Assembly (NCBI GenBank): GCA_019748065.1
Contig: JAIEQB010000080.1
Span: 1-33,322 of the forward strand
Length of the DNA: 33,322 nucleotides
Source of the DNA: Alphaproteobacteria bacterium
GTDB taxonomy: Bacteria; Pseudomonadota; Alphaproteobacteria; UBA9655
Direction: 5' to 3'
Shown in pieces: positions 1 through 33,322 of the stretch. The notes beneath the pieces are model-generated. The model saw only the letters and a program-made list of their open reading frames with translations, searched no databases and had not been told where the DNA came from. The position numbers and the translations under genes are program-made. How positions within the stretch are numbered: position 1 is the first letter of the stretch; each line of letters starts with the position of its first letter.

Positions 1-58
1 TCCCTTCTTATTCTTTAGCGACTGTAAGAAAGACTTAGCCTACTCTATTCTTTATCTC

Positions 59-461
59 TTATCCAAAACTCAGGTTAGCTATGGCTATTTTTTCTTGCTG
101 AGCTTCCTCTTGAGCTTTTTTCAGCGCTTCTTCTTTTTCCTTCAACCCCTTCTCGAGCCCTCTTTTAAAACCTTTCCCTTCATATTTTCGAAGGGTATTT
201 GACTCGACCATCAGCCACTTGTGGCGATCCTCATAGGCCATTCACTCTTCTTTTGTAAAGTTCATGACCTCGAGAACATTCAAAGCCTTTTTAAGGGCGG
301 GATCGTTCAATTTTGGCGGAAGTATTGAGGAGAATGATGCTTTTGACCTGATCTTCTTCCGAAACAATCGAATTAATGAGCGAAATCAACAAATCTTTGT
401 TTTCTTCAACACCAAAGATTTTTTTGAAAGCAATATCAACGCGGGGGTCAATTTTATTCAT
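59..461 (-). pseudogene. Broken Rpn-family (PD-(D/E)XK) recombination-promoting nuclease/transposase remnant
   Basis: Reading minus from the ATG at 461, the first 46 or so codons match the start of Rpn/PDDEXK_2 proteins (MNKIDPRVDIAFKKIFG, then ENKDLLISLINS). The frame then changes and stops after about 57 codons. In another frame the C-terminal part resumes (DPALKKALNVLEVMNF), is cut by an in-frame TGA at 242-244, and continues as AYEDRHKWL with a Lys/Glu-rich tail to the stop at 59. Family members are normally about 280-300 residues, so most of the middle, including the rest of the nuclease core, has been deleted. Visible lesions are one large internal deletion with frameshift and one nonsense codon. 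Rpn nucleases often occur in many copies in host-associated bacteria. The family call is firm from both ends. The product is almost certainly non-functional. Confidence 0.8.
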
Positions 462-599
462 GTTTAGCCGAGCTCATGATCATCATTAGGGAGTATAAAC
501 ACAGTATTATTAAAAAGCTGTGGGGATATAAAGCGCAAAACATGCAAAATAAAATTATCAAAAAACACTTAAATCTAATTAAAGACTATAGTCAAGGCC

Positions 600-705
600 C
601 CCACATACCATCATCACGAACCCACGCAGTGGGCGTGGTGATCCATCTTGATAGAAATATGGATTGCCACACCTTGCTTCGCAAGGTTCGCAGTGGTGTT
701 TACAA
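600..705. repeat. Hairpin-rich intergenic repeat-like DNA
   Basis: The gap between the nuclease remnant and ispA holds two stem-loops. The first pairs ATCACGAACCCAC with GTGGGCGTGGTGAT, imperfectly, around GCA. The second contains CCTTGC-TTC-GCAAGG near 673-688, with outer CCAC/GTGG pairing. The arms GTGGTGATCCAT and ATGGATTGCCAC are also an imperfect inverted pair. Such modular palindromes resemble the dispersed intergenic repeats of AT-rich alphaproteobacterial endosymbionts, but a second copy is not visible in this window. The rest of 468-720 holds no convincing gene. Confidence 0.45.
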
Positions 706-720
706 GTGGTTATTTATGGT

Positions 721-1626
721 TTATCCCCCACCCCACTGACACACATACTGAGCTGCCTCTTTCAAAGGAGTCGCTTTTTCTCCAAAGGGAGATAGGGTCT
801 TTAAAGCTTCTTTTAAAGTTTCTTCCACTTTTTTGCGGAGCATCAAAGGCCCCAGTAGGGTGAGAAAGGTCAATTTATCTTTATCCTGCTGACACGGCTT
901 ACCCGTGACTTTTTCATTTCCACAACTATCGAGCCAATCGTCCACCATTTGAAACATTCTTCCAAAAAGAAGTCCAAAATTCTTGAGTGCCTCTCGATCA
1001 CTAGCGCTAGCATTTCCTAAAATGGCTCCTGCCTCAAGTGCAAAACCAAACAAAACACCGGTTTTAAGCCGTTGAAGGGTTAATAAATCTTCTTCAGTCG
1101 CTATTGGCCCTTCTTGATTCAAATCCATCATTTGTCCTGCGACAAGCCCTTCCGAGCCAATAACTAGGGAGAGCTCTTGAATAAGTTCTAGCTGAACGTC
1201 TTTTGACACCTTAAGAGAAGATAAGGTTTGAAACGCAAGAGGAATCAGAGCATCTCCCACAAGGATGGCTGTCGCTTCCCCATAGGCTCTATGACAACTT
1301 GGCTTATTCCTGCGTATAGCAGCATTATCCATAGCGGGAAGGTCATCATGCACCAATGAATAGGCATGAACAAGTTCAATAGCCGCTGCAACATGTAAGG
1401 CAATTTCAGTAGGTACAGAAAAAAGGTGGGCGGCGGCATGTGTTAAAAATGCGCGCAAACGTTTCCCGCCTCCCAAAATACTATAAGCCATGGCTTCATG
1501 AAGGCACGTATTAGGGGGAGGGAGGATAGCCTTGAGAATACCTTCAAGCTCGGCTGAAACCGACTTCAGTTGTTGTTCAAAGGCATCATTCCTCAAAGGA
1601 TAGGGGCTTTGTTTCAATTGTACCAT
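721..1626 (-). CDS. ispA: Polyprenyl synthetase, farnesyl/geranylgeranyl diphosphate synthase type
   Basis: A cytosolic short-chain trans-prenyltransferase that condenses isopentenyl diphosphate with allylic diphosphates, feeding ubiquinone and undecaprenyl synthesis. The 301-residue length fits IspA. The substrate-binding GGGKRLRAF is at about 52-60. The first Asp-rich motif is HDDLPAMD (D94, D95, D100) and the second is MVDDWLD (D229, D230, D233). After the first motif the usual DNDDLRRG is DNAAIRRN, so two acidic residues are replaced, although the DDxxxxD metal ligands remain. The ATG at 1626 overlaps the 3' end of xseB by 41 bases, which implies translational coupling; xseB-ispA adjacency is common in proteobacteria. 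It is the last gene of the etfB-etfA-hbd-xseB-ispA run. Chain length (C15 or C20) cannot be read from the sequence alone. Confidence 0.92.
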   Translation of the reverse strand: MVQLKQSPYPLRNDAFEQQLKSVSAELEGILKAILPPPNTCLHEAMAYSILGGGKRLRAFLTHAAAHLFSVPTEIALHVAAAIELVHAYSLVHDDLPAMDNAAIRRNKPSCHRAYGEATAILVGDALIPLAFQTLSSLKVSKDVQLELIQELSLVIGSEGLVAGQMMDLNQEGPIATEEDLLTLQRLKTGVLFGFALEAGAILGNASASDREALKNFGLLFGRMFQMVDDWLDSCGNEKVTGKPCQQDKDKLTFLTLLGPLMLRKKVEETLKEALKTLSPFGEKATPLKEAAQYVCQWGGG

Positions 1627-1822
1627 CGGACTTTACTACAATTTGTTCAACGCGAAGACGGGCATCCTTTAATTTTTTCTCACAATGAGCTCTTAAAGCA
1701 GCGCCTCTTTCATAGGCACTAATCGCCTCATCAAGATTTGTCTTCCCTTCTTCAAGGCGGCGCACGATTGTTTCTAGTTCTTGCAATGCCTGTTCAAAGC
1801 TCATGGTTTCAAGAGTTGTCAT
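1586..1822 (-). CDS. xseB: Exodeoxyribonuclease VII small subunit
   Basis: Small subunit of the XseA/XseB single-strand exonuclease used in DNA repair. The 78-residue product carries the family core: SFEQALQELETIVRRLEEG, then LDEAISAYERGAAL, and a helical C-terminal half ending VEQIV. I place the start at the ATG at 1822, preceded by GGAG five bases upstream. A GTG directly before it at 1825 is an alternative that adds one residue. It starts 8 bases after the hbd stop and its end overlaps ispA by 41 bases, so it belongs to the same transcript. No large subunit gene (xseA) is in the window. Confidence 0.93.
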   Translation of the reverse strand: MTTLETMSFEQALQELETIVRRLEEGKTNLDEAISAYERGAALRAHCEKKLKDARLRVEQIVVKSDGTIETKPLSFEE

Positions 1823-1830
1823 CACCTCTC

Positions 1831-2703
1831 CTATCGAGTTGGGACGGGCTGCTCACCCGTATAATCATAAAATCCTCGCTGGGTTTTGCGCCCCAGCCAA
1901 CCGGCCTCCACATACTTTGTTAAGAGAGGACATGGCTTATACTTGCCCTCTCCTCGTCCTTCATAAAGAACATTCATAATGGAAGCACAAGTATCAAGAC
2001 CAATTAGATCTGCAAGCTCCAACGGGCCCATAGGGTGATTTGCTCCTAAACGCATGCCCTTGTCAATGGCATCCATGGTGCCCACCCCTTCAAAAAGCGC
2101 ATAGATCGCTTCATTTATCATGGGCATGAGGATACGATTAACAATGAAACCAGGGTAGTCTTCGGAAACCGCAGCTCGTTTATCAAGACGTTTTACTACC
2201 TCTTGTATGGCATTAAAGGTCCCATTAGAAGTAGCAATGCCACGAATCAACTCCACCAGCTGCATAACAGGAACTGGATTCATAAAGTGCATACCCATAA
2301 ACTTCTCCGGTCGATCAGTACTTCTTGCCAAAGCTGTAACTGAAATAGAGGAGGTGTTGGTTGCCAACAAGCAGCGTGCGGACAAATTGGGACAAAGCTT
2401 TCTTAATATCTCTTTTTTGATCTCTTCATTTTCAGTGACTGCCTCTATAACCAAATCACACTTTTTAAATTCTTCCTGGCTAATAACTGTTTTCAAACGA
2501 GCAAGAGCTTCTTCTTTCTCCTTGAGGGTCAGCTTATTACGAGCCACCTGCCGTTCCATATTGCGGTCAATGCTCTCAAACCCCTGCTTGAGGGCTTCTT
2601 TTGAAATATCACTCAAAAGCACATGATATCCCGCGAGCAGACAAACATGAGCAATCCCACTCCCCATTTGCCCTGCTCCAATGATACCTATATTTTCAAT
2701 CAC
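1831..2703 (-). CDS. hbd: 3-hydroxybutyryl-CoA dehydrogenase
   Basis: NAD(P)-dependent oxidoreductase interconverting 3-hydroxyacyl-CoA and 3-oxoacyl-CoA in short-chain fatty acid or butyryl-CoA metabolism. The 290-residue protein has an N-terminal Rossmann fold (GAGQMG, residues 9-14). The catalytic segment is MGMHFMNPVP, with H139 and N142, followed by E151. The C-terminal helical domain contains DYPGFIVNRILMPMINEA and ends GRKTQRGFYDY, as in the family. The start codon appears to be GTG at 2703, since no ATG precedes the conserved beta strand, and its ribosome binding site is weak. It lies 27 bases after etfA, so it is cotranscribed with the flavoprotein that accepts electrons from acyl-CoA dehydrogenases. 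No thiolase or crotonase is in the window. Another gene symbol in use is paaH/fadB-like. Confidence 0.93.
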   Translation of the reverse strand: MIENIGIIGAGQMGSGIAHVCLLAGYHVLLSDISKEALKQGFESIDRNMERQVARNKLTLKEKEEALARLKTVISQEEFKKCDLVIEAVTENEEIKKEILRKLCPNLSARCLLATNTSSISVTALARSTDRPEKFMGMHFMNPVPVMQLVELIRGIATSNGTFNAIQEVVKRLDKRAAVSEDYPGFIVNRILMPMINEAIYALFEGVGTMDAIDKGMRLGANHPMGPLELADLIGLDTCASIMNVLYEGRGEGKYKPCPLLTKYVEAGWLGRKTQRGFYDYTGEQPVPTR

Positions 2704-2730
2704 TTGCTTGAATACTCTGCTTATTAAAGG

Positions 2731-3708
2731 TTACTTTTTGACTGTATCGTGTGCTGTCTTATTTCTCAAGATTTCTTTGGTTTTTGTTGTTAACTCAGGC
2801 AACAAAACAAAAAGATCACCCACAAGCCCATAGTCAGCCACTTGAAAAATAGGCGCCTCGGGGTCCTTATTAATGGCAACGATAACTTTGCTGTCCTTCA
2901 TCCCAGCAAGATGTTGAATGGCCCCTGAAATGCCAATAGCGATATAAAGGTCAGGAGCAACCACTTTCCCTGTTTGACCCACTTGATAATCGTTAGGCAC
3001 GAAACCCGCATCCACAGCTGCTCGTGAGGCTCCAATAGCAGCTTCTAAGGTATCGGCAAGATCTTCAAGAAGTGCAAAGTTTTCCTTATTCTGAAAACCT
3101 CTCCCTCCCGCAACAACAATAGAGGCAGCGGTAAGATCAGGGCGTTCAGAGCGACTTTCCTCCATCTTTACAAAGGTTGCAACCGGCCCCGAAGGAGGAA
3201 CAAAAGGATAGCTTTCAATAGACGCCTTGAAGACTGAAAGTGTAGCTTTTTCAAAGGCTGTGGGACGAATGGTCAGCAATTTTTTAGCATCATTTGATTT
3301 AAGGATCGCAATGGCATTGCCCGCATAAATGGGTCTTTTAAAGGTGTTTTGGCTCTGAATTTCAATCACGTCAGAAATTTGGGCTACATCCAATAAAGCC
3401 GCAAGGCCGGGCAACACATTTTTTCCAAAGGTCGATGCGGGGGCCAGAATAAAGTCATAGTCTTGCGCCAACTTTAAAAGAGTGGGTGTCATAGTTTCAG
3501 CAACCAGATAGGAGCAGGATTTATCTTGAACCACCAAAACCTTTTTAAGGCCTTCATAGGAAGAAGCACTCTCAGCAATCTTTTCAAGATTCTCTCCGAA
3601 CAAAACAAGGTGAACGTCAGAAGACAGCTTTTGAGCTGCCGTAAGGGTGGCTAAGGTCCCTGCCGTCAATTCATTTTGATCATGCTCTGCGATAAGAAGA
3701 AGGGGCAT
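2731..3708 (-). CDS. etfA: Electron transfer flavoprotein alpha subunit
   Basis: FAD-binding subunit of the soluble EtfAB dimer, which passes electrons from acyl-CoA dehydrogenases to the quinone pool through ETF:quinone oxidoreductase. The 325-residue length is typical. The N-terminal domain begins PLLLIAEHDQNEL. The C-terminal FAD domain has VVAGGRGFQNKENF, then GASRAAVDAGFVPNDYQVGQTG, then LYIAIGISGAIQHLAGM and INKDPEAPIFQVADYGLVGD, all family hallmarks. Its ATG overlaps the etfB stop by one base (TAATG), a sign of translational coupling that keeps the two subunits stoichiometric. Confidence 0.96.
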   Translation of the reverse strand: MPLLLIAEHDQNELTAGTLATLTAAQKLSSDVHLVLFGENLEKIAESASSYEGLKKVLVVQDKSCSYLVAETMTPTLLKLAQDYDFILAPASTFGKNVLPGLAALLDVAQISDVIEIQSQNTFKRPIYAGNAIAILKSNDAKKLLTIRPTAFEKATLSVFKASIESYPFVPPSGPVATFVKMEESRSERPDLTAASIVVAGGRGFQNKENFALLEDLADTLEAAIGASRAAVDAGFVPNDYQVGQTGKVVAPDLYIAIGISGAIQHLAGMKDSKVIVAINKDPEAPIFQVADYGLVGDLFVLLPELTTKTKEILRNKTAHDTVKK

Positions 3709-4457
3709 TAAATTACTTTTGCCTCCTTCTGAAGTTTTTCCAAAAGGGCATCAACGCTTTCAACCTTAATACCCGCCTTCCGTTTCGGAGGCTCTTCAAT
3801 GGAAAGAGTTACTAGGTGGGGCATTAAATCAATCCCCAAACTCTCCGCAGAAATTCCTTCAAGAGGCTTTTGCTTGGCCTTCATAATATTGGGGAGGGTT
3901 GCATACCGCGGCTCATTTAAACGTAAGTCAGTAGTTACAATAGCGGGTAACGTCATCTCTAAGGTTTCAAGCCCTCCATCGACTTCCCTGATCACCTGAA
4001 GCTTGTCCTTATCTATATCTAATTTTGATATGAAAGTCCCTTGGGGCCAATTCAGAAGAGCAGCAAGCATTTGTCCCGTTTGATTATAATCATCATCAAT
4101 GGCTTGTTTTCCTAAGATCACAAGTTGTGGATTTTCTCGTTCAACAAGTTTTTTTAAGGTTTTTGCAACGCCTAGAGGTTGAGTTTCCAAAGATGTTTCC
4201 ACATGAATTGCCCGATCTGCTCCCAAAGCCAGCGCCGTCCGAAGGGATTCTTGGCAAGCCTTTTCTCCAATGGAAACAACAATCACTTCGGAAACCACCC
4301 CCTTTTCCTTGAGGCACACCGCTTCTTCCACTGCAATTTCATCGAAGGGATTTAACGACATTTTCACACCCGAAAAGTCAATGCCACTTCCATCCCCTTT
4401 AAGACGCACTTTAACGCTATAATCAATCACGCGCTTAATTGCGACCAAGACCTTCAT
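3708..4457 (-). CDS. etfB: Electron transfer flavoprotein beta subunit
   Basis: AMP-binding partner of EtfA in the electron transfer flavoprotein. The 249-residue product starts [18 protein letters not shown] and has the nucleotide-binding segment [13 protein letters not shown]. The ETF-beta signature lies near [27 protein letters not shown]. The C-terminal arm, with [11 protein letters not shown], wraps around the alpha subunit in known structures. I chose the ATG at 4457; a TTG directly before it at 4460 is possible and sits closer to the purine-rich stretch. It is the first gene of a five-gene minus-strand run, with a plausible promoter 24-52 bases upstream. Confidence 0.95.
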
Positions 4458-4480
4458 CAATTTAAAGTTCCCTGTTTTTT

Positions 4481-4509
4481 CTTATATAAACTCTAGCACA
4501 AAAGAACAA
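4481..4509 (-). promoter_or_regulatory. Candidate sigma-70 promoter of the etfB-etfA-hbd-xseB-ispA operon
   Basis: On the minus strand TTGTTC (-35, 4504-4509) is followed after 17 bases by TATAAG (-10, 4481-4486), just upstream of etfB. The -10 matches 5 of 6 consensus bases and the -35 only 3 of 6. Position and spacing make it the best candidate. It is not proven. Confidence 0.4.
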
Positions 4510-4529
4510 AACTGTGAATGCGGCTAAAC

Positions 4530-4566
4530 TTATCTTTTCTTTTGAAACTTGACTAAGAAAAGATAA
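4530..4566. repeat. Perfect 12-bp inverted repeat between the etfB promoter and the fic remnant
   Basis: TTATCTTTTCTT at 4530-4541 is the exact reverse complement of AAGAAAAGATAA at 4555-4566, with a 13-base loop. It is AT-rich and has no clean U tract on either side. It could be a weak transcription stop, a regulator site upstream of etfB, or a scar at the edge of the inserted fic gene. Confidence 0.5.
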
Positions 4567-5338
4567 TTATAAATCAACGCATTGGAACATATGTCATCCA
4601 TAAACTCTCCAACGAGTCCTACAAAGCTTATGTTCCCCCTCGATTGCCACCCGATCCCCCTCTAGATTTAGCCAAGCTCTATCCTTACTTAGAGAAGCCA
4701 ACTCTTGCTTTGGCTGAGTTGAATGGGATACAAAAATCCATCCCCATTACGTCTCTTTTTATTTATATGTACATCCGTAAAGAAGCCTTACTTTCCAGCC
4801 AAATTGAAGGATTTCAAAGCTCCTTTTCAGATTTAATGCTTTGAAAACCATCAAAGACCCAACGTTTCTTTGGAAGATGTAGAAGAAGTCTCCAATTACG
4901 TCAAAGCCATCACCTATGGCCTCAAATGCCTCAAAGATGGTTTCCCTCTCTCCTTAAGGTTACTGAGGGAAATTCATGGCATACTCCATTCTGGGGGGCG
5001 TGGATCTTCAAAACTACCGGCAGAATTTAGACGTTCACAAAACTGGATTGGGGGAACGAGACCTGGAAATGCCTTATTTGTTCCTCCTTCTGTTGATCAT
5101 TTGAATCAATTATTATGATTTGCTTCAAGAAGTAAGGACGCACGGGACTTGGGAGATATGGCTTGAATTCTTCTTGGAAGGCATTTTTAAATCCTCAAAA
5201 CAAGCTATAAAAACAGCGCTCGATATTAATATACTGTTTGACAAAGATATGGCAAAAATAGCCACTCTTGGGCGTGCAAGATTTTCCAGTGAAAAAGCCT
5301 TTGAGTACTTAAAGAAATTGCCACAAGTAACTGTGTAG
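4563..5338 (+). pseudogene. Fic/DOC-family AMPylase pseudogene lacking the catalytic core
   Basis: Three consecutive frames together give a Fic protein. Frame one, readable from about 4584, runs GTYVIHKLSNESYKAYVPP and then PPDPPLDLAKLYPYLEK to RKEALLSSQIEG, the Fic N-terminal domain. It stops near 4842, where a frameshift is needed. Frame two (to about 5117) continues DVEEVSNYVKAI, FPLSLRLLREIHGIL, then EFRRSQNWIGGTRPGNA. Frame three resumes with DLLQEVRTHGTWEIWLEFFLEGIF and the C-terminal helices. Between frames two and three the whole stretch that should carry HPFxxGNGR is absent, about 70 residues by comparison with usual family order. Intact relatives are about 370 residues. No convincing start codon is left at the 5' end. 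The gene separates pduO from etfB, which are often neighbours in alphaproteobacteria, so it looks like an insertion that later decayed. Confidence 0.85.
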
Positions 5339-5391
5339 TTACTGAGCTCAGAACTCTATATGACGCCCCCCACCGCAAGGAGTTCTCTGAG

Positions 5392-5565
5392 TCACATGGT
5401 GAAGCTAGGGGGTCTTAGAAGAAATAAGCGGCCACAAGCCTGATAAGATATATTTTTACAAAGCCTATCTAAGAATTCTTGAGGAGGGCGCAGAGCCATT
5501 TGATCAGTAAGAGCTTGAATAAATCGACTTTTCGCTGCAGTTAACGATTCACTCCTGGTACCCAT
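5392..5565 (-). other. Small unassigned open frame downstream of pduO
   Basis: A 57-codon frame starts at an ATG inside the 3' end of pduO and runs on minus. The peptide contains FIQALTDQMALRPPQEF and LDRLCKNISYQACGRL, which looks more protein-like than random, but I recognise no family. It overlaps pduO by 25 bases. It may be a short gene, the remnant of a longer one, or chance. An imperfect inverted repeat (CTCAGAACTC at 5347-5356 with GAGTTCTCTGAG at 5380-5391) lies just beyond its stop. Confidence 0.2.
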
Positions 5566-6101
5566 AAAATATCTCCACTCTTTAAGTGATTATCATAACG
5601 AGCCAAGACAAAAAGTAAATCAGAGAGTCGATTAACATACTGGATCAGGATTTTATTAATTTTTTCACTCTCATGGAGAGCGCACATTGATCTTTCCGCC
5701 CGTCTTACTACCGCTCGTGCTTGATGAAGAGTTGCTGAAAGGGAAGAGCCTCCTGGCAAAACAAAGGAAGTGAGAGAGGGCAGAGTTTTATTATAAAAAT
5801 CAAGCTGTTCCTCTAGATAGGTGACTTGAGAACCAGAAAGGCGCAAAGCCCCCTTAGTATCTTCTGTCATAGGCAAACAAAGGTCAGCCCCAACATCAAA
5901 AAGATCATTTTGGATATGAAAGAGGAGAGAGTCAACTGCATCGGCAGCATAAAGGCGCGCAACGCCAATGGTTGAATTTGCCTCATCCACATCTCCAATT
6001 GCTGCCATGTGAAGAGAGGCTTTTGAAACACGTTTGCCTGATCCAAGAGATGTTTTTCCCTTGTCCCCTCCCTTGGTATAAATGCGTGTAAGTTGAACCA
6101 T
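5541..6101 (-). CDS. pduO: Cob(I)yrinic acid a,c-diamide adenosyltransferase, PduO type
   Basis: Transfers the adenosyl group of ATP to cob(I)alamin to make coenzyme B12. The 186-residue length is typical. The N-terminal ATP-binding loop is TRIYTKGGDKGKTSLG, followed by GDVDEANSTIG. The middle and C-terminal helices include FVLPGGSSLSATLHQARAVVRRAER, which carries the conserved Arg-rich active-site region, and YVNRLSDLLFVLAR. Its ATG starts directly after the stop of the HIG1 gene. Carrying this gene without a B12 synthesis cluster nearby suggests salvage or activation of imported cobalamin, though that is inference. Many annotations call it cobO or mmaB-like. Confidence 0.93.
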   Translation of the reverse strand: MVQLTRIYTKGGDKGKTSLGSGKRVSKASLHMAAIGDVDEANSTIGVARLYAADAVDSLLFHIQNDLFDVGADLCLPMTEDTKGALRLSGSQVTYLEEQLDFYNKTLPSLTSFVLPGGSSLSATLHQARAVVRRAERSMCALHESEKINKILIQYVNRLSDLLFVLARYDNHLKSGDILWVPGVNR

Positions 6102-6305
6102 TTAATGCCCCTTTAAAAAAAGAAGAGCTGAAAAAATTAAAATGGCTACCGCTTGAAAAAGAATGCGCAGTCGCATCATTTTATTACTTTTCTCGGAAGC
6201 CTTCTTACCTTCCTTGAACATCTGAAAAAGCCCAGCAATCAAAGCTCCTACTGTTGCTATCAAAGCAAAGACGAGCAGGAACTGTAAAACCGATTCAATG
6301 GTCAT
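6102..6305 (-). CDS. HIG1-domain twin-transmembrane protein
   Basis: A 67-residue inner-membrane protein with two hydrophobic helices, at about 6-28 and 45-64. They are joined by a basic loop (FKEGKKASEKSNKMMRLR) containing the MRxR element typical of the hypoxia-induced-gene-1 (HIG1) family. Mitochondrial HIG1 proteins associate with respiratory complexes III and IV; the role of the bacterial forms is less clear. It overlaps the trcR stop by four bases (ATGA) and abuts pduO, so the three genes are translationally coupled. The same neighbourhood is seen in many alphaproteobacteria. Confidence 0.85.
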   Translation of the reverse strand: MTIESVLQFLLVFALIATVGALIAGLFQMFKEGKKASEKSNKMMRLRILFQAVAILIFSALLFLKGH

Positions 6306-6814
6306 TGACCATATTTTTTAAAGAGCTTATTGAGCTCGTCGGTGGTGCAGAGTCCTAAATGAGCTGGGCTTTCCAGCTTGATTTCACTCATCGTTCGATG
6401 AGTTTTTGTCCGAATAGCTTGAATCGTGGTCCGCGTTGTTCCCAAGAGACGAATGATATCCCCATCAGTAATAGTGGGAATTTCTTTTAAAAGCCAAGCA
6501 ATACCATTTGGTTTAGCATGACGCAAAGCGACAGGTGTATATTTAGCGCCCTTTTTCACCTTCACTGCATGTACATTCGACGACATATGAAGACGAGCAT
6601 GCGGATTTGCCTGGCATCTTTCAATTTCATCAATGGTCAGTTGCCCAGAGCTCACGGGATCATGCCCCACCATGCCAATAATAATTTCTCCATCGGCGAT
6701 GGCTTGAACTTCTAAAGTGTGCAAATGGCAAAAATCAGCAATTTGCTCAAAAGTTAGGGTTGTATTATCTATAAGCCAAACCGCTGTTGCTTTTGGCATG
6801 AGGGGTGCGTTCAT
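6302..6814 (-). CDS. trcR: TrcR/DUF1013 cell-cycle transcriptional regulator
   Basis: A 170-residue protein of the alphaproteobacteria-restricted DUF1013 family. It opens MPKATAVWLIDNTTLTFEQIADFC, the usual start of the family, and has a helix-turn-helix-like region near GDIIRLLGTTRTTIQAIR at about 126-143. TrcR binds DNA and is reported to be linked to cell-cycle control in this class. I keep the ATG at 6814, because GGGAG lies just upstream at good spacing and the family has a few residues before MPKATA. It leads the trcR-HIG1-pduO run and has a good promoter candidate at 6869-6896. Confidence 0.87.
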   Translation of the reverse strand: MNAPLMPKATAVWLIDNTTLTFEQIADFCHLHTLEVQAIADGEIIIGMVGHDPVSSGQLTIDEIERCQANPHARLHMSSNVHAVKVKKGAKYTPVALRHAKPNGIAWLLKEIPTITDGDIIRLLGTTRTTIQAIRTKTHRTMSEIKLESPAHLGLCTTDELNKLFKKYGQ

Positions 6815-6868
6815 TCAGCTCCCACCTTTCCTAAATTATGTTAACATGTGGATCTGTATTCTGAAGCT

Positions 6869-6896
6869 ATTGAACCATAGGTTGCGCTTTTGTCAA
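6869..6896 (-). promoter_or_regulatory. Candidate sigma-70 promoter of trcR-HIG1-pduO
   Basis: On the minus strand a perfect TTGACA (6891-6896) is followed 16 bases later by TTCAAT (6869-6874, 4 of 6 matches). This is 55 bases upstream of the trcR start and just past the pfkA stop, so trcR need not depend on pfkA transcription. Confidence 0.5.
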
Positions 6897-6905
6897 ATAA
6901 GATTT

Positions 6906-7991
6906 TTAAATTTTCTCATCTCCAAAGCAAATCCCTAGTCCTCGAGCCGTTTTCACCAAGGAACCTTTTACGTCAACAGCTTGATATCCTGCAATAGCTT
7001 GTTCAATAGGAACATCAATAACTTGGCGATTTTGCCAAGCAACCATCCGATCAAATCTATCTTGAGCCACTAAATCAACGGCATGAACCCCAAAAACAGA
7101 AGCCAGTATTCGATCCTGAAATATGGGCTGCCCCCCCCTTTGAACATGACCCAAAATAGTAAAACGAGTTTCAGCAGCTGTTAATTCCGTAATCCGGTCA
7201 GCAAGATACTGAGAAATTCCTCCATAACGTGCCCTTCCGTCCTTATCAGTAATCTGGGCTTTCTCTCCTGATTCTGTGCCCACGGCTTCAGAAACAACCA
7301 CCAGAGCAAAATTACGCCCTTGTTTTTGTAAAGATTTAATTTTATGAGCTATGGTTTCAATTTTATAGGAAATTTCAGGAATTAAAATGATATCAGCACC
7401 GCCTGCAATCCCTGTGGCAAGCGCAATATGCCCTGCATCACGACCCATGACTTCTAAGATCATCACACGATCATGGCTCGCGGCCGTCGGTTGCAAACGA
7501 TCGAGAGCTTCCGTTGCCACGTCAACGGCTGTCATAAAACCAATGGAATGCTCAGTGTGACTAAGATCATCATCAATTGTTTTAGGGATGGTTACTAAGT
7601 TAAGGTCTCCTTGCTGGGCGAGTCGTCTCAGAATGTCCTGACTTCCATCTCCTCCAATTCCAATAAGAGCGTCAAGTTTTAAAAGATGATACCCTTCAAT
7701 AACCTCATGGGAAATATCCTTACAAGTACCATCGGGCATAGGATAGGCAAAAGGATCGCCCTTATTGGTTGATCCTAATATCGTTCCCCCTTCACGCAGG
7801 AGATTTCCCATACAATGGGAAAGATCAAGCTTAATGGCACCCACGGGCCTACGTAACAAGCCATGCGTGCCTTGGTAAATACCATAAACTTCCCATCCAT
7901 ACTCTTGAATGGCCCGCAAGGTCGCAGCCCGAATAATAGCATTTAAACCAGCACAATCACCCCCACTCGTTAAAATGCCAATCCTTTTCAT
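6906..7991 (-). CDS. pfkA: 6-phosphofructokinase
   Basis: Phosphorylates fructose 6-phosphate in glycolysis. The 361-residue protein begins MKRIGILTSGGDCAGLNA. The phosphoryl-donor site is GIGGDGS (D115, G116) and the catalytic loop PKTIDDD (K137, D140, D142). MGRDAGHIAL is at about 183-192. In E. coli numbering this is Gly104 with Lys124. Gly104/Gly124 is the classical ATP type and Asp104/Lys124 the pyrophosphate type; the mixed pattern occurs in clades whose donor must be tested. The usual TIDND is TIDDD here, and GFDTAV is GFMTAV. The ATG at 7991 has AAGGGT upstream. It is probably transcribed from the gap shared with lgt. Confidence 0.92.
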   Translation of the reverse strand: MKRIGILTSGGDCAGLNAIIRAATLRAIQEYGWEVYGIYQGTHGLLRRPVGAIKLDLSHCMGNLLREGGTILGSTNKGDPFAYPMPDGTCKDISHEVIEGYHLLKLDALIGIGGDGSQDILRRLAQQGDLNLVTIPKTIDDDLSHTEHSIGFMTAVDVATEALDRLQPTAASHDRVMILEVMGRDAGHIALATGIAGGADIILIPEISYKIETIAHKIKSLQKQGRNFALVVVSEAVGTESGEKAQITDKDGRARYGGISQYLADRITELTAAETRFTILGHVQRGGQPIFQDRILASVFGVHAVDLVAQDRFDRMVAWQNRQVIDVPIEQAIAGYQAVDVKGSLVKTARGLGICFGDEKI

Positions 7992-8180
7992 ATGAGACCC
8001 TTTTTAATTTATGAAGCAACGAAAGCTCTAAAAACTTAAACGCTATAGATTACGATACTTCTCACTTTTTTGTCGATAGGCTTTACACATTTGCTAAGTT
8101 CCCAAGTTCCGATATAGAAAATAAATTACCTAGAGACAGCCTTGCCTGTATAGTGATTTTAGGAAAAGACATTTGAGATC

Positions 8181-8209
8181 TTGCTGAATAATTCTTCTAG
8201 CTTTATAAG
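8181..8209 (+). promoter_or_regulatory. Candidate promoter of lgt-midA-pgeF
   Basis: TTGCTG (8181-8186) and TATAAG (8204-8209) are separated by 17 bases, and an AAGGA ribosome site follows before the lgt ATG. The -10 is good and the -35 weak. An alternative -35 is TTGAGA at 8173. The 238-base gap is the divergent control region for pfkA and lgt. I see no other gene in it. Confidence 0.35.
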
Positions 8210-8229
8210 AAAGTAAAAAGGATAGATGT

Positions 8230-9018
8230 ATGCCCTTTCCTCAGATTGATCCCGTTGCTTTTCACCTTGGTCCCTTGGCCGTCCATTGGTATGGGTTGGC
8301 TTACGTTGCTGGTATTCTCGGATGGTGGCAATACAGCTTGATATTGACCAAGAAATTTCCCTTGGTTAACAAAAAAACGATCGATGAGTTTCTCGCCTGG
8401 GCCATTATCGGGGTTATTTTAGGAGGACGCCTGGGCTATGTTCTCTTCTACAATCCTGGAAAATACCTCGCCAACCCTATAGAAATCATTGAAATATGGA
8501 AAGGTGGTATGGCTTTTCACGGCGGCCTTTTAGGAGTTGTAGTGGCAACGGCTATTTATACCTATCGGCGCGGAATTTATTTTCTTAATTTCTCAGACCT
8601 CTCATGTTGTGGTGTGCCCATCGGCCTTTTCTTTGGACGCCTGGCCAATTTTATCAATGGAGAGCTCTATGGGCGCATAACAGATTCTCCTTGGGGAATG
8701 ATTTTCCCTAACGGCGGTTCTCTCCCGCGCTATCCCAGTCAGCTTTACGAGGCTTTTTTAGAAGGAGTTGTGCTTTTCCTTTTCCTTACTTATGGCGCCT
8801 TCTATACGCGTTGGCCTCATCGCCGAGGACTTCTAACAGGAATTTTTCTTGTAGGTTATGGTGTGGGGCGCATTATAGCTGAGTTCTACCGTGAAGCTGA
8901 TGCATTCCTTGGCTATTTCCAAGGAGGACTGACCATGGGCCAACTTCTCTCCTTTCCGGTTCTTATTTTCGGGCTTTTCTTAATCGTGCGTGCTCTCCTA
9001 CGGAAAGAGAATGCTTAA
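8230..9018 (+). CDS. lgt: Prolipoprotein diacylglyceryl transferase
   Basis: Inner-membrane enzyme that moves diacylglycerol from phosphatidylglycerol to the lipobox cysteine, the first step of lipoprotein maturation. The 262 residues form about seven membrane segments. AVHWYGLAYV is at about 17-26. GGMAFHGG carries H97 (E. coli H103). The Lgt signature GRLANFINGELYGR has R137, N140 and E145. Start ATG 8230 has AAGGA upstream. The window also holds a lipobox protein (10779-11018) and the LolF-LolD release system (22819-24748), so several steps of the lipoprotein pathway are represented. It overlaps midA by 8 bases. Confidence 0.96.
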   Translation: MPFPQIDPVAFHLGPLAVHWYGLAYVAGILGWWQYSLILTKKFPLVNKKTIDEFLAWAIIGVILGGRLGYVLFYNPGKYLANPIEIIEIWKGGMAFHGGLLGVVVATAIYTYRRGIYFLNFSDLSCCGVPIGLFFGRLANFINGELYGRITDSPWGMIFPNGGSLPRYPSQLYEAFLEGVVLFLFLTYGAFYTRWPHRRGLLTGIFLVGYGVGRIIAEFYREADAFLGYFQGGLTMGQLLSFPVLIFGLFLIVRALLRKENA

Positions 9019-10048
9019 CTCCTACCTTATTCAACTCATTCAAGAAAAAGGGCCTCTTTCCCAAAGCGAGTTTATGAAAATAGCTTTGCAACATCCAAGG
9101 TATGGTTATTATCAACGTCAAGAAGCTATGGGCCAAGATTTCACAACTTCCCCTGAAATCAGTCAAGTCTTTGGCGAGCTCATCGGCGCCTGGGCTGTTG
9201 ATTACTTTCACCAGATCAAAAAACCACAAAACCTGACCTTAGTTGAACTCGGACCTGGAAAAGGAACTCTTTTGGCTGATTTCTTAAGGACGGCAAAATT
9301 AGAACTCTCCTTTTATCAGGCTTTGGAAATATACCTTGTGGAAACAAGCCCTCCCTTAAAAAATCAACAAAAAGCCTCTATTTCTTTTCCTTTTTCATGG
9401 CTTAAAAGCTTTGAAGAGCTTCCGAAAAATCAAAATCCTTTAATCATTATTGCTAATGAATTTTTTGATACTCTTCCCACAAACTTATTTAAACGAAAAG
9501 ATAATGTTATATTTGAACGCTGCATCGGGTGTGAAGACGGCAAGCTTGTATTTCAAGAAATTGAAAGGAAAAAAGAAGGGGGGGCCGATGAAATATGGGA
9601 AGAAAGTCCTGAAACAGAATCTCTGTTCCATGCCATATGTAAACGCCTTCAAATTTGTGGGGGGGTTTTCCTCTGCATTGATTATGGCTATGAAGGTGGT
9701 AGTGGGAATACATTCCAAGCTCTCTACAAAGCTGAATCTTCCCCTCCTCTCCACCATATCGGACAGTCTGATTTGACGTGCCATGTGAACTTTTCCAAGC
9801 TCAAGAAAATCGCCTCTTCTTATGACCTCGGTGTTTTAGGCCCTTGTTCCCAAGGACAGTTTTTAAAAAACCTGGGTATCGATTTGAGAATAGAATCTCT
9901 GAAGAGGAAAAATCTTTCTCAGAGTGCTGCTTTAAACGCAGCTCTTACCCGTTTGACTCATCCACAACAAATGGGTACACTCTTCAAAGCAAGTGCATTT
10001 TTTTCACCCCTCACCCCCCACCCTTCTGGATTTGACCTATGCTTTTAA
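9011..10048 (+). CDS. MidA/NDUFAF7-type class I SAM-dependent methyltransferase
   Basis: The 345-residue protein belongs to the COG1565/DUF185 family. Its mitochondrial member NDUFAF7 dimethylates an arginine of a complex I subunit. It begins with the family's EKGPLSQSEFM and HPRYGYYQ elements and DFTTSPEISQVFGELIG. The SAM-binding motif is VELGPGKGTLL at about residues 77-87, followed by ANEFFDTLP, the second hallmark. I take the ATG at 9011, inside the last codons of lgt, with GGA upstream; a GTG at 8990 would add seven residues that do not match the family. It overlaps pgeF by 10 bases. The lgt-midA-pgeF order is common in alphaproteobacteria. Confidence 0.9.
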   Translation: MLNSYLIQLIQEKGPLSQSEFMKIALQHPRYGYYQRQEAMGQDFTTSPEISQVFGELIGAWAVDYFHQIKKPQNLTLVELGPGKGTLLADFLRTAKLELSFYQALEIYLVETSPPLKNQQKASISFPFSWLKSFEELPKNQNPLIIIANEFFDTLPTNLFKRKDNVIFERCIGCEDGKLVFQEIERKKEGGADEIWEESPETESLFHAICKRLQICGGVFLCIDYGYEGGSGNTFQALYKAESSPPLHHIGQSDLTCHVNFSKLKKIASSYDLGVLGPCSQGQFLKNLGIDLRIESLKRKNLSQSAALNAALTRLTHPQQMGTLFKASAFFSPLTPHPSGFDLCF

Positions 10049-10686
10049 AATGTCCCCATCTTTCCAATTTTCCCTCTCTCAAGCACAGTTTTATCAAGAT
10101 GAAACCTGAAGATTATCCGTCTCCAATAGTCGTTCTTAAGCAAGTGCATGGAACAAAAGTTCATCTTGTAATGGAAGCAGGTGTCAAAAAGCTTGAAGGC
10201 GATGGCCTGGTAACAAATATCAAAGGACTCCACCTTGGAATTATGACAGCCGATTGTGGCCCCGTACTCTTCTATGACCCGGAAGCTCAAGTTATAGGAG
10301 CATGTCATGCGGGCTGGCGCGGAGCAAGAGCTGGCATTCTTCAAGCTACAATCAGCGAAATGGAAACCCTTGGCGCCAAACGTATGCGCATACATGCCAC
10401 CCTCGGCCCTACTATTCAACAACAATATTACGAGGTTGGATCAGAGTTTCCTGACTTAATTGGTGAAGTATATGAAGAGTATTTTTATCCTTCCGAAAAG
10501 AAAGGGCATCATTATTTTAATCTTCCTCATTACATCTATCAGCAATTATTGAGGGAAGGACTTGCCTCTTTCCATGACATAAAATGCGATACATTCAGTG
10601 GCAATTTTTCAAGCCGGCGGAGGTTTATAGCCGAAGGAATTCAAGAAATAAAGGCAGATAATCTTTCCCTGATTGCAATTAATTAA
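10039..10686 (+). CDS. pgeF: PgeF/YfiH laccase-domain protein (peptidoglycan editing factor), short N-terminus
   Basis: LACC1/YfiH-family enzyme; members act on purine nucleosides, and E. coli PgeF is tied to correct muropeptide composition. The metal and catalytic triad is visible as QVHG (H37), TADCGP (C73) and CHAGWRG (H90). Also present are DGLVT (55-59), a GP-x-I segment (LGPTIQQ) and a C-terminal FSSRRR. At 215 residues it is about 30-40 shorter than usual: the N-terminal stretch with the FFTRxGGVS loop and SLNxG is missing between KHSF and the segment before QVHG. The Cys usual in GPCIG is Thr. It overlaps midA by 10 bases and is the last gene of this operon. Confidence 0.87.
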   Translation: MLLKCPHLSNFPSLKHSFIKMKPEDYPSPIVVLKQVHGTKVHLVMEAGVKKLEGDGLVTNIKGLHLGIMTADCGPVLFYDPEAQVIGACHAGWRGARAGILQATISEMETLGAKRMRIHATLGPTIQQQYYEVGSEFPDLIGEVYEEYFYPSEKKGHHYFNLPHYIYQQLLREGLASFHDIKCDTFSGNFSSRRRFIAEGIQEIKADNLSLIAIN

Positions 10687-10778
10687 ATTTTATGGCAAAA
10701 TTAAGGCTGTCCGGTTAAAACCTACTAACAGATAACGATTAAAGAGTATCCGGCAACTCTAAATTATGAGGAATAAAA

Positions 10779-11018
10779 ATGAAGTCAACATTATATACAA
10801 CCCTTGCTGTAGCAGCATGTGCATTCACTCTTACAGCTTGTGGACCAAAAAAAGAAGAAGCTCCTGCGCCAAAACCAGCTGCACCGGCTCCTGCACCAGC
10901 ACCGGCTCCTGCACCAGCACCGGCTCCTGCGCCAGCACCTGCTCCTGCGCCAGCACCTGCTCCTGCGCCAGCTCCTGAGCCAACACCGGCTCCTGCGCCA
11001 ACTCCAGAAAGTAAGTAA
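10779..11018 (+). CDS. Small Ala-Pro repeat lipoprotein
   Basis: A 79-residue predicted lipoprotein. It has a short basic start (MKST), a hydrophobic stretch and the lipobox LTAC at 18-21 for Lgt/signal peptidase II processing. The sequence GPKKEE follows, then about 50 residues of almost pure Ala-Pro with a few Glu and Thr, ending PTPESK. Residue 2 after the Cys is Gly, so there is no Asp retention signal of the enterobacterial kind. The Ala-Pro tail is probably an extended rod in the periplasm, comparable to linker tails of other proteobacterial lipoproteins; no enzymatic domain exists. GAGG lies upstream of the ATG and a strong terminator follows, so it seems to be a monocistronic gene. 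Confidence 0.8.
   Translation: MKSTLYTTLAVAACAFTLTACGPKKEEAPAPKPAAPAPAPAPAPAPAPAPAPAPAPAPAPAPAPAPEPTPAPAPTPESK
10884..11003 (+). repeat. 18-bp tandem repeat coding for Ala-Pro
   Basis: Five in-register 18-base units occupy 10884-10973, with consensus CCGGCTCCTGCGCCAGCA. Copies differ mainly by A/G and C/T changes at third positions. A 12-base partial unit and one more degenerate unit follow, to 11003. Each unit encodes PAPAPA. Tandem copies of this kind gain and lose units by slippage without breaking the frame. Confidence 0.9.
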
Positions 11019-11035
11019 TAGCTGAAGGTTTTGAT

Positions 11036-11062
11036 AAAAAACCCCGCAATGCGGGGTTTTTT
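11036..11062 (+). terminator. Rho-independent terminator
   Basis: The stem AAAAAACCCCGC pairs perfectly with GCGGGGTTTTTT around a 3-base loop, with a T run on the right. It sits 18 bases after the lipoprotein stop. The A run on the left makes it potentially bidirectional. Confidence 0.93.
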
Positions 11063-11207
11063 GTTTGATTTTAGGAATTCATAATCAAATCATAAAATGA
11101 AAAAAATTAACGTCTTCAAAATTTGAAAAACAAAGAGTAGAATTGACGACCATCAAACAAAGTCTTACACTTATATAAGAGACACTCAAATATAAGGAAT
11201 TCAAACA

Positions 11208-11525
11208 ATGGGTATTTTAAAAATTACCGATCAAAACTTTAGTTCAGATGTTATGAAATCTGACAAACCTGTTCTCGTTGACTTTTGGGCAGAATGGTGC
11301 GGCCCCTGCCGGATGATTGCTCCTATTTTAGAAGAAGTCGCAGAAGCATTAGGGGACACAGCTGTCATTTCTAAATTAAATATTGATGAAAACCCTGAAA
11401 CGCCAGCCCTTTTAGGCGTTCGCTCCATCCCCACTCTTATGATATTTAAGGATGGAAAAATGGTAGGAACAAAAGTAGGCGTGCAATCGAAAGCCGCTCT
11501 TATTGACTGGATTAAATCTGTCTAG
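11208..11525 (+). CDS. trxA: Thioredoxin
   Basis: Cytosolic disulfide reductase of 105 residues, the classical thioredoxin size. The active site is WAEWCGPCRM, with C31 and C34, and D25 and the family FW precede it. The cis-proline segment is RSIPTLMIFKDG. AAGGAATT lies before the ATG. A downstream gene for a YciI-GrpB fusion starts three bases after the stop, so the two are probably cotranscribed. A TATATAAG element lies about 30 bases upstream, but no -35 is at a normal distance. Confidence 0.97.
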   Translation: MGILKITDQNFSSDVMKSDKPVLVDFWAEWCGPCRMIAPILEEVAEALGDTAVISKLNIDENPETPALLGVRSIPTLMIFKDGKMVGTKVGVQSKAALIDWIKSV

Positions 11526-11528
11526 GAC

Positions 11529-12341
11529 ATGTACCTTGCCATCCTACGCTATAAAGCGTCTCAGGAAGAAATTGACCGCTATCGCGCGGATCATGTTGCC
11601 TTTTTAAAAAAAGGTTATGAAAGAGGTGATTTTATCGTCTCAGGGAAAATGTTTAATAGTAAGGGAGGCGTTATCCTTTCTCCTTTAACCCGTAGAGGCG
11701 ACTTTGAGCAGCTCTTAAAAGAGGATCCTTTTAAGGTTCATGATCTTGCTACCTATGAAGTCATTGGCTTTGATCCCTCTCGCTTTCATCCCGACTTTGC
11801 GCCCTTTATAAGAGCGCGTGAGAAAGAAATCATTGAACTTCATCCCTACACACCTGAGTGGGAAAAAAAATTTCAACATGAGGCCAAGGTTCTTAAGAAG
11901 ATTTTTGGAAAAAATCTTCTCGAAATTCATCACATTGGCAGTACTGCCATTCCGGGCATTGTGGCCAAACCCATCATCGATATCCTTCCTGTAGTGAAAA
12001 AAATTGAGGATGTGGACAAACTTACTCCTACTTTTGAAAAACTAGGATATACCATAAGAGGCGAGTTTGGCATGCCAGGACGCCGTTTTTTCATAAAAAC
12101 TAAAGATGGGGAACGATGGTTTAACGTCCATGTCTTCCAAGAAGGTCATCCTGATATCGAGCGCCACCTTAGATTCCGTAATCATATGCGCACCCATTCT
12201 GAAGATGCAAAGGCTTACTCTGACCTCAAAAAGAAGTTAATTGCCGACGCTCCTGATGACATGGAAAAATATAGTTGGGGCAAAGAAGATTTTGTGAAAG
12301 CCATCGAATTAAGAGCCTTTTTATGGCACACGCCTGAATAA
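11529..12341 (+). CDS. YciI-like domain fused to GrpB/UPF0157 domain
   Basis: A 270-residue two-domain protein. Residues 1 to about 90 are YciI-like, a ferredoxin-like alpha/beta fold. They begin MYLAILRYKASQEEIDRYRADHV, with the family His at 22 and an EDPF segment at 65-68. Residues about 100-265 are GrpB/UPF0157. They begin ELHPYTPEW and contain the signature HHIGSTAIPGIVAKPIIDI (134-152) and a C-terminal AYSDLKKKL and YSWGKEDFV. GrpB members have a nucleotidyltransferase-like fold, with the GS...D pattern retained here. Each family usually occurs as a single-domain protein. The reading frame is continuous, with no stop or start at the join near 92-100. It follows trxA by three bases. The substrate is unknown. 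Confidence 0.83.
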   Translation: MYLAILRYKASQEEIDRYRADHVAFLKKGYERGDFIVSGKMFNSKGGVILSPLTRRGDFEQLLKEDPFKVHDLATYEVIGFDPSRFHPDFAPFIRAREKEIIELHPYTPEWEKKFQHEAKVLKKIFGKNLLEIHHIGSTAIPGIVAKPIIDILPVVKKIEDVDKLTPTFEKLGYTIRGEFGMPGRRFFIKTKDGERWFNVHVFQEGHPDIERHLRFRNHMRTHSEDAKAYSDLKKKLIADAPDDMEKYSWGKEDFVKAIELRAFLWHTPE

Positions 12342-12355
12342 ATTTTTAAAACATT

Positions 12356-12380
12356 TGAGGATAAGCTTGCTGTATCCTCA
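12356..12380. terminator. Weak hairpin between convergent genes
   Basis: TGAGGATA (12356-12363) and TATCCTCA (12373-12380) form a perfect 8-bp stem with a 9-base loop after the YciI-GrpB gene. No T tract follows, so termination is uncertain. The remaining bases up to 12459 hold nothing recognisable. Confidence 0.3.
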
Positions 12381-12459
12381 GCACTCCAACCATCCCTTTG
12401 TTCTTCTTTTTAAGACGCTTTGAAATTTTTGCCTGATCATTAAAAGCGAAAAAAACTCA

Positions 12460-12906
12460 TCAAAATTCAGAGTCGCCCCCTGGCCAGCGTTCAACTTCTT
12501 CTTTAAACTGCCTAATTTGTCCTCTCTGCTGCTCAGTCAAAGAGGCTAATAGGGAACGATGAAAGCTATTATCGAAATCGGTGAGAGGTGAGGCACAGAT
12601 TCTACGCTTCTCATGTTCAATGAAATTTTTAATATGCCCAGCAAAAGTCTCTGATGATATTTCTGGGCTTAAAGCCTGATTACAGAATTGACTTAATTTA
12701 TTTTTATAATCATCAGGATGTGATCTTTCTTTTAGTTTTCTCAATGCATTATGCAAACCATTTATGGATTTTGGATCTCCTTGATAGGCTTTTTGCAAAA
12801 TGACTAAATAGCGATATTGCTCCCTGCCTATAGGACCCTCTTTCATCGCATAAGCAGATGAATTATAAGAAAGTAAAAATACACAAAAAATAATTTTCTT
12901 TAACAT
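12460..12906 (-). CDS. Exported protein of unknown function
   Basis: With the start at the ATG at 12906 (148 residues) it has a clear signal peptide: MLKKIIFCVFLLSYNSSAYA, with an AYA cleavage site. An ATG at 12921 would add five residues; AGG lies between the two starts, which favours the inner one. The mature part is hydrophilic and helical, with two Cys (in QFCNQAL and RRICASP) that could form a disulfide in the periplasm. It contains TEQQRGQIRQFKEEVE near the end. I recognise no family. It is transcribed in the same direction as the large proline-rich gene upstream (12950-14473), 43 bases away, so the two may share a transcript. Confidence 0.6.
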   Translation of the reverse strand: MLKKIIFCVFLLSYNSSAYAMKEGPIGREQYRYLVILQKAYQGDPKSINGLHNALRKLKERSHPDDYKNKLSQFCNQALSPEISSETFAGHIKNFIEHEKRRICASPLTDFDNSFHRSLLASLTEQQRGQIRQFKEEVERWPGGDSEF

Positions 12907-12949
12907 AATATCAGACCTCATCTTAACACTTACAAACTTACTAACTTCT

Positions 12950-14473
12950 CTATTTGCTAAAAATAAAAACCTTACCTATTTGACCTTCTTCAGCTTTTGT
13001 CGAAAGAACTTTAATTTGTTCTGGACTTATACCCATTTCAACGAGAAGATTTTTGACATCGTGCCCTCTTTCCCCATCTCCAACACTGATAATTTCAATG
13101 ACATCCGTTGGATTCTTAAGTCCTCTTTTCGCTGCCGAGAAAAGAGTCCACTTGTGGCTTCTCGCGTTTTGGTTAGGCTCTAAACCCCCTAAGGAGGATC
13201 GGTTATTAATAAGGGCTGCATCGCTTGAAGGCGTGACTCCATTGTTTTCTTGGTCCTGGGAAGGAGGAGGTGCCTTCTTTTCTTCCTCTAAAGGAGGCGT
13301 CCCTTCTGCAGGTAAAGGTTGAACTTTTGGACGAGAAGGAACGGTTACTTTAGGAAGGGGTTTATCTTCATGAGCACTCGGAGCAACTGATGGTGAAGGG
13401 GCTTCCCTAGAAGAAGACTCTGTAAGGGGTATTGGTTGAGGTTGAGGCTGAGGCTGAGGCAAAGGAAGTAACGAATCAGTTTTTGATTCAGATTCTTTTT
13501 TCTCAAGAGGTTGAGCGGTTGCTTTTTCTGAAGGTTGGACAGAGGGCTTTAAAGGCTCAGAGTTTAATTCAGGTTTCTCTGAATGAAGTATGTTTTTCGG
13601 TTGTGATGTTCCATGTGCCGACTTTAAAGAGCGAGAAGGATGCTTTTGAGAATGTTTATGGCGAGGATGTCCCTCTTCATGAGAATGGAACACTGGAAGA
13701 GGTTCTGGCTTAGGGAAAACAGATTCTATGGCCAAACCTTGAGAGGGTAAAATAAGACGTCCTTTATCAATAGCAGAAGAAAGAGTTGCAAACCGAACGC
13801 GCTCTGCCGTCAACCATTCATTTTGCCGTTGAGTGTTCGTATTGATAATACTTAATATTTGAGAAACAACTCCTTCGAGTTGTTTTAATTCTCCTGACAT
13901 TAATAAAAGGTTGGCATGATCTTCATCTACAGCTCCTGGAAGCTGAAGGGTGGTTTGGATACTAGAACTCACAGCTTTAACCTGTTGAGAAGCTTGCGAA
14001 AAACCAACAATTAAACCATTCATCGTCCCAATTGTATGAGCGATTTGATCAAGCTGTTGCAAAGCCCGATTACGAAGCTCGACTAACTTCGGATTGGCAG
14101 GGGTTGTTCCCGGCTGAAGTTTAGCTTCAATCTCACCTGTTGCTGTATAATATTTGTTTATTTCAGCAATAGCCTTTTCATAAAGTTCGCGCGTTGATTG
14201 AGTAAGAGAAGCAGATTTTATCTCAACGCCCTGAAGCGCTTTCTTAAATTCAGAAACCTTTGCTCCAACAGAAGTTCCTGTGGGATTAAGGGGTTGCACA
14301 TCCGCTTCAATTGAAGGAAGTGCATAACGAGCAATAGCTAACCCAGGAACTTGCAGATCGTCACCTTTTGCACCCTCTCCCCCTAAACAAACAAGAGCCA
14401 CCGTCATTTTGGAAGATAAAAGGGCAAAGTTAGGAAAAGCAAAAAAGGAAATTTTATAAGCTTTCTGTTTCAT
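12950..14473 (-). CDS. Large exported proline-rich protein with a possible OmpA-like tail
   Basis: 507 residues, not recognised as a known family. Visible parts: an N-terminal hydrophobic segment (FFAFPNFALLSSKMTVALVCLGG), which could be a signal peptide or anchor. Residues about 65-250 are helical and coiled-coil-like, with many Gln, Leu and Ser (STRELYEKAIAEINKYY, LRNRALQQLDQIAHTIG). Next is a low-complexity, probably disordered stretch at about 270-430: His-rich (HSHEEGHPRHKHS), then Pro-, Ser- and Glu-rich, with a PQPQPQPQP run. The compact C-terminal domain of about 70 residues has the spacing VGDGERGHDVKNLLVEMGISPEQIKVL, reminiscent of the last half of OmpA-like peptidoglycan-binding domains. 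That resemblance is weak. It may be an envelope-spanning or secreted protein. The ATG at 14473 is the only sensible start. Confidence 0.65.
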   Translation of the reverse strand: MKQKAYKISFFAFPNFALLSSKMTVALVCLGGEGAKGDDLQVPGLAIARYALPSIEADVQPLNPTGTSVGAKVSEFKKALQGVEIKSASLTQSTRELYEKAIAEINKYYTATGEIEAKLQPGTTPANPKLVELRNRALQQLDQIAHTIGTMNGLIVGFSQASQQVKAVSSSIQTTLQLPGAVDEDHANLLLMSGELKQLEGVVSQILSIINTNTQRQNEWLTAERVRFATLSSAIDKGRLILPSQGLAIESVFPKPEPLPVFHSHEEGHPRHKHSQKHPSRSLKSAHGTSQPKNILHSEKPELNSEPLKPSVQPSEKATAQPLEKKESESKTDSLLPLPQPQPQPQPIPLTESSSREAPSPSVAPSAHEDKPLPKVTVPSRPKVQPLPAEGTPPLEEEKKAPPPSQDQENNGVTPSSDAALINNRSSLGGLEPNQNARSHKWTLFSAAKRGLKNPTDVIEIISVGDGERGHDVKNLLVEMGISPEQIKVLSTKAEEGQIGKVFIFSK

Positions 14474-14604
14474 AGATGAGCCTCAACTCGATTTTTTTAA
14501 AGTTTTAAACAGTTACATTTAAACAAGTCATAACTTTTGAAATAGAATCTGGCAAGTTCTATTGTCACGTTTTTATGGGCGCAGGATAAGGTTTGAAAGC
14601 CGTA

Positions 14605-14634
14605 TTGACAATCTAAAAAAGGTCATCATATTAT
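14605..14634 (+). promoter_or_regulatory. Sigma-70 promoter of the exported protein gene at 14665
   Basis: TTGACA (14605-14610, 6 of 6) and TATTAT (14629-14634, 5 of 6) are 18 bases apart. They lie 31 bases before an ATG preceded by AAGAAGG. This is the best promoter match in the window. Confidence 0.7.
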
Positions 14635-14664
14635 TTATTGTTAAAAATATAAGTAAAGAAGGCT

Positions 14665-15129
14665 ATGAAAATTAACTTAAAATTGTGTCTTCTTGTCCTA
14701 ACTCTCGTGTCTTCAGGACAATCATTGAACGCCTTAACTCTCGATGATTTAAGCGACCATACATTCGATGAATTTACAAACGCTCTTGTAACAAGAACTC
14801 CCATTAGGATAGCTGATGAAGACTATTCCGTTTGCCAGGAAGTGTCAGCAAATCCTTGCTTCGAGCTCGGATTGGAGGCAAGATTATTGAGCGTCTCTGA
14901 TTTAGAAAATTTACCTGATCCTTTGCCTTCTTTTTTTGCAATTAATGTAATAGAAGAGGAATCTGGTAAATATCTCACGGTAAGTTTTACGGCTAACAAC
15001 AACCCACACTGGCAGAACATGTTTTCAAACCTCGTTCCAATGGATAAACGATACTGGAGTGAGTTTTGTTTAGTAGCCAGCTGGCCTCCCCTTCGTTATG
15101 TCAATCTTCTTCTACAGAAAACATCATAA
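14665..15129 (+). CDS. Exported protein of unknown function
   Basis: 154 residues. The signal peptide MKINLKLCLLVLTLVSSGQS is followed by LNALTLDD; cleavage is likely near NA-L. The mature part is acidic, with two Cys in VCQEVSANPCFELG that are spaced for a disulfide, and an aromatic C-terminal half (FTANNNPHWQNMF, DKRYWSEF, SWPPLRYV). No family is recognised. It has its own strong promoter and an AAGAAGG ribosome site 4 bases before the ATG, so it is probably well expressed. It is separated from the downstream dapD by about 80 bases without a clear terminator, so transcription may read into the dapD operon. Confidence 0.65.
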   Translation: MKINLKLCLLVLTLVSSGQSLNALTLDDLSDHTFDEFTNALVTRTPIRIADEDYSVCQEVSANPCFELGLEARLLSVSDLENLPDPLPSFFAINVIEEESGKYLTVSFTANNNPHWQNMFSNLVPMDKRYWSEFCLVASWPPLRYVNLLLQKTS

Positions 15130-15208
15130 GGAATTTTATACTCAGTACATTTTGATAGCCATTAAGTAGATTATTCTCTAACATTCTCTAAATTTCATGG
15201 AGAAGAAA

Positions 15209-16036
15209 ATGTTCAAGGATAAGTCCCATCTTAAGGAACTCATTAAAAAGGCGTGGAGTGAAAGAGACGCTCTTTCTCCCGCAACGACGGGGGACGTGCC
15301 TGAAGCTGTGCGCGAAATCCTCTTTGAATTGGACGGGGGCAAGCTGCGGGTTGCTGAAAAAATAAAAGAACAATGGACCGTTCATGAATGGATAAAAAAA
15401 GCCATTCTCCTTTCCTTTCGTTTGAATGACTCCTTCCTCATGGACCACGCCTATTGCCCAGCTTATGATAAGGTTCCCTTAAAATTTGAAGAATGGACCG
15501 AAGAGCAATTTAAGCGCGCGGGGTTTCGTCTCGTTCCCGGAGGTATCGTGCGCTATTCTGCTTATATTGCGCCAGGAACGGTAATTATGCCTTCTTTCAT
15601 CAATGTAGGCGCCTATATTGATCAGGGAACCATGATTGATTCCGCTGTCCGTATCGGATCATGTGCTCAAATTGGAAAGAACTGCCATCTCTCCGATAAT
15701 GTAGGCGTGGGAGGGGTTTTGGAGCCTCTTCAAGCGAGTCCTGTCATTATTGAAGATAACTGTTTCATTGGCGCTTGCTGTGAAATCGTTGAAGGAGTTT
15801 TTGTGGGAGAAGGCAGTGTTCTGGGCGCCGGCGTTTTGTTAACTGCTTCTACAAAAATAGTTGATCGAGAAACTGGGGAGATTACTTATGGCCGTATTCC
15901 TCCCTACTCCGTTGTGGTTCCAGGTGTTTTACCCGATGAAAATCCGCTGAGGCCCTCCCTGCAATGTGCGGTGATACTCAAACATGTGGACGAAAAAACC
16001 CGCTCAAAAACCTCTATCAATGAGTTACTTCGCTGA
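15209..16036 (+). CDS. dapD: Tetrahydrodipicolinate N-succinyltransferase
   Basis: Succinylates tetrahydrodipicolinate in the succinylase branch of lysine and meso-diaminopimelate synthesis. The N-terminal helical domain ([16 protein letters not shown]) precedes a left-handed beta helix of hexapeptide repeats. These run from [19 protein letters not shown] through [21 protein letters not shown] to [12 protein letters not shown]. The C-terminal segment includes [11 protein letters not shown] place the start at the ATG at 15209, because GGAGAAG sits just before it; the ATG at 15197 adds four residues but has no ribosome site. It overlaps dapE by one base. It heads the seven-gene run. Confidence 0.95.
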
Positions 16037-17178
16037 TGGATCCTATTAAACTCAGCCAAGACCTTATTCGTTGCCCCAGCATCACTCCTCACAATGCGGG
16101 TGCCCTTGAGATTGTGGAAAAACACCTAACCTCCCTAGGTTTTACCTGTGAGCGCCTTGATTTTGAAGGCATCGCGAATCTTTATGCTCAAAAAGGAGCC
16201 GGTCGCCCGCGCCTTTGTTTTGGAGGGCACACAGATGTGGTCCCTGTGGGGGCTGAAAATCTTTGGACCGCAAGTCCTTTTCAAGGAACGATTAAGGATG
16301 AGAAGCTCTGGGGCCGAGGCGCCGCCGACATGAAGTGCGCCATAGCTGCCTTCCTTTCTGCCCTTGCTGATTTAAAAACAGAGGCTCCCCTTAGTCTTTT
16401 AATTACAGGCGATGAGGAAGGAGAGGCCCTCCATGGAACACAGCGCCTACTTCCCCTATTAGCCGAACGCAACCTTATCCCCGACCTTTGCCTAATTGGA
16501 GAGCCAACCGCTTTAAAAGAGGTTGGTGACACCCTCAAAATTGGACGACGAGGCAGCATCACGGGCCAACTCACATGCTTTGGTAAGCAAGGTCACATTG
16601 CTTACCCTCAAAATACGGATAATCCTATTCCACGCCTTTTAGCTTGCCTTCAAGACCTCTATGCTTATCCTTTTGATGAAGGGACAGAGATGTTTGAGCC
16701 TACGCGCTTTGAAGCAACTTCCATAGACGTCGGAAATTTAGCTACCAATATTATTCCTCAAAAAGTAGAGGCACGGTTTGGCATTCGTCTAAACACACTT
16801 CAAAAGGCGGAAGACCTTTGTGAGGTTCTTAAATCCCTTTGTCAAAAGACAGCTGGAAAGCATGATCTACACCTCACCATCCACGGAGATGCCTATCTCA
16901 CAGAAGACAAAGAGAAAATTCATCTCGTTCAAAAAGCCATCGAAAAAGTAACCGGCGCTCTCCCTGCCATAAGCACCACAGGCGGCACCACGGATGGACG
17001 GTTTATCAGCGCCTATTGTCCTGTCATTGAGTGCGGCCTCCTTGAAAAAACAATGCATCAAGTTGATGAACATGTTTCCCTTAAGGATATTCACCAATTG
17101 AAAGAGATCTATCTCTCAATTCTTCATGACTTCTTGCCAGATTCATCAACTTCTGGTAGGGAGAATTTAACAGATTAA
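16036..17178 (+). CDS. dapE: Succinyl-diaminopimelate desuccinylase
   Basis: Di-zinc M20-family hydrolase that removes succinate from N-succinyl-LL-diaminopimelate, the step two after DapD. The 380-residue length is typical. Metal and catalytic residues are in GGHTDVVPVG (H65, D67), GRGAADMK (D98) and TGDEEGEA (E127, E128), followed by GEPT. The C-terminal His is in EKTMHQVDEHV. The dimerisation domain lies in the middle (RRGSITGQLTCFGKQGHIAYP). It starts on the last base of the dapD stop (TGATG), so the two pathway enzymes are coupled. Keeping dapD and dapE means this organism still makes DAP for peptidoglycan. Confidence 0.96.
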   Translation: MDPIKLSQDLIRCPSITPHNAGALEIVEKHLTSLGFTCERLDFEGIANLYAQKGAGRPRLCFGGHTDVVPVGAENLWTASPFQGTIKDEKLWGRGAADMKCAIAAFLSALADLKTEAPLSLLITGDEEGEALHGTQRLLPLLAERNLIPDLCLIGEPTALKEVGDTLKIGRRGSITGQLTCFGKQGHIAYPQNTDNPIPRLLACLQDLYAYPFDEGTEMFEPTRFEATSIDVGNLATNIIPQKVEARFGIRLNTLQKAEDLCEVLKSLCQKTAGKHDLHLTIHGDAYLTEDKEKIHLVQKAIEKVTGALPAISTTGGTTDGRFISAYCPVIECGLLEKTMHQVDEHVSLKDIHQLKEIYLSILHDFLPDSSTSGRENLTD

Positions 17179-17189
17179 AAGGAGCCACT

Positions 17190-18053
17190 ATGAGTTGGTT
17201 TACCACCTTCGTACGACCAAAAATTAATGCTCTTATGCCAAAGAAGGACACCCCTGATAATCTTTGGGATAAATGTACCCACTGTGAGCAAATGATCTTC
17301 CATAAGGAGCTACTCAATAATTTATACGTTTGCCATCATTGCAACTATCATATGCGCATGCCTGTAAAAATGCGCCTTGACTGTCTTTTTGATGGGGGAG
17401 AGTATACACGTGTTTCTGTTCCCTCCGTCCCCGCTGACCCTCTTAAGTTTAAAGATTCAAAAAAATATACAGATCGCTTAAAAACAGCCCGCACTGCCAC
17501 AGGTGAAGAGGATGCGATTCTTGTTGCCGAGGGAACTATTGGGGGCCATCCCATCGTTATTGCAGCCTTTGACTTTTCTTTTATTGGAGGATCAATGGGA
17601 ATGGCTGTAGGAGAAGGTCTTGTCAAAGGCGCCGAGCGCGCAATTGAGCTGAAAGCAGCTTACGTCACTATTCCCTCTTCAGGGGGCGCAAGGATGCAAG
17701 AAGGCATCCTCTCCCTCATGCAAATGCCCCGCTCGGTTATTGCTGTTGAAAGGGTAAAAGAAGCCGGTCTTCCCTATATCCCCCTTTTGGTCAATCCCAC
17801 AACGGGCGGTGTTGCAGCCTCCTTTGCCATGCTAGGTGACATTGCAATTGCTGAACCCGATGCGGTTATTGGGTTTACGGGGGCACGCGTTCTTCAAGAA
17901 ACCATTCGTCAGGAACTCCCTCCCGGCTTTCAAAGTGCTGAATTTCAATTGGAGCATGGGATGGTGGATATGGTCACGCCTCGAAAAGAAGTGCGTCAAA
18001 AACTGATTGATATTTTGAGCATATTAATGAGTAAGGGGACAAGATCCTTCTAA
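17190..18053 (+). CDS. accD: Acetyl-CoA carboxylase carboxyltransferase subunit beta
   Basis: Zinc-binding subunit of the AccA/AccD carboxyltransferase that makes malonyl-CoA for fatty acids. 287 residues. The Cys4 zinc ribbon is C29-x2-C32 and C48-x2-C51. The crotonase-like core has DFSFIGGSMGMAVGEG, SSGGARMQEG and NPTTGGVAASFAMLGD, then GFTGARVLQETIRQELPPGFQ. AAGGAG lies upstream of the ATG at 17190. It follows dapE by 11 bases and precedes serC by 9. No accA, accB or accC is present here. The usual alphaproteobacterial accD neighbour folC is also absent. Confidence 0.97.
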   Translation: MSWFTTFVRPKINALMPKKDTPDNLWDKCTHCEQMIFHKELLNNLYVCHHCNYHMRMPVKMRLDCLFDGGEYTRVSVPSVPADPLKFKDSKKYTDRLKTARTATGEEDAILVAEGTIGGHPIVIAAFDFSFIGGSMGMAVGEGLVKGAERAIELKAAYVTIPSSGGARMQEGILSLMQMPRSVIAVERVKEAGLPYIPLLVNPTTGGVAASFAMLGDIAIAEPDAVIGFTGARVLQETIRQELPPGFQSAEFQLEHGMVDMVTPRKEVRQKLIDILSILMSKGTRSF

Positions 18054-18062
18054 GAGGTTAAA

Positions 18063-19184
18063 ATGCGTCCCACAGATAAACCAAAAGATCCCCGCTTTTC
18101 ATCTGGCCCCACGAAAAAAAGGCCCGGCTGGTCCAGCCAAGCCTTAAATATCGCCTCCTTAGGGCGCTCTCACCGCTCGTCTCACTGCCTCGAGAGAATC
18201 CATCATTTAACGGGCCTGATGCGTCACCTTTTAGAAATTCCAGAAAATTATCAAATTGCCATTATTCCAGGATCTTGTTCTGCTGCGATGGAAGCGGCTA
18301 TGTGGTCCCTTTTAGGTCCTCGGCCTGTGGATATTGTGACCTTTGATGTCTTTGGCAACCTTTGGGCTTATGACATACTTCATGAGCTAAAGCTTCAAAA
18401 CACCCACATCCTGGAAGCACCCGTTGGGTACCTCCCTGATCTTTCTAAAGTTCATCCTGCCCATGACCTGGTTTTTACCTGGAATGGCACAGCAGCAGGC
18501 GTTACTATTTCTCATGCTGATTGGCTTCATCCCCACAGGGAAGGCCTTGTCCTTTGTGATGCCATTTCAGCTGTTTTTGCCATGCCCTTTCCTTGGGAAA
18601 AAATGGATGCAGTTGCTTTTTCTTGGCAAAAAGGTTTAGGAGGGGAAGCCGCCCATGGCATGCTCGTTTTAAGCCCCAAGGCCATCGAGCGTATAAACAC
18701 TCATACGCCACCATGGCCCATGCCGCGGGTTTTTCGCCTCACAAAAGAGGGTAAATTTTCTCAAAATATCTTCCAAGGGTATACCATTAACACCCCTTCC
18801 ATGCTCTGTATTGAGGACTGTATTGATGCCCTTTCTTGGGGAATGAGTCTCGGCGGCCTCCCCGCCCTTATCGCTCGATCACGCTATAATTTACAGGTTG
18901 TTGAAGAATGGGTCGCGGAGACACCCTGGATTGAGTTTTTGGCCCAAGACCCCAGAACACGGTCTTCAACTTCCATCTGTTTGCGTTTTAACGAGGCTCC
19001 TGACGATTGGGAGCTTCCTAAAGCTATTGCAGCTCTTTTAGAAAAAGAAAACGTTGCGTTTGATATTTTAGGCCATATAGGTTCTGTTCCTCATCTTCGC
19101 TTATGGGGCGGTCCCACCGTTGAATCTTCCGATATAAAAGCTCTTTTGCCTTGGATTACATGGGCTCACAAAGAAGTGATTTAG
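18063..19184 (+). CDS. serC: Phosphoserine aminotransferase (class V, alphaproteobacterial/archaeal type)
   Basis: PLP enzyme converting 3-phosphohydroxypyruvate to phosphoserine. 373 residues, beginning KDPRFSSGPTKKRPGW with the family's SSGPT motif. RSHRSSHCLERI is at about 35-46 and IIPGSCSAAMEAAMW at 67-81. The Schiff-base lysine is K190 in FSWQKGLGGEAAHGM. The C-terminal domain is complete (LRLWGGPTVESSDI). This long subtype with the FxSGPT/KRPGW start belongs to the Methanosarcina-like SerC group that alphaproteobacteria use. No serA or serB lies next to it, so pathway membership rests on family assignment. It abuts sfsA with no gap. Confidence 0.9.
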   Translation: MRPTDKPKDPRFSSGPTKKRPGWSSQALNIASLGRSHRSSHCLERIHHLTGLMRHLLEIPENYQIAIIPGSCSAAMEAAMWSLLGPRPVDIVTFDVFGNLWAYDILHELKLQNTHILEAPVGYLPDLSKVHPAHDLVFTWNGTAAGVTISHADWLHPHREGLVLCDAISAVFAMPFPWEKMDAVAFSWQKGLGGEAAHGMLVLSPKAIERINTHTPPWPMPRVFRLTKEGKFSQNIFQGYTINTPSMLCIEDCIDALSWGMSLGGLPALIARSRYNLQVVEEWVAETPWIEFLAQDPRTRSSTSICLRFNEAPDDWELPKAIAALLEKENVAFDILGHIGSVPHLRLWGGPTVESSDIKALLPWITWAHKEVI

Positions 19185-19886
19185 ATGGAATTTAAGACCC
19201 CCCTTGTTCGTGGTTATCTCATCAAACGTTACAAACGATTTCTAGCGGATATCCAACTTGAAGGAGGCACCCTTATCACAGCCCACTGTCCTAACTCTGG
19301 CGCTATGCAGGGCCTCAGCGATCCCGAAACGCCTGTTTGGGTATCCCGCTCATCCAATCCCACACGAAAACTTCCCTATACTTGGGAAATGGCGGAAGTG
19401 AATTCCACTTATGTAGGAACCAACACATCTCACCCTAATTTCCTTGTCACCGAAGCCCTGCTGTCAGGTCTTATTCCCGAACTCCAAGGCTTTAATGAGT
19501 TAAAGCGGGAGGTTTCCTATGGAAAGAATTCTCGGATTGATATTTTACTGACCCATTCCTCAGGGCGACTGACCTACGTCGAAGTCAAAAATGTCCACTT
19601 AAAAAGAGACAGCAAAGCTGCCTTTCCCAGCTCTGTCACCACTCGTGGCGCCAAACATATGCGCGAGCTTGTTGATATGGTAGAGGCTGGTCATCAGGCC
19701 TATATTGTTTATGTTGTCCAACGAAATGATTGCAGCGCCTTTGAAATTGCAGGGGATATCGATCCTCATTATCAAGAAGAAACCCTCAAAGCCTTTGAAA
19801 AAGGCGTCAAGCCTCTTGTCTATGCTTGCGATGTTTCCCCTAAAGAGATTACACTTACCCATTCCTTAACTTTTAACTATGAATAA
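19185..19886 (+). CDS. sfsA: SfsA-family DNA/RNA nuclease
   Basis: 233 residues. SfsA was first described as a sugar fermentation stimulation factor and later as a nuclease with an OB-like N-terminus and a PD-(D/E)XK-type core. Visible elements are VRGYLIKRYKRFLADI, ITAHCPNSGAMQGL near 28-41 and RKLPYTWEM. The nuclease core is SRIDILL followed by YVEVKNVHL (D...ExK). FPSSVTTRGAKHMREL follows. The ATG comes immediately after the serC stop, and the gene overlaps map by 8 bases. The sfsA-map-radC order also occurs in other alphaproteobacteria. Confidence 0.94.
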   Translation: MEFKTPLVRGYLIKRYKRFLADIQLEGGTLITAHCPNSGAMQGLSDPETPVWVSRSSNPTRKLPYTWEMAEVNSTYVGTNTSHPNFLVTEALLSGLIPELQGFNELKREVSYGKNSRIDILLTHSSGRLTYVEVKNVHLKRDSKAAFPSSVTTRGAKHMRELVDMVEAGHQAYIVYVVQRNDCSAFEIAGDIDPHYQEETLKAFEKGVKPLVYACDVSPKEITLTHSLTFNYE

Positions 19887-20649
19887 CATGTATAATGATT
19901 TGAGTAATATAAAGATTCATTCCCCCAGCGATTTTGAAGGCATGCGAAAAGCAGGCTATTTAGCAGCGCGAACTCTTGATTTTATTGAACCCCATATCAA
20001 GGAAGGGATCACAACCCAAGAGCTGAATGACTTGTGTCATGACTTTATCATCAGCCATAAAGCCATTCCGGCTCCCTTGGATTACAAAGGTTTTCCTAAA
20101 TCAATTTGTACTTCTGTTAATCATGTGGTCTGCCACGGCATTCCCGGGCCTAAAAAGCTTGAAAAAGGAGATATTCTCAATATTGATATTACGGTCATTT
20201 TGGATGGTTGGTATGGGGATACAAGCCGGATGTATGCCATCGGAAAAATCTCTGTCCTCGCTCAAAAGCTTATTGATACAACTTATGAAGCCATGATGCG
20301 CGGCATTGAAGTAATTCGTCCCGGGGCTCATCTGGGAGATATTGGTCATGCCATTCAAAATTTTGCAGAATCAAAAGGTTTTTCCATCGTGAGGGATTTT
20401 TGTGGTCATGGATTAGGAAAAGTCTTTCATGCCGCTCCCAACGTTTTGCATTATGGAAAACCACATACGGGGCTTGAACTTCAGGAAGGCATGTTTTTTA
20501 CCGTTGAACCTATGATTAATGCAGGCAAATATGACATCAAAATTCTAGGCGATGGTTGGACAGCCGTCACCCGAGACAAATCCCTTTCTGCTCAATTTGA
20601 GCACAGTATTGGCGTCACTTCAACAGGCTACGAAATCTTTACCCTATGA
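19879..20649 (+). CDS. map: Type I methionine aminopeptidase
   Basis: Removes the initiator methionine from nascent proteins. 256 residues with all five metal ligands and the catalytic His: H86 (VCHGIPG), D103 (LNIDITV), D114 (YGDTSRMY), H177 (CGHGLGK), E210 (FTVEPMI) and E241 (QFEHS). These correspond to the E. coli residues shifted by six or seven. A second Met at position 4 is an alternative start. It overlaps sfsA by 8 bases and radC by 4 (ATGA). Confidence 0.97.
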   Translation: MNNMYNDLSNIKIHSPSDFEGMRKAGYLAARTLDFIEPHIKEGITTQELNDLCHDFIISHKAIPAPLDYKGFPKSICTSVNHVVCHGIPGPKKLEKGDILNIDITVILDGWYGDTSRMYAIGKISVLAQKLIDTTYEAMMRGIEVIRPGAHLGDIGHAIQNFAESKGFSIVRDFCGHGLGKVFHAAPNVLHYGKPHTGLELQEGMFFTVEPMINAGKYDIKILGDGWTAVTRDKSLSAQFEHSIGVTSTGYEIFTL

Positions 20650-21317
20650 CAGACCATAACGGACACCGCAGCCGCTTACGAGAACGCTTTCTAAAAGGAG
20701 GAGAAAAAGCGAGTCCTGATTATGAAGTTATTGAACTCCTTCTTTTCGGCGTGATCCCACGGGGAGATGTCAAACCTCTTGCTAAAACTCTTTTAAAAGA
20801 ATGCGGAAGTCTTTCAGGGTTGCTTCAAGCGGATCCTCAAAAATTAAAATCCATTCCTGGTGTGGGGGAAGCCACCATTGCCACCCTTAAAGCCGTTCAT
20901 GAAGCCAGTTGCCGACTAGTACGGGAAGAAGCTAGCCAAAACCCTATTTTTGATACATGGAATACCGTCATTGAGTATTGCCGGGCCCGTATGTCTCATT
21001 TGACGATAGAGCAATTTCGCTTGCTGTTTCTTGATCAAAAAAATAAAATTATTGCCGATGAAGTTCAGCAACAAGGCACTATTAATGTAACCCCTGTATT
21101 TCCTCGTGAAGTTGTCAAGCGTACCCTTGAGCTTGGCGCATCCAGCCTCATCATGGTGCATAACCATCCCAGTGGAGATCCCACTCCTTCCCAAGCGGAC
21201 ATTGATATCACTAAACGTGTCATTAAGGCTGCTAAAGAGCTGGATATTAATGTCTTGGACCATATTATCATCGGTAAGTTCGGTCATACGTCTTTACGTG
21301 ATAAGCAACTGATTTAA
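20646..21317 (+). CDS. radC: RadC/JAB-domain protein
   Basis: 223 residues. The N-terminal helical part includes HRSRLRERFLKGG and a helix-hairpin-helix (LKSIPGVGEATIATLKAV) at about 67-84. The C-terminal JAMM/MPN+ metalloprotease-like fold has VHNHPSGDPTPSQAD, giving the H172, H174 and D185 zinc ligands. The name implies DNA repair, but the biochemical role in bacteria is unsettled. It begins within the map stop (ATGA) and is the last gene of the dapD run. A long hairpin follows the stop at 21350-21384. Confidence 0.95.
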   Translation: MTDHNGHRSRLRERFLKGGEKASPDYEVIELLLFGVIPRGDVKPLAKTLLKECGSLSGLLQADPQKLKSIPGVGEATIATLKAVHEASCRLVREEASQNPIFDTWNTVIEYCRARMSHLTIEQFRLLFLDQKNKIIADEVQQQGTINVTPVFPREVVKRTLELGASSLIMVHNHPSGDPTPSQADIDITKRVIKAAKELDINVLDHIIIGKFGHTSLRDKQLI

Positions 21318-21349
21318 ATGTATTCTTTCTCGAACGAAAAAAATAGGGT

Positions 21350-21384
21350 CTTTTCCCTTCCTATACGCGTGAGGAAGGAAAAAG
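21350..21384. terminator. Long hairpin between convergent radC and a small exported gene
   Basis: CTTTTCCCTTCCT and AGGAAGGAAAAAG pair over 13 bases with one mismatch around a 9-base loop. No T run follows directly, but the position between convergent genes fits a bidirectional transcription stop. Confidence 0.5.
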
Positions 21385-21414
21385 AGTGTTCGGCAGAGTA
21401 TTTTATAGCCAACG

Positions 21415-21651
21415 CTAAAGCTGCTTATCTCGAATCTCCCAGTCAGCACATTTTGGATCATTCTTAATCCTTTCTTCCCATTCTGCAAGGAGTTCAGACT
21501 TCATAGGCGCTTGAGGAACGGGTCTTTTTTTCTTGCATTCTTGGGAAGATTTATTTCCTTCCTCACCAGTGTCCACAGCATAAGACTGCTGGGCATTAAT
21601 TAAAACAAAAGTTGAGAGCATTAACATAAACAAATTTTTCTTCATCATCAT
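21415..21651 (-). CDS. Small exported protein of unknown function
   Basis: 78 residues. The sequence begins with three ATG codons (21651, 21648, 21645) and a signal peptide (KKNLFMLMLSTFVLINAQQSYA, cleavage after AYA-like SYA). The mature part is about 53 residues and charged, with two Cys (QECKKKR and PKCADWE). It ends with an acidic-basic helix (KSELLAEWEERIKND). The third ATG is best spaced from AGGT. No family is recognised. Its small size and signal peptide put it in the same class as the exported orphans at 12460, 14665 and 22100. Confidence 0.55.
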   Translation of the reverse strand: MMMKKNLFMLMLSTFVLINAQQSYAVDTGEEGNKSSQECKKKRPVPQAPMKSELLAEWEERIKNDPKCADWEIRDKQL

Positions 21652-21752
21652 TTACCTATCAAATAGTTACCATCAGTAATTTTTTTATTTACATTGCTGC
21701 AACCATAGATCAACTATGTTCATGACATTTCCCTAATAAATACAAAGAATTT

Positions 21753-21811
21753 TGTCATACTGAGATCCGAAGCGTAAGCGGAGGGGGCTCAGGATCTCAT
21801 GGGGTCCAGAG
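21753..21811. repeat. Palindromic intergenic repeat element
   Basis: TGAGATCC at 21761-21768 is the exact reverse complement of GGATCTCA at 21792-21799. Inside are CGAAGCGTAAGCGG and GAGGGGGCTCA. The element begins with TTGTCATAC and is much more GC-rich than its surroundings. The wording (GTCATnCTGAGnnCCGAAGCG) matches a style of dispersed intergenic repeat seen in several bacterial genomes. That recollection is not checked here. Confidence 0.6.
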
Positions 21812-22059
21812 TAACACTAATACAATCAAAACACATTCAAGTTTGAATAGTATACATATCTCACATTTGCTTTTCTCGTTCTCTATAACCACTTGATTTA
21901 AAAGATGAAAAACAATTCGTTGACCATAATCAAAAAAACACATTATATTGTGTAGAATTAAAAATTTATATCTATTTGAATATTTTTAAATTGACTTTTA
22001 AAAAAAATATTAATAAGTCTCAAATTATCGCAATTTTTTCCATTTATTCAAAAAAATTA

Positions 22060-22089
22060 TTGTGACAGTAAATGACAACAACTTACTAT
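22060..22089 (+). promoter_or_regulatory. Candidate promoter of the exported gene at 22100
   Basis: TTGTGA (22060-22065, 4 of 6) and TACTAT (22084-22089, 4 of 6) are 18 bases apart. The -10 ends only 10 bases before the ATG, so the leader would be very short and the ribosome site poor. Weak candidate. Confidence 0.3.
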
Positions 22090-22099
22090 AGGTATTTTT

Positions 22100-22648
22100 A
22101 TGAAAAAGAAAATTTTATTATCCACACTTTCTATGGTTTTATTTTCTATAACTTCAGCATTTTCTATGGAGACAGACGGTTTAGAAAAAAAACAACTTTC
22201 TATTAGAGCTTGTTATTATAACAACGCCCCCTCTAATACCCCTGACAGGGAAAAATTTGATAAGGTAAGCTTTACTTTAAGCTGTAGTGATGGAGAGAAA
22301 GAAGAAACAATGGGAAGCTTTACTTTTAATGTTAACGATAAAATTCCTGATTCTCCTTGGTTTTTCTCATACAATCACGGAGAAGACAAAATGAGAACAG
22401 TTTTTCTCTCTCTTAATCAGAAAAACCCTTGGGAAATAAAGCTATACCCTGAAGAAGACAGTGTTTTAAAAACTTTATACGCTCCTGACGGACTATCTTA
22501 TGGCATGAAATGGCCCCTTAGACCCGCTGTTTTTTCTCCATCTGAGATTGGTTTATATTCATTTTTAAGAGTCGAAGTTCAGGTAGGCCCAAATCCGCTG
22601 GGTGACGGTCTTGTAGCAGAACATTTTCTTATCTTAGAAAGGCCTTAG
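22100..22648 (+). CDS. Exported protein of unknown function, likely beta-rich
   Basis: 182 residues. The signal peptide KKKILLSTLSMVLFSITSAF ends at a probable AFS-M site. The mature region alternates hydrophobic and polar residues as in a beta-sandwich (FDKVSFTLSCSDGEKEE, MGSFTFNVNDKIPDSPWFF, LRVEVQVGPNPLG), with two Cys (IRACYYN and TLSCSDG). I do not recognise the fold family. The gene stands alone between a long noncoding stretch and a strong terminator at 22663-22705, so it is monocistronic. It shows no clear sequence similarity to the other exported orphans in the window. Confidence 0.65.
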   Translation: MKKKILLSTLSMVLFSITSAFSMETDGLEKKQLSIRACYYNNAPSNTPDREKFDKVSFTLSCSDGEKEETMGSFTFNVNDKIPDSPWFFSYNHGEDKMRTVFLSLNQKNPWEIKLYPEEDSVLKTLYAPDGLSYGMKWPLRPAVFSPSEIGLYSFLRVEVQVGPNPLGDGLVAEHFLILERP

Positions 22649-22662
22649 TACCCTATCATACT

Positions 22663-22705
22663 AACTCATGGGCACGGTGACAAAGCTCATGCCCATGAGT
22701 TTTTT
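22663..22705 (+). terminator. Rho-independent terminator
   Basis: AACTCATGGGCA and TGCCCATGAGTT form a perfect 12-bp stem around a 15-base loop, ending in a run of Ts at 22700-22705. It lies 14 bases after the stop of the exported gene. The rest of the gap to 22818 holds only the upstream region of lolF. Confidence 0.88.
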
Positions 22706-22818
22706 GATACTTTGTCGAAGATGCCTTGTTTAAAACGCTCTTAATTGTCATTCCCCCAGTTGATATAAAATTTACAAAGGACTATGATCTCCCAAAATGA
22801 AATGGAGAGTATACTTAG

Positions 22819-24072
22819 GTGTTTTCAGCCTTTGAAAGATTTGTAGCCTTTCGCTATTTAAGAGCCCGTCGTCAAGAAGGGTTTATTTCAGTGACGGCCT
22901 GGTTTTCCTTTCTGGGAATTGCCCTTGGGGTTGCAGCCCTGATTATTGTCATGTCAGTGATGAATGGTTTTCGCCATGAACTCCTCACCCGCATTATTGG
23001 CATGAATGGACATTTGGCCATTTATAGCCAGAGCCAATCGAACCCCTTGACTGATTATGAGGCTTTGACTGCAAAGATAAAACTGCAACCCGGTATTACG
23101 GGAGCCAATCCTATTGTGGAAGAGCAAGCGTTAGCCACCGCTCACGGAAATGCAACCGGGGTTGTGATTCATGGCATGACCACCGCTGATTTAGAGGCGC
23201 GAAAAACCATCGTTGATAACCTTATCCGCGGCCAGCTCAGGCTTTTTGATCGCCCGAATAGTGCAATTATTGGAAAGCGTCTCGCTGAAAAGTTAGGTCT
23301 TATTCTCGGCGATAAAATCACCCTTGTCTCCCCCGAAGGCAACGCCACCGCCTTTGGCACCATGCCGCGCAGCCGAACCTTTGAAATTGTCGGTATTTTT
23401 GATGCAGGCATGATTCAATATGATTCAACTTTTGTTTTCATCCCCCTTGAAGCGGCACAGAAATTTTATCAACTCGGCGATGCAGTCACTCGAATTGAAA
23501 TTTTCACAGAAAACCCTGAAAACGTTGCCCGTTACAAGCAAGAACTTCTGCCTTTAATGACGGGAAAAAACATTCGCCTTTTTGACTGGCAACAATCCAA
23601 CAAAGAATTTTTCAGCACCATCAATGTGGAGCGCAATGTGATGTTTATTATCCTGACGCTTATCATCATTGTGGCTTCTTTTAATGTGATTTCCACCCTG
23701 ATTATGTTGGTGAAAGACAAAGGGCGTGACATCGCGATTCTACGCACCATGGGCGCAACCCAAGGCATGATAATGCGCGTTTTCTTTATTGCTGGATCCA
23801 CCATTGGTACAGTTGGTGCCTTGATTGGCGCTGTGGGGGGTCTTCTCTTTTCCTGGAATATTGACACGATTAAAAAGGGGGTTGAATTCCTCTTAGGAAC
23901 AGAGTTGTTCCGCGCTGAAATTTATTTCCTTTCAAAACTACCGGCCCGAGTTGATCCCAAGGAAGTGTTTTTAGTTCTCTTTATTGCCCTGCTCTTAACC
24001 TTCCTTGCCTCTCTCTATCCTGCATGGCGGGCGTCTCGCCTCGATCCTGTGGAGGCTTTGCGCTATGAATAA
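22819..24072 (+). CDS. lolF: Lipoprotein-releasing ABC permease, single LolC/LolE (LolF) type
   Basis: Inner-membrane subunit of the Lol ABC transporter that extracts mature lipoproteins for delivery to the outer membrane. 417 residues. A first membrane helix is at about 25-48 (FLGIALGVAALIIVMSVMNGF). A large periplasmic domain follows (MTTADLEARKTIVDNLI), then three C-terminal helices near 270-300, 318-345 and 375-402, with the FtsX-like IAILRTMGAT. It ends PAWRASRLDPVEALRYE, as LolC/E proteins do. Only one such gene is paired with lolD, as in proteobacteria with a homodimeric LolF rather than LolC plus LolE. The start is GTG at 22819 with GGAG upstream; no in-frame ATG is nearby. It overlaps lolD by 8 bases. 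Confidence 0.93.
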   Translation: MFSAFERFVAFRYLRARRQEGFISVTAWFSFLGIALGVAALIIVMSVMNGFRHELLTRIIGMNGHLAIYSQSQSNPLTDYEALTAKIKLQPGITGANPIVEEQALATAHGNATGVVIHGMTTADLEARKTIVDNLIRGQLRLFDRPNSAIIGKRLAEKLGLILGDKITLVSPEGNATAFGTMPRSRTFEIVGIFDAGMIQYDSTFVFIPLEAAQKFYQLGDAVTRIEIFTENPENVARYKQELLPLMTGKNIRLFDWQQSNKEFFSTINVERNVMFIILTLIIIVASFNVISTLIMLVKDKGRDIAILRTMGATQGMIMRVFFIAGSTIGTVGALIGAVGGLLFSWNIDTIKKGVEFLLGTELFRAEIYFLSKLPARVDPKEVFLVLFIALLLTFLASLYPAWRASRLDPVEALRYE

Positions 24073-24748
24073 CCCCCCCCTTCTTTCTCTGAAATCACTA
24101 AAGCGCACCTTTCACCAAGGAACCCAATCACTCTACATCCTTAAAGGCGTTGATCTCGACCTTTATCCGGGAGAAATCGTTGCCCTTGTGGGTCCTTCCG
24201 GATCAGGAAAATCTACTTTATTGCAAACAGCCGGCCTTTTAGAAAAGGCGGATGGTGGCGATGTCATTATTGAGGATAAAAAATGCGCTCACCTGAATGA
24301 CCGGGATCGCACCCAAATCCGCCGGGATGTACTGGGCTTTGTCTATCAATTCCATCATCTTTTGCCCGAATTCAGTGCAGAGGAAAATATCATTCTCCCC
24401 CAAATGATTGCAGGCCAATCTTTTTCTAATGCTCGGGAGCGCGCCCATGGCTTGCTGAAAGAAGTGGGCCTTGTGAACCGAGCCTCTCATCGCCCTGCCC
24501 GTCTTTCCGGCGGTGAGCAGCAGCGGGTAGCCATCGTAAGAGCGCTAGCCAATCAGCCTAAGATACTCCTCGCTGATGAACCTACAGGAAACTTGGATGA
24601 GACGACCGCTGCTGCTGTGTTTGAGAAACTAATTGAGCTGGTGCGCAAAGAAAATCTTGCAGCTCTTATTGCCACCCATAACATGGATTTGGCCAAGCGC
24701 ATGGACCGTACCCTTATTCTTCATGAAGGGCTTCTTTTAAAGAGCTAA
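24065..24748 (+). CDS. lolD: Lipoprotein-releasing ABC transporter ATPase
   Basis: Cytoplasmic ATPase that powers LolF. 227 residues from the ATG at 24065, which overlaps the lolF stop (ATGAATAA). Walker A is GPSGSGKST (43-51), the Q-loop is YQFHHLLPEFSAEENI, the signature is LSGGEQQR (147-154), Walker B is ILLADEP (167-173), the D-loop is TGNLD and the switch His is in ATHNMD. A start 60 bases upstream would add residues not found in the family. Codons 3-6 contain an uninterrupted run of eight C residues (24073-24080), immediately after the start and overlap region. Confidence 0.95.
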   Translation: MNNPPLLSLKSLKRTFHQGTQSLYILKGVDLDLYPGEIVALVGPSGSGKSTLLQTAGLLEKADGGDVIIEDKKCAHLNDRDRTQIRRDVLGFVYQFHHLLPEFSAEENIILPQMIAGQSFSNARERAHGLLKEVGLVNRASHRPARLSGGEQQRVAIVRALANQPKILLADEPTGNLDETTAAAVFEKLIELVRKENLAALIATHNMDLAKRMDRTLILHEGLLLKS

Positions 24749-24764
24749 ATACGGCTCCAAACGA

Positions 24765-25580
24765 TTACTTATACACTGGCAATAGAAGATCTTTCATAGG
24801 TTGGTAAAAAGCTTGATTGGCCACTAAAACCGACTCTGTCCCCAAGATATCATCCCCACCTCCAAGATCGCAGGCGTAGCCCCCCGCTTCTCGTACCAAC
24901 ACAATGCCAGCAGCCATATCCCAAGGCTTAAGTGGACGTTCCCAATAGCCATCAAACCGTCCTGCAGCTACATAAGCTAAATCAAGAGCAGCTGATCCAA
25001 AGCGACGCACCCCTGCGACCATAGGCATAACGTTTTCCAAGGATCTTTGAAATTCAACTCTAGTTTTGGCATCATGCAAAGCAAAAGGAATACCTGTAGC
25101 AAAAAGAGCTTCCGACAGATGATGACGACCCGAGACACGAAGGCGTCTGTCATTAAGAAAGGCGCCACCACCCTTTTCTGCATAAAACATTTCATCCTTG
25201 ATGGGGTCATAAACGACACCCGCAATAAGCTCATCGCCCTTTTGAAGGCCAATAGAAATAGCAAAATGGGGAATACCGTGAAGGAAATTGGTGGTACCAT
25301 CCAGAGGATCAATGATCCAAGTATGTTCATCGCCTTCTTTTTTCCCGCTTTCTTCCATAAGAAACCCATAGGAAGGGCGCGCTTTTTTAAGCTCCTTATA
25401 AAGGGTATTCTCTGCTTTTTTATCAGCCGTTGAAACAAAGTCACCCGGACCTTTTCGAGAAACTTGAAGATGTTCAACTTCGCCAAAATCGCGAACAAGG
25501 TCTCTTGCAGCTTTAAAGGCCGCATTACACATGACATTTAAATGCGGAGAACGCGACACGAGCCGCAATTGATGTACCAT
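24765..25580 (-). CDS. suhB: Inositol monophosphatase family protein
   Basis: Mg-dependent, Li-sensitive phosphatase family, acting on inositol 1-phosphate or related sugar phosphates; E. coli SuhB also aids rRNA processing. 271 residues from the ATG at 25580. Metal-binding residues are MEES (E76, E77) and WIIDPLDGTTNFLHG (D91, D94), with PWDMAAG in the C-terminal half. The N-terminal GDFVSTADKKAE is typical. A longer start at 25682 would run through the efp gene and is rejected. It begins four bases after the efp stop, so it is coupled to efp. It converges on lolD with only 16 bases between them and no terminator there. Confidence 0.92.
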   Translation of the reverse strand: MVHQLRLVSRSPHLNVMCNAAFKAARDLVRDFGEVEHLQVSRKGPGDFVSTADKKAENTLYKELKKARPSYGFLMEESGKKEGDEHTWIIDPLDGTTNFLHGIPHFAISIGLQKGDELIAGVVYDPIKDEMFYAEKGGGAFLNDRRLRVSGRHHLSEALFATGIPFALHDAKTRVEFQRSLENVMPMVAGVRRFGSAALDLAYVAAGRFDGYWERPLKPWDMAAGIVLVREAGGYACDLGGGDDILGTESVLVANQAFYQPMKDLLLPVYK

Positions 25581-25584
25581 GAAT

Positions 25585-26151
25585 TTATTCCTTTGCCCGC
25601 TCCATATAGGAGCCGTCAGCAGTGTTAACAACAACTTTTGTCCCTGCCCCAATGTGTGGAGGAACCATAATACGAACACCATTTTCTAAAATGGCGGGTT
25701 TATAAGAGGAAGAAGCTGTTTGCCCTTTTACAACCGGTTCAGCTTCAACAATTTCCATCACAACCGTCTCGGGAAGTTCAGCTCCCACAATTTCCCCTTC
25801 GTGCGACACAACAGTAATTGTCATGCCATCTTTTAGGAAAGGAAGAGAATCTCCAAGCAATTCCTTAGAAAGATGGATTTGCTCAAAAGTTTCTTGATCC
25901 ATAAGAGCTACTGCATCTCCCTCTTCATAAAGATATTGATATTCTTTCTCATCCAAGCGAACTCTTTCAACAGATTCACTGGAGCGAAACCGCTCATTCA
26001 GTTTTGTACCATCACGAATATCTTTCAATTCCACTTGAAGATACGCCCCGCCCTTGCCGGGTTGGGTGTGTTGAGTTTTGACAGCAACCCACAAGCGGTT
26101 GTTATGTTGAATAATATTTCCTGGCCGAATGGCATTTCCATTAATTTTCAT
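25585..26151 (-). CDS. efp: Elongation factor P
   Basis: Binds between the P and E sites of the ribosome and relieves stalling at consecutive prolines. 188 residues, three beta-barrel domains. The tip of domain I has QPGKGGAYLQVELK with Lys33 in the position modified by EpmA in E. coli (PGKG). C-terminal domains include the family signature ILENGVRIMVPPHIGAGTKV. That the window encodes Ala-Pro and Pro-Gln repeat proteins gives EF-P a plausible local relevance, though efp is widespread. It starts 12 bases after the fba stop and ends four before suhB. Confidence 0.96.
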   Translation of the reverse strand: MKINGNAIRPGNIIQHNNRLWVAVKTQHTQPGKGGAYLQVELKDIRDGTKLNERFRSSESVERVRLDEKEYQYLYEEGDAVALMDQETFEQIHLSKELLGDSLPFLKDGMTITVVSHEGEIVGAELPETVVMEIVEAEPVVKGQTASSSYKPAILENGVRIMVPPHIGAGTKVVVNTADGSYMERAKE

Positions 26152-26163
26152 AAACGTTAATCC

Positions 26164-27090
26164 TTAAAGTTTTCCTTGATAAATTTTTACAAGCGTATCG
26201 AGCATTTCCATAGCTTCCTTATGAGGCCGGCGGAAAGCATTGCGTCCAATAATGGATCCATTTCCTCCCCCGTCACGGATGGCGCGCGCATCCTCAAACA
26301 CGCCCTCAAGGTCCTTGGCAACACCTCCTGAAAATACCACAAGACGGCGCCCGTTAAAACATGATTGTACCACATGATGGACCCGCGCCTTCAGCGTGTC
26401 TCGCTCGACTTTGTGGGCCACATATTCTTTCTTGGCTTCAGCATTTTCCAGGTAGTTGGTGGGAAGCTTTACCTTAATGATATGAGCCCCCATTAATGCT
26501 GCCATATGCGCCCCATAGGCAATGGTATCAAGGGCGGTTTCTCCCTCCTTTGACATATTGCCGCGGGCATAGGACCACACAACCACAGCCAGCCCACATG
26601 CTTTGGCTTCCTCGGAAAGTTCTCTTAACTCTTCAAGCATCTCCAAGATGGAATTGGATCCAGGATAGATGGTAAACCCAATGGCCGAACATCCCAAACG
26701 CAGGGCGTCTTGAACGGATCCGGTCACTGCTTGATTTGCCTCATCTCCGCCGGGCAAAAGACTGATGGAGCTGTTGATTTTCAAAATGGTAGGAATAGCC
26801 CCTGCAAAACTATCTGCTCCCACTTCCAACATACCTAAAGGAGCGGCATAAGCTGAAAGGCCCGCATCTACTGCCATTTTATAATGATAGAGAGGATCAT
26901 AGGCGTCAGGATTGATGGCAAAACTGCGCCCCGGTCCATGCTCAAATCCTTGGTCTACGGGAAGGATAATCATTTTCCCTGTCCCCGCCAAACGGCCCTG
27001 CATCAAAATGCGAGCAAGGTTAGCTTTGGTTCCTGGACAATCGCTTTCATAATTTGCGAGAATTTTTTTGACTTTTTGAGGTATTTTCAT
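26164..27090 (-). CDS. fbaB: Class I fructose-bisphosphate aldolase, DhnA/FbaB type
   Basis: Schiff-base aldolase cleaving fructose 1,6-bisphosphate to triose phosphates, metal-independent. 308 residues. Barrel landmarks are MIILPVDQGFEHGPG (38-52), SAIGFTIYPGS, VVWSYARGN and HIIKVKLPTNYL; the Lys of the last is the likely Schiff-base residue. The C-terminal RRLVVFSGGVAKD is followed by GGNGSIIGRNAFRRP, the phosphate-binding loop. It leads the fba-efp-suhB run. Together with pfkA it shows a working upper glycolytic or gluconeogenic step. Confidence 0.93.
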   Translation of the reverse strand: MKIPQKVKKILANYESDCPGTKANLARILMQGRLAGTGKMIILPVDQGFEHGPGRSFAINPDAYDPLYHYKMAVDAGLSAYAAPLGMLEVGADSFAGAIPTILKINSSISLLPGGDEANQAVTGSVQDALRLGCSAIGFTIYPGSNSILEMLEELRELSEEAKACGLAVVVWSYARGNMSKEGETALDTIAYGAHMAALMGAHIIKVKLPTNYLENAEAKKEYVAHKVERDTLKARVHHVVQSCFNGRRLVVFSGGVAKDLEGVFEDARAIRDGGGNGSIIGRNAFRRPHKEAMEMLDTLVKIYQGKL

Positions 27091-27113
27091 GTATCAATCC
27101 GTCGCTTTAAAGA

Positions 27114-27136
27114 TATTCCTTATCCTTAAAGGAATA
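27114..27136. promoter_or_regulatory. Inverted repeat in the fba-ccm divergent control region
   Basis: TATTCCTT and AAGGAATA form a perfect 8-bp inverted repeat with a 7-base spacer, 24 bases upstream of the fba start. It could be an operator or a leader hairpin. I see no convincing -35/-10 pair for either fba or ccmA in 27091-27242. Confidence 0.3.
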
Positions 27137-27242
27137 CCGCTATTTTTGCAATCCGTGCAGAGGAAAAATTTAAAAGAAGAGAATGTAATCTAAACGGCTC
27201 CCTGCGTTGACTTCCGTCGAAGGCAAGTTTAAGGTTTAGCTT

Positions 27243-27818
27243 ATGCTGGATGTGCGAAATATTTCATTCCCCCCTCTCTTTTCAGATCTCTCGTTTTCCC
27301 TTTCAAAACAAGAGATATTATTGGTTCGCGGGACAAATGGGGCGGGAAAATCAACTCTTCTCCGCATGATAGCGGGGCTTATCCCCTCCCCTCCGGGAGC
27401 TTTATTTTGGGACGGCAAAAGAATTCAACTTTCCGTTTATCAGCAAAATATTCTCTATAGTGGCCACTTGCTGGGGCTTCACCCGGAAGCTCTTTTAAAG
27501 GATCAAGTCAATCTATGGCATTATCACTATCGGGTTGAAAAAAAAGTTATCGAGGCGGCACTCCATATTTGGGGAGTTGCACCTTTTACAAATCAAAAGA
27601 CGGCGCACCTCTCACAAGGGCAGCAAAAGCGTCTCAGTTTAAGCCGTCTCCACTGGCTTGCACGCCCTTTATGGATACTGGATGAACCTCACTCAAACCT
27701 CGATACCGAGGGCCGAAAAATTTTGGAGGACACTCTCGCCCATCACCTAAAGAATGAAGGTCTAGCTATATTCGCAAGCCATGAAAAACGCCCAGACGTC
27801 CGAGAACTTTGCCTATGA
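27243..27818 (+). CDS. ccmA: Heme exporter ATP-binding protein CcmA
   Basis: ATPase of the CcmABCD complex, which releases holo-CcmE after heme loading in the System I cytochrome c maturation pathway. 191 residues. Walker A is GTNGAGKST (30-38), the signature is LSQGQQKRLSLSRL, Walker B is LWILDEPHSNLD and the switch His is in FASHEKRP. Length and the QQKRLSLSRL form are typical of CcmA. AAGG precedes the ATG at 27243. It overlaps ccmB by four bases (ATGA). Confidence 0.94.
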   Translation: MLDVRNISFPPLFSDLSFSLSKQEILLVRGTNGAGKSTLLRMIAGLIPSPPGALFWDGKRIQLSVYQQNILYSGHLLGLHPEALLKDQVNLWHYHYRVEKKVIEAALHIWGVAPFTNQKTAHLSQGQQKRLSLSRLHWLARPLWILDEPHSNLDTEGRKILEDTLAHHLKNEGLAIFASHEKRPDVRELCL

Positions 27819-28465
27819 TTTCCCGGGAGTTCTATAATGCTTATCTTCACAAGGGGAGCCTTTTATCCACCTTTGCTTTTTTCGCCCTCGCTCTTTTTTG
27901 TGTTTCCTTGACTCTGGGCCCCAATGAAACTCTTTTAAGGCAATGCGCGCCTGGGTTGATTTGGATTCTGGCCATTCTCACCATTTTCTTCTCCACCCCC
28001 CTTCTTTTAAAAAGGGAAGCGCAATGCGGCCTTTTGGATGAAATCCTGCTGCACCCCTCTCTAACGTCAACTTATCTTTTATCTAAAATCATGGCTGAAT
28101 TCCTTTTCATTGGTCTTCCTTTAGCTTTGATGAGTTTCCTCCTCTCCCCTCTTTTTGCCCTTTCTTCAGGAGAGATGCTTTCGCTCCTTTTAACCCTTCT
28201 CATCGGGTTTCCTGCTTTGAGTGCTCTTGGAATTCTAGGGAGTTTTCTCACTTTAAATACTCAAGGCGGCAGCCTTCTTCTCTCTCTTATCATTCTGCCC
28301 TTGACCCTACCCCTTCTTATTTTTGGGCTTTCGGTGATGGAAATGACGCGATTAGGACTTGATTCTTTCCCGTCTTTCTGCCTCCTTATGGGAAGCTCTC
28401 TCTTCCTCTTGATCCTTAGCGTAACAGCAGGAAGCTGGGCCCTTCCTTTTGTAGCGGAGCGTTAA
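27815..28465 (+). CDS. ccmB: Heme exporter membrane protein CcmB
   Basis: Six-helix membrane partner of CcmA. 216 residues from the ATG at 27815, which overlaps the ccmA stop; a TTG at 27809 would add two residues. The family start FYNAYLHKGSLLS is followed by helices at about 20-38 and 44-62, LLKREAQCGLLDEILLHP, SKIMAEFLFIGLPLALMSFLL, and glycine- and leucine-rich helices to the C-terminus. It ends one base before ccmC. Confidence 0.92.
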   Translation: MISREFYNAYLHKGSLLSTFAFFALALFCVSLTLGPNETLLRQCAPGLIWILAILTIFFSTPLLLKREAQCGLLDEILLHPSLTSTYLLSKIMAEFLFIGLPLALMSFLLSPLFALSSGEMLSLLLTLLIGFPALSALGILGSFLTLNTQGGSLLLSLIILPLTLPLLIFGLSVMEMTRLGLDSFPSFCLLMGSSLFLLILSVTAGSWALPFVAER

Positions 28466-28466
28466 A

Positions 28467-29180
28467 ATGAAATTCACTTTGGCCAAACCTCGTTACTTCC
28501 TTAAGGTCACAAATTTTTTGTTCCCCCTGGCCCTTGTGCTGGGCGCTCTTTGCTTTGCGGCAGGCCTTTATTCAGCGCTTATCACCTCCCCTCCCGATTA
28601 CCAACAAGGGGACGCCATGCGCATCATGTACATTCATGTGCCGGCCTCGTGGATGGCCCTTTTTTGCTATGGTGCTTTGGCGGTTTTCAGTCTTTTTGTT
28701 TTGGTCTGGCGTCACCCATTTGCGGAAATTTTGGCCATCAGTGTGACCCCCATCGGCGCTCTTTTTACGGTGCTCAGTCTTGTCACTGGCTCTCTCTGGG
28801 GAAAGCCCATGTGGGGAGCTTACTGGGTGTGGGATGCGCGCCTCACCTCCGTCCTTGTGCTTCTATTCCTTTATGGGGGCTATTGGGCCCTGTATAAAGC
28901 CTATGCCCATTCCACCCAAGGCATAAGAGCTGCCTCTCTTTTAGCCATCATCGGCGTGATTAATCTTCCCATTATTAAGGGATCCGTTGACTGGTGGAAC
29001 ACCCTTCATCAGCCGGCTAGCTTAACAAAATTTGGAAGCCCCTCCATTCATTCCAGCATGCTTCTTCCCCTGGGTCTCATGACTGCGGCATATGGTTTTT
29101 ACTTTCTGGTGCTTTTTATCATACGGGCCCGCACCGAACTCCATAAGCGCAAACTTCTCGTTCAGGAGGGCCTCTCATGA
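28467..29180 (+). CDS. ccmC: Heme transporter CcmC
   Basis: Loads heme onto CcmE at the periplasmic face. 237 residues with about six membrane helices. The first His ligand is in MRIMYIHVPASWMA. The tryptophan-rich motif WGAYWVWDARLTS (WWD domain) lies between helices, and the second His is in DWWNTLHQPASL. The C-terminal helix is followed by basic residues. It overlaps ccmD by four bases (ATGA). Confidence 0.95.
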   Translation: MKFTLAKPRYFLKVTNFLFPLALVLGALCFAAGLYSALITSPPDYQQGDAMRIMYIHVPASWMALFCYGALAVFSLFVLVWRHPFAEILAISVTPIGALFTVLSLVTGSLWGKPMWGAYWVWDARLTSVLVLLFLYGGYWALYKAYAHSTQGIRAASLLAIIGVINLPIIKGSVDWWNTLHQPASLTKFGSPSIHSSMLLPLGLMTAAYGFYFLVLFIIRARTELHKRKLLVQEGLS

Positions 29181-29284
29181 GCTTGGATACTCCTTATCTT
29201 TTTTATATCCTCAGCGCCTATGGATTTACCTTTTTTAGCCTAAGTGCATTTTTATGGTGGAGTTATAGGGATTCAAAAAAATGA
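29177..29284 (+). CDS. ccmD: Cytochrome c maturation protein CcmD
   Basis: A 35-residue single-helix membrane protein. It begins MSLDTPYLFYILSAYGFTF, has the conserved YxxxAYG-like element and one helix (FTFFSLSAFLWW), and ends in a basic YRDSKK tail, which is the CcmD pattern. It links CcmABC to CcmE and promotes holo-CcmE release. It is too short for standard length cut-offs, but both flanks are ATGA overlaps with ccmC and ccmE, which strongly supports it. Confidence 0.9.
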   Translation: MSLDTPYLFYILSAYGFTFFSLSAFLWWSYRDSKK

Positions 29285-29715
29285 AGCCAAAGCATCAGCG
29301 CTTTCTCATCATTTTCCTGGGACTTGTGGGCCTTGGGATTGCTGTTTTTCTTGTCTCAATCGCCTTTCGGGACAACCTTGTTTTCTTTTATACCCCCACT
29401 GATTTAAGCCAGAAAAAAATTCATCCTGAGCAGCGCCTTCGGGTGGGGGGCCTGGTTGAGAAAAACTCCTTAAGGAAACACGGCCAAAAAGTTACTTTCC
29501 ATATTACGGATCACGCAAACGTTTTGAAAGTTAATTACACAGGTCTTTTGCCCGATCTCTTTCGCGAGGGGCAAGGCGTGGTTGTGGAAGGCAAACTTTC
29601 TGAGCCCGGCATATTCCAAGCAGAAACTGTACTGGCCAAACACGACGAAAATTATATGCCCAAAGAAGTGGCTGACAGGCTGAAGGAAAAAGGGTTATGG
29701 CGCGATGATCGGTGA
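29281..29715 (+). CDS. ccmE: Cytochrome c-type heme chaperone CcmE
   Basis: Membrane-anchored periplasmic chaperone carrying heme covalently from CcmC to CcmF. 144 residues. An N-terminal anchor (FLIIFLGLVGLGIAVFLV) is followed by an OB-fold with RLRVGGLVEKNSL and FHITDHANVLKVNYTG. The heme-binding His121 and the Tyr125 ligand are in KHDENYMP. It overlaps ccmD by four bases and ccmF by eleven. Confidence 0.96.
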   Translation: MKPKHQRFLIIFLGLVGLGIAVFLVSIAFRDNLVFFYTPTDLSQKKIHPEQRLRVGGLVEKNSLRKHGQKVTFHITDHANVLKVNYTGLLPDLFREGQGVVVEGKLSEPGIFQAETVLAKHDENYMPKEVADRLKEKGLWRDDR

Positions 29716-31870
29716 GATTGGGAATCTCTTCTTAGCCCTGGCTTTAGGATTTTTAGCGGTGCAAGTGGGCGCTTCTTTTTGGGGCGTGCAGCGGGAAAAT
29801 AGCCGCTACCTTATCCTGGGAAAAGCCGCCGCTTACCTGCAAGGCGTCCTGATTCTAGCTGCCTTTATCACCTTAATGCTTGCCTTCTTATTTTGTGATT
29901 TCTCTCTTGTCACGGTTGCCCTTAATGATCACACCCAGCTTCCTTGGTATTATCGTCTTGGAGCCAGTTGGGGCAATCATGAAGGCTCTCTCCTTCTGTT
30001 CGTTTTAATCTTATCTTTGATGGCCACAGCTCTTGCTTTCTCCCTTAAAGATCCCTTCTTTCGGGCCCGCACCCTGACCTTTCAAGGACTCCTAATTTTT
30101 TGTTTTCTTGTCTTTTTGCTGATGACGTCAAATCCTTTCACCCTTCTTCCCTTTCCTCTCCTAGAAGGTCAGTCTTTGAATCCTCTTCTTCAAGATAAAA
30201 GCTTGATGATTCACCCGCCCTTTTTGTACCTTGGATATGTTGGATTTTCAGCGCCCTTTTCTCTCGCTCTTGCCGCGCTTTGGGGAAAAAGTGAGGGTGC
30301 GACCTGGGCCACCCTGACCCGCCCGTGGGCCTTATTTGCCTGGTCTGCTCTCACCATAGGTATCACCCTTGGCAGTTGGTGGGCCTATTATGAATTGGGG
30401 TGGGGCGGTTGGTGGTTTTGGGACCCGGTGGAAAATGCATCCCTCATGCCCTGGCTTGTAGGAACAGCTCTACTCCATGTTTTAAGAACCCAGTCCTTTT
30501 ACCGGTGGAGCCTGCTCTTGAGTCTTCTTACCTTTGGATTCAGCCTTTTGGGGACCTTCTTGGTGCGGTCAGGCTTGATTGCGTCCGTCCACTCCTTTGC
30601 TCAAGATCCAGAGCGAGGCATGTTTATCCTGAACCTTATCGGGGGGATTATGGGATTTTCCCTTTTCCTGTGGGTATGGCGCTCCCCTCGCTTTCAAAGT
30701 CCTTCTGTGCCTCTTTTCTCACGCAAAGGACTTCTTTTTTTGAACTCTCTCCTTCTCTTTGTGGGCCTAGTCACCCTTTGTTTTGGAACTCTCTATCCTC
30801 TTGCAAGCGAAGGTCTCTGGAATGAAACCGTTGCCGTAGGAGCTCCCTACTTTAACCAAACTTTGGTTCCTCTTCTCCTCCCTGCCCTTCTGTTAATACC
30901 TGTAGGCGCTCTCTTAAGGGAGGAAGAAACATCCTTTTTCCAACTTCTCATTCTTCCCTTGACGGCGAGCCTAGGGGCTATAGTTTTCCTACTCTACATT
31001 TATTATCCTCTTGCTTTGGAAACAATTCTAGGATGTGGATTAGCCATTTGGGTTTTGACGGGATCCATAGAAGCTTTTTTCAAAGGTCGCCTTCGTCTGG
31101 GGCCAACCCTTGCTCATATCGGCGTGGCTCTTTCCCTCTTGGGCATGAGTGTGGGGAGCGGTCTTCGGGTTGATGAGGCGAAAATTCTTGGGCTCAATGA
31201 GAGCCTTACTATCGGCAGCAAAACCCTCACCCTTCAAGATGTGACCGAAGGTAAAACGCCCACCTATCTTTACGAGAAAGCAATGCTCGTTTCAGGAAAA
31301 AATATTTTGACACCTGAAAAGCGACTTTATCAGCCTCAAAATTCACTCCTCAGCGAAACGGCCATTTTAACCAATGGACTCTCTGACCTCTATGTTATTC
31401 TGGGCCCCTATCAGGGTGAGAAGCGCTGGCTCTTCCGAGCCTCCCATATTCCCCTTGCGCCTTGGATTTGGATTGGGGGCCTTTTGATGGCGGCGGGTGC
31501 ACTTATCTCACTTTTGAGGGGGAAAGAAGTTCTTATAATGCTCCTCGCGCTTCTATTGATGCCCCACGCCTTGAATGCCACGTCTGACCTTTATAAGGAA
31601 GTCCGCTGCCCCGTTTGTGCGGGTCAATCCATTGCCGACTCTGAAATGCCGGAGGCGAAATCCTTAAAAGAATTTATTGATTTGGCGTTAGCAAGAGGAA
31701 AATCCGACGAGGAGATAAGAGAGGAACTGTGCCAAAAGTTTGGGGATGATATTCTCTTCCGTCCCCCCTTTAACAAAAAAACAATTTTCTTGTGGGGACT
31801 TCCCTTTGCCCTCTTCCTCATCGCACTCCTTGGATTTTTATGGAGAGGGTTTCAGTCTCGCGCTAAATAG
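29705..31870 (+). CDS. ccmFH: CcmF-CcmH fusion: heme lyase and apocytochrome thiol oxidoreductase
   Basis: A single 721-residue frame. Residues 1 to about 610 are CcmF: many membrane helices, WGNHEGSLLLF near 90, the WWD motif WGGWWFWDPVENASLMPW at about 232-249, GSFLVRSG-like GTFLVRSGLI, and a periplasmic domain. Residues about 612-721 are CcmH: a hydrophobic leader (MLLALLLMPHALNA), VRCPVCAGQSIADSE with Cys635 and Cys638, the three-helix domain (SDEEIREELCQKFGDDILFRPP), and a C-terminal membrane helix. In most bacteria these are separate genes. At the join, TAATG (31536-31540) has its ATG as codon 612 in frame, while the TAA lies in the +1 frame. So one indel upstream of an ancestral overlap would explain the fusion. 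CcmG (DsbE) and CcmI are missing from the operon. Confidence 0.9.
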   Translation: MIGEIGNLFLALALGFLAVQVGASFWGVQRENSRYLILGKAAAYLQGVLILAAFITLMLAFLFCDFSLVTVALNDHTQLPWYYRLGASWGNHEGSLLLFVLILSLMATALAFSLKDPFFRARTLTFQGLLIFCFLVFLLMTSNPFTLLPFPLLEGQSLNPLLQDKSLMIHPPFLYLGYVGFSAPFSLALAALWGKSEGATWATLTRPWALFAWSALTIGITLGSWWAYYELGWGGWWFWDPVENASLMPWLVGTALLHVLRTQSFYRWSLLLSLLTFGFSLLGTFLVRSGLIASVHSFAQDPERGMFILNLIGGIMGFSLFLWVWRSPRFQSPSVPLFSRKGLLFLNSLLLFVGLVTLCFGTLYPLASEGLWNETVAVGAPYFNQTLVPLLLPALLLIPVGALLREEETSFFQLLILPLTASLGAIVFLLYIYYPLALETILGCGLAIWVLTGSIEAFFKGRLRLGPTLAHIGVALSLLGMSVGSGLRVDEAKILGLNESLTIGSKTLTLQDVTEGKTPTYLYEKAMLVSGKNILTPEKRLYQPQNSLLSETAILTNGLSDLYVILGPYQGEKRWLFRASHIPLAPWIWIGGLLMAAGALISLLRGKEVLIMLLALLLMPHALNATSDLYKEVRCPVCAGQSIADSEMPEAKSLKEFIDLALARGKSDEEIREELCQKFGDDILFRPPFNKKTIFLWGLPFALFLIALLGFLWRGFQSRAK

Positions 31871-33030
31871 GGAACGCGCCCCGTACTCCCCATGGCATGG
31901 CGAATCATAAACTTTTTCAAGGGAGGGATGTTTTTAACTATTCCAAAGCCAAGGGATCGCACCCGTGCGATAGAGCGACTTTGGGTGGAAAAAACCCTCA
32001 CAAAACCATCCATCAAAAGAGCCATGAAATAAATATCAAGTCGGCGTTGTCTTTGGTATTGTTTCAAAATTGTTTGAGAGCCCAGATCTAGTCCTAAAGA
32101 GAAAGCTTCGGTGAGAACATCCACAAGGGTGGCAACATCACGAAGCCCGACATTTAAACCTTGTCCCGCAACAGGATGAAACGTATGGGCCGCATCTCCA
32201 ACAAGAGCAAGGCGCGCATCAATCAGGCGTCTTGGCAAGCAAACTCCCAAGGGATAGGAAAACCGCTGACTTGAAAGCTTCAGCTTGCCTAAAGCCCCCC
32301 CGAATGCCGCCTGAACTTCCTCCGTAAAAGCAGCCTCTGACAGAGAAAGTAAAACTTTTGCTTTGTCTTCATGAATGGACCATACAAGGCCCGATTCATT
32401 ACCTGGGCGCGGCACAAAAGCCAAGGGGCCAGAAGGCAAAAAGTGTTCAAACCCTCGATGATTGTGAGGGTAGCTATGGGTCATATTGCATACAATGGCA
32501 ACCTGATCATAGGCCCAGCGCGTCAGAGGGATATCTGCCCACTTTCGCAAGGCTGAAGATTTCCCATCGGCCGCAATGCAGAGAGGACTTTCTATGCATT
32601 CCCCCGTCTCTGTTTCCACGGACGTCATGGAGCCTTCTCTCTTAAAGGACGCAACACGCTGAGGAGCATAAAAAGTAATATTTTTTGAGCTCAACACCTT
32701 TTCTAAAATATGCAATTTTAACAGAGCACTGTCCACAACATAGCCCAGTGGCTTGCCTTGAACATCCTGGGCATCATAATCAACCCATCTCGGCAATACC
32801 CCATCGGAAGTATAAATGGACATAATAGGCGTTGCCGCCTCAGGCCACATGCCAAGTTTGGTAAAAATATTGTGGGAGCTGCGAGAAAGAGCAAAGGACC
32901 GTCCATCGGAAATGAGCGGAGCCTTCGGGTCAATTTGATCAATAAGCGCAACCTTCAGCCCTTTCTGAGCCAGGGCATAAGCTAATGTGCCGCCCGTAAG
33001 GCCTCCTCCAACGATGGTGACATTTGTCAT
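31852..33030 (-). CDS. ubiH: UbiH/UbiF/Coq6-family FAD-dependent ubiquinone ring hydroxylase
   Basis: Flavoprotein monooxygenase adding a hydroxyl group to the ubiquinone ring. 392 residues from the ATG at 33030: MTNVTIVGGGLTGGTLAYAL contains the FAD-binding GxGxxG (residues 8-13, GGGLTG). The second motif is around CIAADGKSSALRKWA, and the third is GDAAHTFHPVAGQGLNVGL, characteristic of the family. I reject the longer start at 33072, whose 14 extra residues are basic and atypical; AGAAG lies before the inner ATG. UbiH, UbiF and UbiI cannot be distinguished by eye. It overlaps the 3' end of ccmFH by 19 bases tail to tail. Confidence 0.88.
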   Translation of the reverse strand: MTNVTIVGGGLTGGTLAYALAQKGLKVALIDQIDPKAPLISDGRSFALSRSSHNIFTKLGMWPEAATPIMSIYTSDGVLPRWVDYDAQDVQGKPLGYVVDSALLKLHILEKVLSSKNITFYAPQRVASFKREGSMTSVETETGECIESPLCIAADGKSSALRKWADIPLTRWAYDQVAIVCNMTHSYPHNHRGFEHFLPSGPLAFVPRPGNESGLVWSIHEDKAKVLLSLSEAAFTEEVQAAFGGALGKLKLSSQRFSYPLGVCLPRRLIDARLALVGDAAHTFHPVAGQGLNVGLRDVATLVDVLTEAFSLGLDLGSQTILKQYQRQRRLDIYFMALLMDGFVRVFSTQSRSIARVRSLGFGIVKNIPPLKKFMIRHAMGSTGRVPYLARD

Positions 33031-33322
33031 AAGTTTTCTTCTCTTTGTATTCTGCATTTTTCTATGAACCAATGTACAATGTTGCTTTAGTAGCCGAATC
33101 TAAACTGAAAGAATTTAACTTTAGATGATTTTACGCATGAGGATCGTGAGAGCAACCTTTTTCTTTTTCCATGTAATTTGACAATTTTTTTAAATATGTT
33201 AATTTATAGATGATGTAAAACTTATTAACACAGGTGCAATTATGACATGAATAAGTTCAGATACAAGTGAGACAAAAAGTTAGTTGAGGTAGGGGCTGTG
33301 AAGTGGAGGGTAAAGCGATAGC
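33031..33322. other. Window end, no gene recognised
   Basis: The region upstream of ubiH contains its leader and probably its promoter, but no clear -35/-10 pair. From about 33100 it is AT-rich and stop-laden in all frames I checked. The last 60 bases are more purine-rich and could belong to a feature that continues beyond the window. Confidence 0.4.

Follow-up and report, generated by a model that had tools for sequence, protein, structure and literature searches.

Recurrent in-frame fusion of ccmF and ccmH in Alphaproteobacteria, with a signal-peptide-like segment at the join

CcmF and CcmH together form the holocytochrome c synthase, in which the heme is bound by CcmF and the thiols are supplied by CcmH (PMC10746174, PMC3601427, PMC8975832), and the complex of the two represents the final step of System I. 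In the window analysed here, a stretch of DNA of 33,322 nucleotides, both proteins are encoded by one reading frame, which raises the question whether this frame reflects an error or a very recent mutation, a permanent link between the two proteins, or a gene fusion whose product would be separated again after translation.

The frame runs from an ATG at position 29705 to a TAG at 31868-31870 without internal stops (Table 1). Its product carries three Pfam domains above their curated cut-offs, namely Cytochrom_C_asm (residues 89-290), CcmF_C (310-604) and CcmH (626-714), and hence agrees with the initial annotation, which had described CcmF and a complete CcmH domain within one frame of 721 residues, an RCPVC motif in the latter (located at residues 634-638) and a former CcmH signal sequence that has become internal and sits between the two halves. 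The CcmF half reaches 146.4 bits for Cytochrom_C_asm and 184.9 bits for CcmF_C and covers almost the entire NCBIfam model TIGR00353 (CcmF/NrfE), there with 495.1 bits and thus below the cut-off of 569.05. As Pfam domains, motifs and fold concur, we take it as a divergent CcmF/NrfE member and not as a separate family. Besides the WWD motif, it contains candidate heme-ligand histidines in IHPPF (residues 169-173), ALLHVLR (255-261), SVHSFA (294-299) and LAHIGV (469-474); heme-ligand roles of the WWD and histidine motifs of CcmF have been described (PMC8975832, PMC10746174). The CcmH half matches PF03918 with 88.8 bits at a cut-off of 25. Among the matches of a PDB sequence search, the only solved relatives were CcmF 6zmq (residues 5-603) and CcmH 2hl7 and 2kw0 (residues 628-690), i.e., the two proteins apart and no structure of the CcmFH complex. 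In the AlphaFold model of the 721 residues (mean pLDDT 87.8) both halves are confident, and Foldseek matched this model to CcmF 6zmq (E 2.6e-26, TM-score 0.86 by target) and next, weakly, to CcsBA 7s9y.

The fused gene closes an operon of the order ccmA-ccmB-ccmC-ccmD-ccmE-ccmF/H, with overlaps at ccmC/ccmD, ccmD/ccmE and ccmE/ccmF. A second CcmH that would make the fused copy redundant was not found elsewhere in the genome, and ccmG is absent from the ccm operon. Two periplasmic thioredoxin-like proteins, one ResA/DsbE-like with WCEPC and one TlpA-like with WCPSC, are encoded outside the operon (G000:C42:10986-11378 and G000:C72:35075-35434; L053 and L054); both score below curated cut-offs, and they could act as substitutes for CcmG. 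On the other strand, a frame at 31852-33072 (-), named by eye as a UbiH-like FAD monooxygenase, runs over the last 19 bases of the fused gene.

Table 1. Features of the ccm operon and of the fused frame (positions in the window)
Feature	Position	Strand	Basis or remark
ccmA, heme exporter ATPase	27243..27818	+	TIGR01189 152 bits, above cut-off
ccmB, start codon uncertain	27809..28465	+	inferred from gene order (ccmA before, ccmC after) and from a sequence typical of membrane proteins
ccmC	28467..29180	+	TIGR01191 247 bits, above cut-off
ccmD, 35 aa	29177..29284	+	TIGR03141 31.8 bits, above cut-off
ccmE, heme chaperone, overlaps start of fused gene	29281..29715	+	PF03100, NF009731
Fused ccmF-ccmH frame, 721 aa	29705..31870	+	ORF translation and Pfam
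CcmF half, residues 1-606 (last Pfam domain ending at 604)	29705..31522	+	PF01578 and PF16327; PDB 6zmq sequence match; confident AlphaFold model
WWD motif WGGWWFWDP, residues 233-241	30401..30427	+	motif search
Signal-peptide-like segment within the chain, KEVLIMLLALLLMPHALNA (residues 607-625), with putative cleavage site behind A625	31523..31579	+	sequence features; pLDDT < 50
TAATG, no sign of function	31536..31540	+	not conserved in near relatives
CcmH half, residues 626-721 (Pfam domain 626-714)	31580..31867	+	PF03918; sequence matches to PDB 2hl7 and 2kw0
RCPVC thiol motif, residues 634-638	31604..31618	+	motif search
CcmH C-terminal helix, probable membrane anchor, residues 694-720	31784..31864	+	helix in AlphaFold model

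The initial annotation had interpreted the join as the trace of a recent single-base indel, or of a sequencing error, close to a preserved stop/start overlap. The landmarks on which this proposal relied are present, namely a run of five G at 31518-31522 and, downstream of it, the TAATG, whose ATG shares the frame of CcmF and whose TAA is in +1. The proposal is, however, contradicted by the distribution of the fusion, for which a search in related genomes had been suggested. The genus was sampled with 15 genomes, of which 13 gave a CcmH match (the remaining two are 83% and 63% complete). In 12 of the 13 CcmH-bearing genomes, CcmH and CcmF share one open frame, 727-797 residues long, and the same fused frame, with 746 residues, is found in the sister genus (G015). 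As this fused frame recurs in the sister genus and, within the genus, in assemblies from 11 further species, the fusion is far beyond chance. Moreover, both landmarks are lost in the nearest relatives, where the TAATG site reads ATC ATA (L033) or TTA GTT (L039) and the G run is broken (AGG AGA, AGA CGG), with the frame kept open in both. The TAATG is therefore not a relic of an overlapping stop and start, and this candidate was rejected. Across the 28 codons of the join in the window, L033, L039 and L042, the differences by codon position amount to 40/12/61 without any gap; this excess of third- over second-position changes is typical of coding sequence, here under relaxed constraint on the amino acids. 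Judged by these comparisons, the CcmF-CcmH fusion is genuine and shared by nearly all relatives in the genus, and we leave next to no probability for the alternative that two genes were merged at the five-G run, be it by an error of sequencing or assembly or by a single-base indel of very recent date.

How often the fusion arose was addressed with a CcmF tree of 66 rows. The genus (g1) and G015 form one fused clade with 98% SH-aLRT beside G016, the family's third genus, in which CcmF and CcmH are separate frames. One member of the genus, G007, carries the two on separate contigs; it groups with L035 (96%) inside the fused genus. On this tree, 7 changes of the fused label are required, 6 of them forced by well-supported branches; the tree is a quick search with several rows of odd composition, and the number of origins is thus approximate. 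According to the tree, there was a single fusion event in the source lineage and at least one re-split, as G007 lies inside the fused clade, and fusion took place independently in other alphaproteobacterial families and in one betaproteobacterial MAG. Fused genes occur in family f20 (G035, with adjacent but separate genes in its congener G263), in four genomes of family f49, in two of family f116 (with separate genes in the relative G131), in a Candidatus Odyssella MAG (L092) and, outside the Alphaproteobacteria, in a Piscinibacter MAG of the Betaproteobacteria (L079). As the length of an open frame is by itself misleading in high-GC genomes, fusion was scored in wider samples by a profile spanning the join. 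An even sample of the class, comprising 385 genomes, gave a fused match in 12 genomes from four families (including G008, where it consists of two pieces of one 797-residue frame), and a sample of 200 genomes from the phylum added only one further candidate, G433, whose match holds a stop. In many unfused alphaproteobacteria, ccmH directly follows ccmF or overlaps it, and we infer that this arrangement is the source from which the fusions arose by read-through.

The last helix of CcmF comprises residues 586-603. The stretch from there to RCPVC contains basic residues, then a hydrophobic core and finally a site of the Ala-x-Ala kind, and reads KEVLIMLLALLLMPHALNA/TSDLY in the window (the slash marks the putative site, here and in the following). 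The corresponding joins are KRKQFIVLFLLLPFSAFA/EEN in L034, RKKSLLILTLLLLPTFSYA/EST in L043, KSLKVLGIFLFLLFLPINSHA/EPS in L142 and AALCLMLLCAPVFA/GEA in the Piscinibacter MAG, and the hydrophobic core of the segment comprises 12-17 residues. In 22 fused proteins, the median length of the uncharged run is 14.5 residues, versus 16 in 116 stand-alone CcmH proteins, and 21 of the former and 112 of the latter have an Ala-type site; in L044 the script chose the last CcmF helix, the true segment ending in FSLNA/TS. A shuffled control gave an expectation of 12.5 of 22 for such a site, and since such a site is loosely defined and the proteins are relatives of one another, this comparison is a weak test. 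The residue at position -3 of the putative site is Leu, which is acceptable, if not the commonest choice. Taken together, these features suggest that the join segment is much like the signal peptide of a stand-alone CcmH and are consistent with cleavage. Length and sequence of the join vary widely among the fused relatives.

Some of the relatives' fused genes contain in-frame palindromic repeat inserts, located in L038 at 1606-1701 (-), in L040 at 4609-4704 and 5581-5676 (+) and in L035 at 3562-3642 (-). Two of these lie at or beside the CcmF/CcmH join (L038, L040), and three fold as near-perfect hairpins with -52 to -69 kcal/mol. We take them to resemble palindromic elements of the Rickettsia type.

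Since several independent fusions keep the segment as it is found in stand-alone CcmH, signal peptidase I most likely still cuts it. The explanation that we favour, and consider somewhat more probable than all others combined, is an inherited ccmF-ccmH fusion that is translated as one chain and cut by signal peptidase I near A625/T626 into separate CcmF and CcmH. One chain is supported by the intact domains and motifs, by the conservation of the fused frame and by its CcmH being the sole one of the genome. The two halves of the synthase, the heme lyase CcmF with its WWD domain and the CxxC thiol protein CcmH, would thus be translated by a single ribosome in a 1:1 ratio. According to the predicted topology, the closing transmembrane helix of CcmF would leave its tail in the cytoplasm, upon which the old CcmH signal sequence would take the CcmH domain to the periplasm, where the final helix would anchor it. 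After the putative cut, ordinary separate CcmF and CcmH would act as the usual complex, and holocytochrome c synthase would be the presumable function of the fused product. A like layout is known from the cytochrome b/c1 precursor (fbcH) of Bradyrhizobium, in which a polytopic membrane protein, an internal signal peptide and an anchored periplasmic protein follow each other and which is cut by signal peptidase; its proteins are unrelated, and cleavage is reported for fbcH, whereas it is predicted here. E. coli CcmH loses its signal peptide, and according to the authors of AF2Complex it is modelled correctly only once this peptide has been taken off (PMC8975832).

The main alternative, distinctly less probable, is the lasting physical link proposed in the initial annotation, in which the chain stays uncut, with the signal sequence serving as a short transmembrane segment and CcmH held covalently beside the heme site of CcmF. 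One open frame conserved within the genus and recurrent fusion in several families suggest that joining the two proteins does no harm or is of use. Moreover, the CcmF and CcmH of known systems assemble into a complex (PMC10746174), and natural CcsB-CcsA fusions of System II are active (PMC10663686). On this reading, the product would be a permanently tethered CcmF-CcmH synthase with several independent origins, the System I counterpart of the CcsBA fusions. However, the segment has kept the features of a cleavable signal and has not been lengthened towards a membrane-spanning helix, the join is variable and carries palindromic inserts at or beside it (L038, L040), as if it were non-structural, and the AlphaFold model is unstructured there, with just a short helix at pLDDT < 50 for residues 607-627. 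A separate CcmH could alternatively be produced by internal initiation at the ATG at 31538, or at a nearby ATG or TTG, which would render the fused chain a by-product. This ATG is in frame and preceded by a purine-rich stretch, but it is replaced by ATA in L033 and GTT in L039, no start codon is present near the CcmH segment in L034 and L038, and the product initiated at 31538 would be devoid of the basic residues that a signal peptide needs, so that we regard internal initiation as very unlikely.

Compared to the CcmFH synthase of other System I organisms, nothing is missing from either protein, as the WWD motif, the candidate heme histidines and the CxxC thiol motif are all present, and the operon order ccmABCDE-F-H is the same; the difference is that ccmF and ccmH, here one frame, are usually two genes that lie next to each other, overlap or have ccmG between them. 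The parts are ordinary System I components, and the fusion is not a new system. System II likewise has two synthase subunits that are joined in some lineages (the CcsBA fusions of Helicobacter, Wolinella and Bacteroides) and separate in others, but these are other proteins, and there the fused chain is the active protein (PMC10663686). Fusion of System I components in some lineages is also exemplified by the E. coli CcmH, whose partners are, however, CcmH and CcmI instead of CcmF and CcmH and which represents a minority arrangement (PMC3601427). An earlier report of a CcmF-CcmH fusion was not found in the open-access literature, to which our search was confined. The single-frame version fixes the ratio of CcmF to CcmH at 1:1. 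If the product is uncut, it would provide a single-chain target for cryo-EM and structural work, as the CcsBA fusions did for System II. If it is cut, it would represent a recurrent gene fusion without protein fusion, which an internal signal peptide keeps possible, and would caution against interpreting such frames as tethered proteins.

Additional ccm genes were observed in two other genomes. In G002, a further CcmF of divergent sequence (L150 3234-5208) lacks a CcmH and has CcmC-, CcmB- and CcmA-like frames beside it on the other strand. In G013, a lone CcmH (L050 3739-4159) lies amid the genes that flank the ccm operon of the window, with a complete fused cluster elsewhere (L042), and is probably the relic of a second ccm cluster.
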